Below the pieces are notes generated by a model. It was not told the DNA's origin and did no database searches. It saw only the letters and a list, made by a program, of their open reading frames with translations. A stretch of 49,089 nt of DNA from Brachybacterium nesterenkovii (GTDB lineage: Bacteria; Actinomycetota; Actinomycetes; Actinomycetales; Dermabacteraceae). The stretch's first letter is position 1; each line of letters opens with the position of its first letter. The stretch is taken from NCBI RefSeq assembly GCF_900163655.1, contig NZ_FWFG01000027.1, positions 1 through 49,089 on the forward strand, written 5' to 3'. Below are positions 1-49,089 of the stretch, piece after piece. The translations under genes and the position numbers were made by a program.

Positions 1-93
1 AAGCGCACGCCCATCGGGAAGATCCTGCTGGGCTCCACGTCGCAGCGCGTGATCCAGGAGGCCCCGTGCCCCGTCGTCCCGCCCCGCCGGTCA
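1..93 (+). CDS. Universal stress protein, C-terminal end (partial, stop codon apparently lost)
   Basis: Frame 1 from the window edge reads KRTPIGKILLGSTSQRV followed by APCPVV. This is the typical end of a UspA-fold protein: the G-x-(9)-G-S/T nucleotide-loop region and the last beta strand. UspA proteins usually stop within a few residues of PVV. Here the frame reads PPRR and then TCA (91-93) instead of a stop, and stays open to 465 across folC. Changing TCA to TGA would give a normal end and a TGATG overlap with the folC ATG at 93, so I infer a G-to-C stop loss or a sequencing error. The rest of the gene lies outside the window. Family assignment is fairly sure; the stop-loss reading is inference. 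Confidence 0.6.
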
Positions 94-1445
94 TGTCCGA
101 AGAGCTCCGCGAGGTCTACGCGGCGCTGCTCGAGCGCGCGCCCGAGAACCGCATCGAGCCGGACCTCAGCCGCATCCGCCGCGCCATGGAGCTCATGGGC
201 GACCCGCAGAACGGGTACCGGACCATCCGCATCGCCGGCACCAACGGCAAGACGACCACCGCCCGCATCATCGAGCGGATCCTGCGGGAGGCGGGCCTGC
301 GGACGGGGCGCGCGACGAGCCCCCATCTGCGCTCGCCCGTCGAGCGCATCGCCATCGACGGCGCCTCGATCTCCGAGGAGGGCTTCGTCCAGGCCTACCG
401 CGACGTCGAGCCATTCATCGAGATGGTCGACGCCGAGTCCCTCGCCGCCGGCGGCCCGCGCATGACCTTCTTCGAGGTCGTCATCGCCATGACCTACCAG
501 GCCTTCGCGAGCGCCCCCGTCGACGTCGCCGTCGTCGAGACCGGCATGGGCGGCACCTGGGACGCGACCGGCGCCGTCGACCCCGACGTCTGCGTGATCA
601 CCGCGATCTCCTACGACCACCAGGAGTATCTGGGCGACGACATCGCCGACATCGCGGGGGAGAAGGCCGGGATCCTCACGGCCGACGCCTTCGCGGTCAT
701 CGGCTCCCAGCGCTACGCCGAGGCGGCCGACGTCCTGCGCGAGCGCGTGATCGAGCTCGGCGCGCAGGCCGCCTTCGAGGAGGAGCAGATCGCGGTCCTC
801 GAGCGCACCCCCGGCGTCGGCGGCCAGCTGCTGACACTCCAGGGCATCGCGGCGCGCTACGACGAGGTGTTCCTCGGCCTGCTCGGCGAGCATCAGGCGC
901 ACAACGCGCTCCTGGCCGTCGCCGCGTGCGAGGCGCTGCTGGGCGACGGCGAGACCCCGCTGTCCTCCGACGTCCTCGTGACCGCGCTCGCCGAGGTCAC
1001 GAGCCCCGGACGCGCCGAGGTCGCCCGCCAGGCGCCGACCGTCCTGCTGGACGCCGCGCACAACCCCGACGGGGCCGCCGTCCTGGTCGAGACCGTCCGC
1101 GAGAACTTCCGCTTCACGCGCACCGTCGGCGTGGTCGGGATCCTGCAGGAGAAGGAGGCCGACCGGATCCTCGAGATCCTCGAGCCGCTCTGCGACGACA
1201 TCGTCGTCACGCAGTCCTCCTCGCCCCGCGCGATCCCCGCCGATCGCCTGGCCGACATCGCCCGCGACATCTTCGACGACCCCGACCGCGTCACCGAGGC
1301 CGCGAGCCTGCCCGACGCCATCCAGGCCGCCGTGGACCTCGCCGAGCAGCGCGGCGGCGAGTTCGGAGGCGTGGTCGTGGCCGGCTCCGTCACCCTGGCC
1401 GCGGAGGTCCGCGAGCTCCTGGGCCTCGGCGACGACGAGGCGTGA
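93..1445 (+). CDS. folC: Bifunctional dihydrofolate synthase / folylpolyglutamate synthase
   Basis: A cytoplasmic Mur-ligase-fold enzyme that adds glutamate to dihydropteroate and to reduced folates using ATP. From the ATG at 93 it has 450 residues, normal for FolC. Visible motifs are the P-loop GTNGKTT (residues 49-55), SPHL (76-79), the ETGMGGTWDATGAV stretch, DHQEYLG, the KAGI segment, and the C-terminal-domain motif DAAHNPDG. A GTG at 66 is in frame, but 93 makes a TGATG junction with the presumed end of the upstream usp gene and begins with the usual MSEE-type start, so I prefer it. It is followed after 11 bases by a DUF4233 gene and then ndk, an arrangement common in actinobacteria. Confidence 0.95.
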   Translation: MSEELREVYAALLERAPENRIEPDLSRIRRAMELMGDPQNGYRTIRIAGTNGKTTTARIIERILREAGLRTGRATSPHLRSPVERIAIDGASISEEGFVQAYRDVEPFIEMVDAESLAAGGPRMTFFEVVIAMTYQAFASAPVDVAVVETGMGGTWDATGAVDPDVCVITAISYDHQEYLGDDIADIAGEKAGILTADAFAVIGSQRYAEAADVLRERVIELGAQAAFEEEQIAVLERTPGVGGQLLTLQGIAARYDEVFLGLLGEHQAHNALLAVAACEALLGDGETPLSSDVLVTALAEVTSPGRAEVARQAPTVLLDAAHNPDGAAVLVETVRENFRFTRTVGVVGILQEKEADRILEILEPLCDDIVVTQSSSPRAIPADRLADIARDIFDDPDRVTEAASLPDAIQAAVDLAEQRGGEFGGVVVAGSVTLAAEVRELLGLGDDEA

Positions 1446-1456
1446 GAGGGACCCCG

Positions 1457-1891
1457 ATGCCGCTCGACCTCACCCCGTCCGCCCGGCCCCACGGCGCCCA
1501 GCGGATGCTCTCGGCGACCACGCTCACGATCGAGGCGCTCGTGGTCCTGTTCGCCGCGCTCGCCGCCCACCAGCTCGTGCCCGAGCACCGCGGCGTGACG
1601 TGGGCGCTCGCCGGCTCCACCGGGCTCGCGCTGCTGGCGACCGCCGGGCTGCTGCGCCGCGGCGCCTGGCCCTACGTCCTCGGGGCTCTGCTGCAGATCC
1701 CGATGATCGCCATGGGCGCGGTGATCCCCGCGATGTGGGTGCTGGGGCCCGCCTTCGCGCTGCTGTACGTCTACGGGGTGATCCGCGGGCATCGCTGGGA
1801 CGCGGAGAAGGACGCCGTCGACGCCCGCGTGCTCGCAGAGCGCGCCGCCGAGGACTCCGCTGCGGGCGGCGGGGCGGACCGCGCGAGCTGA
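1457..1891 (+). CDS. DUF4233 family membrane protein
   Basis: A 144-residue integral membrane protein. After a short cytoplasmic N-terminus there are four hydrophobic segments (roughly residues 19-40, 47-66, 72-90 and 92-110), then a charged tail ending in Ala/Gly-rich sequence. DUF4233 proteins occur almost only in actinobacteria, between folC and ndk as here. Their function is unknown and nothing in the sequence suggests a catalytic site. The ATG at 1457 lies 11 bases after the folC stop with an AGAGGG Shine-Dalgarno-like stretch, so it is probably cotranscribed with folC. Identification rests on size, topology and neighbours. Confidence 0.85.
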   Translation: MPLDLTPSARPHGAQRMLSATTLTIEALVVLFAALAAHQLVPEHRGVTWALAGSTGLALLATAGLLRRGAWPYVLGALLQIPMIAMGAVIPAMWVLGPAFALLYVYGVIRGHRWDAEKDAVDARVLAERAAEDSAAGGGADRAS

Positions 1892-1924
1892 GCGGCACCG
1901 GCGCGACGCCCGGCGCCGTCCCGG

Positions 1925-1930
1925 TAGGGT
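1925..1930 (+). promoter_or_regulatory. Putative -10 element of ndk (leaderless type)
   Basis: TAGGGT ends seven bases before the ndk ATG (1938). No Shine-Dalgarno sequence lies between them, so transcription would begin at or next to the start codon. One of eleven such cases in the window. No convincing -35 is seen. Confidence 0.5.
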
Positions 1931-1937
1931 GGCGCCC

Positions 1938-2363
1938 ATGACGACCGAGCGCACCCTGATCCTGCTCAAGCCCGACGCCGTCGAGCGCGCCCTGCGCGGG
2001 GAGATCCTTCGCCGCATCGAGGCCAAGGGGTACACGATCGTGGCCCTGGCCCAGCGGACCGCGACCGCCGAGGAGCTCGCCGCCCACTACGCCGAGCACG
2101 AGGGCAAGCCGTTCTACGCCCCGCTCGTGGAGTACATGGCCGCGTCCCCGCTCGTGGCCGTCGTCGCCGAGGGCGAGCGCGTCATCGAGGGCTTCCGCTC
2201 GCTCGCCGGCACCACGGATCCGACCACCGCCGCCCCCGGCACGATCCGCGGCGACCTCGGCCGCCAGTGGGACGCCCCGGTGTTGCAGAACCTGGTGCAC
2301 GGCTCCGACTCGCCCGAGTCCGCCGCCCGCGAGATCGCGATCTGGTTCCCCGAGCTGGGCTGA
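1938..2363 (+). CDS. ndk: Nucleoside diphosphate kinase
   Basis: Transfers the gamma phosphate of NTPs to NDPs through a phosphohistidine, balancing cytoplasmic nucleotide pools. The product has 141 residues, the usual size. It begins MTTERTLILLKPDAVERAL, holds the Kpn-loop region, and carries the active-site histidine His121 in NLVHGSDSPESA. An ATG three codons upstream (1929) is possible, but the family N-terminus fits 1938. There is no ribosome binding site; TAGGGT seven bases upstream suggests a leaderless transcript. Confidence 0.97.
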   Translation: MTTERTLILLKPDAVERALRGEILRRIEAKGYTIVALAQRTATAEELAAHYAEHEGKPFYAPLVEYMAASPLVAVVAEGERVIEGFRSLAGTTDPTTAAPGTIRGDLGRQWDAPVLQNLVHGSDSPESAAREIAIWFPELG

Positions 2364-2492
2364 CCGCGCTCGATGCCTCGGCTCGTCCGCGTCCGGTGCT
2401 CGCGTCGAGCCTTCGTCGGCGCGCACGCCCATGTGGCGCGATGAACACGGCGACGCGCCGCGCGGCGGCGTGACTGCACGGATCCGATCGGC

Positions 2493-2498
2493 GATGAT
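2493..2498 (+). promoter_or_regulatory. Putative -10 element of the small ORF (leaderless type)
   Basis: GATGAT, six bases (AAGGCC) before the ATG at 2505. The same hexamer and spacing occur before ispG at 35341. Confidence 0.45.
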
Positions 2499-2504
2499 AA
2501 GGCC

Positions 2505-2651
2505 ATGGGACCCGTCATCGCCTTCTTCCTCGCAGCCCTCGCGATCGCCTGCGGTCTCCTCGCCGTGGTCGCCAAGCCCCACTGGGAGCGCCACCGCGAG
2601 ACGTCCGCGCTCGATCGCCACACCTCGCGCAGCCAAGGCGCACGCTCCTGA
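2505..2651 (+). CDS. Small single-pass membrane protein (48 aa)
   Basis: A short ORF, MGPVIAFFLAALAIACGLL onward. One strongly hydrophobic helix (residues 4-23) is followed by a basic, His/Arg-rich cytosolic tail. Codon use shows high GC at third positions, like its neighbours, and a GATGAT hexamer sits at leaderless-promoter distance. No family is recognised. Its TGA is the first of nearly three copies of a 17-bp tandem repeat. It might be chance, but hydrophobicity, codon bias and promoter spacing together support a real gene. Confidence 0.5.
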   Translation: MGPVIAFFLAALAIACGLLAVVAKPHWERHRETSALDRHTSRSQGARS

Positions 2652-2697
2652 GCCCGTCGCGGCCCTGAGCCCGTCGCGGCCCTGAGCCCGTCTCGGC
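2649..2697. repeat. 17-bp tandem repeat starting at the stop codon of the small ORF
   Basis: Two exact copies (2649-2665, 2666-2682) and a third partial copy (2683-2697) of TGAGCCCGTCGCGGCCC. The first TGA is the stop of the 48-residue ORF. The remaining DNA up to ftsY (2698-2872) holds only degenerate similar phrases and the ftsY promoter. Confidence 0.8.
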
Positions 2698-2818
2698 GTG
2701 ATTCCGTCGCGGCGGTCGCCGGAGCATCCCCGAGGCGCGAGCGCTCCTGACGCCCGCATGCTCTTGACGCCTGAGCGCCCCTGACCGGGCGGGTCGCGTG
2801 ATCGCAGACCGCACCCCC

Positions 2819-2824
2819 TAGACT
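2819..2824 (+). promoter_or_regulatory. Putative -10 element of ftsY
   Basis: TAGACT, about 48 bases before the chosen ftsY start. The same hexamer precedes ffh (8852) and rpsB (25727). No clear -35. Confidence 0.45.
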
Positions 2825-2872
2825 CGTCCGTGGCCGCGCCGCGCCCGGCGGCGCCCGAGCACGGAGGTGGCT

Positions 2873-4225
2873 GTGGATCCCGTAACCCTCGTCGAGATCG
2901 TCGGAGCCGCGATCGGCGGCGTCGCCGTCCTGGGAGGCGGCACCTGGGCGATCCTCCGGGGCCGCGGGAAGAAGCCGTCCGACGACGGCGCCGAGAGCCG
3001 CGGCGGCACCGCGACCGCCACCCGGGAGCGCCCCGCCGCCCCCACCTGGTCGGACACCCTCGAGCCGTCGTCCTCCGCCTCCGCGGCCAGCGGCTCGACC
3101 GCCGTCGAGGATCGCCCCGACGCCGCGGCCGACGCCGAGACGCCGACCCTCCCGGATGCGGCAGAGCCCACCGGCGCTGCCGTCCGCCCCAACGCGCCCG
3201 CGCTGCCCGAGGCCCCCGAGGGCGTCGAGGTCCCCGCGCCCGAGCAGGCCTCCCAGACCCCGCCCCTCGAGGAGCCCGAGCCCGCCGCCGACCGCATGGT
3301 GCGCCTGCGGGACCGCCTCTCGCGCTCGGGCAGCATCGGCCGCGGCGTCCTGGGTCTGCTGTCCCGCGACGTGGTCGACGAGGACACCTGGGACGAGATC
3401 GAGGAGACGCTGCTGCTCGCGGACCTCGGCCCCGGCCCCACCGACGAGCTGATGGAGAACCTGCGCCGCCGCATGCAGGTCCTCGGCGGCTCCGATCCCA
3501 GCGCCGTCCGCGAGGTCCTGCGCGAGGAGCTCGTGGCCCTCGTCGACCCCGCCATGGACCGCCGCCTCGCCGCGACCTCGCAGATTGCGGAGGACGGCAC
3601 CGTCGTCCCGTCGGCGATCCTCATGGTCGGCGTCAACGGCACCGGCAAGACCACGACCGTCGGCAAGCTCGCGCGCGTGCTCGTGGCCGAGGGCCGCACC
3701 GTCGTCCTCGGCGCCGCGGACACCTTCCGCGCCGCCGCCGCGGACCAGCTCGCGACCTGGGGCTCCCGCGTGGGCGTGCGCACCGTCCGCTCCGACAAGG
3801 ACGGCGCCGACCCGGCCGCGGTCGCCTTCGACGCCGTCAAGGAGGGCATCGCCGAGGGCGTCGACGTGGTCATCATCGACACGGCCGGGCGCCTGCAGAA
3901 CAAGAAGGGCCTCATGGACGAGCTCGGCAAGGTGCGCCGAGTCACCGAGAAGGCCCTCCACGGGGTGGGGGTGCACGAGGTGCTCCTCGTCCTCGACGCC
4001 ACCACCGGCCAGAACGGCATGCAGCAGGCACGGGTCTTCTCCGAGGCCGTCAACGTCACCGGCCTGGTGCTCACCAAGCTCGACGGCACCGCCAAGGGCG
4101 GCATCGTCGTCAACGTCCAGCGCGAGCTCGGCGTCCCCGTGAAGATGGTGGGGCTGGGCGAGGGCATGGACGACCTCGCCCCCTTCGACGCCCACGGCTT
4201 CGTGGACGCGCTCCTCGGCGACTGA
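2873..4225 (+). CDS. ftsY: Signal recognition particle receptor FtsY
   Basis: The membrane-docking GTPase partner of Ffh in cotranslational targeting. From GTG 2873 it has 450 residues: an N-terminal hydrophobic helix (about residues 5-27), a long acidic and Pro/Ala-rich linker (about 33-140), then the NG domain. GTPase motifs are GVNGTGKTT (253-261), DTFRAAAADQL, DTAGRLQNKKGL and TKLDGTAKGG. A GTG at 2867 is also in frame, but it overlaps the GGAGG at 2863-2867, whereas 2873 lies five bases past it. Actinobacterial FtsY commonly has such an N-terminal membrane anchor and linker. A hairpin downstream (4361-4401) probably ends the transcript. Confidence 0.96.
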   Translation: MDPVTLVEIVGAAIGGVAVLGGGTWAILRGRGKKPSDDGAESRGGTATATRERPAAPTWSDTLEPSSSASAASGSTAVEDRPDAAADAETPTLPDAAEPTGAAVRPNAPALPEAPEGVEVPAPEQASQTPPLEEPEPAADRMVRLRDRLSRSGSIGRGVLGLLSRDVVDEDTWDEIEETLLLADLGPGPTDELMENLRRRMQVLGGSDPSAVREVLREELVALVDPAMDRRLAATSQIAEDGTVVPSAILMVGVNGTGKTTTVGKLARVLVAEGRTVVLGAADTFRAAAADQLATWGSRVGVRTVRSDKDGADPAAVAFDAVKEGIAEGVDVVIIDTAGRLQNKKGLMDELGKVRRVTEKALHGVGVHEVLLVLDATTGQNGMQQARVFSEAVNVTGLVLTKLDGTAKGGIVVNVQRELGVPVKMVGLGEGMDDLAPFDAHGFVDALLGD

Positions 4226-4324
4226 GCCGCAGTCCCCTCGGCGGCCCCCGGCCGCGTCGGCACCTCGGTCGGCCCGTTCTCCGCGCCGCGAGCCCAACCG
4301 CTCCTCGCGCGCCGCGAGCCCGTC

Positions 4325-4344
4325 CGGATGCGGTGCCGCATCCG
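4325..4344. promoter_or_regulatory. Palindrome with 9-bp arms between ftsY and amt
   Basis: CGGATGCGG (4325-4333) and its exact complement CCGCATCCG (4336-4344) around a two-base centre. Two bases are too few for an RNA loop, so a dimeric protein site is the more natural reading. Which factor binds is unknown. Confidence 0.35.
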
Positions 4345-4360
4345 CGCGGCATCCCGCAGC

Positions 4361-4401
4361 GATCGGCCCGGCCCCGCCTCCTCGGCGCGACCGGGCCGAT
4401 C
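4361..4401 (+). terminator. Hairpin downstream of ftsY, upstream of amt
   Basis: Perfect 11-bp arms, GATCGGCCCGG (4361-4371) and CCGGGCCGATC (4391-4401), with a 19-base loop and no U-tract. It may end the ftsY transcript or act as a leader element for amt. Confidence 0.5.
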
Positions 4402-4433
4402 CCGTGCCCGATGCGGTCCGCCCTCTGAGACGG

Positions 4434-4454
4434 AAGGTCACGGAAAGGTCACGG
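4434..4454. promoter_or_regulatory. Direct repeat resembling a GlnR binding site upstream of amt-glnB-glnD
   Basis: AAGGTCACGG occurs at 4434-4443 and again at 4445-4454, a period of one helical turn. It can be written GTCAC-N6-GTCAC, close to the GTnAC-n6-GnAAC half-site pair described for actinobacterial GlnR. It lies about 110 bases before amt. The position before the ammonium uptake and PII operon supports nitrogen control; binding itself is inferred. Confidence 0.5.
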
Positions 4455-4564
4455 GGCATCCCTGGCGAGCGGCGGCGCCGTGGATGCTCGCATGCTCGGG
4501 GCACGGCTCGGCTGGCGGGCCGCGCCGGACGCGTCCGGCTCCGCACGAGGACCCAGGAGCCCGC

Positions 4565-5959
4565 ATGGATCCCTTCACCCTAGACACGGGGGCCACCGCC
4601 TGGCTGCTCATGAGCGCCTCGCTGGTCCTGCTCATGACACCCGCGCTCGCCCTCTTCTACGGCGGCATGGTGCGCGCCCGCACCGTGCTCAACATGATGC
4701 TCATGTCGTTCACCGCCATCGCGGTCGGAGCGATCGTCTGGACCGTGTGCGGCTACTCGATCGCCTTCGGCAGCGACATCGGCGGGATCATCGGCGACCC
4801 GCTGAGTCACCTCGGGCTGCACGGGGAGGACGCCGAATCCCTGCTCGCGGGCTCCGGCGTCCCCTTCCTCGTCGCCGCCGGCTTCCAGATGACCTTCGCG
4901 ATCATCGGCGCCGCCCTCATCTCCGGTGCGATCGCCGACCGGGTCCGCCTGCGCACCTGGGTGCTGTTCGTCGCCGCCTGGATCCCGCTGTGCTACGCCC
5001 CGCTCGCGCACATGGTCTGGGGCGGGGGGATCCTGTCGGGATCCGCGGACTCCCTCGCCGCCTGGATGTTCGGGACCACCGGCAGCGGCGCCGACGCCGT
5101 CGCGGCCGTCGCGCCCATCGACTTCGCCGGAGGCACCGTCGTCCACATCAACGCCGGCATGGCCGGGCTGGTCCTCGCGCTCGTCGTCGGCCCCCGCCTC
5201 GGCTTCGGGACCGATGCGATGAAGCCCCACAACCTGCCCCTCGTGATGCTCGGCGCCGCGCTGCTGTGGTTCGGCTGGTTCGGCTTCAACGCGGGCAGCG
5301 CCGGGACCGCCGACGCGACCGCCGGGCTCGCCTGGGTCACCACCACCGTCGCAACCGCCGCGGCCGCCCTCGGCTGGGCGCTCGTCGAGCGGATCCGGGA
5401 CCGCCACGTCACCTCGCTCGGCGTCGCCTCCGGCATCGTCGCGGGCCTCGTCGCGATCACGCCCGCCGCCGCGGCCGTCAGCCCGCTCGGCGCGATCGCG
5501 CTGGGGGCCGTCGCCGGCGCCGTCTGCGCCCTCGTGGTCCCGCTCAAGCACCGTGTCGGCATCGACGACTCCCTCGACGTCGTCGGCGTGCACCTCACCG
5601 GCGGGATCGTCGGCACCGTGCTGGTGGGCCTGCTCTCGGTGGACACCGGCCTGCTGTACGGGCACGGCGCGGCCCAGCTCGTCGTGCAGACCGTCGTCGC
5701 GATCGCCGCGATCATCGTCTCGGGCGTCGTGACGCTCGCCATCGCCCTCGTGCTGCGCGCCACCGTCGGCTGGAGGATCACGCCCGCCGAGGAGCGCGCC
5801 GGGATCGACATCAGCCGTCACGCCGAGGCCGGATACGATCTCGTCGGCTCCCTCGCCTCGCGGCGGGACCGTCGCCCCGTGCGCATCGAGCCGGCCCCGG
5901 CTCCCGCGCCGACCGCCGCCGACCGCACCCCTGCCCCGACCGGAGGAGACGTCCGATGA
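4565..5959 (+). CDS. amt: Ammonium transporter (Amt/MEP family)
   Basis: A trimeric plasma-membrane channel for ammonium/ammonia uptake. The protein has 464 residues and eleven predicted hydrophobic segments, with no cleaved signal peptide. The Amt signatures are FYGGMVRARTVLNMM (31-45), GFQMTFAIIGAALISGA, the twin pore histidines His194 (VVHINAGMAGL) and His343 (GVHLTGGIVG), and WFGWFGFNAGS. The cytosolic tail (from about residue 405) is Pro/Ala-rich. Start ATG 4565 follows an AGGAG; the frame is open further upstream, but that stretch lacks family similarity. Its TGA overlaps the glnB ATG, as expected for an amt-PII pair. Confidence 0.97.
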   Translation: MDPFTLDTGATAWLLMSASLVLLMTPALALFYGGMVRARTVLNMMLMSFTAIAVGAIVWTVCGYSIAFGSDIGGIIGDPLSHLGLHGEDAESLLAGSGVPFLVAAGFQMTFAIIGAALISGAIADRVRLRTWVLFVAAWIPLCYAPLAHMVWGGGILSGSADSLAAWMFGTTGSGADAVAAVAPIDFAGGTVVHINAGMAGLVLALVVGPRLGFGTDAMKPHNLPLVMLGAALLWFGWFGFNAGSAGTADATAGLAWVTTTVATAAAALGWALVERIRDRHVTSLGVASGIVAGLVAITPAAAAVSPLGAIALGAVAGAVCALVVPLKHRVGIDDSLDVVGVHLTGGIVGTVLVGLLSVDTGLLYGHGAAQLVVQTVVAIAAIIVSGVVTLAIALVLRATVGWRITPAEERAGIDISRHAEAGYDLVGSLASRRDRRPVRIEPAPAPAPTAADRTPAPTGGDVR

Positions 5960-6294
5960 AGCTCATCACCGCAGTCATCCAGCCCCACGCCCTCGAGGCC
6001 GTCACCGACGCGCTGCGCGAGGCGGGCGTCGCCGGCCTCACCATCAGCGAGGTCGCCGGCTACGGGCGCCAGGGCGGCCATACCGAGGTCTACCGAGGTG
6101 CCGAGTACCGCATCGACACGATCCCCAAGATCAAGCTGGAGATCCTCGCCGACGACGCCGACGAGCCCGGTCTCGTCGAGGTGATCGTCGCGAGCGCCCG
6201 CAGCGGGCGCATCGGCGACGGCAAGGTCTGGTCGACGGACGTCGGCCGCGTCGTGCGGGTCCGCACCGGCGAGGAAGGCCCCGGTGCGCTCTGA
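5956..6294 (+). CDS. glnB: Nitrogen regulatory protein PII (GlnB/GlnK type)
   Basis: A small trimeric signal protein that senses 2-oxoglutarate, ATP/ADP and covalent modification, and gates Amt. It has 112 residues beginning MKLITAVIQPHALEAV. The T-loop carries the modifiable Tyr51 in the RGAEYRID segment, and the B-loop region reads ARSGRIGDGKV. It starts inside the amt stop (ATGA) and ends inside the glnD start, so the three genes are coupled. In corynebacteria and streptomycetes this protein is adenylylated by GlnD and is called GlnK; that modification is assumed here, not seen. Confidence 0.96.
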   Translation: MKLITAVIQPHALEAVTDALREAGVAGLTISEVAGYGRQGGHTEVYRGAEYRIDTIPKIKLEILADDADEPGLVEVIVASARSGRIGDGKVWSTDVGRVVRVRTGEEGPGAL

Positions 6295-8680
6295 CCCGAC
6301 CGCGCCGAGCGCACCGTCGGCTGAAGCGGCCCGGGGCCATCGGGCGTTGCCCGCGCTGCGGCTGGACCATGTCCTCCACACGGGCTTCGGCGGCGACCGC
6401 ACCGGCCCCCTCCGGCGCGCCGAGCACGCCGACCTCGTCGATGCCTGGCTGGTCGAGCGCTGGGTCGAGGCCGGAGCGCCCGCGCAGGGAGCGGCGCTCG
6501 CCGCGATCGGCTCCCTCGGCCGCCGCGACCTGGGGCCCGCGAGCGACCTCGATCTCGTGCTGCTCGTCGATCCCGAGCGCGTGGGGGAGCGGGAGGCCGC
6601 CGCGCTCGCCGGGGCCCTGTGGTACCCGATCTGGGACTCCGGAACGTCGCTCGACCACGCGGTGCGCAGCCCCGCGCAGAACGAGGAGGTCGCCCACGAC
6701 GACCTCCGGGCGGCCATCGCCCTGCTCGACCTGCGCCTGCTCGCCGGCGACGGGGCGCTGGTCGAGGACTCCCAAGCCCGGGTGCGGCGCGTCTGGCGCA
6801 CCCAGGCGAGGCGGCGCCGCACCGAGCTGATCGACCTCGCCGAGGACCGCGCCTCCCGCTACGCCGCCCTCGCCCACTCCTCGGAGCCGAACCTGAAGTC
6901 CGACCGCGGCGGGCTGCGGGACGTGACGATGATCCGCGCGCTCGCGGGAAGCTGGCTCGCCGACCACGACCACGTCGCGGTCGACCGCGCCGCCGAGGTC
7001 CTGCTGGACGCCCGCGACGCGCTGCAGGCCGTGACCGGGCGCTCCGGCACGCGCCTGGGGCGCCCGGACCAGGACGCGGTCGCCGCGCTGTGCAGCGTCG
7101 ACGATGCCGACGACCACCTCGCCCACCTCGCGGAGGCGTCGCGGACGATCTCCTGGGAGCTGCATCGCGGGGTGCGGGCCGCCCAGGCGGCCGCGGCCCC
7201 GGGCGGCCGCGCCACCATCGGCACCGGGGCCGAGCGCCGTCCCCAGCTGACCCGGCTCGAGCACGGCGTCGTCGTCCAGGCCGGGGAGATCTCCGTGGAT
7301 CCGCGGGTCGAGGACCCGGTGCGGGAGCTGGCGGCGGTCCGGCACGCGGCGGTCACCGGTCTGCCGCTCACGGACGCGACGCTCGCCCGCCTCGCCGCGG
7401 ACCCGCCCGCCCTGCCGCTGACCGTCGCCCAGCGCGACGTCCTCGTCGACGCCCTCGCGGGCCAGCACCTGGCCGACGTCTACGAGGCCCTCGACGTCCA
7501 CGGCATCGTCACGGCGTGGATCCCCGCGTGGGAGGGGGTGCGCAACCGCCCGCAGCGCTCGCCCGTGCACCGCTTCACCGTCGACCGCCACCAGATCGAG
7601 ACCGTGCTCGAGGCGCAGGCGCTGCTGCCCCGCGTCGACCGGCCCGACCTGCTGCTCGTCGCCGCCCTGCTGCACGACCTCGGCAAGCGCGCCGGAGCCC
7701 GCGACCATGCCCGCGAGGGGGCGCCGCTCGCCCGCGAGGCGGCCCTCGGGCTCGGCTTCTCCGACGCGGATGCCGCCATCGTCGCCGATCTCGTGCGCGA
7801 GCACCTCACGCTGGTGGAGACCGCCACGGGGCGGGACCCCTCGGATCCGGCGACGCTCGCGGCCCTGCTCGAGGCCATCGGCGGCGACGCGCGTCGACTC
7901 GAGCTGCTGCGCGCGCTCACCGAGGCCGATGCCCGCGCCGCCGGGCCCGCCGCCTGGTCCACCTGGCGCGCCTCGCTCGTCGACCACCTGACGGACCGGG
8001 CCCGGGCCTCGCTGGCGGGCTCCCTGGGCGGCCCCCAGGAGTTCCTCGCCCCCCAGCCGGCCGTCGAGCGCGCAGTGCTGGAGGCCGTGCGGCGCACCGG
8101 CGCCGCCCAGGTGCTCTACCCGGCGCCGACGGGGGAGGGCCACGTCTCGCAGATCTGCCTCGGCGCCCCCGACGCCCCGGGCGTGTTCGCCGCGATGGCC
8201 CGCGTGCTCGCGCGTCACCGCATCGACGTGCGCTCCGCCGTCGTCTCCACGATCGACGGCGTGGCCGTGGACACCTGGTGGGTCAACGGGCGCCCCGCGG
8301 ACCTGCCCCATCCCACGGCGCTGCGCTCCGCCCTGGCCCGGGAGATCGCGCGGCGCACCGACCCGGCCGCGCGCGTCCTCGACGTCCCGCCCGGCGCCCC
8401 GGCCCGCACCAGCGAGGAGATCCCCGTGGTCACCCTCCTGCCGGGGGCCTCCGACGGGGCCACCGTCATCCAGGTCAACGCCGCCAACCGGCCGAGCCTG
8501 CTGGCGGACGTCGCCGAGATGATCACGGCCCACCGCCTGAACGTCCGCAGCGCGCACGTCGTCACCCTCGGACGCCGCGCCGTCGACGTGCTCTACGTGA
8601 CCGACGCGAAAGGCCGCGAGCTCGAGGCCCCCGTCGTCGGACGTCTCATCTCTGCGCTCATGGACGCCGCCTCCGCCTGA
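6284..8680 (+). CDS. glnD: PII uridylyl/adenylyltransferase
   Basis: Modifies and demodifies the T-loop tyrosine of PII according to nitrogen status. It has 798 residues in the usual GlnD order. The nucleotidyltransferase domain has GSLGRRDLGPASDLDLVLL (76-94). It is followed by the GlnD-type helical region with EPNLKSDRGGLRDV, an HD domain with LLVAALLHDLGKRAGARDH, and two C-terminal ACT domains (VFAAMARVLARHRIDVRSA, and LLADVAEMITAHRLNVRSAH). GTG 6284 overlaps the glnB end by 11 bases and sits after GAGGAAGG. Tandem repeats start at its stop codon. Confidence 0.95.
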   Translation: MRSDPTAPSAPSAEAARGHRALPALRLDHVLHTGFGGDRTGPLRRAEHADLVDAWLVERWVEAGAPAQGAALAAIGSLGRRDLGPASDLDLVLLVDPERVGEREAAALAGALWYPIWDSGTSLDHAVRSPAQNEEVAHDDLRAAIALLDLRLLAGDGALVEDSQARVRRVWRTQARRRRTELIDLAEDRASRYAALAHSSEPNLKSDRGGLRDVTMIRALAGSWLADHDHVAVDRAAEVLLDARDALQAVTGRSGTRLGRPDQDAVAALCSVDDADDHLAHLAEASRTISWELHRGVRAAQAAAAPGGRATIGTGAERRPQLTRLEHGVVVQAGEISVDPRVEDPVRELAAVRHAAVTGLPLTDATLARLAADPPALPLTVAQRDVLVDALAGQHLADVYEALDVHGIVTAWIPAWEGVRNRPQRSPVHRFTVDRHQIETVLEAQALLPRVDRPDLLLVAALLHDLGKRAGARDHAREGAPLAREAALGLGFSDADAAIVADLVREHLTLVETATGRDPSDPATLAALLEAIGGDARRLELLRALTEADARAAGPAAWSTWRASLVDHLTDRARASLAGSLGGPQEFLAPQPAVERAVLEAVRRTGAAQVLYPAPTGEGHVSQICLGAPDAPGVFAAMARVLARHRIDVRSAVVSTIDGVAVDTWWVNGRPADLPHPTALRSALAREIARRTDPAARVLDVPPGAPARTSEEIPVVTLLPGASDGATVIQVNAANRPSLLADVAEMITAHRLNVRSAHVVTLGRRAVDVLYVTDAKGRELEAPVVGRLISALMDAASA

Positions 8681-8770
8681 CCCCTCCGCCCGACCCTTCC
8701 GACTGCCTCCTGCTTGGCCCCTCCGCCTGACCATTCCGCCTTCCTCCTGGCTGGCCTCTCCGCCTGCCCC
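8669..8770. repeat. Degenerate repeats at and after the glnD stop codon
   Basis: CTCCGCCTGACC, which contains the glnD TGA, occurs at 8671 and 8721 and in altered form at 8758. A CCTCCTG-type phrase ending in GGCC recurs at 8706 and 8743. The units are imperfect, about 37-50 bp apart. The rest of 8771-8851 shows only a weak 6-bp hairpin (8781-8797). Confidence 0.6.
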
Positions 8771-8780
8771 CTCCGTCGAA

Positions 8781-8797
8781 CGCCGCACAGCGCGGCG
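8781..8797 (+). terminator. Weak hairpin between glnD and ffh
   Basis: CGCCGC (8781-8786) and GCGGCG (8792-8797) around ACAGC. No U-tract. It could end the amt-glnB-glnD transcript, but a 6-bp stem is common by chance at this base composition. Confidence 0.25.
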
Positions 8798-8851
8798 AGG
8801 CCTCGCCCACACGGCGCAGCGGTGGGCCGGGGGAGGGCGCGCGGCGCTGGC

Positions 8852-8857
8852 TAGACT
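8852..8857 (+). promoter_or_regulatory. Putative -10 element of ffh
   Basis: TAGACT, 33 bases before the ffh GTG; identical to the hexamers before ftsY and rpsB. Confidence 0.5.
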
Positions 8858-8890
8858 GGTGCGGTTCCGACACCAAGGGGAAGCGCAGAC

Positions 8891-10477
8891 GTGTTCAACA
8901 ACCTCTCCGATCGCATCACCGCGTCCCTCAAGGGGCTGCGCGGCCACGGCCGCCTGTCCGAGGCCGACGTCGACAAGACCATCCGCGAGATCCGGCGCGC
9001 CCTGCTCGACGCCGACGTCGCGGTTCCGGTCGTCCGCGAGTTCACGGGGAAGGTGCGCGAGCGCGCCCTGGGCGAGGAGGTCTCCAAGGCCCTGAACCCG
9101 GCCCAGCAGGTCGTCAAGATCGTCCACGACGAGCTGATCCAGGTGCTCGGCGGCGCGACCGGCGAGCTGCACTGGTCCAAGAACCCGCCCACCGTGATCA
9201 TGCTCGCGGGCCTCCAGGGCGCCGGCAAGACCACGCTCGCGGGCAAGCTCGCGAAGTGGATGAAGGACCAGGGCCACACGCCGATGCTGGTCGCGGCGGA
9301 CCTCCAGCGCCCCAACGCCGTCACCCAGCTGCAGATCGTCGGCGAGCGCGCGGGCGTGCCCGTCTTCGCGCCCGAGCCCGGAAACGGCGTCGGCAACCCG
9401 GTGCTGGTGGCGATGAACGGCGTCTCGAACGCCCAGTTCCAGCAGCACGACGTGGTGATCGTCGATACCGCCGGCCGCCTCGGCGTCGACGAGGAGATGA
9501 TGCAGCAGGCGCGGGACATCCGCGACGCGATCCATCCCCACGACACCCTGTTCGTCGTCGACGCGATGATCGGCCAGGACGCCGCGCGCGTGGCCGAGGC
9601 CTTCCGCGACGGCGTCGGCTTCACCGGCGTGGTGCTGTCCAAGCTCGACGGCGACGCCCGCGGCGGCGCCGCCCTGTCGATCACGGGCGTGACCGAGCGC
9701 CCCATCCTGTTCGCCTCGACCGGCGAGCAGCTGGGCGACTTCGAGCGCTTCCACCCGGACCGCATGGCCGGGCGCATCCTCGACATGGGCGACGTCATGT
9801 CGCTCATCGAGCAGGCCGAGCGGACGTTCGACCAGGCCCAGGCCGAGAAGATGGCGGGGAAGCTCGCGAGCGGAGAGGACTTCACGCTCGACGACTTCCT
9901 GACGCAGATGCAGCAGCTCAAGAACATGGGCAGCCTCAAGAAGATGCTCGGGATGCTCCCGAACATGGGGCAGTACCGCGAGCAGCTCGAGAGCTTCGAC
10001 GAATCCTCGATCGGCCGCATCGAGGCGATGATCCAGTCGATGACGCCCGCCGAGCGCCGCGACCCCAAGCTCATCAACGGCTCGCGCCGCGCCCGCATTG
10101 CCAAGGGCTCCGGCACGAGCGTCGGCGAGATCAACCAGCTGCTCGAGCGCTTCAAGCAGGCCCAGCAGATGATGCGCTCCATGGGCGGCGGCATGCCGGG
10201 GATGCCGGGCATGCCGGGCGCCGGTTTCGGCAAGAAGAGCCGCGGGCGCCAGGCGCCGCAGGGCCCCAAGAAGAAGGCCAAGTCGAAGAACCCCGCCAAG
10301 GCCGCGCGCGAGCTCGCCGAGGCGGAGAAGAAGGCGCAGGAGTCCAAGGGCTCCGCGTTCGGCGGCGGCCAGGTCCCGCAGGGCGGCCACTTCGGCGGCG
10401 GCCAGATGCCCGACCTCTCCGACATCGACCCGAACCAGCTGCCCAAGGAGCTGCGGGGGATGTTCGGCGGGCGCTGA
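8891..10477 (+). CDS. ffh: Signal recognition particle protein Ffh
   Basis: The SRP54 GTPase that binds signal sequences and 4.5S RNA and docks with FtsY. It has 528 residues, with an N domain followed by a G domain containing GLQGAGKTT (107-115), DLQRPNAV, DTAGRLGVDEEMM and SKLDGDARGG. The methionine-rich M domain includes KKMLGMLPNM and the RNA-binding stretch SRRARIAKGSG, then MMRSMGGGMPGMPGMPG. The tail is Lys/Gly-rich. It starts with GTG after AAGGGGAAG. In the final position, CGGCGGGCGCTGAC including the stop is copied 24 bases downstream, beginning a tandem array. Confidence 0.97.
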   Translation: MFNNLSDRITASLKGLRGHGRLSEADVDKTIREIRRALLDADVAVPVVREFTGKVRERALGEEVSKALNPAQQVVKIVHDELIQVLGGATGELHWSKNPPTVIMLAGLQGAGKTTLAGKLAKWMKDQGHTPMLVAADLQRPNAVTQLQIVGERAGVPVFAPEPGNGVGNPVLVAMNGVSNAQFQQHDVVIVDTAGRLGVDEEMMQQARDIRDAIHPHDTLFVVDAMIGQDAARVAEAFRDGVGFTGVVLSKLDGDARGGAALSITGVTERPILFASTGEQLGDFERFHPDRMAGRILDMGDVMSLIEQAERTFDQAQAEKMAGKLASGEDFTLDDFLTQMQQLKNMGSLKKMLGMLPNMGQYREQLESFDESSIGRIEAMIQSMTPAERRDPKLINGSRRARIAKGSGTSVGEINQLLERFKQAQQMMRSMGGGMPGMPGMPGAGFGKKSRGRQAPQGPKKKAKSKNPAKAARELAEAEKKAQESKGSAFGGGQVPQGGHFGGGQMPDLSDIDPNQLPKELRGMFGGR

Positions 10478-10674
10478 CTTTCCTGCGCCGGCGGGCGCTG
10501 ACCCGGCGGTCTGCCGCCCGCGGGCGCTGGCCCTCCTGCGCCGGCGGGCGTTGCCCCTCCTGCGCCGGCGGGCGTTGCCCCTCTGCGCCAGCGGGCGTTG
10601 CCCCTTCCGCGTCGGTGGACGCTGACCGTCCCGCTTCATTGGGCGCTAGCCCTCCTGCGTCGGCGGCGTGCCCC
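10465..10674. repeat. 24-bp tandem array seeded on the ffh stop codon
   Basis: About eight decaying units of a 24-bp phrase, roughly TCCTGCGCCGGCGGGCGTTG plus CCCC. Units start near 10481, 10505 (longer), 10534, 10558, 10582, 10605, 10629 and 10653; 10534-10557 and 10558-10581 are identical. The 14-mer CGGCGGGCGCTGAC at the very end of ffh (10465-10478) recurs exactly one unit later (10489-10502). Confidence 0.8.
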
Positions 10675-10774
10675 GCGGTGGGCAGCGGCGCGGGTGGGTC
10701 GGCGGTGTGCTCCCGTGGGGGCGGTGCCGGTTCCGGGATGATGCCCCTCGCGGTGCCGCGTGGGATGAGAACCT

Positions 10775-10838
10775 CGAAATGAGCCGTTCAGACGGCTCAC
10801 TTCGTGTGTCTCGCGGCCCGAAATGGCTCATTTCCGCG
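10775..10838. repeat. Palindromic element A, upstream of the DUF559 gene
   Basis: A 64-bp element built from two inverted repeats. The first is TGAGCCGT (10780-10787), loop TCAG, ACGGCTCA (10792-10799), extended after one mismatch by CGAA/TTCG to a 12-bp stem. A spacer with TGTGTCTCG follows. The second is GAAATG-GCT-CATTTC (10820-10834). A gap-free related copy (element B, 11890-11953) lies on the other side of the gene, matching at about 44 of 64 positions by hand count. It may be a dispersed repeat, a structured RNA or an operator. Confidence 0.6.
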
Positions 10839-10934
10839 TTCTGGTCAGATCCGACCAGGCCGCCAACGCTTCCTCCCCACGCCGACTTCTCCACCGGGCC
10901 TCCCGATCGAGCGCGGCTCCGGGTCTGCACCGCC

Positions 10935-10940
10935 TAGCGT
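10935..10940 (+). promoter_or_regulatory. Putative -10 element of the DUF559 gene (leaderless type)
   Basis: TAGCGT, six bases before the ATG at 10947. The methyltransferase gene at 38237 (minus strand) has the same hexamer at a seven-base distance. Confidence 0.45.
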
Positions 10941-10946
10941 CCGGGC

Positions 10947-11840
10947 ATGGCCTTGCACGCTGACGATCTGGAACCCGGGCGCGTGTACACCCGTGCGGAC
11001 CTCCTCGAGCGCGGCGCGCACTCGCGTCTGTTCACCTCGGGCACCCTCCTCCGGGTGCTCCCCGGCTGCTACACCCGCGCCGACGCCCCGGCATCGCTGC
11101 ACGAGATCGCCCGCGTCCTCCAGGTGCGCCGGATGCCCGGTGCGACGATCAGCCACGAGAGCGCGGCCGAGCTGCTGGGGCTCCCGCTGCCGATGCATCT
11201 CACCCGTGCAGGCGGCGCGCTGATCCACTGCCGAAGCGGTGCCGGCGGGCGGGTGAGGCGCGGCCGCCTCGTGCATGCCCACCCGTCGGACCCGCCGCTG
11301 CGCTATCGCGTCCGCGGTCTCCTCGTCTCGCATCCGGTGGTCGTCCTCCAGGAGCTCACGGCGCGGATGACGCACAACGAGAGGGTCATCGCCCTCGATG
11401 CCCTTGCGGGTCGGGGGACCGCGATCCCGCAGATGCCGCTCGCTCGGATCCGGGAGGTGGCCGCCGACCTGCAGGGCCGTGGAGCGCAGCGCGTCCGCGA
11501 TGCGGCCGGCGATGCCCGCGAGCGCGTGTGGTCACCGATGGAGACCCGCACGCGGCTGCTCCTCGTCCGGGCCGGGTACCCGGAGCCGACGCCGAACCTC
11601 GAGGTGCGCGATCCGCTCACGGGATCGCTCGTGATCCTGGATCTCGCCTTCCCTGTCCTCCGGGTCGCCATCGAGTACGACGGCGATCAGCATCGTGTCG
11701 ACCGTGCGCAGTGGCGGCGCGACAGGCACAAGGACGAGATGCTGCACCGGCTCGGCTGGGTCATCCTGCGGATCACCGCCGATGATCTACGGGTCCCGGA
11801 TGCGTTCTTCCTGCGCCTGTCCGCGGCGCTCGAGCGGTGA
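10947..11840 (+). CDS. AbiEi-like / DUF559 PD-(D/E)XK nuclease-fold protein
   Basis: A 297-residue protein. The N-terminal part (residues about 10-60) resembles the winged-helix AbiEi antitoxin domain (RVYTRADLLERGAHSRL, LLRVLPGCYTR). The C-terminal part (about 195-295) is a DUF559/Vsr-like restriction-endonuclease fold: Glu199 in SPMETR, Asp232, then AIEYDGDQH with Glu243 and His249, Asp259, and GWVILRITADDL. Such genes are abundant in actinobacteria and often labelled type IV toxin-antitoxin antitoxin. No AbiEii toxin is present here. Palindromic elements A and B flank it, and it sits between ffh and rpsP, usually close neighbours, which suggests insertion. Substrate and role are unknown. 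Confidence 0.8.
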   Translation: MALHADDLEPGRVYTRADLLERGAHSRLFTSGTLLRVLPGCYTRADAPASLHEIARVLQVRRMPGATISHESAAELLGLPLPMHLTRAGGALIHCRSGAGGRVRRGRLVHAHPSDPPLRYRVRGLLVSHPVVVLQELTARMTHNERVIALDALAGRGTAIPQMPLARIREVAADLQGRGAQRVRDAAGDARERVWSPMETRTRLLLVRAGYPEPTPNLEVRDPLTGSLVILDLAFPVLRVAIEYDGDQHRVDRAQWRRDRHKDEMLHRLGWVILRITADDLRVPDAFFLRLSAALER

Positions 11841-11889
11841 CCGGAGGGGTGGAGGAACCGGCGTTCGCTCGGTCCCTCGCCGAGATCGT

Positions 11890-11953
11890 CGAAATGTGCC
11901 ACTTCTGCGGCTCGTTTCCTGTGTCTCGAGGCGCTGTTCGGCTCGTTTCGTCG
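11890..11953. repeat. Palindromic element B, downstream of the DUF559 gene
   Basis: In the same orientation and register as element A. Shared blocks are CGAAATG, CGGCTC, TTC, TGTGTCTCG and GGCTC-N-TTTC. The inverted-repeat pairing is weaker here than in A. It lies in the 302-bp gap (11841-12142) before the amidohydrolase, which otherwise holds only that gene's promoter. Confidence 0.6.
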
Positions 11954-12130
11954 ATCTCGTCGTCGGGGCAGACGGGGGGTGCGGCGTGGCGAGTCGTCAG
12001 CCGTCGCGAGAGGGGGACGCTGGTGCTGGTGCTTCCTCCTCTGCGGTATGGCGGCGCCCTGCGGTCTCGATCGAGGTGGGGGCGCCCGCCTGGGGCGGCG
12101 CATGCCCTGGTCGCGAGCGGGGCACGATGG

Positions 12131-12136
12131 GAGACT
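12131..12136 (+). promoter_or_regulatory. Putative -10 element of the amidohydrolase gene (leaderless type)
   Basis: GAGACT followed by six bases and ATG 12143. The xerC promoter at 23510 has the same hexamer and spacing. Confidence 0.45.
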
Positions 12137-12142
12137 GGCCCG

Positions 12143-13423
12143 ATGGACGACACGTCGACGGCGACCACGCCCGCCGCCCCTGGTCCCGAGGACCTGCCCG
12201 CAACCGCATACGGTCCCGAGGACCTGTCCGCCCATGTCGCCGCCTCCCGCCGCCGCGCGACCGAGGCCCCATACTCCGCGCCGGATCCGACAGGCGGGCC
12301 CGTCGTCCACCTGACCGGGCCGATCATCATCGGCCCCGATGCGGAGCTGCCCGAGGCCTGGGTGGTCGACGGGCGGATCCGCCATGAGCGCCCCGACCTG
12401 CCCGCGGGCGCCGAGGTGCGCCGCATCGACGGTTTCGTCGTCCCCGGTCTCGCGGACCTCCACTGCCACATCGGCATCGGCGACGACGGGCGCGGCACGA
12501 GCCTCGCCGAGGCCCGCGCCCAGGCGCGCACCGACCTGGCCACGGGCGTGACCCTCATCCGCGATGCCGGCTCGATCATCGACACGAGCCCGCTCCAGGC
12601 CGAGCCGGGCCTGCCGCGGATCATCCGCCACGGCCGCCATGTCGCCCGCACCCGGCGCTACCTCATCGGCTATGCCCACGAGGTCGAGCCCGAGGAGCTG
12701 GCCGACGCCGTCGCCGCCCAGGCCGACGCCTCGGACGGCTGGGTCAAGCTCGTGGCCGACTGGATCGACCGCGGCGCCGGCGACCTCACGCCGACCTTCG
12801 ACGGCCCCGCCTTCGCCCGCGCCGCGTCGGCAGCCCACGAGCACGGCGCCCGGATCACGGCGCACACCTTCGCCGAGGACACGCTGCCGCTGCTGCTCGA
12901 CGCCGGCTTCGACTGCCTCGAGCACGCGACGGGCCTGACCGACGAGACGATCGCGCGAGCGGCCGCCGCCGGTGTCCCCGTCGTCACGACCCTCGTGAAC
13001 GTCGGGCATTTCGAGGACTACGCCGTCCAGGGCGAGGCCAAGTTCCCCGACTACGCGGCGCACATGCGACGCCTGCGGGAGCGGCGGTACGAGCGGACCC
13101 GGGACGCCCACGACGCCGGGATCCGCCTCCTGGTCGGCACCGACGCCGGGGGAGTGCTCGGCCACGGGATCGTCCACGACGAGCTCGACGAGATCGCCGC
13201 CTGCGGCATCGATCCGCTCGGAGTCCTCGATGCCGCGATCTGGGGGCCCCGGGAGCTCCTCAGCGCGCCCGGCCTCGAGGACGGCTCCCCGGCGGACCTC
13301 GTGGTGGTCGAGCAGGACCCGCGGACCGACCACCGGGCGCTGCGGGAACCGGGGATCGTGATGGTCGCAGGACGGATCGCCGTCGAAGCCGGGGCGATGG
13401 CAGGGCTGCGGACGGGACGATGA
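12143..13423 (+). CDS. Amidohydrolase family protein (metal-dependent, imidazolonepropionase/prolidase-like)
   Basis: A 426-residue TIM-barrel hydrolase. Metal ligands are visible: His107 and His109 in LHCHIGIG, the bridging lysine in DGWVKLVADW, the histidine in ARITAHTF, the histidine in CLEHATGL, and the aspartate in VGTDAGG. The C-terminal beta segment (PADLVVVEQDP) completes the composite domain. Substrate cannot be told from sequence; related enzymes cleave Xaa-Pro or cyclic amide bonds. The frame is open from 11837, but the region before 12143 is element B and promoter DNA. The N-terminus contains a small in-frame duplication (GPEDL twice). Confidence 0.88.
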   Translation: MDDTSTATTPAAPGPEDLPATAYGPEDLSAHVAASRRRATEAPYSAPDPTGGPVVHLTGPIIIGPDAELPEAWVVDGRIRHERPDLPAGAEVRRIDGFVVPGLADLHCHIGIGDDGRGTSLAEARAQARTDLATGVTLIRDAGSIIDTSPLQAEPGLPRIIRHGRHVARTRRYLIGYAHEVEPEELADAVAAQADASDGWVKLVADWIDRGAGDLTPTFDGPAFARAASAAHEHGARITAHTFAEDTLPLLLDAGFDCLEHATGLTDETIARAAAAGVPVVTTLVNVGHFEDYAVQGEAKFPDYAAHMRRLRERRYERTRDAHDAGIRLLVGTDAGGVLGHGIVHDELDEIAACGIDPLGVLDAAIWGPRELLSAPGLEDGSPADLVVVEQDPRTDHRALREPGIVMVAGRIAVEAGAMAGLRTGR

Positions 13424-13437
13424 CCGAGGAGGGGACG

Positions 13438-14105
13438 ATGCACGAGGCACTGGCGCGGATCGCTGAGCAGATCGAGGGGACGCGCTTCCCGACGGCCCGC
13501 GATGCGAACCGTACCGTCCGGCTGATGTCGACGCCTGGTGCGATGCCATGGCCGATCGTCTGCGCAGTGCCGGCCCCGCGGACCGCGAGGAGCTCTCCGC
13601 TCATGCCCGCGACGCGCGCTTCGCGACCATGGGCTTCGGGCGCGGCTACGCATGCGAGGACGTCGACCTGTTCCTGAACGGTGTCGTCGTCGGCATCGCC
13701 GAGGCCGTGTCGCCGGCGGCCGAGGCTGGGGCCGGGGTGGGGTCTGCGGCCGAGCCGGCAGCGTTCGCCGAGTCGTTCCCGGAGGTAGACGCCGCGGGGC
13801 CGCCCGTCGTGGACGAGACACCGACCTCGCGGGTGGCGGCGATCCTGGACGAGGCGTTCCCCGCTCCGATCGGCGAGGACGACTACGAGGTCGCGGACAT
13901 CGAGGCCGTCGTGGCCGAGGTCCGCACGGCGCTCGCCGGGGGAAGGGAGGAGGCCGATCGCTGCGTCGCCGCCCTCGCCGCCCTGACCGCGGCACGACCC
14001 CGACAGGCCGCCCCCGGCATCGGCGGCTGGGACCGCGAGCGGGTCGACGCGGCGCTCATCGCCGTCGCCGAGCAGCTCCGCAGCGGCGCCGAGCGAGCGG
14101 GCTGA
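13438..14105 (+). pseudogene. DivIVA-motif protein gene interrupted by a one-base frameshift
   Basis: Frame 1 from ATG 13438 (after GAGGAGGGG) reads MHEALARIAEQIEGTRFPTA and then leaves the family pattern. Frame 3 resumes at about 13506 with [15 protein letters not shown] and a second motif, [13 protein letters not shown]. Both are DivIVA-type N-terminal motifs (RFPTAR, then Y-x-x-x-x-V-D-x-F/W). Adding one base at about 13504-13506 would join them through [12 protein letters not shown]. The corrected protein would have about 222 residues with an Ala/Val-rich acidic C-terminal half. As written, the downstream part could start only at ATG 13548. Either a recent pseudogene or a sequencing error. 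A related intact gene lies at 32110. Confidence 0.65.
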
Positions 14106-14126
14106 GACACTCCATCCGTCGGCAGC

Positions 14127-14174
14127 GCCCCGTCGCCCCGTCGCCCCGTCGCCCCGTCGCCCCGTCGCGCCGTC
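14127..14174. repeat. 8-bp tandem repeat, six units
   Basis: Five exact copies of GCCCCGTC and one variant (GCGCCGTC), 21 bases after the stop of the DivIVA-motif gene. A slippage-prone run in the 299-bp gap before rpsP. Confidence 0.85.
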
Positions 14175-14270
14175 CATCGCTCCGTGCCACCGCGGCCCGG
14201 GCGGTGTGGAGCGGGGCACATCACGCAGTGAGCCCGGGGCGAGCGTCTGGCACCCCCGCCGCGGCCCTGG

Positions 14271-14276
14271 CATACT
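14271..14276 (+). promoter_or_regulatory. Putative -10 element of the rpsP operon
   Basis: CATACT, about 130 bases upstream of rpsP. No clear -35. It would give a leader of about 120 nt in which I recognise no known RNA motif. Confidence 0.35.
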
Positions 14277-14404
14277 GGTCGGCTGTATGCGTCCTGGCCG
14301 GCCCTCTACCCGCCGGGACGCGGCACCCCGAGCATCGACAGCGCCCGCATGACCCCACAGGCAGCGTCGAGGCTCACCCGAACATCTCCGAAGGAGCGCC
14401 ACAC

Positions 14405-14884
14405 GTGGCCGTCAAGATCCGTCTGAAGCGCATGGGCAAGATCCGTGCACCGTACTACCGCATCGTCGTGGCCGACTCGCGCAAGAAGCGCGACGGCGCC
14501 GTGATCGAGGAGATCGGCAAGTACCACCCCACCGAGAACCCCTCGGTCATGGAGGTCGACTCCGAGCGCGCGCAGTACTGGCTCGGCGTCGGCGCGCAGC
14601 CGACCGAGCAGGTCGCCGCGATCCTCAAGGTCACCGGTGACTGGGCCAAGTTCACGGGCGAGGGCGACACCGCCGGCACCCTGAAGACCGCCGAGGCCAA
14701 GACCTCCGCCGAGGATGCGATCGCCGAGGCCGACAAGGCCGCCGCCGCCAAGCGCGAGGAGGCCGCCAAGGCCAAGGCCGAGGCCGAGAAGCCCGCCGAG
14801 GACGAGGCCGCCGAGTCCGCCGATGAGGCCCCCGCCGCCGAGAGCACCGAGGAGGCCGCCGAGGCGACCTCCGACGAGGCCTGA
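14405..14884 (+). CDS. rpsP: 30S ribosomal protein S16
   Basis: Ribosomal protein of the 30S body. It begins [20 protein letters not shown] and includes [19 protein letters not shown], all canonical. The protein has 159 residues; the S16 fold ends near residue 85-90. The rest is an Ala/Glu/Lys-rich, probably helical and disordered extension, as often seen in Micrococcales S16. GTG start with AAGGAG nine bases upstream. It heads the rpsP-khpA-rimM-trmD cluster. Confidence 0.97.
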
Positions 14885-14885
14885 C

Positions 14886-15128
14886 ATGAGCGCTCGCGCC
14901 GAAGCCCTCGACCACCTGGTCCGCGGCATCGTGGACAACCCGGACGACGTCCGCGTCGCCGAGAAGTCCACGCGGCGCGGCCCTCTGCTCGAGGTCCGGG
15001 TCAGCCCCGAGGACCTCGGCCGCGTCATCGGCCGCAGCGGCCGCACGGCCCGCGCCCTGCGCACCGTGACCAGCGCCCTGTCCGATGAGCCGATCCGCGT
15101 CGACATCGTCGACGTCGACCGGCGCTGA
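14886..15128 (+). CDS. khpA: KH-domain RNA-binding protein KhpA
   Basis: An 80-residue protein starting one base after the rpsP stop. The single KH domain shows the GXXG loop in RVIGRSGRTARALRT. KhpA proteins of Gram-positive bacteria bind RNA, commonly with KhpB/Jag, and affect cell division and sRNA function. The position between rpsP and rimM is conserved. A very stable hairpin follows at 15150. Confidence 0.92.
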   Translation: MSARAEALDHLVRGIVDNPDDVRVAEKSTRRGPLLEVRVSPEDLGRVIGRSGRTARALRTVTSALSDEPIRVDIVDVDRR

Positions 15129-15149
15129 GGCCACGCACCCGAGCATGAT

Positions 15150-15188
15150 CGCGAAGGGCGGCACCGACCACCGGTGCCGCCCTTCGCG
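15150..15188 (+). terminator. Very stable hairpin between khpA and rimM
   Basis: Perfect 17-bp stem (15150-15166 with 15172-15188) and the five-base loop ACCAC; the core reads GCGAAGGGCGGCACCG and its complement. There is no U-tract. It separates rpsP-khpA from rimM-trmD, either as a terminator/attenuator or as an RNA-stability element. It lies only 21 bases after the khpA stop. Confidence 0.75.
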
Positions 15189-15236
15189 CATCCCCGCCCC
15201 GTGATCGCTCCACCGACACACCCCAGGAGATTCCCG

Positions 15237-15875
15237 ATGACCTCTGTGCACGTGGTCGTGGCGACCGTCGGCAAGGCCCACGGCCTGCGCGGCGAGGTCG
15301 CGCTCATCCTCCGCACCGACCAGCCCGCCGAGCGCCTGGCAGCCGGCACGGCGTTCTCCGTCGACGCCGACGGCGCTCCGGACACCCTCACCGTCGCCTC
15401 GACCCGCACCCAGCAGGGCCGCTGGTACGCCCGCTTCGCCGAGGTGACCGGCCGGACCGAGGCGGAGGCCCTGCGCGGCGTCGACCTCGAGCTCGAGCTC
15501 GACCGCGAGGAGGAGGCCCAGGAGGACCCCGACGCCTGGTACCCCTCCGAGCTCACAGGCCTGACCGTCCGCCACGTCGATGGCCGCGACCTCGGGGTCG
15601 TCGTCGACCTCGAGCACTACCCGGCCCAGGACATGCTCATCGTCCGCGCACCCGGCCGCGGCCGCGTCATGCTGCCCTTCGTCGCCGAGCTCGTGCCCGA
15701 GGTCGACGTCGAGGCCGGCATCGTGCTCGCCGATCCTCCCGGGGGCCTCTTCGAGGACCTGCCCGAGGACGACGACGAGACCTCCGAGGGCGCGGGGCCC
15801 TCCGAGGACACGCAGTCCCCTGAGGACACGCAGTGCCCCGAGAGCACGGAGTCGCCCGAGAGCACCGGGGTCTGA
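15237..15875 (+). CDS. rimM: Ribosome maturation factor RimM
   Basis: Assists 30S head assembly around S19. It has 212 residues: an N-terminal RimM barrel (VVVATVGKAHGLRGEVAL, then FSVDADG and the AEALRGVDLEL segment) and a PRC-barrel domain (WYPSELTGLTVRHVDGRDLGVV, MLPFVAELVPEVDVEAGIV). The last 24 residues are four six-residue repeats of the EDTQSP/ESTESP type, encoded by four 18-bp units. ATG 15237 follows CAGGAGA. The family normally ends shortly after the PRC domain, so the acidic tail is an extra. Confidence 0.95.
   Translation: MTSVHVVVATVGKAHGLRGEVALILRTDQPAERLAAGTAFSVDADGAPDTLTVASTRTQQGRWYARFAEVTGRTEAEALRGVDLELELDREEEAQEDPDAWYPSELTGLTVRHVDGRDLGVVVDLEHYPAQDMLIVRAPGRGRVMLPFVAELVPEVDVEAGIVLADPPGGLFEDLPEDDDETSEGAGPSEDTQSPEDTQCPESTESPESTGV
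15804..15875 (+). repeat. Four 18-bp in-frame repeats ending at the rimM stop
   Basis: Units start at 15804, 15822, 15840 and 15858, encoding EDTQSP, EDTQCP, ESTESP and ESTGV-stop. The array ends exactly at the TGA. Confidence 0.85.
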
Positions 15876-15878
15876 GCC

Positions 15879-16661
15879 GTGCGCATCGACGTCATCACGA
15901 TCTTCCCCGAGTACCTCGCGCCGCTCGAGCTCTCCCTCATCGGCAAGGCCCGGCGCGACGGGCTCGTCGACCTGCGCATCCACCAGCTGCGCGACTTCAC
16001 CCACGATCGCCACCGGACCGTCGACGACACCCCGCTGGGCGGCGGCGCCGGAATGGTCATGAAGCCCGAGCCGTGGGCGGAGGCCTTCGCGGCCGTCCTC
16101 GCCGACGGCCGCGCTGCGCTCGGCGAGGACGCGAGCCCGCTCGTCATCTTCCCGAACCCGGCCGGGGAGCCGTTCGCGCAGGCCACCGCGCAGGACTGGT
16201 CGACGCGCCCGTGGCTCGTCTTCGCCTGCGGGCGGTATGAGGGCATCGACGAGCGGGTCTACGAGCACCTGGCCGATGCCGGCATCGAGGTCGCCCTCGC
16301 GAGCCTGGGCGACTACGTGCTCAACGGCGGGGAGGTTGCGGTCCTCGCGATCACCGAGGCCGTGGTGCGCCTGGTCCCCGGGGTCGTCGGCAACGCCGCC
16401 TCCCTGGTCGAGGAGTCCCACTCCGACGGCCTCCTCGAGTACCCGCTGTACACGCGGCCCGCGGCCTGGACGGGGCCCGACGGGACCGTCCGCGAGGTGC
16501 CCGAGGTGCTGCTGTCCGGCAATCACGCGCGCATCGCCGCCTGGCGCGCCGAGCAGTCGCTCGCCCGCACGGCCGAGCGCCGGCCCGACCTCATCTCCTG
16601 TCGCGAGGGAGCGCAGCAGCACGGGGCGGGTGACGCACCCGACACGGCCGTGAGCGCCTGA
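15879..16661 (+). CDS. trmD: tRNA (guanine-37-N1)-methyltransferase
   Basis: Uses SAM to make m1G37 in tRNAs, preventing +1 frameshifting. It has 260 residues with the SPOUT trefoil-knot fold: [13 protein letters not shown] at the start, [17 protein letters not shown], the knot segment [13 protein letters not shown] and [11 protein letters not shown], then [17 protein letters not shown]. The GTG start lies three bases after the rimM stop, so the two are coupled. Confidence 0.97.
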
Positions 16662-16686
16662 CCAGCGCTTCCACTGCCGTCGCGTC

Positions 16687-16715
16687 TTGCCGGGCCCGCG
16701 CGGCGCTGGCACAAT
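16687..16715 (+). promoter_or_regulatory. Sigma-70-type promoter of rplS
   Basis: -35 TTGCCG (16687-16692), a 17-bp spacer, and -10 CACAAT (16710-16715). The best-formed promoter in the window. Transcription would start near 16722. Confidence 0.7.
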
Positions 16716-16721
16716 GAACCC

Positions 16722-16944
16722 TCGTGCATGCCGCGCGCATCCCTGCCTCAGGGGAGATGCGCACGAAGCGGCCGGGCAGGTCCGTCGCGATGGGAGTCGC
16801 GGCCAGAGGCCCAGCACACCGGCAGTGCCTGACGCGCGCGAGCGCAGGGCGCGACCCGAACGATGGTCCGCAGCGGACGGTCGGCGATCGCCGACCGACC
16901 ATCTGAGCACGCGTCCGACCTGAGGCGGAGGCTGGAGAGAGAAC
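16722..16944 (+). ncRNA. Structured 5' leader of rplS
   Basis: About 220 nt of untranslated RNA between the promoter and rplS. It can fold into a hairpin at 16735-16762 (GCGCAT then CCCTG, loop CCT, CAGGG, and after a short bulge ATGCGC). A perfect 20-bp palindrome, CGGTCGGCGATCGCCGACCG, lies at 16878-16897, overlapped by GATGGTC (16862) pairing with GACCATC (16897). Alternative pairing of this kind suggests autogenous control of L19, but no known actinobacterial motif is claimed. Confidence 0.4.
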
Positions 16945-17295
16945 ATGCAGAAGCTCGATGAGCTCGACAAGGCGCAGATGCGCGACGACGTCCCCGACTT
17001 CCGTCCGGGCGACAACGTCAAGGTCCACGTGAAGGTCGTCGAGGGCAACCGCTCCCGCATCCAGGTCTTCCAGGGCTACGTCATCGCCCGCCAGGGCGAC
17101 GGCATCCGCGAGACCTTCCGCGTCCGCAAGGTGTCCTTCGGCGTGGGCGTCGAGCGCGTCTTCCCGGTGCACGCCCCCACGATCGACAAGATCGAGGTCA
17201 TGACCCGCGGCGACGTCCGCCGCGCCAAGCTGTACTACCTGCGCGGCCTCACCGGCAAGAAGGCCCGCATCAAGGAGAAGCGCTCGCACTCCTGA
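16945..17295 (+). CDS. rplS: 50S ribosomal protein L19
   Basis: Large-subunit protein at the 30S/50S interface. It has 116 residues with [22 protein letters not shown], the GYVIARQG stretch and [13 protein letters not shown], standard for the family. ATG 16945 is preceded by GGAGAGAG. Confidence 0.98.
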
Positions 17296-17338
17296 TCCGC
17301 GGCATCCCCCGGATCGTCTCGAGCGACGAGAACAGCGC

Positions 17339-17950
17339 GTGACCGCACCCGCCCTCCGCGGCGAGGACGAGCACGCCCCGCGACGGCGGCGGCCCCTCAG
17401 GGTCGCCGCCGTCGTCGTCATCGCCGTGCTGCTGGGCGTGCTCGGCGTCCGGCACTTCGTCGTGCAGACGTTCTGGGTGCCCAGCTCCTCGATGGCCCCG
17501 ACGCTCGAGGAGGGGGACGTCCTGCTCGTGGACCGGACCCAGCGGGGCACCGCCCGCCGGGGCGAGGTCGTGGTCTTCGACGGCACCGGCTACTTCGGGC
17601 CCGGGGAGGACGGCCGCCGCTACTGGGTCAAGCGCGTGATCGGCGTGGGCGGGGACCGGGTGCGCTGCTGCGACGATGCCGGGCGCATCACGGTCAACGG
17701 CGCCGTGCTGGACGAGCTCTACCTCGCCCCGGGCAAGGCCCCGAGCGATGTGCCCTTCGACGTCGAGGTTCCCGACGGCGCGATGTTTCTGCTGGGGGAT
17801 GCCCGCGCCGACTCCGCGGACTCGCGCGATCACCTCGGCTCGCCGGGCGGCGGGATGGTGCCGCGCGAGCGCGTCGTCGGTGAGGTCACTCGCATCGTCT
17901 GGCCGCTCGCGCGCTCCGGGCAGGTGCCGTCGATAGGATCGCCAGGATGA
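17339..17950 (+). CDS. lepB: Type I signal peptidase (first of two)
   Basis: Membrane serine protease that removes Sec/Tat signal peptides. It has 203 residues: a short basic N-terminus, one membrane helix (about 21-42), the nucleophile Ser51 in PSSSMAPTL, the general base Lys98 in WVKRVIGVGGD, and box E LLGDARADSADSRDHLG, in which GDAR replaces the commoner GDNR. GTG start. Its last bases overlap the second lepB (ATGA), so the two are cotranscribed. Confidence 0.92.
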   Translation: MTAPALRGEDEHAPRRRRPLRVAAVVVIAVLLGVLGVRHFVVQTFWVPSSSMAPTLEEGDVLLVDRTQRGTARRGEVVVFDGTGYFGPGEDGRRYWVKRVIGVGGDRVRCCDDAGRITVNGAVLDELYLAPGKAPSDVPFDVEVPDGAMFLLGDARADSADSRDHLGSPGGGMVPRERVVGEVTRIVWPLARSGQVPSIGSPG

Positions 17951-18831
17951 ACGAGACCAGCACCGCGCCCGACTCGGACGACACCGACTCGGTCGGCACC
18001 GACCCGCGCAGCCTCGACACGGAGGGCTCCGCGGCGGAGGGCGTCGCGACGGACGGCTCCGCGTCGGAGTCGAGCGACTCCCCGGACACCGCCGGATCGC
18101 GCTCGAGCGCGCGCTCGGCGAGCTCGCACGGCCGTCGCCGCGCCCGCCGCCGCAGCTCCTGGCTCGACTACATCGTGACCCTCGTGGTCGCGCTCGTGAT
18201 CGCCGTGCTGGTCAAGACCTTCCTGATCCAACCGTTCTTCATCCCGTCCACCTCGATGGTCCCCACCCTCGAGACGGACGACAAGATCCTCGTCTCCAAG
18301 CTGACGCCCGGGGTGTTCGACCTCGAGCGCGGCGACGTGGTCGTGTTCGAGGACTCGCTCGGCTGGATCGCCGATGATCCCGGCCGGGCCGACACCGCCC
18401 GCTACAAGGTCTCCAAGGTGCTCAGCTACGTGGGCCTGGCCCCGGACCCGGGGGAGGACCACCTGGTCAAGCGCCTGATCGGCATGCCCGGCGATCACGT
18501 CGTGTGCGCCGAGGAGGGCGGACCGTTGCAGGTCAACGGCGTGACGCTCGACGAGCCGTACATCAATCCGGACAACGGCGCGTGCCAGTACGCCTTCGAC
18601 GTGACCGTGCCCGACGGCAAGGTCTGGGTGATGGGGGACAACCGCTTCAATTCGGCGGACTCCGCATACCACGATCATGAGCTCATGGCCGCAGGCCAGG
18701 ACCCCTCGGCAGCCTTCGTGCCCGAGTCCGACATCACCGGCAAGGCCGTCGTGATCATGTGGCCCGCGACCCGCTGGACCGGTCTCGGCGGCGGCGAGGA
18801 CACCTTCGCCGACGTCCCGGACCCCGCCTGA
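17947..18831 (+). CDS. lepB: Type I signal peptidase (second of two)
   Basis: 294 residues. A long acidic Ser/Thr/Asp-rich cytosolic N-terminus (1-60) and a basic patch (61-70) precede one membrane helix (about 74-96). The catalytic Ser103 lies in IPSTSMVPTL, Lys175 in LVKRLIGMPGD, and the C-terminal box VMGDNRFNSADS is complete. Compared with the first copy it has an extra 30-residue loop before the lysine. Two tandem LepB proteins imply divided substrates or a specialised second enzyme; which does what cannot be seen. Confidence 0.93.
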   Translation: MNETSTAPDSDDTDSVGTDPRSLDTEGSAAEGVATDGSASESSDSPDTAGSRSSARSASSHGRRRARRRSSWLDYIVTLVVALVIAVLVKTFLIQPFFIPSTSMVPTLETDDKILVSKLTPGVFDLERGDVVVFEDSLGWIADDPGRADTARYKVSKVLSYVGLAPDPGEDHLVKRLIGMPGDHVVCAEEGGPLQVNGVTLDEPYINPDNGACQYAFDVTVPDGKVWVMGDNRFNSADSAYHDHELMAAGQDPSAAFVPESDITGKAVVIMWPATRWTGLGGGEDTFADVPDPA

Positions 18832-18832
18832 C

Positions 18833-19612
18833 GTGGCCGCGGCCCGTGCACGCCGCCCCGCCGTCGACCCGACCCTCGAGGTCGAGCGGGGCCTGATCGA
18901 CGAGCTCGGTGGCAGCGGCGTCGTCGTCGGCCTCGACGAGGTCGGGCGCGGGGCCCTCGCGGGTCCCGTCGTCGTCGGCGCCTGCGCCGTGCGCTTCGCG
19001 GGCGGCGAGCCCGTCGCGGCGCTGCCGGTCGGCGTCCGCGATTCCAAGGCGCTCACCGCGCGGCGCCGCGAAGCCCTGGTCGCGCCCATCGGGGAGGCCG
19101 CGCACGCCCACGGCCTCGGCTGGGCCTCCGCCGCCGAGATCGACGAGCACGGGATCATGGAGGCCCTCGCGCTGGCCGCGCTGCGCGCGCTCGACGCCCT
19201 GGGCTGCCCGGTCGATGCGATCGTGCTCGACGGCAGCGCGGATGTCCTCAGCGGGCGTTTGGCCGCCGCGGCGCCCGGTGCGGTCGTCCCGCGCGTGACG
19301 CTGCGGGTGGGGGCCGATCGCGACTGCGCGAGCGTGGCCGCGGCCAGCGTGCTCGCCAAGGTCGCCCGCGACGCCCGCATGGTCGAGCTCTCGCGCTCGG
19401 CCCCGGACTACCGCTGGGACGCGAACAAGGGCTACGGCGCCGCCGCCCACCGCGAGGCGATCGAGCGCTGCGGCGTCCATGAGGAGCACCGTCGCTCCTG
19501 GAACCTGGGTGTGCGGACCGCCCTGCGCGCTGACGTACTGTGGAGCGCGGACGTCGCCGGCGCGCAGCGGGCGCCCGGCGCCCGGCCCGACCCGCAGGAG
19601 GCGACACGGTGA
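18833..19612 (+). CDS. rnhB: Ribonuclease HII
   Basis: Cleaves RNA in RNA-DNA hybrids and excises misincorporated ribonucleotides. 259 residues. Active-site residues Asp35 and Glu36 in GLDEVGRGALAGP, the aspartate in IVLDGSADV, and the aspartate in GADRDCASVAAASVLAKV. The end reads DANKGYGAAAHREAI. GTG start one base after the lepB stop; the GTGA at its end couples it to DUF2469. Confidence 0.95.
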   Translation: MAAARARRPAVDPTLEVERGLIDELGGSGVVVGLDEVGRGALAGPVVVGACAVRFAGGEPVAALPVGVRDSKALTARRREALVAPIGEAAHAHGLGWASAAEIDEHGIMEALALAALRALDALGCPVDAIVLDGSADVLSGRLAAAAPGAVVPRVTLRVGADRDCASVAAASVLAKVARDARMVELSRSAPDYRWDANKGYGAAAHREAIERCGVHEEHRRSWNLGVRTALRADVLWSADVAGAQRAPGARPDPQEATR

Positions 19613-19911
19613 GCACGCAGGACCTCGAGAACTACGAGTCCGACATGGAGCTGCAGCTCTACCGCGAATACCGCGATGTGGTGGGGCTGTTCACCTACGT
19701 GGTCGAGACCGAGCGCCGCTTCTACCTGTGCAACCAGGTCGATCTGCAGGTGCGCAGCGCCGGCGGCGAGGTGTTCTACGAGCTGACCCTCGCCGATGCC
19801 TGGGTGTGGGACGTCTACCGCTCGAGCCGCTTCGTGCGCTCGGTGCGCGTGGTGACGTTCAAGGACGTCAACGTCGAGGAGCTCGCGAAGCCGGACATCG
19901 CCCTGCCCTGA
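19609..19911 (+). CDS. DUF2469 family protein
   Basis: A 100-residue acidic protein beginning MSTQDLENYESDMELQLYRE, with VVETERRFYLCNQVDLQV in the middle. DUF2469 is a small soluble actinobacterial family that nearly always follows rnhB. Function unknown. Its GTG overlaps the rnhB TGA. The frame is open further upstream inside rnhB, but the family begins here. Confidence 0.92.
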   Translation: MSTQDLENYESDMELQLYREYRDVVGLFTYVVETERRFYLCNQVDLQVRSAGGEVFYELTLADAWVWDVYRSSRFVRSVRVVTFKDVNVEELAKPDIALP

Positions 19912-20068
19912 CGCGCTGGCCCTGATCGGCCCGCCCTGATCGGCGACGGGCGCTGGTCCGGACGCGCCCGGATCACGCCGATGCCCGCTGCGGGCGCCGC
20001 CGTTCCTCCACATGACCGGGGCATCCACAGCGGGGCCCCGTCCCCTTGGCCGCGGGCCGCCGCCCCGG

Positions 20069-20074
20069 GACGCT
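20069..20074 (+). promoter_or_regulatory. Putative -10 element of yraN-comM-dprA (leaderless type)
   Basis: GACGCT, six bases before ATG 20081. It supports that start rather than the ATG at 20144. Confidence 0.4.
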
Positions 20075-20080
20075 GGGGCC

Positions 20081-20500
20081 ATGAGCACCTCCATCGTCAC
20101 CGCCCCCGTCCTCATCCCGTCCGCCGACGTCGACGTCCGCGTCATGACCCGCATCGAGCTGGGCCGCCACGGGGAGGACCTCGCCGCCGCGCATCTCGAT
20201 GCGCTGGGCTGGACGCTCCTCGAGCGCAATCACCGGATCGCCCGCGGGGAGATCGACATCATCGCCTTGGACGGCGAGACCCTCGTGTTCGTCGAGGTCA
20301 AGGCGCGGCGCACCCTGCTGACGGGGCTCCCGCAGGCGGCCGTGGACCCGCGCAAGGTCCGCCGCCTGCGCCACCTGGTCGGCTACTACCTGCTCGACAA
20401 CGCCCCGCCCCACCGCGATGTGCGGATCGACGTGGCGGCCGTCCTGTTCGCGGACGACGGGACGGCGCGCCTCGAACTGCTGCGGGCGGTGGGGGCATGA
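20081..20500 (+). CDS. yraN: UPF0102 (YraN) family nuclease-fold protein
   Basis: 139 residues with a PD-(D/E)XK-like core: the helix RHGEDLAAAHLDALGW, then Glu57 and Asp59 in RGEIDIIALDG, and Glu72 and Lys74 in FVEVKAR. Relatives are Holliday-junction-resolvase-like; activity is not established for most. The start at 20081 gives about 20 extra residues over an internal ATG (20144) that matches where the family core begins. I keep 20081 because of the promoter spacing. Coupled to comM by ATGA. Confidence 0.88.
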   Translation: MSTSIVTAPVLIPSADVDVRVMTRIELGRHGEDLAAAHLDALGWTLLERNHRIARGEIDIIALDGETLVFVEVKARRTLLTGLPQAAVDPRKVRRLRHLVGYYLLDNAPPHRDVRIDVAAVLFADDGTARLELLRAVGA

Positions 20501-22038
20501 GCCTGGGACGGACCCTCGCGGTCGCGCTGACCGGCCTCGAGGGCACCGTCGTGGAGGTCGAGGCCGATGTGAGCGCCGGGCTGCCGGCGTTCTCCGTCGT
20601 GGGCCTGCCCGATTCCTCGATGCTCCAGGCCCGTGACCGGGTGCGCGGGGCGACGGGGCGGATCGGGATCCCGCTCGCCGCGCGTCGGCTCACGGTGAAC
20701 CTGTGCCCGGCGTGGATGCCGAAGTCCGGATCGGGCTTCGATCTGGCGATCGCCGTGGCCGTCCTCGCCGCCCAGGAGGAGCTCGACGCGAGCCGTGCCG
20801 CCGGGGTCGTCCACCTCGGCGAGCTGGGCCTCGACGGCCGGCTGCGTCCGGTGCCCGGCATCCTGCCCTCGCTGCTGGCGGCGCGCCGCGAGGGGGTCGC
20901 ACAGGTGGTGGTCCCGGCGGGCAACGCCGAGGAGGCCCGCCTCGTCGACGGCCTGGAGATCGTGGCGCTCGAGGACCTGGCCGAGGTGGTCCGCCACCAC
21001 GGCGGGAGCGCACGCCTGCGACGGGGGCCGCTCGCTCCGGTCCTGGCGTCCGAGGAGCCCGACGACCTCGTGCCGACCGTCCCGCTCGATTTCGCGGACG
21101 TGATCGGTCAGGCCCAGGCGCGGCGGGCGGCCGAGGTCGCCGCGGCCGGAGGGCACCATCTGCTGATGTCGGGGCCGCCGGGGGCCGGCAAGACGATGAT
21201 CGCGGCCCGCATCCCGTCGATCCTGCCCGACCTCACGGACGCCGACGCCCTCGATGTGAGCGCCGTGCACTCGATCGCGGGGCGCTTCGACGCGCGGCGC
21301 GGGCTGCTGCGCCGCCCGCCGTTCGTGGACCCGCATCACACGTCCACGCCCGCCGCGGTGGTCGGAGGAGGGGCCGGGGTGGCCCTGCCCGGGGCGATCT
21401 CCCGTGCGCATGCCGGGGTGCTGTTCCTGGATGAGGCCCCCGAGTTCCCCGCCCGCGTGCTCGAGGCCCTGCGCGAACCGCTCGAGACGGGGGACATCAC
21501 CCTCCACCGCGCTCGCGGCGTGACCCGCTATCCGGCGCGGTTCCAGCTCGTGCTCGCCGCGAACCCATGCCCGTGCGGACGCGGCTGGGGCAAGGGGGAG
21601 GACTGCTCCTGCACGCCGATGGCGCGGCGCCGCTACCTCGCGCGGCTGTCCGGGCCGATCCTCGACCGCGTCGACATGCGCATAGCCGTCGGCCCCGTCG
21701 ACCTGCAGCGGGAGGAGACCGGAGTGGCACCGGAGTCGAGCGCCGTGATCGCCGAGCGGGTCCGCCGGGCGCGCGAGCGCCAGGCTGGGCGCTTCGCCGA
21801 TCGCCCGTGGATGCTGAACTCCCAGATCCCCGGACCGCTCCTGCGCCGGGAGCTCGCACCCGACCGGGCCGATCGGCGGCTCCTCGAGCGCGCCGTCGAG
21901 TCCGGCCGTCTCACGCTGCGCGGTCACGACCGCGTGCTCCGTGTGGCCTGGACCCTCGCGGACCTCGAGGGGCGCGAGCGTCCGGGCTCCGAGCAGATCG
22001 GGCTCGCGCTCGCACTGCGGGGAGGGGAGGTCCGATGA
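20497..22038 (+). CDS. comM: YifB/ComM family Mg-chelatase-like AAA+ ATPase
   Basis: 513 residues. The N-terminal ChlI-type domain (GLPAFSVVGLPDSSMLQARDRVR, NLCPAWMPKSGSGFDLAIA) is followed by the AAA+ core with Walker A GPPGAGKT (226-233) and the LFLDEAPEF Walker B. A cysteine cluster lies in NPCPCGRGWGKGEDCSC, and the C-terminal helical domain follows. In Gram-negatives ComM is a branch-migration helicase in transformation. Its position between yraN and dprA, usual in actinobacteria, fits DNA uptake or recombination. Confidence 0.94.
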   Translation: MSLGRTLAVALTGLEGTVVEVEADVSAGLPAFSVVGLPDSSMLQARDRVRGATGRIGIPLAARRLTVNLCPAWMPKSGSGFDLAIAVAVLAAQEELDASRAAGVVHLGELGLDGRLRPVPGILPSLLAARREGVAQVVVPAGNAEEARLVDGLEIVALEDLAEVVRHHGGSARLRRGPLAPVLASEEPDDLVPTVPLDFADVIGQAQARRAAEVAAAGGHHLLMSGPPGAGKTMIAARIPSILPDLTDADALDVSAVHSIAGRFDARRGLLRRPPFVDPHHTSTPAAVVGGGAGVALPGAISRAHAGVLFLDEAPEFPARVLEALREPLETGDITLHRARGVTRYPARFQLVLAANPCPCGRGWGKGEDCSCTPMARRRYLARLSGPILDRVDMRIAVGPVDLQREETGVAPESSAVIAERVRRARERQAGRFADRPWMLNSQIPGPLLRRELAPDRADRRLLERAVESGRLTLRGHDRVLRVAWTLADLEGRERPGSEQIGLALALRGGEVR

Positions 22039-23483
22039 GCCCCGTCGCCGGTTCCCGTCCTGATCACCGCGGTCCCTCCGCGTCTCTGCCGACCGCGTTG
22101 TCGCGGCCTGGCCCGGAGACGTCGCGCGCAGCGCCGGGCGCAGCGGGCGCGGACCTCTGCGCGCGCGTCGCCTGGTCGCACCTGGCCGAGCCGACCGACG
22201 CCGTCGCGCACTACGCCTGCCGCCTCCTCGGCCACGCCGGTGCGCTCGAGCTGGTGCGCGAGGCGACGGTGCCCGAGATGCTGCACGCCCTCGGCGGAGA
22301 CCTGCCGGCGGACCTCGCCGACGCCGTCCGTCGACCGTCCGCGCCGGGTGACGCTCGTGGCGCAGCGAGAGAGGGACTCGGGCCGGCCGGAGCCGAACGT
22401 CTGGCAGCGCGAGGCGGACTCGGGTCGGGACAAGGCGGGCCCGAGACGTCTGGACGAGGACCGACGGGCCCCGTGGGGAACGGCCCGGGGCGAGGGTCGG
22501 GGGCCGCGCGGGCGAGCGCGGCCCTGGGCAGATGGCGCGCCCGTCTCGACGGTCTGGACGTCGATCGTGTCCTCGATGCCGCGCAGGCCCGGGGCATCCG
22601 GGCCGTCGTCCCCGGCGATGCGGACTGGCCGAGTGTGCTCGATGATCTCGCCGATACCGCCCCGCACTGCCTGTGGGTGTCGGGTGCGGGCTCGCCCGCC
22701 GCCCTGGTCGACGCCGTGCCGACGATCGCGATGGTCGGATCCCGGGCTTCGACCCCCTATGGCGAGGACACGGCGGCATCGCTCGCGGCGGCGCTCGCCG
22801 TGCGCGGCGCCACGATCGTCTCGGGCGGTGCCTACGGGATCGACGCGGCCGCCCACCGCGGGGCTCTCGCCTCGGGCGAGGGGGCCACGCTCGCGGTGCT
22901 CGCGGGCGGGCTGGATGCCCTGTACCCGCGCGGCAACTCCCGCCTGCTCGAGGCGATCCGCTCCCGTCACGCGCTGATCTCCGAGGCACCGCCCGCCACC
23001 GCCCCCACGCGCTGGCGCTTCCTGGCCCGCAACAGGCTGATCGCGGCGCTGGGATCGGCGACCGTGGTGGTGGAGGCGGCCTGGCGGTCCGGGGCGCTGT
23101 CGACGGCGCGCCATGCCGACGACCTCTCGCGCCCCGTCGCAGCGGTGCCCGGCCCGGTCACGTCCGCGGCGTCCGCTGGATGCCACCGTCTGATCCGCGA
23201 GCGCGGGGCCGTGCTCGTGACCGATGCCGCCGAGATCCTCGAGCTGGTGCGGGGGCAGGAGGCCGCGGACGGCTCCGTCTTCGCCGTGCAGGACGAGCTG
23301 GACCTGCTGGATCCCGTCGACCGGCGCGTGCTCGATGCGCTGCCGCCGCGCTCGGCGATCACCCTGGCGGACCTCGAGCGCCTGTGCGCCCTGCCTGGGG
23401 GAGCGGTCGAGGCGGCCGTCGCCCGTCTCGAGCTGCTCGGTCTGGCGCGTCATGCGGGGGAGCGGATCGCCCGGGCGCGGTGA
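22035..23483 (+). CDS. dprA: DNA-processing protein DprA
   Basis: Loads RecA on incoming single-stranded DNA. 482 residues, longer than the usual 300-400. A helical N-terminal part (40-100) precedes the Rossmann-like core with IAMVGSRASTPYG and SGGAYGIDAAAHRGAL (263-278), LAGGLDALYPRGN and RNRLIAALG. A winged-helix C-terminal domain follows (ALPPRSAITLADLERL). Residues about 101-160 (22335-22514) are a Gly/Pro/Arg-rich low-complexity insert with no family counterpart. ATG 22035 overlaps the comM TGA. Confidence 0.93.
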   Translation: MSPVAGSRPDHRGPSASLPTALSRPGPETSRAAPGAAGADLCARVAWSHLAEPTDAVAHYACRLLGHAGALELVREATVPEMLHALGGDLPADLADAVRRPSAPGDARGAAREGLGPAGAERLAARGGLGSGQGGPETSGRGPTGPVGNGPGRGSGAARASAALGRWRARLDGLDVDRVLDAAQARGIRAVVPGDADWPSVLDDLADTAPHCLWVSGAGSPAALVDAVPTIAMVGSRASTPYGEDTAASLAAALAVRGATIVSGGAYGIDAAAHRGALASGEGATLAVLAGGLDALYPRGNSRLLEAIRSRHALISEAPPATAPTRWRFLARNRLIAALGSATVVVEAAWRSGALSTARHADDLSRPVAAVPGPVTSAASAGCHRLIRERGAVLVTDAAEILELVRGQEAADGSVFAVQDELDLLDPVDRRVLDALPPRSAITLADLERLCALPGGAVEAAVARLELLGLARHAGERIARAR

Positions 23484-23509
23484 GGGGACGGCGTGTTCCG
23501 GGGCTCTGG

Positions 23510-23515
23510 GAGACT
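23510..23515 (+). promoter_or_regulatory. Putative -10 element of xerC (leaderless type)
   Basis: GAGACT, then six bases and ATG 23522. Confidence 0.45.
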
Positions 23516-23521
23516 GGAGCC

Positions 23522-24700
23522 ATGAGCGCGAACCGTCGGACGGCACGGGAGCAGCAGGAGCTGCATCCCGATGACGCCGCCCTGCTCGCGCGCTACGAGC
23601 GCCACCTCGCGCTCGAGCGCGACCGCTCTCCCCATACCGTCCGCGCCTACTTACGGGAGGCCGCGACGCTGCTGACGCACCTGCGTGAGCGCGAGCGCAT
23701 CGAGCCCGCCGAGACGGACCTCGCCGCACTGCGCGCCTGGCTCGCCGAGCGTGCCGCGACCGGAGCATCCACGGCGACCCTCGCGCGATCGGCCGCTGCC
23801 GCGCGCACCTTCACCGCCTGGCTCACGAGCACCGGCGTGCTGGTTCACGACCCGGGGGCCCGGCTGCGCCCCCCGCGGCGCGGCCGCCATCTCCCGGCCG
23901 TCCTGTCGGCCGAACAGGCCGCGGCCATGGTCGAGGCGCCCCTGCACGGGCCCGCCGCCGACGGCGACGGACGCGCAGGGGGCGCGGACCCGGCCGCGAT
24001 CCCGCCCGCCGCTGGCGACCGGGCGAGCGAGGCCGACGGCGGGCAGGGAGGCGAGGGGACGGGAGGCGAGGGGACGGGCGTCGATGGCACCCGTTCCGGG
24101 GCCACCGGTGCCGAGCAGCGCCGTGCCCGAGCGATCGCCCTGCGCGACGCCGCGCTGCTCGAACTGCTCTACTCGAGCGGACTGCGCGTCTCCGAGCTCG
24201 TCTCCCTGGACCTCGGGGACGTCGACGCCGCCGGCCGCACCGTGCGCGTCCTCGGCAAGGGGTCCAAGGAGCGGATCGTGCCCGTCGGCGTCCCCGCCCT
24301 CGATGCGGTCGCGGCCTGGGTCGGGCACGGGCGCCCCGAGCTGGCCCGCGGCACCGCTGAGGCAGGCCGGGACCGCAGCGGTGCGCCGCGCACCCGTCGG
24401 ACGCCATCGGCAGACAGCGCCGGGCGAGCCCTGTTCCTCGGCGTCCGCGGGGGCCGCCTCGGCGTCCGCGCCGTCCGCGACGTCGTCAGCGCCGCGAGCG
24501 CACGCGCCGGCGTCAGCGCCCACGTCACGCCCCACACCCTGCGCCACAGCGCGGCCACCCACCTGGTGGAGGGCGGGGCGGATCTGCGCAGCGTCCAGGA
24601 CTACCTGGGACACTCCTCGCTCGCGACGACGCAGATCTACACCCACGTCTCCGCGCAGCGGCTCCGGGCGACGATCGACCAGGCGCACCCCCGGGCCTGA
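23522..24700 (+). CDS. xerC: Tyrosine recombinase XerC with low-complexity insertions
   Basis: Resolves chromosome dimers at dif. The N-terminal SAM-like domain spans about 18-125. The catalytic residues are all present: Arg222 (SGLRVSEL), Lys246 (LGKGSK), His338 and Arg341 (PHTLRH), His364 (LGHSS) and Tyr373 (QIYTHVS). The protein has 392 residues against about 300 usually. The excess is two Gly/Ala/Asp-rich inserts: residues 143-199 (23948-24118, with repeated GGEGTG) between the domains, and 275-300 (24344-24421) before the HxxR box. Since the active site is complete it is probably functional. Confidence 0.92.
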   Translation: MSANRRTAREQQELHPDDAALLARYERHLALERDRSPHTVRAYLREAATLLTHLRERERIEPAETDLAALRAWLAERAATGASTATLARSAAAARTFTAWLTSTGVLVHDPGARLRPPRRGRHLPAVLSAEQAAAMVEAPLHGPAADGDGRAGGADPAAIPPAAGDRASEADGGQGGEGTGGEGTGVDGTRSGATGAEQRRARAIALRDAALLELLYSSGLRVSELVSLDLGDVDAAGRTVRVLGKGSKERIVPVGVPALDAVAAWVGHGRPELARGTAEAGRDRSGAPRTRRTPSADSAGRALFLGVRGGRLGVRAVRDVVSAASARAGVSAHVTPHTLRHSAATHLVEGGADLRSVQDYLGHSSLATTQIYTHVSAQRLRATIDQAHPRA

Positions 24701-24757
24701 GCCGACCGAGCCCCCACGGCCGCGCGTCTTGTCGGGACGGCCACGGTGCCGTGAAAG

Positions 24758-25537
24758 CTACGGCGCGGACCGTGCACCAGAGCCCGTGGCGGCGCGGGCG
24801 AAGGCCCCAGCCCCCGATCCCACGGAAGCTCCGAAGACGTCGCCCGCGGCACCGCCGCCGGTCCGTACACCGCCGCCGGTCCCTGCTCCGCCGCCGGTTC
24901 CCGCGCTGTCGCCGGCCCCTGCACCGCCGCCGGTTCCCGCCCTGTCACCGGTGCCAGCATCACCGCCGGGTCGTGCCGCACCGCTCCCGGACAGCGGCAG
25001 CAGCACGCTGGGCCCGCGGGCGCCGAGCAGGAGCAACGGATCCAGATAGCTGCGGTCGCGTCGGGCGCCCAGGTGCAGGCACAGCGCCGGTGCGCAGTGC
25101 GAGGCCGCTCCGGGGGCCACCTCGCCGATCGGCGTCCCGGCCTCCACGGCGGTGCCCACGGCGACGGACGCGACGACGGGCTCGTACGTCGAGAGCAGCC
25201 CGTCGGCGTGCCGCACCGAGACGACCGGGCGTCCCGCGACCATGCCGGCGAAGTGCACGGTCCCCGCCTCGACCGCGGTGACGGTCGGCGTCTCGGCGAG
25301 GATGTCGATCCCCCGATGCCCCGGCCCGTAGGGCCCGGCGGGCTCGTCGAACGGCGCCTGCACGGTGTGAGGAGGGGCGATGGGCCACGACCAGCGCGAC
25401 TGCTCCTCCGCGCCGGCGGGCGGGGGGAGCAGGAGGATCAGTGCGAGCACCAGGAGCAGCGCGAGCACCGCGCGGGCCGTCGACGCCCGCACGGTGGCGG
25501 CTCCCGGCTGGCGGCCTCTCGTCATGTGCGCATCCAT
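24758..25537 (-). CDS. Secreted M23 family peptidase-like protein
   Basis: 259 residues read from 25537 downward. A Sec signal peptide (hydrophobic ALLLVLALILLL, cleavage probably after PPAGA) is followed by an M23/LytM domain: WSWPIAPPHTVQAPFD, GHRGIDI with the metal-binding His and Asp, and LCLHLGARR near the end. The first histidine of the usual HxH is replaced by Cys, as in many actinobacterial members, so hydrolysis is uncertain. The last 75 residues are Gly/Thr/Ala repeats encoded by tandem GCC-rich units (24860-24975). It probably acts on peptidoglycan outside the membrane. The place between xerC and rpsB is typical. Confidence 0.88.
   Translation of the reverse strand: MDAHMTRGRQPGAATVRASTARAVLALLLVLALILLLPPPAGAEEQSRWSWPIAPPHTVQAPFDEPAGPYGPGHRGIDILAETPTVTAVEAGTVHFAGMVAGRPVVSVRHADGLLSTYEPVVASVAVGTAVEAGTPIGEVAPGAASHCAPALCLHLGARRDRSYLDPLLLLGARGPSVLLPLSGSGAARPGGDAGTGDRAGTGGGAGAGDSAGTGGGAGTGGGVRTGGGAAGDVFGASVGSGAGAFARAATGSGARSAP
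24860..24975. repeat. Tandem repeats encoding the Gly-rich tail of the M23 protein
   Basis: CCGCCGCCGGT-type phrases recur about every 24 bp (for example at 24854, 24872, 24890 and 24926). On the minus strand they encode GTGGGAG-like units. Confidence 0.7.
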
Positions 25538-25543
25538 GCGACG

Positions 25544-25549
25544 AGCATC
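25544..25549 (-). promoter_or_regulatory. Putative -10 element of the M23 gene (leaderless type)
   Basis: On the minus strand, GATGCT is followed by CGTCGC and the ATG at 25537. Confidence 0.4.
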
Positions 25550-25726
25550 GCTCTGCTCCTTCGACGGAGCACCCCGGGGTGATCCCGGTGTGGACGACTC
25601 CGAGCTGTGGAGGAGTCCCGAGCCTGTCGAGGAGAGCCGAGCCCGTGGAGGAGGCGCTGTCGGCGGCCACCGTCTGTTCACGTGCACGTCACACCCCGCG
25701 CGGCTGTCCGATGCTCCTGCCTCCGA

Positions 25727-25732
25727 TAGACT
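25727..25732 (+). promoter_or_regulatory. Putative -10 element of rpsB
   Basis: TAGACT in the 468-bp gap between the divergent M23 and rpsB genes; it would give a leader of roughly 265 nt. Confidence 0.5.
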
Positions 25733-25872
25733 GCCGCCAGCATCCGGTGCGTCCGGATGACTTCGCGTGCCCATCACGGCACCCGGCCATCGGTCCTCGC
25801 GGACCGCAGGCGATCGGAGAGGTCGGCGAATGCGTCGAGCTCCCGGATCAGCTCCTGCGATGCGCGCGGGCG

Positions 25873-25905
25873 GTCGGGACCGGGGCACCAGGCCCCGTCG
25901 CCGAC
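25873..25905 (+). promoter_or_regulatory. Hairpin in the rpsB leader
   Basis: GTCGG (25873-25877) pairs with CCGAC (25901-25905). Inside, CGGGGC (25881-25886) pairs with GCCCCG (25892-25897) around ACCAG. The two stems are separated by a symmetric 3x3 internal loop. Placed 100 nt before rpsB, it is a candidate for S2 autoregulation. The rest of the leader shows no feature I recognise. Confidence 0.35.
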
Positions 25906-26005
25906 CGGCGCTCGGGGGAGAACCGAGAAGCACGGCCCTGCGCCGGGACCCCGAAGGCCGAGGAGGCTGACGGGCGAGCCCAGGGCCCGAAGGAAGAGGA
26001 CACTC

Positions 26006-26944
26006 ATGGCAGTCGTCACCATGCGCCAGCTGCTCGACAGCGGCGTGCACTTCGGTCACCAGACCCGTCGCTGGAACCCGAAGATGAAGCGCTACATCTT
26101 CACCGAGCGCAACGGCATCTACATCGTCGACCTGATGCAGACGCTCACCTACATCGACTCGGCCTACGAGTTCGTCAAGCAGACCGTGGCCCACGGCGGC
26201 ACGATCCTGTTCGTCGGCACCAAGAAGCAGGCCCAGGAGTCCATCCGCGAGCAGGCCACCCGCGTCGGCATGCCCTACGTGAACCAGCGCTGGCTCGGCG
26301 GCATGCTCACCAACCTCCAGACCGTCTCCTCGCGCGTGAACCGCCTCAAGGAGCTCGAGCAGCTCGACTTCGAGGATGTGGCCGGCTCCGGCTACACCAA
26401 GAAGGAGCTGCTCATCATGCGCCGCGAGAAGGACAAGCTCGAGCGCACCCTCGGCGGCATCCGCGACATGGCCAAGACCCCCTCGGCCGTGTGGATCGTG
26501 GACACCAACAAGGAGCACCTGGCCGTCGACGAGGCGCACAAGCTCAACATCCCCGTCGTCGCGATCCTCGACACCAACTGCGACCCCGACGAGGTCAACT
26601 ACCCGATCCCGGGCAACGATGACGCGATCCGCTCCGTCGCCCTGCTGACCCGCGTCGTCGCCGACGCCGTGGCCGCGGGCCTGCAGGCCCGTCACGAGCG
26701 CTCCGCCGGCGCCGAGAAGAACGTCTCGGCCGTCGACGCCGAGCCGCTCGCCGAGTGGGAGCAGGAGCTGCTCAAGCAGTCCGAGGTCCAGCAGGAGCAG
26801 GCCGCCGCCGAGACGACCGAGGCCCCCGCCGCCGAGACGACCGAGGCCCCCGCCGCCGAGGAGACCGCTGCTGAGGCCCCGGCCGTCGAGGAGACCGAGG
26901 CGCCCGCCGCCGAGGCGACCGCGTCCGACGAGGCCCAGGCCTGA
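26006..26944 (+). CDS. rpsB: 30S ribosomal protein S2
   Basis: 312 residues. [48 protein letters not shown] and [22 protein letters not shown] are canonical S2. The tail after about residue 235 is an Ala/Glu/Thr-rich extension with two exact 24-bp repeats (26810-26833, 26834-26857) encoding ETTEAPAA. Such tails are common in actinobacterial S2. ATG 26006 follows AGGAAGAGG. It forms a unit with tsf. Confidence 0.97.
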
Positions 26945-26946
26945 TC

Positions 26947-26962
26947 CCGTCCTCCGGGACGG
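26947..26962 (+). terminator. Small hairpin between rpsB and tsf
   Basis: CCGTCC, loop TCCG, GGACGG, directly after the rpsB stop. Probably an attenuator setting the rpsB:tsf ratio rather than a full stop. Confidence 0.4.
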
Positions 26963-27010
26963 CACCCATCGATTCTCCGCATCACCTCTCCCATCAGGAA
27001 GAAGGACCAC

Positions 27011-27835
27011 ATGGCCAACTACACGGCTGCTGACATCAAGGAGATCCGCGAGTCCACCGGCGCCGGCATGCTCGACGTCAAGAAGGCTCTCGACGAGGCG
27101 AACGGCGACAAGGCCAAGGCCGTCGAGCTGATCCGCGTCAAGGGCCTCAAGGGCATCGCCAAGCGCGAGGGCCGTTCGGCCTCCGAGGGCCTCATCGCGG
27201 TCGACGTCCGCGACGTCGACGGCAAGCAGGTGGGCACCCTCGTGGAGCTCAACTCCGAGACCGACTTCGTGGCCAAGAACGACAAGTTCGTCGCCCTGGG
27301 CGACGAGGCCGTCGCGGCCGCCGTCGAGTCCGGCGCCACCGATCCCGAGCAGCTCGCCGGCACCCCGTTCGGCGAGGCGCTGACCACCGCCGGCGCGACC
27401 ATGGGCGAGAAGATCGTCGTGCGTCGCATCGGCCGCGTCGAGGGCGAGAAGGTCGCGCAGTACATGCACCGCACGAACAAGGACCTGCCCCCGCAGGTCG
27501 GCGTGCTCGTGGCCACCGACGCCGCCGGCGCCGAGGTCGCGCGCGACATCGCGATGCACATCGCCGCGTACTCGCCCAAGTACCTCTCGCGCGACGAGGT
27601 CCCCGCGGAGGTCGTCGCCGACGAGCGTCGCATCGCCGAGGAGACCGCGAAGAACGAGGGCAAGCCCGAGCAGGCTCTCCCGAAGATCGTCGAGGGTCGC
27701 CTCAACGGGTTCTTCAAGGAGAACGTGCTGCTGGACCAGGCCTACGCCAAGGACCCCAAGACCACGGTCGGCAAGGTCGTGGAGCAGGCCGGCGGCACCA
27801 TCACCGGCTTCGTGCGCTTCCGCGTCGGCAACTGA
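27011..27835 (+). CDS. tsf: Elongation factor Ts
   Basis: Nucleotide exchange factor for EF-Tu. 274 residues with MANYTAADIKEIRESTGAGMLDVKKAL, the TDFVAKNDKF motif that contacts EF-Tu, and HIAAYSPKYLSRDEVP. ATG 27011 after AGGAAGAAGGA. A strong terminator follows. Confidence 0.98.
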   Translation: MANYTAADIKEIRESTGAGMLDVKKALDEANGDKAKAVELIRVKGLKGIAKREGRSASEGLIAVDVRDVDGKQVGTLVELNSETDFVAKNDKFVALGDEAVAAAVESGATDPEQLAGTPFGEALTTAGATMGEKIVVRRIGRVEGEKVAQYMHRTNKDLPPQVGVLVATDAAGAEVARDIAMHIAAYSPKYLSRDEVPAEVVADERRIAEETAKNEGKPEQALPKIVEGRLNGFFKENVLLDQAYAKDPKTTVGKVVEQAGGTITGFVRFRVGN

Positions 27836-27870
27836 TCACCGACCGCTGAACGCGGGTCCCACCCGCATCC

Positions 27871-27907
27871 GGACCGGGCCTCTTCCTGCAGGGAAGGGGC
27901 CCGGTCC
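27871..27907 (+). terminator. Strong hairpin terminator after tsf
   Basis: A continuous 16-bp stem (27871-27886 with 27892-27907; one T-G wobble) and loop TGCAG. A smaller hairpin lies before it (27852-27866) and an 8-bp one after it (27912-27931). No U-tract, as usual for such genomes. The rest of the 210-bp gap holds the pyrH promoter. Confidence 0.8.
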
Positions 27908-28007
27908 TGCTGTGCGCGCGCTGGCGCGCACGACCCGCAGGCGCGGCCGCGGTGTGCGCCATGTCCCCACGGCGGCCCCGTACCGCTCGGGTGCAGGGGC
28001 GCCCCGG

Positions 28008-28013
28008 TATCAT
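28008..28013 (+). promoter_or_regulatory. Putative -10 element of pyrH
   Basis: TATCAT, 33 bases before pyrH; no clear -35. Confidence 0.4.
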
Positions 28014-28045
28014 CGCGGCGAACACGTCCCACCGGAAGGACCCCC

Positions 28046-28804
28046 ATGACCCAGGCGACCATCACCTCCCAGATCCCCGTCCTCCCGAAGAAGGAGGAGG
28101 GGCGCCGGGTCCTCCTCAAGCTATCCGGCGAGGCGTTCGGAGGCGGCCGCGTCGGCGTCGACCCCGACGTCGTCTCCCGTATCGCCGGCGAGATCGCGGA
28201 GGGCGTCGCCTCCGGCGTCGAGTGCGCGATCGTCGTGGGCGGAGGCAACTTCTTCCGCGGCGCCGAGCTGTCCCAGCGCGGCATGGACCGCCGCCGCGCC
28301 GACTACATGGGCATGCTCGGCACCGTCATGAACTGCCTGGCCCTCCAGGACTTCCTCGAGCAGAAGGGCGTCTCCACGCGCGTGCAGACCGCCATCTCCA
28401 TGGGGCAGGTCGCCGAGCCGTACCTGCCGCTGCGCGCCGTGCGCCACCTCGAGAAGGGCCGCGCCGTGATCTTCGGCGCGGGCGCCGGCATGCCCTACTT
28501 CTCGACCGACACGGTCGCCGTCCAGCGGGCGCTGGAGATCGGCTGCCACGAGGTCCTCATGGCCAAGAACGGCGTCGACGGCGTCTACTCGGCCGACCCC
28601 CGCAAGGATCCCGACGCCACCAAGCTCGAGCACGTCACCTACAACGAGGCTCTCGTGCAGGGCCTCAAGGTGGTCGACGCGACCGCCTTCAGCCTCTGCA
28701 TGGACAACGCCCAGCCGATGATGGTGTTCGGTCTCGACGAGGCCGGATCGATCACGCGCGCCATGCGCGGGGATCGCATCGGCACCACCGTCACGGGCGA
28801 CTGA
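28046..28804 (+). CDS. pyrH: UMP kinase
   Basis: Hexameric amino-acid-kinase-fold enzyme converting UMP to UDP. 252 residues with [37 protein letters not shown], the [12 protein letters not shown] region and [16 protein letters not shown]. The first 17 residues are a slight N-terminal extension. ATG 28046 follows CGGAAGGA. Confidence 0.97.
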
Positions 28805-28857
28805 CCCCCTGGTCGCGGCGCACAGGTGCGTCCGCGACCGTTCCGCGCGCCGTGCGG

Positions 28858-28863
28858 GACAAT
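28858..28863 (+). promoter_or_regulatory. Putative -10 element of frr
   Basis: GACAAT, 40 bases before frr. Confidence 0.4.
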
Positions 28864-28902
28864 GGAACGGACCACCACCGACACGAAATCGAGGAGCACA
28901 TC

Positions 28903-29469
28903 GTGAGCGACGACATCGCCGGCATCCTGAACGAGGCCGAGGCCAAGATGACCAAGACGATCGAGGTCACCAAGGAGGAGTTCTCCGCGATCCGCACCGG
29001 GCGCGCCAACGCGGCGATGTTCCAGGGCATCACCGCCGACTACTACGGCACCCCGACGCCGCTCAACCAGCTCGCCTCCCTGCAGTTCCCCGAGGCCCGC
29101 ACGATCATCGTCACGCCGTACGACAAGGGCGCGACCGCGGCGATCGAGACCGCGCTGCGCGAGTCCGACCTGGGCGTGAACCCCACCAACAACGGCGACA
29201 ACCTGCGCCTGGTGCTGCCCGCTCTGACCGAGGAGCGCCGCAAGGAGTACATCAAGCTGGCCAAGCACAAGGCCGAGGAGGGCCGCGTGGCCGTCCGCTC
29301 CTCGCGCGCCAACGCGAAGAAGGCCATCGAGAAGCTGGTCAAGGACAAGCTGATCGGCGAGGACGAGGGCGTGCGCGCTGAGAAGGAGCTCGAGGTCCTC
29401 ACCAAGAAGGCGATCGACGGCGTCGACGCCGCCCTGGCCGCCAAGGAGACGGAGCTCGCGACCGTCTGA
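28903..29469 (+). CDS. frr: Ribosome recycling factor
   Basis: Splits post-termination ribosomes with EF-G. 188 residues: TGRANAAMFQGITADYYGTPTPLNQLA, the VTPYDKGA stretch, then the three-helix-bundle segment LTEERRKEYIKLAKHKAEEGRVAVR. GTG 28903 lies eight bases after GAGGAG. Downstream cdsA begins 26 bases on. Confidence 0.97.
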   Translation: MSDDIAGILNEAEAKMTKTIEVTKEEFSAIRTGRANAAMFQGITADYYGTPTPLNQLASLQFPEARTIIVTPYDKGATAAIETALRESDLGVNPTNNGDNLRLVLPALTEERRKEYIKLAKHKAEEGRVAVRSSRANAKKAIEKLVKDKLIGEDEGVRAEKELEVLTKKAIDGVDAALAAKETELATV

Positions 29470-29495
29470 TCGTCCCCGATCACCGGTCCTCGTCC

Positions 29496-30443
29496 ATGGA
29501 ATCGCCCGCGGGGGAGCTCCCTGCCGCCCAGCGCACCGCCCCGAGCACGCTCGAGGCGGTGCGCGAGCGACCCGTCGGAGCGCCACCGCGCGCGGTCGGC
29601 TCTGCCGTGGCACCCCGCGAGGGGACGGCCAAGCGCCGCGGCCCGGGACGCAACCTGCCGGCGGCCATCGCCGTCGGCGTGCTGCTCGTCGGGGCGCTGC
29701 TGGTCAGCCTGTTCGTCCTGCCCTCGACGTTCGTGCTGTTCGCCGGGCTGACGCTCGCCCTCGGCTCCTACGAGGCGGTGCGGGCGCTCGGGACCGGCGG
29801 CCTGCGCGTGCCGCAGTCCCCGGTCCTCGTCGGCGCGCTCGGCATGGTGGTGTCCACGGCCGTCTACGGCGCCGACGGTCTGGTGATCGCGCTCGCGGTC
29901 GCCGTCTGCGTCGTCCTGGTGTGGCGCGCGGTCGAGGCGGGGGGACTGCTGACCCTGCGCGACGTGGCCGCGGGCGTCTTCGCGCTCGCCTGGGTGCCGT
30001 TCCTGGGCTGCTTCATCCTGCTGCTGCACGCCCGGGAGCACGGGGCGATCCTCGTGCTGCTCGCGCTCCTGGTGCCCATCGCCAATGACACCGGCGGGTA
30101 CATCGCCGGGGTGCTGTTCGGCTCGCACCCGATGGCCCCCGGCATCAGTCCCAAGAAGAGCTGGGAGGGCTTCGCCGGCTCCCTCGTCGCCGGCACCGCC
30201 GTGGCCGTCGCCACCCTCGTCCTCGGCCTGGGCGCGCCCTGGTGGGCCGGGATGATCATCGGGCCCGTCCTGGTGATCGTCTCCACGGGGGGCGACCTCA
30301 GCGAGTCCCTCCTCAAGAGGGACCTGGGCATCAAGGACATGGGGACGCTGCTGCCCGGCCACGGCGGCGTCCTCGACCGCGTCGACTCGATGCTGCTCTC
30401 GGCCCCCGTCACCTACATCCTGCTGGAGCTGCTGCTGCCATGA
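29496..30443 (+). CDS. cdsA: Phosphatidate cytidylyltransferase
   Basis: Makes CDP-diacylglycerol from phosphatidic acid and CTP in the plasma membrane. 315 residues: a basic, Pro/Ala-rich N-terminus (1-52), then about eight membrane segments. The CDS signature lies at the C-terminus as [19 protein letters not shown] followed by [16 protein letters not shown]. Its TGA overlaps the rlmN ATG. Confidence 0.96.
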
Positions 30444-31972
30444 CCAACGACGACACCGCTCGCGACGCCATCGCGACCGACGCGAGCGCCTACGGCGGCG
30501 ACGCGCCCGACGACACTGCGCCCGACGACACCGCGTCCGACGGAACCACCCGCGGCTCCGCGGCTCCTGCACCCCTGGCCCCGCCCTCCCGTCGCAGCGG
30601 CCTGGACCTCTCGCGCGAGGTCGACCCGAGCCAGCCCGTCGCCCTGGCGCCGGGCCAGCTGCAGCTGCGCCCGGCCCGCCGCGGCAAGGCACCCGCCCAT
30701 CTCGCGGACCTCACTCTCGCCGAGCGCGCCGAGGCCGTCGCGGAGCTGGGGCTGCCCGCGTTCCGCGCCAAGCAGCTGTCCGTCCACTACTTCGAGCACG
30801 CGACCACGGACCCTGCGGCGATGACGGACCTGCCCCAGGACCGCCGCGCCGAGCTCGCCGAGCGCTTCTTCCCGCAGCTGCTCACCCTCGTGTCCCGCCA
30901 GAGCGCCGATCACGGCGCCACCCAGAAGCTTCTGTGGCGCCTGTTCGACGGCTCCCTCGTGGAGTCGGTGCTCATGCGGTACCCGGGGCGCATCACGCTG
31001 TGCATCTCCTCGGAGGCCGGCTGCGGCATGAACTGCCCGTTCTGCGCGACGGGCCAGATGGGCCTGACCCGCAACCTCTCCGCCGCCGAGATCCTCGAGC
31101 AGGTGCGCATCGCCAATGCGATGCTGCGCAGCGGGGAGCTCCCAGGCGCCCGCGAGGGCGATCCCGAGCGCGTCACCAACATCGTGTTCATGGGCATGGG
31201 CGAGCCGCTGGCGAACTACCGGGCCGTCGCGACCGTCTGCAAGCGCCTGAACGCGCCGTCGCCGGAGGGCTTCGGCATGTCGGCGCGCAGCATCACCGTC
31301 TCGACGGTCGGGCTCGCGCCCGCGGTCCGCAAGCTCATCGCCGAGCGCATCCCGGTGACGCTGGCCGTGTCCCTGCACGCCCCGGACGACGAGCTGCGCG
31401 ACGAGCTGGTGCCGATCAACACCCGCTACGACGTCGAGGACATCCTCTCGGCGGCGCACGAGTACTTCGAGGCCACGGGCCGCCGCGTGAGCATCGAGTA
31501 CGCGCTGATCCGCGACATCAACGACCAGGCGCACCGCGCGGACCTGCTGGCCCGCAAGCTCGTCGACAAGGGCGGCCCGCACTGGGTGCACGTGAACCCG
31601 ATCCCGCTGAACCCGGTCAAGGGCTCGAAGTGGACCGCGTCCGATCCGCGGGTCGAGCGCGAGTTCGTCGAGACGCTGCGCTCCTACGGGATCTCGACGA
31701 CCATCCGCGACACCCGCGGCTCCGACATCGACGGCGCCTGCGGCCAGCTCGCCGCGACGATCATCGAGTCCGACTCCCACCGCGAGGACCGCGAGGCTCG
31801 CGTGGCTCGCGTCGAGGCGGTCGCCTCGCGGGACAGCGCTGGGCCGGTCGCCTCGCGGGACAGCGCTGGGCCGGTCGCCTCGCGGGATGGCGCTGGGTCG
31901 GTCGCCCCGCGGGACGGCGCTGGAGTCACCGCCGCGGATACCGCGACGGACGGCGCGTCCGCGGACGACTGA
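30440..31972 (+). CDS. rlmN: Dual-specificity rRNA/tRNA methyltransferase RlmN
   Basis: Radical-SAM enzyme making m2A2503 in 23S rRNA and m2A37 in tRNA. The [4Fe-4S] cysteines are Cys195, Cys199 and Cys202 in [14 protein letters not shown]. The second catalytic cysteine is in DGACGQL near the C-terminus. [11 protein letters not shown] and [17 protein letters not shown] are typical. At 510 residues it is longer than usual: about 70 disordered residues are added at the N-terminus and about 65 at the C-terminus, the latter with four nine-residue repeats (VASRDSAGP type). Confidence 0.95.
31820..31924 (+). repeat. 27-bp in-frame repeats near the rlmN 3' end
   Basis: Units at 31820, 31847 and 31874 plus a shorter fourth at 31901; the first two are identical. 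They encode VASRDSAGP and variants. Confidence 0.85.
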
Positions 31973-32109
31973 GCCCTCCCGCATCGCGACCGCGGCCGCA
32001 CGGGCGGCGCCTGCGCGGCCGCGCCCGTGCGGGCGGATACAGTGAGGGAGCCTGCGGGCGCCCGCGCGACCCGCGGCGCCCGATGAGCCCGAGCACCAGG
32101 AAGGTCCCC

Positions 32110-32658
32110 GTGAGCACTTCGTTCGAGCGCGTCTCGCGCCTGTCCACCGGATACGACGTCCGGGAGGTCGACGACTTCCTCGCGCGCGCCCGCGCTGCCT
32201 ACGAGGGACGGGACGAGAGCTTCTCCCCGTCGGAGGTGACGTCCGCGAGCTTCTCCTCGGAGCGCGGCGGCTACTCGATGCGCGTCGTCGACGAGGCCCT
32301 CGACCGCCTGTCCGACGCCTTCGCCCTGCGCGAGCGCGACGCGGCGATCGCCGAGCGCGGCGAGGAGGCCTGGGTGCGTGACCTGACCGAGCGCGCCGAG
32401 ACCCTCAAGGAGCGCCTCGAGCGCCCCGCCGGGGAACGCTTCGCCCCCGGCCGCGAGGGCGAGGTCTCCTACGACCGCGACGACGTCGACGTCCTGTGCG
32501 ACGAGCTCGTCGCCTACTTCACGCAGGGCCACCCGATGAGCGTGGACGATGTGCGCCGCGCCGCCTTCCGCCGCCGCAAGGGCCCCGCGGGGTACTCCGA
32601 GGCCGTCGTCGACGTCTACCTCGACCACGTCGCGGACGTCATGGCCTCCGTGCCGTGA
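32110..32658 (+). CDS. Protein with four DivIVA-like motifs
   Basis: 182 residues from GTG 32110, five bases after AGGAAGG; an in-frame ATG at 32083 lacks a ribosome site. Four copies of a G/S-Y-x4-V-D-x-hydrophobic motif are visible: STGYDVREVDDFL, GGYSMRVVDEAL, VSYDRDDVDVLCDEL and AGYSEAVVDVYLDHV. This is the N-terminal DivIVA/Wag31 membrane-curvature motif. There is no long coiled coil, unlike true DivIVA. The function is unknown; a role at the membrane or septum is inferred. Its TGA overlaps the dxr GTG. A related but frameshifted gene lies at 13438. Confidence 0.8.
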   Translation: MSTSFERVSRLSTGYDVREVDDFLARARAAYEGRDESFSPSEVTSASFSSERGGYSMRVVDEALDRLSDAFALRERDAAIAERGEEAWVRDLTERAETLKERLERPAGERFAPGREGEVSYDRDDVDVLCDELVAYFTQGHPMSVDDVRRAAFRRRKGPAGYSEAVVDVYLDHVADVMASVP

Positions 32659-33923
32659 CCTCATCGGCTCCCTCCCCGGCCCCCCGCCGAGCCGTCGTGC
32701 TGGGCTCCACCGGCTCGATCGGCACCCAGACCCTCGAGGTCCTGGCCCGCTGCACGGATGCCGTCCGGCTCCACGGCCTCGCCGTCTCCGGCTCGCGCCC
32801 CGAGACCGCCGCGCAGCAGGTGCTCGCCCATGCGCCCGCGCGCGTCGCGATCGCCGACGAGGACGCCGCCGATCAGGTCGCCGCGGCGATCCGCGCCGCC
32901 CTCGCGCCGGAGGCCCGCGATATGCCGCGCCTCGACGTCGGCGAGGACGCGGTCGTCGATCTCGCCGGTGCGCTCGGCGCGGGAGATGTGGTCGTCAACG
33001 CCGTGACCGGCTCGGTCGGCCTGCGCCCCACCCTCGCGGCGCTCGCCTCCGGGGCGCGCCTCGCGCTCGCGAACAAGGAGTCCCTCATCGCCGGCGGCGA
33101 GCTCGTCACGGGCGCGGCCGCCGAGGGGCAGATCCTCCCGGTCGACTCCGAGCACACCGCGATCGCCCAGGCCCTCGCCGGCGTGCGGCCGGAACACGTC
33201 GACCGTCTCGTCGTGACCGCCTCCGGAGGACCCTTCCGCGGCCGCAGCCGCGCCGAGCTGGGGGAGGTCACGCCCGAGCAGGCGCTGGCCCACCCCACCT
33301 GGCAGATGGGCAGGGTCATCACCACCAACTCCGCGACGCTGGTGAACAAGGCGCTCGAGGTCATCGAGGCCTGCTGGCTGTTCGACATGCCCGAGGACCG
33401 CGTCGACGTGGTCGTGCACCCGCAGTCGATCGTCCACTCGATGGCCACCCTCATCGACGGCTCCACGATCGCCCAGGCGAGCCCGCCGGACATGCGCCAC
33501 GCGATCGGCTGGGCCATCGCCCACCCCGAGAAGATCCCCGGCCTCGCCCGGCCCCTCGACTTCACGCGCGCCCAGTCCTGGACGTTCGAACCGGTCGACG
33601 AGGAGACCTTCGGCGCGATCGCGCTGGCCCGCGCGGCCCACCGCCGCGGGCACGGCGCGATGGCCGCCTACAACGCCGCCAACGAGGAGGCCGTCGACGC
33701 GTTCTTCGCCGGGCGCCTGCCGTTCCTCGGGATCGTCGACGTGATCGGCGAGGTCCTCGCGGACCCGGGACTGCCGACGGTCGCCCCCGCCGACGGCGTC
33801 GACGGCGTCCTGGCCGTCGAGCGCGCCGCCCGGGCCATCGCGGGCGAGCGCATCGCCGCCCGCGCGGCCACGGCCTCTGCCACCGCGTCGAGCGCGGGTC
33901 AGAGCGCGGGGCGGGGCGCGTGA
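32655..33923 (+). CDS. dxr: 1-deoxy-D-xylulose 5-phosphate reductoisomerase
   Basis: Second step of the MEP isoprenoid pathway (DXP to MEP, NADPH-dependent). 422 residues: LGSTGSIGTQTLEVL, NKESLIAGGEL, PVDSEHTAI with the metal-binding Asp and Glu, TASGGPFRG, HPTWQMG, then NKALEVIEA and VHPQSIVHSM. The final 25 residues are an Ala/Ser-rich tail. GTG start with a GTGA overlap. Confidence 0.97.
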   Translation: MTSSAPSPAPRRAVVLGSTGSIGTQTLEVLARCTDAVRLHGLAVSGSRPETAAQQVLAHAPARVAIADEDAADQVAAAIRAALAPEARDMPRLDVGEDAVVDLAGALGAGDVVVNAVTGSVGLRPTLAALASGARLALANKESLIAGGELVTGAAAEGQILPVDSEHTAIAQALAGVRPEHVDRLVVTASGGPFRGRSRAELGEVTPEQALAHPTWQMGRVITTNSATLVNKALEVIEACWLFDMPEDRVDVVVHPQSIVHSMATLIDGSTIAQASPPDMRHAIGWAIAHPEKIPGLARPLDFTRAQSWTFEPVDEETFGAIALARAAHRRGHGAMAAYNAANEEAVDAFFAGRLPFLGIVDVIGEVLADPGLPTVAPADGVDGVLAVERAARAIAGERIAARAATASATASSAGQSAGRGA

Positions 33924-35263
33924 GCGTCGCGCTGTACGTCCTGGGCATCCTCCTGGTGGCCCTCGGCATCGGCGTCTCCATCGCCCTGCACGAGCTGGGG
34001 CATCTCGTGCCCGCCAAGGCCTTCGGCGTGCGCGTCACCCAGTACATGATCGGCTTCGGCCCCACGGTCTTCTCCCGGCGCCGCGGCGAGACCGAGTACG
34101 GCATCAAGGCGATCCCGCTGGGCGGGTACATCCGGATGATCGGCATGTACCCGCCGCATAAGGGGGACGCGCCCGGCACCATCCGCGAGGACTCCACCGG
34201 CTTCGTGCAGACGATGTCCGCCGAGGCCAAGGAGTGGGAGGCCGCCCAGTACGACCCCTCCGAGCAGCACCGCACGTTCGTCGCGCTGTCGGTCCCGAAG
34301 AAGCTGGTGGTGATGCTCGGCGGGCCGACGATGAACCTCCTCATCTCCGCCGTCCTCCTGGGCGTGCTGATGAGCGGCTTCGGCCTTCCCGCCGTCACGA
34401 ACCAGGTCTCGAGCGTCTCGCAGTGCGTGCTGCCCGCCGACGCCCCCGAGGGCACCTCCTGCGAGGGGCAGCCCGTCGCGCCCGCGGCCGCCGCGGGCAT
34501 CCGGCCCGACGACGTGATCCTCTCCGTCGACGGGCGCGAGACGCCGACCTTCGAGGACGTGGTCGAGGTGGTCCGCGGCGCCGGCGGGCGCACCGTCCCC
34601 GTCGTCGTCGAGCGCGACGGCCAGCGCCTGACGCTCGAGGCCACTCCCATCGTCGACGCCCGTCCCGTGATCGGTGCGGACGGCGAGGTCGTCCGCGAGG
34701 CCGACGGCTCCCTGCGCACCGTGCAGGCCGGATTCCTCGGGGTCTCGGGCACGCGCGACCTGGTGCGCCGTCCGGTCACCGAGGTGCCCGGTGCCGTCTG
34801 GGACTCCTTCGCCGCGACCGGGAAGCTGGTGCTGGGCCTGCCCGCGCGGCTCGTCGACGTCGCCCAGGCGGCTTTCGGGACCGAGGAGCGGGACCCGAAC
34901 GGGCCCGTCGGCGTCGTCGGCGTCTCCCGTCTGGCGGGGGAGGTGGTCTCGACCGAGCAGCCCGGCTTCGATCTGCGGATGAAGGCGTTCACGCTGGTCT
35001 CGATGCTGGCCTCGCTGAACATGGCCCTGTTCGTGTTCAACCTGGTCCCGCTGCTGCCGCTGGACGGCGGGCACGTGCTCGGCGCGCTCCTCGAGGGGGC
35101 GCGGCGCATGATCGCTCGGCTGCGGGGCCGCCCCGACCCGGGGCCGATCGACATGTCGCGGATGCTGCCCGTCACTAATGTGGTCGCGCTGGCGTTCCTC
35201 GTGATGACCGTGCTGCTCGTGTACGCGGATATCGTGCGGCCCATCACCCTGTTCGGATCCTGA
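33920..35263 (+). CDS. rseP: Site-2 protease family zinc metalloprotease (RseP/Rip1 type)
   Basis: Intramembrane M50 protease. 447 residues. The zinc motif HELGH (about 26-30) lies in the first membrane helix, a PDZ domain follows ([15 protein letters not shown]), and the second active-site motif [12 protein letters not shown] is in the C-terminal helices. In mycobacteria the homologue Rip1 cuts anti-sigma factors; targets here are unknown. Between dxr and ispG as in most actinobacteria, coupled to dxr by GTGA. Confidence 0.94.
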
Positions 35264-35340
35264 GACGCCGCGCCTGTGCAGGATCCGTGCAGGTGACCGG
35301 CGCGACGGCGCACACGCTGACGACTCCCGGGCGCGGATGG

Positions 35341-35346
35341 GATGAT
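35341..35346 (+). promoter_or_regulatory. Putative promoter of ispG (leaderless type)
   Basis: -10 GATGAT, six bases before GTG 35353. CTGACG at 35317-35322, with an 18-bp spacer, may serve as -35. Confidence 0.5.
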
Positions 35347-35352
35347 GTGCGC

Positions 35353-36516
35353 GTGACTTCTGTGAGCCTCGGGATCCCCACCGTCAAGGAGGCGCCGCGC
35401 GTCCTGCGCCCGCGCCGCGTCAGCCGGAAGGTGAAGCTCGGCGACATCGCCGTCGGCGGCGACGCCCCCATCACCGTGCAGTCGATGACCACCACGCCGA
35501 CGCACGACATCAACGCCACCCTCCAGCAGATCGCGGAGCTGACCGCGGCCGGCTGCGACATCGTGCGCGTCGCGTGCCCGCGCAGCGAGGACGCCGACGC
35601 GCTCCCGGCGATCGCCGCGAAGTCCCCGATCCCCGTGATCGCCGACATCCACTTCCAGCCCAAGTACGTGTTCGCCGCGATCGAGGCCGGCTGCGCCGGC
35701 GTCCGCGTGAATCCGGGCAACATCCGCCGCTTCGACGACCAGGTCAAGGACATCGCCCAGGCGGCGAAGGACCACGGCACGGCCCTGCGCATCGGCGTCA
35801 ACGCCGGCTCGATCGACCAGCGGATGATGAAGGGCATCGACCGTGTGACCCCGGAGGCGCTCGTCGAGTCCGCCGTCTGGGAGGCCTCCCTGTTCGAGGA
35901 GCACGACTTCCACGACTTCGGGATCTCCGTCAAGCACAACGACCCCGTGATCATGGTCGAGGCCTACCGGCAGCTGGCCGAGCGCGGCGACTGGCCGCTG
36001 CACCTCGGCGTCACCGAGGCGGGCCCCGCCTTCCAGGGCACCATCAAGTCCTCCGTGGCCTTCGGGATCCTGCTGGGCGAGGGCATCGGCGACACCATCC
36101 GCGTGTCCCTGTCGGCCCCGCCCGTCGAGGAGGTCAAGGTCGGCAACCAGATCCTGCAGTCGCTGAACCTCAAGCCCCGCAAGCTCGACATCGTCTCCTG
36201 CCCCTCGTGCGGCCGCGCCCAGGTGGACGTCTACACGCTCGCCGACAAGGTCACCGAGGGCCTCAAGCACCTCGAGGTCCCGCTGCGCGTGGCCGTCATG
36301 GGCTGCGTCGTCAACGGTCCCGGCGAGGCCCGCGAGGCCGATCTCGGCGTCGCCTCCGGCAACGGCAAGGGCCAGATCTTCGTCAAGGGCGAGGTCATCA
36401 AGGTCGTGCCCGAGGAGGAGATCGTCGAGGTGCTCCTGGCCGAGGCCGAGCGCATCGCCGCGGAGATGGGCGAGGGTGCCGAGGCCGCCGGCGCGCCGTC
36501 TGTCTCGGTGAGCTGA
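35353..36516 (+). CDS. ispG: (E)-4-hydroxy-3-methylbut-2-enyl-diphosphate synthase
   Basis: Penultimate MEP-pathway enzyme, a [4Fe-4S] protein converting MEcPP to HMBPP. 387 residues from GTG 35353. [21 protein letters not shown] opens the TIM barrel, with DIHFQPKYV and VRVNPGNI within it. The cluster cysteines are in SCPSCGR and [10 protein letters not shown]. Starts at 35287 and 35362 are in frame; 35353 fits the promoter spacing and conserved N-terminus best. Confidence 0.96.
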
Positions 36517-36523
36517 CCCTCCC

Positions 36524-37372
36524 GTGCTCCGCCGGGGTCCGACCGTGCGGCCCCTGCGGCCCGCCGCGCTCGACGGCGCCCTGCGCCTGGCGCTCGCCGA
36601 CCCGCTGACGACCACCCTCCCGGGCTCGCGCCTGGCGGAGCTGCGCGTGAACCCCGGGATGCTCGCGCGCGAGTTCTCGGTGCTGGGCGGCGACGCCGCG
36701 CCCCAGGCCGTCCTGTGGGGCGGCGCCAACGCCGGACCGGTCGGCGGGGCGGGCGAGGACTTGGACGTCCTCGCCCGGAGCCTCGCCTCCCGCCGCCGCA
36801 CCTCGAGCTCGCTGGTGGGCCCGCGCGCGGCGATCGAGCGGATGTGGCCGGTGATCGCCCTGGCCTGGGGGCGGGCGCGCGAGGAGCGCTGGTCGCAGCC
36901 GCTGCTCGAGGCCGTCGTCGCTCCAGCGGTGGTGCCGGAGCCGACCCTGCGGCCGGCGCGGCCGGGGGAGGAGGACGCCGTGTTCCCCGCCGCCGTCGCG
37001 ATGTTCCGCGAGGAGGTCGGCAGCGACCCCACAGCCTACGACGGCGGCGCCGGCTACCACCGGCGTGTGGCCGCGCTCATCCGCGAGGGCCGCACCTACG
37101 TCGTCACCGACGAGGCCGGGGAGGTGCTGTTCAAGGCGGACGTCGGGGCCGGGCTCGGTGACGTCGCCCAGCTGCACGGCGTGTGGGTGCGGCCGGATCA
37201 GCGCGGACGCGGTCTCGCGCGCCGGGCCATGGCGGCGGTCGTCGAGCAGGTGCGCCGTGATCACGCCGGTCGGGTGTCGCTCTACGTCAACGACTTCAAC
37301 GAGCCCGCGCGCCGGGCCTACGCCGCGGCGGGGTTCCGCCAGGCGGGGGAGCTCACGACCCTCCTGTTCTGA
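36524..37372 (+). CDS. DUF4081 / GNAT family N-acetyltransferase
   Basis: 282 residues. The N-terminal half (about 7-130) fits DUF4081. The C-terminal half is a GNAT domain with LRPARPGEEDAVFPA, the acetyl-CoA pyrophosphate loop VRPDQRGRGLARRAM, and SLYVNDFNEPARRAYAAAGF. GNAT proteins of this architecture follow ispG in mycobacteria as well. Substrate unknown. GTG 36524, seven bases after the ispG stop. Confidence 0.88.
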   Translation: MLRRGPTVRPLRPAALDGALRLALADPLTTTLPGSRLAELRVNPGMLAREFSVLGGDAAPQAVLWGGANAGPVGGAGEDLDVLARSLASRRRTSSSLVGPRAAIERMWPVIALAWGRAREERWSQPLLEAVVAPAVVPEPTLRPARPGEEDAVFPAAVAMFREEVGSDPTAYDGGAGYHRRVAALIREGRTYVVTDEAGEVLFKADVGAGLGDVAQLHGVWVRPDQRGRGLARRAMAAVVEQVRRDHAGRVSLYVNDFNEPARRAYAAAGFRQAGELTTLLF

Positions 37373-37400
37373 GCACGGCGGGCTCCGGCTTGTTCTCCGC

Positions 37401-38237
37401 TCAGGCTGGCCGGTGCGCCGTGATGACGAACTGCAGCGGCAGACGGTCCGGTTCCTCGCGCAGGCGCCACGTATCGCCGTCGCAGACCATGAGCTCGGGC
37501 CACGGGCACCAGGCCGAGGCCGCGGTCTCCTCGAACGAGTCGAGCACGAGCCCGGCCTCGAGCAGCGCTGTGATGATCTCGCTCAGCGCGTGGTTCCACT
37601 GGTGGTTCACGCCGTGCGTGATCGCCTCCGCGCCGTCGGGCGCCTCGACGTAGGAGCCGGCGTCGTCCCAGGTCATCGGTGCCTCGCGCTCGAAGTACGG
37701 CTGCTCGACGCGCAGACCGGCGGTGATGTCCTCGCCGATGGTCATGAAGAACGGGTGGTCGTCGCGGATGAGGAAGCGCCCGCCCGGTCGCAGCAGCGAG
37801 GCGACGGTGCGGGCCCAGGCGCGGATGTCCGGCAGCCAGCACAGCACGCCGATGCTCGTGTACACGAGGTCGAAGTCACCGGTCACGGCCGCGCGAGCGT
37901 CGTACACGTTGGCCTCGACGAAATCGATGTCGGCACCGGCGCGCTCGGCGAGGTCGCGGGCGCGGCGCAGCGACGCCGGGGACAGATCGACTCCTACGAC
38001 GCGCGCGGCGCCGAGCCGCTTCAGGCTCACCGTGTCCGTGCCGAGGTGGCACTGCAGGTGGATCACGTCGCACCCGGCGAGGTCGCCCAGGCGCTCGACG
38101 TCCTGGGCGACCTCCGGGGTGATGTGCTCGGGATCGGCCACGAGCTCCTCGATCCCGTAGCCGGAGGCCTCGTGGAGCGCGGCGCGGTCGTCCCAGTTGG
38201 CGCGGTTGTCGGCGAAGTGCGCGGTGTGGCGGTCCAT
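37401..38237 (-). CDS. Class I SAM-dependent methyltransferase
   Basis: 278 residues read from 38237 downward; convergent with the GNAT gene. Motif I reads VIHLQCHLGTDTVSL, where the usual GxGxG is CHLGT, then VVGVDLSPASLRRARDLA (acidic ribose-binding Asp) and VYTSIGVLCWLPDIRAWA. Such proteins are usually small-molecule methyltransferases. Substrate unknown. A TAGCGT seven bases before the ATG indicates its own leaderless promoter. Confidence 0.87.
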   Translation of the reverse strand: MDRHTAHFADNRANWDDRAALHEASGYGIEELVADPEHITPEVAQDVERLGDLAGCDVIHLQCHLGTDTVSLKRLGAARVVGVDLSPASLRRARDLAERAGADIDFVEANVYDARAAVTGDFDLVYTSIGVLCWLPDIRAWARTVASLLRPGGRFLIRDDHPFFMTIGEDITAGLRVEQPYFEREAPMTWDDAGSYVEAPDGAEAITHGVNHQWNHALSEIITALLEAGLVLDSFEETAASAWCPWPELMVCDGDTWRLREEPDRLPLQFVITAHRPA

Positions 38238-38244
38238 GGGCCCG

Positions 38245-38250
38245 ACGCTA
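38245..38250 (-). promoter_or_regulatory. Putative -10 element of the methyltransferase gene (leaderless type)
   Basis: On the minus strand, TAGCGT lies seven bases before the ATG at 38237. Confidence 0.45.
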
Positions 38251-38433
38251 GCGGTGCATGACGGATCCGACCATGGAATTCCGCGGCTGCGGCGCGCATC
38301 CCCGGTGAGGCCGGTGATCATGGCAGCGGCGGCCGCCGAGCTTCCCCAGGCGCCGCGGAGCGCACCCTGCGTGGCGTCCTCATGGGTGATCGCGTCCCCA
38401 TCGCAGCTCTCGCCGACTGCCCCATGGCGGCTG

Positions 38434-39057
38434 TCAGCGCAGGATGCCCAGCTCCCGCGCTGCCGAGACCGCGGCTGTGCGCGAGGACACGTCGAGCTTG
38501 GTGAACACGTGCACGAGGTGCGACTTCACGGTGGCCTCGCTGATGTGCAGCGCGGCGGCGATCGCCCCGTTCGAGTCGCCATCCGCGACCCGGCGCAGCA
38601 CCCCGATCTCCCGAGCCGACAGGTTCACGGGCCCCGAGCGCATGCGCCGCATGAGGCGGCCGGCGATCGCGGGCGCCAAGGCGCTGCGGCCCGCGGCGGC
38701 CTCCCGGATCGCGCGGATCAGCTCCTCCGGTGGGGCATCCTTGAGCAGGTAGCCGCTCGCGCCCGCCTCGATCGCCCCGAGGATGTCGCCCTCGGTGTCG
38801 TAGTTGGTGAGCACGAGCAGCTGGGGCGCGGGAGAGAGCGCGCGGATGCGCCGTGTGGCATCGGCTCCGGTCTCCGCCTGCCCCGCGAACTGCAGGTCCA
38901 TGAGCACGAGGTCGGGGGAATGCTCGCGGGCGGCGTCGACGGCCTCGGCGGGCGTCGCGGCTTCTGCGAGCACCTCCACGCCCTCGGCCGCGCCCAGCAG
39001 GGCGCGCAGGCCGGCGCGCACGACAGGATGGTCGTCGGCCAGGACCAGGCGGATCAT
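38434..39057 (-). CDS. NarL/FixJ family response regulator
   Basis: 207 residues. The receiver domain has the acidic pair in LADDHPVVRAG, the phosphoacceptor Asp in DLVLMDLQF, Thr in LVLTNYD and Lys in YLLKDAP. The LuxR-type HTH follows (NLSAREIGVLRRVADG, ISEATVKSHLVHVFTKLDV). Its ATG overlaps the kinase TGA. It probably controls the divergent ABC transporter genes, possibly through the palindromes at 40316 and 40338. Confidence 0.95.
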   Translation of the reverse strand: MIRLVLADDHPVVRAGLRALLGAAEGVEVLAEAATPAEAVDAAREHSPDLVLMDLQFAGQAETGADATRRIRALSPAPQLLVLTNYDTEGDILGAIEAGASGYLLKDAPPEELIRAIREAAAGRSALAPAIAGRLMRRMRSGPVNLSAREIGVLRRVADGDSNGAIAAALHISEATVKSHLVHVFTKLDVSSRTAAVSAARELGILR

Positions 39058-40274
39058 GCGGCCTCCACCGCAGACGTGGGGGAGGGCGCGGTGGGCCCGA
39101 CCGCATCGGGCACCCGCACACGGATGCGTGTCCCGCGTCCCGGCTCGGCGTCGACCTCGAGCGCGCCCCCGATCTCCGCGGCCCGCTCGGCCATGGCGCG
39201 CAGTCCGAAGGAGTCGCCGCCCGCGGTCGAGGCCACCTCGAGCATCTGCGGCGAGAACCCGCGGCCGTCATCGGCGATCTCGAGCCGCGTCCCGCCGGCC
39301 TCGCGGCCCAGCGTGATCGCGGCACGGCCAGCCTCGGCGTGCTGGACGACATTGGCGAGCGCCCCCTGGCCGATGCGCAGGAGCGCCACCTGCACGGCGA
39401 CGGGCACCTCGAGCGAGGCGTCGGCGTCGACCTCCACGTCGATACCCGTGCGCTGCGCCGTCGTGCGCGCGAGGCGCTCGAGCGCGGGTGCGAGGCCGCG
39501 CTCGAGATCCGGCGGCGCGAGCTCGCGGATGAAGCGCCGGGCATCGGCCAGGCCGCTCGCCGCGGTCTCGCGGGCCAGGCGCACATGCTCGATCCCGGGG
39601 CGCTCGCCGTCGGAGGCCTCAGCGGCGTGCAGGAGCATCTGGATGCTCGAGAGGTCCTGGGCCACGGTGTCGTGGATCTCCCGGGCCAGCCGCGACCGCT
39701 CGGCCAGAACGCCCTGCTGCCGCTCCGTCGCGGCCAGGAGGTCCCGCGTGGCCAGGAGCTCGGAGAGCAGCGCCTCGCGCTCGCGGGCCTCCTGCGCGAG
39801 GGCCCGGTAGCCGAGCCCGATGAGGAGCGCCACGCCGGCGCCGACGAGCGGTCCGACGACGCCGCCGAGGGTGAGGTCGTCGTGCGCCGCGAGGACGAGG
39901 ATCGCGATCCCGGTCGCGCAGATCACCGCGAGGGGCCCGGTGCGCGGCCCGAGGACGTGCAGGAAGAGGAAGAAGAGGGGGAAGACGAGGTAGGCGGCCA
40001 CGGAGGCGACGGCGACGAGGCACGCCCAGACGGCGCACAGGGCCACGATCCACACGGCCGTCCACCGGCCGCGCCGGCCGGCGGGAGCGGCCGCGACGAA
40101 CGATCCGACGGCGTACACCGCGACGAAGAGCGCCAGGAGCGCGAGGGCCGGCCCCAGCATCGGCCCGCCCTCGACGAGGGTGCGCAGCGCGACGAGGACG
40201 GCCAGCCCGCCCGTCAGGCAGTGCAGCCCGGCGCGCAGGCCGACGAAGACCGGGGTCAGGGACGAATGGGCCAT
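39054..40274 (-). CDS. Membrane sensor histidine kinase (HisKA_3 type)
   Basis: 406 residues. Up to six membrane segments fill residues about 10-170 with little extracytoplasmic sequence. A short coiled coil leads to the HisKA_3 dimerisation box with the phosphorylated His in LAREIHDTVAQDLSSIQ. The HATPase domain shows ALANVVQHA (N box variant), IADDGRGFSP (G1) and SFGLRAMAERA (G2). An intramembrane-sensing kinase next to an ABC transporter is typical of envelope-stress or peptide-antibiotic detectors; the signal is inferred, not known. Confidence 0.93.
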   Translation of the reverse strand: MAHSSLTPVFVGLRAGLHCLTGGLAVLVALRTLVEGGPMLGPALALLALFVAVYAVGSFVAAAPAGRRGRWTAVWIVALCAVWACLVAVASVAAYLVFPLFFLFLHVLGPRTGPLAVICATGIAILVLAAHDDLTLGGVVGPLVGAGVALLIGLGYRALAQEAREREALLSELLATRDLLAATERQQGVLAERSRLAREIHDTVAQDLSSIQMLLHAAEASDGERPGIEHVRLARETAASGLADARRFIRELAPPDLERGLAPALERLARTTAQRTGIDVEVDADASLEVPVAVQVALLRIGQGALANVVQHAEAGRAAITLGREAGGTRLEIADDGRGFSPQMLEVASTAGGDSFGLRAMAERAAEIGGALEVDAEPGRGTRIRVRVPDAVGPTAPSPTSAVEAA

Positions 40275-40315
40275 GGTCGGCCCAGCGTATCCGCGCCGCC
40301 GCGCCCGCGGATCCA

Positions 40316-40353
40316 TCGAAAGTTCGACCCGAGGAGCCATCGGGCGCCCGATG
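40316..40353. promoter_or_regulatory. Two palindromes in the kinase/ABC divergent promoter region
   Basis: TCGAA-AG-TTCGA (40316-40327) and the perfect 16-bp palindrome CATCGGGCGCCCGATG (40338-40353), both in the 150-bp gap. Candidate binding sites for the adjacent NarL-type regulator. Confidence 0.45.
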
Positions 40354-40424
40354 CCGCGCCCCCGCTCCGGGCGGGAGCCTGGAGCAGGTGCTGCGGAGCG
40401 TCCCGGCGCCGGAAGGAGTCCCTC

Positions 40425-41507
40425 ATGTTCGTCGCCTGGCGCGACCTGCGCGCGGCCCGCGGCCGCTTCGCCCTCATCGCCTCCGTCGTCGCGCTCATCA
40501 TGCTGCTCGTCGGCTTCCTCGCCGGCCTCACCGGCGGTCTCGCGCAGCAGAACGTCTCGGCGATCCTCTCCCTGCCGGGCGACCGCCTCGTCCTCGCCGC
40601 GCCCGACGGCGAGGCCCCCGATGTCGCCGAGTCGGCGCTGGCCCCGGAGACGGTCGCGGCGTGGCGCGGCGCCGACGGCGTCGACGCCGCCGTCCCCGTC
40701 GGCATCGTCCAGGGCCGGGCCGCCGTGTCCGGATCCGAGGACGCGAGCGGCGTCGCGCTCATCGGCATGCCGCGCGACGCCGGGGACGGCGCCGTCGCGG
40801 CCCTCGCCCCCGGCGCCGACGATCAGGCGGGCCTGTCCGCCGGAGCGGCGGAGGACCTCGGCGCCCGCGTGGGCGACACGATCACCGTCGCCGGCCTGGA
40901 CCTGACCGTCGCCTCGATCGGGGACGACGCCTGGTACAGCCACACGCCCGTGATCGCGCTGACCCCCGACGCGTGGGCGCAGGCCGATGTGCGCCTCGGC
41001 GGCACGGGGGAGCCGACCCTCCTCGCCGTCACGGGCGACCCGGCGTGGGACACGATCGCCGCCGACACGTCCACGAGCGCGCAGACGCCCCTCATGAGCC
41101 TGCGGGCGCTCGAGACCTTCACGTCCGAGATCGGGTCGCTCGGGCTCATGATCGCGATGCTGTTCGCGGTTTCCGCACTGGTCATCGGTGCCTTCTTCAC
41201 GGTCTGGACGCTCCAGCGCACTGCCGACGTCGCCGTCCTGAAGGCCCTCGGCGCCTCGAACCGCTCGCTCGTGCGCGACGCCCTCGGACAGGCGCTCGTG
41301 GTCCTCGCGATCGGGATCGCCCTGGGGCTCGCGGCCACGCTCGGGCTCGGCGCGCTCGCCGGCTCGGCCCTGCCGTTCCTCCTCAGCCCCCTGACCACCC
41401 TCGTCCCGGCCGTCGCCATGGCCGCGCTCGGCCTCGCGGGCGCCGCCGTCGCCCTGCGCGCCGTCACCTCCGCCGACCCCCTCACCGCCCTCGGGAGCAA
41501 CCGTTGA
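40425..41507 (+). CDS. ABC transporter permease (FtsX/MacB type)
   Basis: 360 residues. MFVAWRDLRAARGRFALIAS leads into one membrane helix (about 15-38), a 200-residue extracytoplasmic domain, and three C-terminal membrane helices (about 243-265, 286-315, 322-345) ending with DPLTALGSNR. This is the MacB/FtsX-like four-helix topology used in mechanotransmission, release of lipoproteins or expulsion of antibiotics. GGAAGGAG precedes ATG 40425. It is divergent from the two-component genes. Confidence 0.92.
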   Translation: MFVAWRDLRAARGRFALIASVVALIMLLVGFLAGLTGGLAQQNVSAILSLPGDRLVLAAPDGEAPDVAESALAPETVAAWRGADGVDAAVPVGIVQGRAAVSGSEDASGVALIGMPRDAGDGAVAALAPGADDQAGLSAGAAEDLGARVGDTITVAGLDLTVASIGDDAWYSHTPVIALTPDAWAQADVRLGGTGEPTLLAVTGDPAWDTIAADTSTSAQTPLMSLRALETFTSEIGSLGLMIAMLFAVSALVIGAFFTVWTLQRTADVAVLKALGASNRSLVRDALGQALVVLAIGIALGLAATLGLGALAGSALPFLLSPLTTLVPAVAMAALGLAGAAVALRAVTSADPLTALGSNR

Positions 41508-42223
41508 TCACCCTGGAGAACGTCACCCTCACCTACCCGGACGGCGAGCGCCGCATGACCGCCGTCGACCACGTCGACCTCGTCGCCCGCCCCGGCGTCG
41601 TCACCGGCCTGACCGGCCCCTCGGGCTCGGGAAAGTCGAGCCTGTTGGCGCTCGCGGCCACGCTCACCCATCCCGACTCCGGCATGATCCGCATCGGTGA
41701 CGTCGAGACGACGCGCCTGTCCCGTGCCGAGGCCACGGCGCTGCGCCGCGAGCGCATCGGCATCGTCTTCCAGCAGTCCAACCTCCTGGCCTCCCTCACC
41801 GCCCGCGAGCAGCTGCAGGCGATGGGCGAGCTCGGCGGATCCCGCGCCCGGCGCCGGGAGATCCGTGGGCGCGTCGACGAGCTGCTCGAGGCCGTCGGGC
41901 TCGCCGAGCACGCGGGCAAGCGGCCCGCGCAGCTGTCCGGCGGGCAGCGCCAGCGGGTCGCGATCGCGCGCGCCCTCGTCCATGAGCCCGAGGCGCTGCT
42001 GGTCGATGAGCCCACGAGCGCGCTGGACCAGGAGCGCGGCGGGGAGATCATGGATCTCATCGCCCGCCTGACCCATGAGCGCGGCACGTCGACGCTGCTC
42101 GTGACGCACGACCTGGTGCATCGCGAGGCCCTCGACGCGCTCGTCACGCTCGTGGACGGCCGGATCGTCGGACGCGAGGGCGACGCATCCGGCGCCAGGC
42201 GGCTCGAGCTCGCGCACGCCTGA
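41504..42223 (+). CDS. ABC transporter ATP-binding protein (MacB/LolD type)
   Basis: 239 residues: Walker A GPSGSGKSSL, Q-loop VFQQSNLL, signature LSGGQRQRVAIARAL, Walker B ALLVDEPTSALD, and H-loop LLVTHD. Starts with TTG inside the permease stop (TTGA overlap), so subunits are made together. Substrate unknown. Confidence 0.94.
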   Translation: MITLENVTLTYPDGERRMTAVDHVDLVARPGVVTGLTGPSGSGKSSLLALAATLTHPDSGMIRIGDVETTRLSRAEATALRRERIGIVFQQSNLLASLTAREQLQAMGELGGSRARRREIRGRVDELLEAVGLAEHAGKRPAQLSGGQRQRVAIARALVHEPEALLVDEPTSALDQERGGEIMDLIARLTHERGTSTLLVTHDLVHREALDALVTLVDGRIVGREGDASGARRLELAHA

Positions 42224-42235
42224 GCCCGATCGCCG

Positions 42236-42457
42236 TCAGCTCGCGGCGGTGTCGTCGGGGACGTGCCGCAGCACGTCCCCGACCTCGCACCCGAGGACGC
42301 GGCAGATCGCGTCGAGGGTGGTGAAGCGCACCGCCTTCGCGCGCCCGTTCTTCAGCACGGCCACGTTCGCGGGCGTGATGCCGACGGCCGCGGCGAACTC
42401 GCCGACGCTCATGCCGCGCCGGGCCAGCATCACGTCGATGTCCACGACGATGGCCAT
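42236..42457 (-). CDS. XRE/Cro-type small HTH regulator
   Basis: 73 residues. The HTH spans about 15-65: MSVGEFAAAVGITPANVAVLKNGRAKAVRFTTLDAIC, then LGCEVGDVL. It matches the YozG-like regulators found next to DUF2975 membrane proteins. Its ATG overlaps the DUF2975 TGA by one base (TGATG). It probably represses its own operon. Confidence 0.92.
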   Translation of the reverse strand: MAIVVDIDVMLARRGMSVGEFAAAVGITPANVAVLKNGRAKAVRFTTLDAICRVLGCEVGDVLRHVPDDTAAS

Positions 42458-42933
42458 CAGATCACCCCGTCGAGGTCGGTGCGCAGGCCCACGGCCGTCA
42501 CCAGCAGACGGCGCATGACGAGCATTGTGAGCACGAAGCCGATGCCTGCGAGCACGAGGAGGAGGAGCGGCCAGGCGGCCGGGCCGATGCCGGGGACCGG
42601 GGCGAGCATCTGATGGGCGAAGACGAGGCCGGTCATGGCGGTGGCCGCGGTGGCCGCGGAGATGATCGCGTCGACCCAGCGCAGGGAAGCGGGGGAGAAA
42701 ATGCGGTCACGGCGGACCCGCCCCAGCAGGATCCATAGCGCGAGCAGGGCGATCAATACGCAGGCGAGCGCTGCCTCGGCCGCCGCCACGTAGGGCAGGC
42801 GGATGGTCTCGAACTCGGGAGCTGCCTCCGCGATGTCTCGGGCGACCAGGGGGAGCCCGGCGCCGAGCGCGAGGGCCGCGAGGCCGAGGATGACGATGAT
42901 GCCGCGCAGCAGCGGCGTGACGAATCGAGTCAT
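42457..42933 (-). CDS. DUF2975 family membrane protein
   Basis: 158 residues with four membrane helices (about 8-28, 48-72, 86-107, 118-140). A conserved short cytosolic loop lies between helices 2 and 3 ([17 protein letters not shown]). DUF2975 proteins are regularly paired with a YozG-like XRE regulator, as here. Function unknown. Confidence 0.9.
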
Positions 42934-42939
42934 GCATCG

Positions 42940-42968
42940 ATGGTCGATGGAAATCTATCGAAAGTCAA
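42940..42968 (-). promoter_or_regulatory. Promoter of the DUF2975-XRE operon (leaderless type)
   Basis: On the minus strand: -35 TTGACT (42968-42963), a 17-base spacer, -10 GACCAT (42945-42940), six bases, then ATG 42933. The region is AT-richer than its surroundings and is a likely target of the XRE regulator. Confidence 0.6.
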
Positions 42969-43010
42969 TCGGTTGCGGACGGTGCCGCTCTCCGCTGCGG
43001 AGGGTCGGGA

Positions 43011-43092
43011 TCAGCTCTCGGTGCCCGCCAAGATCTCGCCGAGGAGAGTCGGGAGCACCGTCTGCAGGGTCTCGGGCGGTACGGAGTCAGGG
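43011..43092 (-). pseudogene. Possible 3' remnant of a minus-strand gene
   Basis: Minus-strand reading gives [19 protein letters not shown] and a stop at 43011. It has good third-position GC and protein-like composition. Upstream the frame enters a poor, Arg/Ser-rich stretch. It may be the tail of a deleted gene, or chance. Plus-strand sequence here has weaker coding character. Confidence 0.25.
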
Positions 43093-43128
43093 GACCGGCC
43101 CCGAGCGATGCGCCCGCAGCCTGTGCGT

Positions 43129-43314
43129 ATGCGCGACCGCTTCGAGGAGTACCAGGAGAGGCTGTCGGCCGGGGCCGCCACCCCGGCCGAGCAGAGCATC
43201 GCCGCGTCCGGGCTGAGGGAGCTGGTCGTCAGGCTGCACGAGGGGGAGCAGGAGATGGAGGTCCTGCGGGATCGTCTGCCCCGGATCTTCGGCCACGCCT
43301 ACCGGGAGAGCTGA
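43129..43314 (+). CDS. Small hypothetical protein
   Basis: 61 residues from ATG 43129: [20 protein letters not shown] onward, with an acidic, amphipathic helix ([22 protein letters not shown]). Third codon positions are strongly GC from here on. The frame is open back to 42940 but looks non-coding there; ATG 43108 is an alternative start. No family recognised and no clear ribosome site. Confidence 0.5.
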
Positions 43315-43350
43315 CCTCCTGCGTGCGCCGGGGGCTGACGTCGCGCGCAC

Positions 43351-43356
43351 TACGAT
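43351..43356 (+). promoter_or_regulatory. Putative -10 element of proS
   Basis: TACGAT, 65 bases before proS; no clear -35. Confidence 0.4.
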
Positions 43357-43421
43357 GGACCCGGCCGCGCCGCGTGCGAGCGCCTGTCGCGGCCCCCGCC
43401 CGCCCCACCGAAAGGCCTCCC

Positions 43422-45194
43422 ATGATCCGCATGTCCTCGTCGTTCATCCGCACCCTGCGCGACGACCCCGCGGATGCCGAGGTCGCCAGCCACAAGCTCC
43501 TCGTGCGCGCCGGCTACATCCGGCGCAGCGCCGCGGGCGTCTACACGTGGCTGCCGCTGGGCCTGAAGGTGCTGCGGAAGGTCGAGCAGATCGTCCGCGA
43601 GGAGCAGGATCGGATCGGCGGGCAGGAGGTGCTGTTCTCGGCGCTGCAGCCGCGCGCCCCCTACGAGGCCACCGGCCGCTGGGAGGAGTACGGCGCCAAC
43701 CTGTTCCGCCTGCAGGACCGCCGTCACGACGACTACCTCCTCGCGCCCACCCACGAGGAGATGTTCACCCTCGCGGTCAAGGACCTGTACTCCTCGTACA
43801 AGGACCTCCCGGCGATGCTCTACCAGATCCAGACCAAGTATCGCGACGAGGCCCGTCCCCGCGGCGGCCTGCTGCGCGTGCGCGAGTTCGTCATGAAGGA
43901 CGCCTACTCCTTCGACGTGAGCGACGAGGGCCTCGACCGCTCCTACGAGCTGCAGCGCGCCGCCTACCAGCGCACCTTCGAACGCCTGGGCCTGCCCACG
44001 GTCATCTGCAAGGCCGACGCGGGTGCGATGGGCGGCTCCCGCTCCGAGGAGTTCCTGCACCCCACGCCGATCGGCGAGGACACCTTCGTGGTCTCCGACG
44101 GCGGCTACGCCGCCAACGTCGAGGCCGTCACCACCGTGGCCCCCGAGCCGCTGGATGCCGACGCGATGGCCGCACTGCCACCTGCGCGCGAGGTCACGAC
44201 CCCCGGGACCGGCACGATCGCCCAGCTCGTCGACCACCTCAACGCGCACGAGGTGCGCGAGGACGGCCGGGAGTGGACCGCGGCCGACACCCTCAAGGCC
44301 CTCATCTACATGCTCCATCACCCCGACGGCTCCACCCAGCCGCTGCTGGTGATGATCCCGGGCGACCGCCAGGCCGACGAGAAGCGCCTCGAGGTCGCGC
44401 TCGCCCCCTCGATCGCCGTGCCCTTCGCCGAGGAGGACTTCGAGAAGCACCCCGCCCTGGTCAAGGGCTTCACCGGCCCCGTGGGCCTGGGCGAGGACAC
44501 GGACTCGGGCGTGAAGGTGCTGATCGACCCGCGCGCCGCCGACGGCACCCGCTGGGTGGTCGGCTCCCGCAAGGTCGACACGCACTCGATCGACGTGGTC
44601 CCCGGCCGCGACTTCACCCCCGACGGCTACATCGAGGCGGCCGAGGTGCGCGACGGCGACCCGGCCCCCGACGGCTCGGGCCCGCTGCGCCTGACCCGTG
44701 GCATGGAGATGGGCCACATCTTCCAGCTGGGCCGCAAGTACGCCGAGGCCCTCGACCTCAAGGTCCTCGACGAGAACGGCAAGCAGGCTGTCGTGACGAT
44801 GGGCTCCTACGGCATCGGCGTGACCCGCGCGGTCGCGGCGATCGCGGAGCTGACCTGCGACGATAAGGGGCTCGCGTGGCCCCGTTCGGTGGCTCCCGCC
44901 GATATCCACGTGCTCGCCACCGGTAAGGACGCGGCCGTCTTCGAGGAGGCCGAGCGGATCGCCGGCGAGCTCGAGGCCCAGGGTCTCACCGTGCTCTACG
45001 ACGACCGCCCCAAGGTGTCCCCGGGCGTGAAGTTCAAGGACTCCGAGCTGCTGGGCATCCCGACCACCGTGGTGATCGGCCGCGGCCTGGCCGAGGGCGT
45101 GCTCGAGATCCGCGACCGCGCGAGCGGCGAGGTCACCGAGGTCTCGCCCGCCGACGTCGTGGAGCGCGTGCTCGCCGAGGTGCGCGCCGGCTGA
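43422..45194 (+). CDS. proS: Prolyl-tRNA synthetase (bacterial type)
   Basis: Class II synthetase. 590 residues: [21 protein letters not shown], motif 1 region [13 protein letters not shown], motif 2 [26 protein letters not shown], an editing (INS) domain with YPAIR-like function (about 225-400: [24 protein letters not shown]), motif 3 [11 protein letters not shown], and the anticodon-binding domain ([25 protein letters not shown]). The long form with the INS domain is ProRS type 1. A cluster of GC palindromes ends it. Confidence 0.97.
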
Positions 45195-45224
45195 CGGTGT
45201 CCTGCCGGCGTGGCCCGGCCTCGC

Positions 45225-45251
45225 GCCCGGGTCCGCGCCCCGGGCCCGGGG
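45225..45251. terminator. Bidirectional terminator between convergent proS and DUF4439 genes
   Basis: The perfect palindrome CCCCGGGCCCGGGG (45238-45251) and an upstream CCCGGG (45226-45231) that can pair with it. It lies in the 58-bp gap between two gene ends. Confidence 0.55.
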
Positions 45252-45252
45252 C

Positions 45253-46395
45253 TCAGTCGCTCTGCGGGTCGAGCGAGGGCAGCGCCGGCAGCACGCCGCC
45301 GAGGACCGCCAGGCCGTGGGCCTCGGCCAGCGCGGTCGCGACGGCGAACGCCCGTCGCTCGAAGGGCACGGCGCCCGTCAGAGCGACCCAGTCGACGGCG
45401 AGCCCCTGGGCGATCGCGAGCGGCTCCGCGTCGAGCGCCGCCTGATCGAGGCCGCCGCCCGGCAGGGCGTACACCGGCTCCTCGGCGACGGGGGCGATGC
45501 CGTCGGCCTCGGCGATGTCCCTCAGGCGCTCGGCGCGGTCGCGATGCGTCGCCACCGCGTCCAGCGCCGCGGCGCGCGCCGTCTCGTCGACGGTGCGCGC
45601 CGCCCGCACCTCCTGCACGTACCCGGCGTACCACTCATCGCCCTGGGCCTGCTGGAGCATCGCCTCGTAGTCGGTCTTCGCGGCGACCGACGGCGGGTCG
45701 GAGGCGGGGATCCTCCGAGTGGGGGCGATGGCGTCCTCGGCCGGCGGGGCCGGAGCCGTCGCGGCGGGATCGGCGAGGACCGGTGCCAGCCGGGCGGCGC
45801 TCCACGTCAGGTGCGCCCCGATCGCGGCGACCACGCGGGCGAACGATCCCGAGCACTGCACGCAGGCCTCGGCGCACAGGATGACGAGGTCGCCGAGGGC
45901 CTGCAGGAGACCGGGAGCGTCGCTCGGGGCCGCAGCCGGGGAGCCGCCGCCGTCGCTGGCTGCGCCCGTCGCGCCCGCGTCGCCCGTCGGACTCGCGGCG
46001 CCGCTCGAGGTCGCAGTGCCCGACGAGGCGGTCGCGCCGCCGCCGTCGCTCGCCGACTCCGACGCCTCGGTCTCGGCTCCGGTCAGCAGGGCAGCGCGCT
46101 GCTCGACCACGGCGATCGCCAGCTCGCCGAGCAGCATGGCGGCCTCGGGGTGCGGCGCCCGGATCGTGCCCGTGGCCGTCTCGATGTCCGCCAGGGCCGC
46201 CAGCAGGTCGGCCCGGTACAGGTCGTCGATGCCCTCCGGGGGCGGGGTGTAGGGGGCCGGCTGGCCGAGGCGGACCGGACCGCAGCCGCTCAGGACCCCG
46301 CCGACGGCCGCGCTCGCCCCGAGCAGGAGCACGGTGCGGCGCGTGGGGGCGGCGGTGCGGCGGGAGGGGGCGATGGAGGCGGCGGGATCGGGCAC
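45253..46395 (-). CDS. DUF4439 ferritin-like lipoprotein
   Basis: 380 residues from GTG 46395. The N-terminus has a twin-arginine-like SRRTAAPTRRTVLLLGA stretch and a lipobox LSGC (about residues 35-38), so it is probably a lipid-anchored exported protein. A helical region (about 57-105) is split by a Ser/Gly/Ala low-complexity loop (about 105-160). More helices follow, and the C-terminal part (about 240-375) is the DUF4439 ferritin-like bundle (YEAMLQQAQGDEWYAGYVQEV). No metal site is clear. Function unknown; the family is actinobacterial. Confidence 0.82.
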   Translation of the reverse strand: MPDPAASIAPSRRTAAPTRRTVLLLGASAAVGGVLSGCGPVRLGQPAPYTPPPEGIDDLYRADLLAALADIETATGTIRAPHPEAAMLLGELAIAVVEQRAALLTGAETEASESASDGGGATASSGTATSSGAASPTGDAGATGAASDGGGSPAAAPSDAPGLLQALGDLVILCAEACVQCSGSFARVVAAIGAHLTWSAARLAPVLADPAATAPAPPAEDAIAPTRRIPASDPPSVAAKTDYEAMLQQAQGDEWYAGYVQEVRAARTVDETARAAALDAVATHRDRAERLRDIAEADGIAPVAEEPVYALPGGGLDQAALDAEPLAIAQGLAVDWVALTGAVPFERRAFAVATALAEAHGLAVLGGVLPALPSLDPQSD

Positions 46396-46401
46396 GTGCC
46401 G

Positions 46402-46407
46402 ATTCTC
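46402..46407 (-). promoter_or_regulatory. Putative -10 element of the DUF4439 gene (leaderless type)
   Basis: On the minus strand, GAGAAT is followed by CGGCAC and the GTG at 46395. Confidence 0.45.
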
Positions 46408-46451
46408 GCATCCGGCCCGGGCGGGCCCGGCGGCGGGCGGGGGAGGAGCCG

Positions 46452-46457
46452 TAGAAT
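46452..46457 (+). promoter_or_regulatory. Putative -10 element of rimP-nusA
   Basis: TAGAAT, about 100 bases before rimP, in the gap to the divergent DUF4439 gene. Confidence 0.5.
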
Positions 46458-46557
46458 AGGCGCACCGTCGGAGCGATCCGACCCCGGCGCGCTGCCCGCG
46501 CGCCCGCTGACAACCGAGGCCGGCCCCTGCGGCCGCCGATCATGGAGAGGTGCGTGC

Positions 46558-47139
46558 GTGACCGTCGCCCCCGAGACCGTCGAGAACCTCCGCTCCGCGC
46601 TCGCCCCGCTCGTCGCGAGCGTCGACCTGATGTGCGAGGACGTGACCGTCCGCTCCGCGGGCGGCCGCACCGTCGTGACCGTCGTCGTCGACCTCCCGGA
46701 GGACCGCACCGGCAGCGCGGACCTGGACACCGTCGCCGAGGCCTCCCGCCTGATCTCCGATCGCCTCGACGCCGATGAGTCCTTCCTCGACGGCGCCGCC
46801 TACGAGCTCGAGGTGACCACGCCCGGCGCCGAGCGCACGCTCACCGAGCCCCGCCACTTCCGACGCGCCCGCGGACGCCTCGCGCGGATCCGCACCGCTG
46901 CGGGCGAGGACCTCGTGGCGCGCGTGCTCGCGGTCTCCGACGACGACGTGCTGACGCTGCGCCCCGAGGACGCCCCGGGCTCGAAGCCCCGCGCCCGCCG
47001 CGGCGGCCCGGCCGCGCCGCGGGAGCTGCCGACCGCCGAGGTCGCCTCCGCGAAGGTCCTCATCGAGTTCACCGCCCCTGCCGAGCTTCCGGACGTCGAC
47101 GGCGACGCCACCCACGACGACCCCACCGAGGAAGGCTGA
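46558..47139 (+). CDS. rimP: Ribosome maturation factor RimP
   Basis: 30S assembly factor. 193 residues: a first domain with [21 protein letters not shown] and [30 protein letters not shown], the family stretch [26 protein letters not shown], then the C-terminal barrel and an acidic tail. GTG 46558 follows GGAGAGG. nusA begins two bases after its stop. Confidence 0.94.
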
Positions 47140-47141
47140 TC

Positions 47142-48116
47142 ATGGACATCGATATGGGAGCGCTGCGCGCGCTCGAGCGGGAGCGGGACATCTCGCTGCC
47201 CGTCCTCCTGGACGCCATCCGCCAGGCCCTCCTCATGGCCTACCAGCACACGGAGGACCACGCCCGCTCCGCGCGCGTCGACATCGACGAGCGCAGCGGC
47301 CGCGTGGCCGTCTACGCCCAGGAGACCGACGAGACCGGTGCGGTCATCCGCGAATGGGACGACACCCCGGCCGGCTTCGGCCGCGTCGCCGCCTCGACGG
47401 CCCGCCAGGTGATCTTCCAGCGCCTGCGCGAGCTCGAGGACGAGGCCGTGATGGGCGAGTTCGCCGCGCGCAGCGACGACATCGTCTCGGGCATCATCCA
47501 GCAGGGCCGCGACCCGCGCATGGTCCAGGTGGATCTCGGCAGCGTCGAGGGCGTGCTGCCGCCCCATGAGCGCGTCCCCGGCGAGGACTACTCGCACGGC
47601 CGCCGCATCCGCGCCTACGTCGTCGAGACGCGCCGCGGCCCCAAGGGGCCGCAGATCACGCTGTCGCGCTCTCACCCGAACCTCGTGCGCCGCCTGTTCG
47701 CGCTCGAGGTCCCGGAGGTCGCCGACGGCACCGTCGAGATCGCCGCGATCGCCCGCGAGGCCGGCCACCGCACCAAGGTCGCCGTCCGCTCGACCGTCCC
47801 CGGCGTCAACGCCAAGGGCGCGTGCATCGGCCCGATGGGCGCGCGCGTGCGCGCGGTCATGAGCGAGCTGGGCGGGGAGAAGATCGACATCGTCGACTTC
47901 GACGAGGACCCGGCGCGCTTCATCGCGAGCGCCCTGTCGCCATCGCGCGTGACGAGCGTGGTCGTGCTCGACGAGGTCGCCCGCGCGGCCCGCGCCGTCG
48001 TGCCCGAGGGACAGTTCTCCCTCGCGATCGGCAAGGAGGGGCAGAACGCCCGCCTGGCCGCGAAGCTGACCGGCTGGAAGATCGACATCCGTCCCGAGGG
48101 CGCCGCGCAGCAGTGA
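47142..48116 (+). CDS. nusA: Transcription termination/antitermination factor NusA
   Basis: 324 residues, the short actinobacterial form: RNAP-binding N-terminal domain (1-110, [14 protein letters not shown]), S1 domain ([32 protein letters not shown]), then KH1 ([30 protein letters not shown]) and KH2 ([23 protein letters not shown]). It lacks the acidic repeats of proteobacterial NusA, as is normal for this phylum. Confidence 0.97.
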
Positions 48117-48150
48117 CGCCGACGGCGCGCGAGGCCGACGACCGGACCCC

Positions 48151-48192
48151 GGCGATCGGACGCGGGCGATCGGACGCGGGCGATCGGATGCC
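48151..48192. repeat. 14-bp tandem repeat, three units, after nusA
   Basis: GGCGATCGGACGCG at 48151 and 48165, and a variant at 48179. It lies in the 327-bp gap before ylxR. The gap also holds the ylxR promoter and a GCGCCG-TG-CGGCGC palindrome (48311-48324). Confidence 0.8.
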
Positions 48193-48289
48193 CCGAGCTG
48201 GTGCCCCGTCCGCCGCAGGGCCGCGTCGTCGTGACGGATCCCACCGGGTCCCGCGACCCCTCGCCGCGTCGCCGGCGATCGGGGTCCGC

Positions 48290-48295
48290 TACACT
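48290..48295 (+). promoter_or_regulatory. Putative -10 element of ylxR-infB
   Basis: TACACT, about 150 bases before ylxR, suggesting that ylxR-infB can be transcribed apart from rimP-nusA. Confidence 0.45.
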
Positions 48296-48443
48296 GAAGA
48301 GGCTGTTCATGCGCCGTGCGGCGCCCTGATCCGCGCCCTGGAGACCGCCCCTCCGACGCCTCGTGCGACGGCTCTGCGGTCAGCACGGGTGCCGGTGTCG
48401 AGGCCCGGACGAGGCATGGAGCGCTCGCGAAGGAGGTGACGGT

Positions 48444-48779
48444 GTGGATCCGCGCACCGAGACCCTCCGTCCCGAGCGGACGTGCGTCGGCTGCCGTGAG
48501 AAGGCCGCGCGCGATCAGCTCGTGCGCCTGGTCCGGGTGGGATCCCCGGAGGACGGCGTGCCGCGCATCCGGGTCGACGAGCGATCGACCGCCCCGGGAC
48601 GCGGCGCCTGGGTCCACCCCGACGCACGCTGCCTCGACCTCGCGGTCACGCGGGGCGGACTGGCCCGGTCCTTTCGCGGGCCGGTCGACGCGGGCGGGCT
48701 CGACGAGCTCCGCCGGCGCCTCGAGGCATCCGAATCGACCACACAGAAGCGGGTAGAAGAACCAATGGACATCCGATGA
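48444..48779 (+). CDS. ylxR: YlxR (DUF448/RNPM) family protein
   Basis: 111 residues from GTG 48444, seven bases after AAGGAGG; the open frame begins earlier but without coding character. RTCVGCREKAARDQLVRLV and GRGAWVHPDARCLDLAV are the YlxR signatures. YlxR proteins bind RNA; in some Gram-positives they modulate RNase P. Always between nusA and infB, as here. Confidence 0.92.
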   Translation: MDPRTETLRPERTCVGCREKAARDQLVRLVRVGSPEDGVPRIRVDERSTAPGRGAWVHPDARCLDLAVTRGGLARSFRGPVDAGGLDELRRRLEASESTTQKRVEEPMDIR

Positions 48780-48852
48780 GTACTCGCACATGAGCACCCA
48801 CCAGATCTGATGGTCCGCGCCCTGTCATCGGCCGGACCGAGACAGGAGAAAT

Positions 48853-49089
48853 GTGGCTAAGGTCCGCGTACACGAGCTCGCCAAGGAGCTCGGACAGCCG
48901 AGCAAGGTCGTCCTGCAGAAGCTGCAGGACATGGGCGAATTCGTCCGTTCCGCATCCTCGACCATCGAGGCCCCCGTCGCGCGCCGCCTGCGCGACCAGT
49001 TCCCCGCCGCCCAGGGCGAGGGGAGCGCCCCCGCCGAGAAGGCGGCCCCCCGTACGGCCCCCAAGCCGGGCGGCGGGGAACTGGTCGCG
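48853..49089 (+). CDS. infB: Translation initiation factor IF-2 (N-terminal part, runs off the window)
   Basis: 79 codons from GTG 48853, after [28 protein letters not shown] and [19 protein letters not shown] form the IF2_N subdomain, followed by the start of the Ala/Pro/Lys-rich linker of actinobacterial IF2. The GTPase domain is beyond the window end. An ATG at 48851 is in another frame. Confidence 0.95.

Follow-up and report, generated by a model that had tools for sequence, protein, structure and literature searches.

The window, which is the whole stretch of 49,089 nucleotides analysed here, comes from a 3.02 Mb draft genome of Brachybacterium nesterenkovii and carries a nuclease-like gene (10947..11840, + strand) that encodes a 297-residue protein with an AbiEi-like N-terminus and a Vsr-fold, DUF559/MTES_1575 C-terminus. 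The slot that holds this gene is bordered on the left by ffh (8891..10477, + strand), the product of which has SRP54 domains. The setting between ffh and rpsP described in the original prediction was borne out, in that ffh adjoins the gene, an amidohydrolase gene comes next, and rpsP (ribosomal protein S16) is found further on. No adjacent AbiEii (DUF1814) toxin gene was found at the window locus, where the neighbors are ffh and the amidohydrolase gene. A tandem array of 24-nt units (8.2 copies, 10465-10666) runs from the end of ffh into the interval before the upstream palindromic element. An Rfam search of positions 8800-14900 yielded nothing at the gathering score, and its one match had an E-value of 0.33 and 22.7 bits versus the 56 bits required.

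The domain content claimed for the protein was tested against Pfam and defence-system models. The DUF559 assignment stands, as the match to PF04480 scored 23.7 bits (cut-off 20.6), and the match that bears on the AbiEi-like N-terminus, to AbiEi_3_N, was weak at 15.8 bits and under the cut-off of 26. The match to MTES_1575 fell just under its cut-off (34.8 versus 38.2 bits), and the PADLOC AbiEi model gave a weak N-terminal match with an E-value of 5.7e-06. The predicted structure of the window protein (pLDDT 94.4, pTM 0.90) was compared with known folds using Foldseek. Among named nucleases, the C-terminal domain best matched the homing endonuclease I-Bth0305I in its catalytic domain (probability 1.00, E 0.034, TM-score 0.73 when normalised by target length). 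Two mitoribosomal chains ranked higher with poorer superposition, and no Foldseek match to the predicted structure had an E-value below 0.001. I-Bth0305I is an intron-borne homing enzyme. The N-terminal region is presumably a winged helix, as in AbiEi. A search by sequence at an E-value of 0.1 returned no solved structure of a relative. In an alignment of 190 sequences, four acidic residues are nearly invariant (E199 in 186 sequences, D232 in 186, E243 in 181 and D259 in 183), a pattern that fits a PD-(D/E)XK site and would be consistent with a catalytic role. A degenerate active site was seen in only nine genes, five of them with a flank pair, which is too few for a comparison of active-site decay with hairpin loss.

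The gene is bracketed by two related elements, each with three arms. Element A (10767..10844, + strand) lies upstream and ends about 100 nt before the gene. Its first arm, GAGAACCTC-GAAATGAGCC (10767..10785, +), is followed after an 8-nt loop by the inverse of that arm (10794..10813, −), and a third arm (10825..10844, −) follows, with 21 nt separating the 10-nt cores of the second and third arms, a period of 31 nt. Element B (11882..11959, + strand) lies downstream and belongs to the same family, with a first arm, GAGATCGTC-GAAATGTGCC (11882..11900, +), a second arm (11909..11928, −) and a third arm (11940..11959, −). The common plan thus consists of GAGA-N5-GAAAYGAGCC, the inverse of this arm 8 nt later, and another arm in the inverse orientation 21 nt on. 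The relatedness of the two elements, which had been counted by hand as about 44 of 64 positions, is exactly 44 of 64 in an ungapped comparison of 10775-10838 with 11890-11953. None of 2000 dinucleotide-preserving shuffles equalled this value (mean 18.5, maximum 30), so the alignment withstood the comparison with shuffled sequence that had been proposed for it. The similarity extends over 80 nt at 70% identity (10767-10846 and 11882-11961), and for the two 500-nt flanks of the gene the best local alignment scored 33, which none of 500 shuffles reached. The stem of 12 bp and one mismatch described for element A was also found, while the description of the element as a palindrome plus a second short inverted repeat has to be corrected to the three-arm plan.

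Further copies of the family were found in the same genome, as the original prediction required of a dispersed repeat. The two-arm core pattern with its 8-nt loop occurs in 10 copies at up to three mismatches, versus none for the reversed control pattern; in the other 57 relatives the same pattern gave three matches, versus six for the reversed control. In all 10 copies the third arm (core GGCTCGTTTC, 0-3 mismatches, the better of the two strands being taken) starts exactly 21 nt past the second arm. The same-facing arms therefore have a period of 31 nt, which is close to three turns of B-DNA, and this phasing hints at a protein that sits on one face of the DNA double helix. The window genome also contains two paralogues of the nuclease-like gene, on contigs C10 and C16, and each of these is flanked, upstream and downstream, by a distinct set of palindromes.

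Bracketing of this kind is not confined to the window. A unified set comprised 190 unique genes (8 duplicate proteins having been removed from 198), and 180 of these had usable flanks, after exclusion of 10 genes with flanks shorter than 300 nt; matches that spanned fewer than 170 model positions were also excluded. A matching repeat pair in the two flanks, at a score of at least 25, was found for 108 of the 180 genes, whereas swapped flanks gave 21 of 1430 and neighboring genes 11 of 360; at a score of at least 30 the counts were 99 of 180, 4 of 1430 and 4 of 360. The remaining 72 genes had no pair at a score of 25. Repeats do therefore flank the DUF559 homologues, far above the control rates, which was one of the checks proposed for the locus. 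A separate survey of 500-nt flanks covered 77 genes from the window genome and its relatives, leaving out two genes shorter than 450 nt and three with flanks below 500 nt. The median best similarity was 31 versus 17 for 982 random placements, and a score of 25 was reached by 49 of 77 genes versus 45 of 982 random placements in the same loci. With the threshold set at 28, pairs were found for 41 of 72 genes in the named set (55 of 1170 placements). The phylum-wide set, five loci of which belong to the same order as the window, gave 22 of 39 (9 of 600 placements). At least one gene had a pair at this score in 18 of 24 named genera or groups, and pairs also occurred in genomes of other classes. 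The counts by genus include Oerskovia (6/7), Jiangella (4/5), Cellulomonas (3/6), Mycobacterium (3/4) and Bifidobacterium (2/6). Of 100 genomes sampled across the phylum, the window genome among them, 33 had the gene itself.

Most of the flank pairs displayed are hairpins, and a few are tandem or other repeats. A hairpin lies within 450 nt of the gene upstream in 93 of 180 cases, downstream in 86 and on both sides in 56, versus 29 of 393 control windows. The arms have a median length of about 23 bp and the loops of about 7 nt, and the median distance is 116 nt before the gene and 31 nt after it, with wide variation. GC-rich flanks do yield many weak repeats (control medians 15-18), and chance similarity or ordinary hairpins such as intrinsic terminators might be thought sufficient to account for the pairs. 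The shuffles, the genomic controls and the control rates for bracketing and hairpins exclude this for the whole set, and we regard it as scarcely credible, although single weak pairs may still be due to chance. Intrinsic terminators were rejected because a T-run stands beside the stem in only 2 of 121 hairpins. Two further observations concern the genes and their repeats. Three genomes of one genus in the same class (G094, G129 and G150) each gave 10-14 matches to the nuclease family, and several of the genes fetched from them have their own repeat pairs. In a Brevibacterium metagenome-assembled genome (L302, gene at 515-1447), both flanks are tandem arrays of units of about 30 nt, not single hairpins.

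The sequence of the hairpin differs from gene to gene, and this, together with the breadth of the phenomenon, goes beyond what the original prediction had foreseen. Recurrence was determined with 20 gene-flank hairpins and one copy of the window family, 21 families being searched in 22 genomes and places being merged. Among the matches listed, the hairpins recurred at no fewer than 82 places in their cognate genomes (28 at the gene, 54 elsewhere in the genome) versus at least 10 in other genomes. Eight of the ten listed non-cognate places are in genomes with an orthologous gene or with a gene that bears a similar hairpin: one in G057 and two in G033, the own genes of which have such hairpins, and five in G016, where the gene at L123 has an orthologue. 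The other two belong to neither group. Family sizes ranged from 1 to 14 places among the matches listed, which is a lower bound. Again among the matches listed, 16 of the 20 gene-flank hairpins had places away from the gene, and four (L096, L118, L067 and L081) had none. Two of the 20 searched hairpins (L123 and L081) were taken from genes with no pair at a score of 25.

Similarity between hairpins follows similarity between proteins. A hairpin similarity of at least 22 was seen in 0 of 5211 pairs with protein identity below 60%, in 9 of 38 pairs at 60-80%, and in all four pairs above that, and the Mantel correlation of 0.35 was reached in 0 of 999 permutations. This link could be explained by common descent of the whole locus. 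In terms of the form in which the palindrome acts, within-family covariation showed a slight excess in one family (8 of 500 shuffles) and none in another (237 of 500), and mismatches in the stems were 61 G-T versus 52 A-C, with no strand-specific excess of G-U. The weak covariation and the lack of an RNA-type mismatch bias suggest that the palindrome may matter as double-stranded DNA and not as a folded strand. In six Brachybacterium loci (L054, L055, L057, L071, L072 and L075) the stems differ, and common letters resembling CTTCC...GGAAG stand beside the loop; these are a possible common recognition core. At another locus (L203, about 1221-1382, G012:C3), a single intergenic gap contains hairpins of two different families, with about 45 nt between them.

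The slot after ffh offers a view of the history of the gene. Among 29 genomes with readable sequence after ffh, the window genome included, a homologue follows ffh directly in 10 and is absent there in 19; one further locus ended at ffh and is outside the 29. Six of the nine best homologues lie after ffh (G031, G010, G028, G026, G022 and G021), another lies about 4 kb from ffh (G032), and two are not beside ffh (G019 and G034). The gene thus seems to be inherited in place at least in part, as judged from these positions. The hairpins in this slot are not the same. Five ffh-slot genes with a clear hairpin (G000, G010, G020, G028 and G031) have five different ones. Within 11 ffh-slot loci, the own flanks of the gene agree at a score of 25 in four, one of which (L069) is not visibly a hairpin. 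When the flanks of different slot orthologues were compared, upstream with downstream reached this score in 1 of 110 comparisons, and upstream with upstream in 9 of 55, the latter maybe because of the common ends of ffh.

Differences between closely related species were seen at the dispersed copies as well. G016, G025 and G029 are related species with about 92% identity at ffh. Five G016 copies of one family were compared with G025, and four were at orthologous sites, which indicates that any movement is slow. At G016:C12:483958 a hairpin is present, and G025 and G029 have in its place 2.4 kb in which the hairpin search found none. A second hairpin, in G025, is missing from G016 at another site, where G029 is disturbed by a G-rich run. 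At a third, intergenic site, G016 has one hairpin, G025 and G029 have another, and G035 has a shorter gap with neither. The aligned flanks of the differing sites are about 86-96% identical between species, and comparison of the occupied with the empty sites shows no clean insertion flanked by target duplications. These differences between G016, G025, G029 and G035 are gains, losses or replacements. A loss of the gene was considered at one locus of G029 (L404, about 1200-1340), but long poly-C/G runs stand there in place of the hairpin region and look like an assembly artefact; if assembly fails at such a palindrome, draft genomes may undercount these elements.

These data bear on the possibility that the whole unit is a mobile cassette, a transposon driven by the nuclease, with the palindromes as its terminal repeats and the scattered copies as its solo ends or miniature derivatives. 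The repeats that bracket the gene, the presence of the gene beside ffh in some genomes and its absence there in others, and the site where relatives hold 2.4 kb of other sequence would all suit this model, and the two of the nine best homologues that lie elsewhere slightly raised our confidence in it. TIRtrons (PMC3733652) provide a precedent. However, inheritance in place would account for the six of the nine best homologues that lie after ffh, and the scattered copies that were aligned are single elements and not element-length pairs around a gene. The distances between gene and hairpin vary widely, and viral contigs gave only four weak, partial homologues, on which basis a phage origin was also rejected. 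We consider a cassette of this kind rather improbable.

The placement of the dispersed copies was determined with gene calls from a simple ORF method and not a trained gene finder. Intergenic positions accounted for 54 of 65 copies versus 298 of 1400 random positions, the 65 being what remained of 70 after removal of one duplicate, one gene-flank copy and three orthologous repeats (before removal, 59 of 70 were intergenic, with 28 in convergent, 29 in tandem and 2 in divergent gaps). The 54 intergenic copies were distributed over convergent, tandem and divergent gaps as 27, 25 and 2, where the numbers of such gaps are 161, 456 and 143. The rarity of copies in divergent gaps and their bias toward convergent ones speak against a regulon of operators.

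An operator model is nonetheless the main and serious rival. In it the protein would be an AbiEi-like autorepressor, with the nuclease domain as an accessory, and would bind the arms; the copies in the flanks would regulate the gene that encodes it, and the dispersed copies would regulate others. The AbiEi-like N-terminus of the protein, the exact 31-nt period in 10 of 10 copies, the end of element A some 100 nt upstream of the gene and the stem mismatches without RNA-type bias are all what such a model would lead one to expect. In PMC7319586, AbiEi antitoxins are described as binding inverted repeats in their own promoters, and Rv2827c as binding two sets of them. The model does not predict the cognate copy downstream of the gene, however, and it has to contend with the 2 of 54 copies in divergent (promoter) gaps against 27 in convergent ones, with sites that differ between species despite well-conserved aligned flanks, and with the conservation of nuclease-type residues. 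On balance we judge it unlikely, although less so than the cassette. The alternatives that had been offered at the outset, a regulatory RNA or an operator pair, thus fare less well than the dispersed repeat: the placement of the copies argues against operators, and the lack of an Rfam match at the gathering score in 8800-14900 and of a G-U bias argues, weakly, against a regulatory RNA.

A role in defence or addiction was also considered, in which the nuclease would attack foreign DNA and the palindromes would mark self or hold the nuclease as decoys. The window protein does match AbiEi, Hhe and ProA proteins of defence collections, but these matches are partial and weak, and the immediate neighbors at the window locus are ffh and the amidohydrolase gene. 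Marking of self alone would also leave the species- and paralogue-specific sequences without an explanation. This role appears very improbable.

The arrangement most closely resembles the REP/REPIN-RAYT systems. In PMC3733652, PMC3116915 and PMC8266576, these are described as an enzyme gene flanked by palindromes, with a cognate family that occupies intergenic, mostly convergent or co-directional, gaps. A palindrome-flanked enzyme gene (108 of 180, versus 21 of 1430 and 11 of 360 in the controls) and a dispersed extragenic family (distant places for 16 of 20 hairpins among the matches listed, and 54 of 65 copies intergenic) are found here as well. In contrast to REP-RAYT systems, the enzyme is of the Vsr fold and not of the HUH/Y1 type, and Y1_Tnp (PF01797) was detected in 0 of 22 genomes, while a control search was positive in 5 of 14. 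The tags of the GTAG/CGTC REP superfamilies are not clearly enriched either, with GTAG beside 10 of 121 hairpins versus 31 of 605 random places and CGTC beside 31 of 121 versus 215 of 605; membership in these superfamilies with a RAYT was therefore rejected. The listed copies per family (1-14, a lower bound) are far fewer than those of classical REPs, and the system described here is found in Actinomycetota.

Other known systems share single features with it. According to passages of PMC3733652, TIRtrons are RAYT-like genes between unrelated inverted repeats, some of which are repeated in the genome, so that gene-specific repeats that sometimes form families are common to both; the TIRYTs described there keep the HUH motif and the catalytic tyrosine, whereas the window protein is of another fold. 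The AbiEi antitoxins of type IV toxin-antitoxin systems, which bind inverted repeats according to PMC7319586, have a weak N-terminal sequence match to the window protein. They differ in that the C-terminus here is nuclease-like and not an antitoxicity domain, and in that the palindromes here lie on both sides of the gene and are dispersed. I-Bth0305I and the Vsr-fold families (DUF559, MTES_1575 REase) would be related to the C-terminal domain by the modelled fold and the conserved acidic residues; the dispersed palindromes set the window system apart from I-Bth0305I. Among the matches listed in a search of the open-access literature, no link was found between DUF559 or Vsr-fold genes and palindromes, and no paper listed there joined DUF559 with AbiEi. 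We rate the system as new by its enzyme and by the pairing of enzyme and repeat, and its layout as convergent with a known kind.

Taken together, the data are best explained by a REP-like repeat system that is tied to a homing-endonuclease-like protein and is analogous to, but not homologous with, REP-RAYT. We assign this reading a probability of roughly 0.58, slightly lowered by the two close homologues that lie away from ffh (G019 and G034). The proposal that the locus holds a nuclease-linked dispersed repeat resembling REP and RAYT, with a PD-(D/E)XK protein in the place of the transposase, is thereby supported by the copies and by the cognate bracketing. In the mechanism that we envisage, the AbiEi-like N-terminal domain would bind the arms of the palindrome, for which the 31-nt period would fit double-stranded DNA, and the Vsr-fold domain would cut at the arms or at partial sites. 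Repair of the break would then place copies of the palindrome at new or diverged sites, in the way that an intron is copied in homing, and would give the elements their mobility. Homing-like copying of this type would account for the match between the two flanks of a single gene despite the differing palindromes of orthologues in the same slot.

We give about even odds to a broader reading, in which a REP system of a second kind evolved independently and extends across Actinomycetota. A homing-type nuclease of the Vsr fold with an AbiEi-like domain would recognise, copy and homogenise its own palindromes by cutting partial or unoccupied sites, with no transposase involved, and specificity and repeat would turn over together in each lineage. 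In the papers cited above, the enzymes of REP-type repeats are HUH proteins. If a nuclease of another fold does the same, such systems arose more than once. The finding, if true, would also give a role to a family that is so far named only by its domain, and it would explain the scattered hairpins in many actinobacterial genomes. Each pair of gene and palindrome is in effect a test of specificity, and with about 100 natural pairs available, the co-evolution of enzyme and repeat becomes directly testable.
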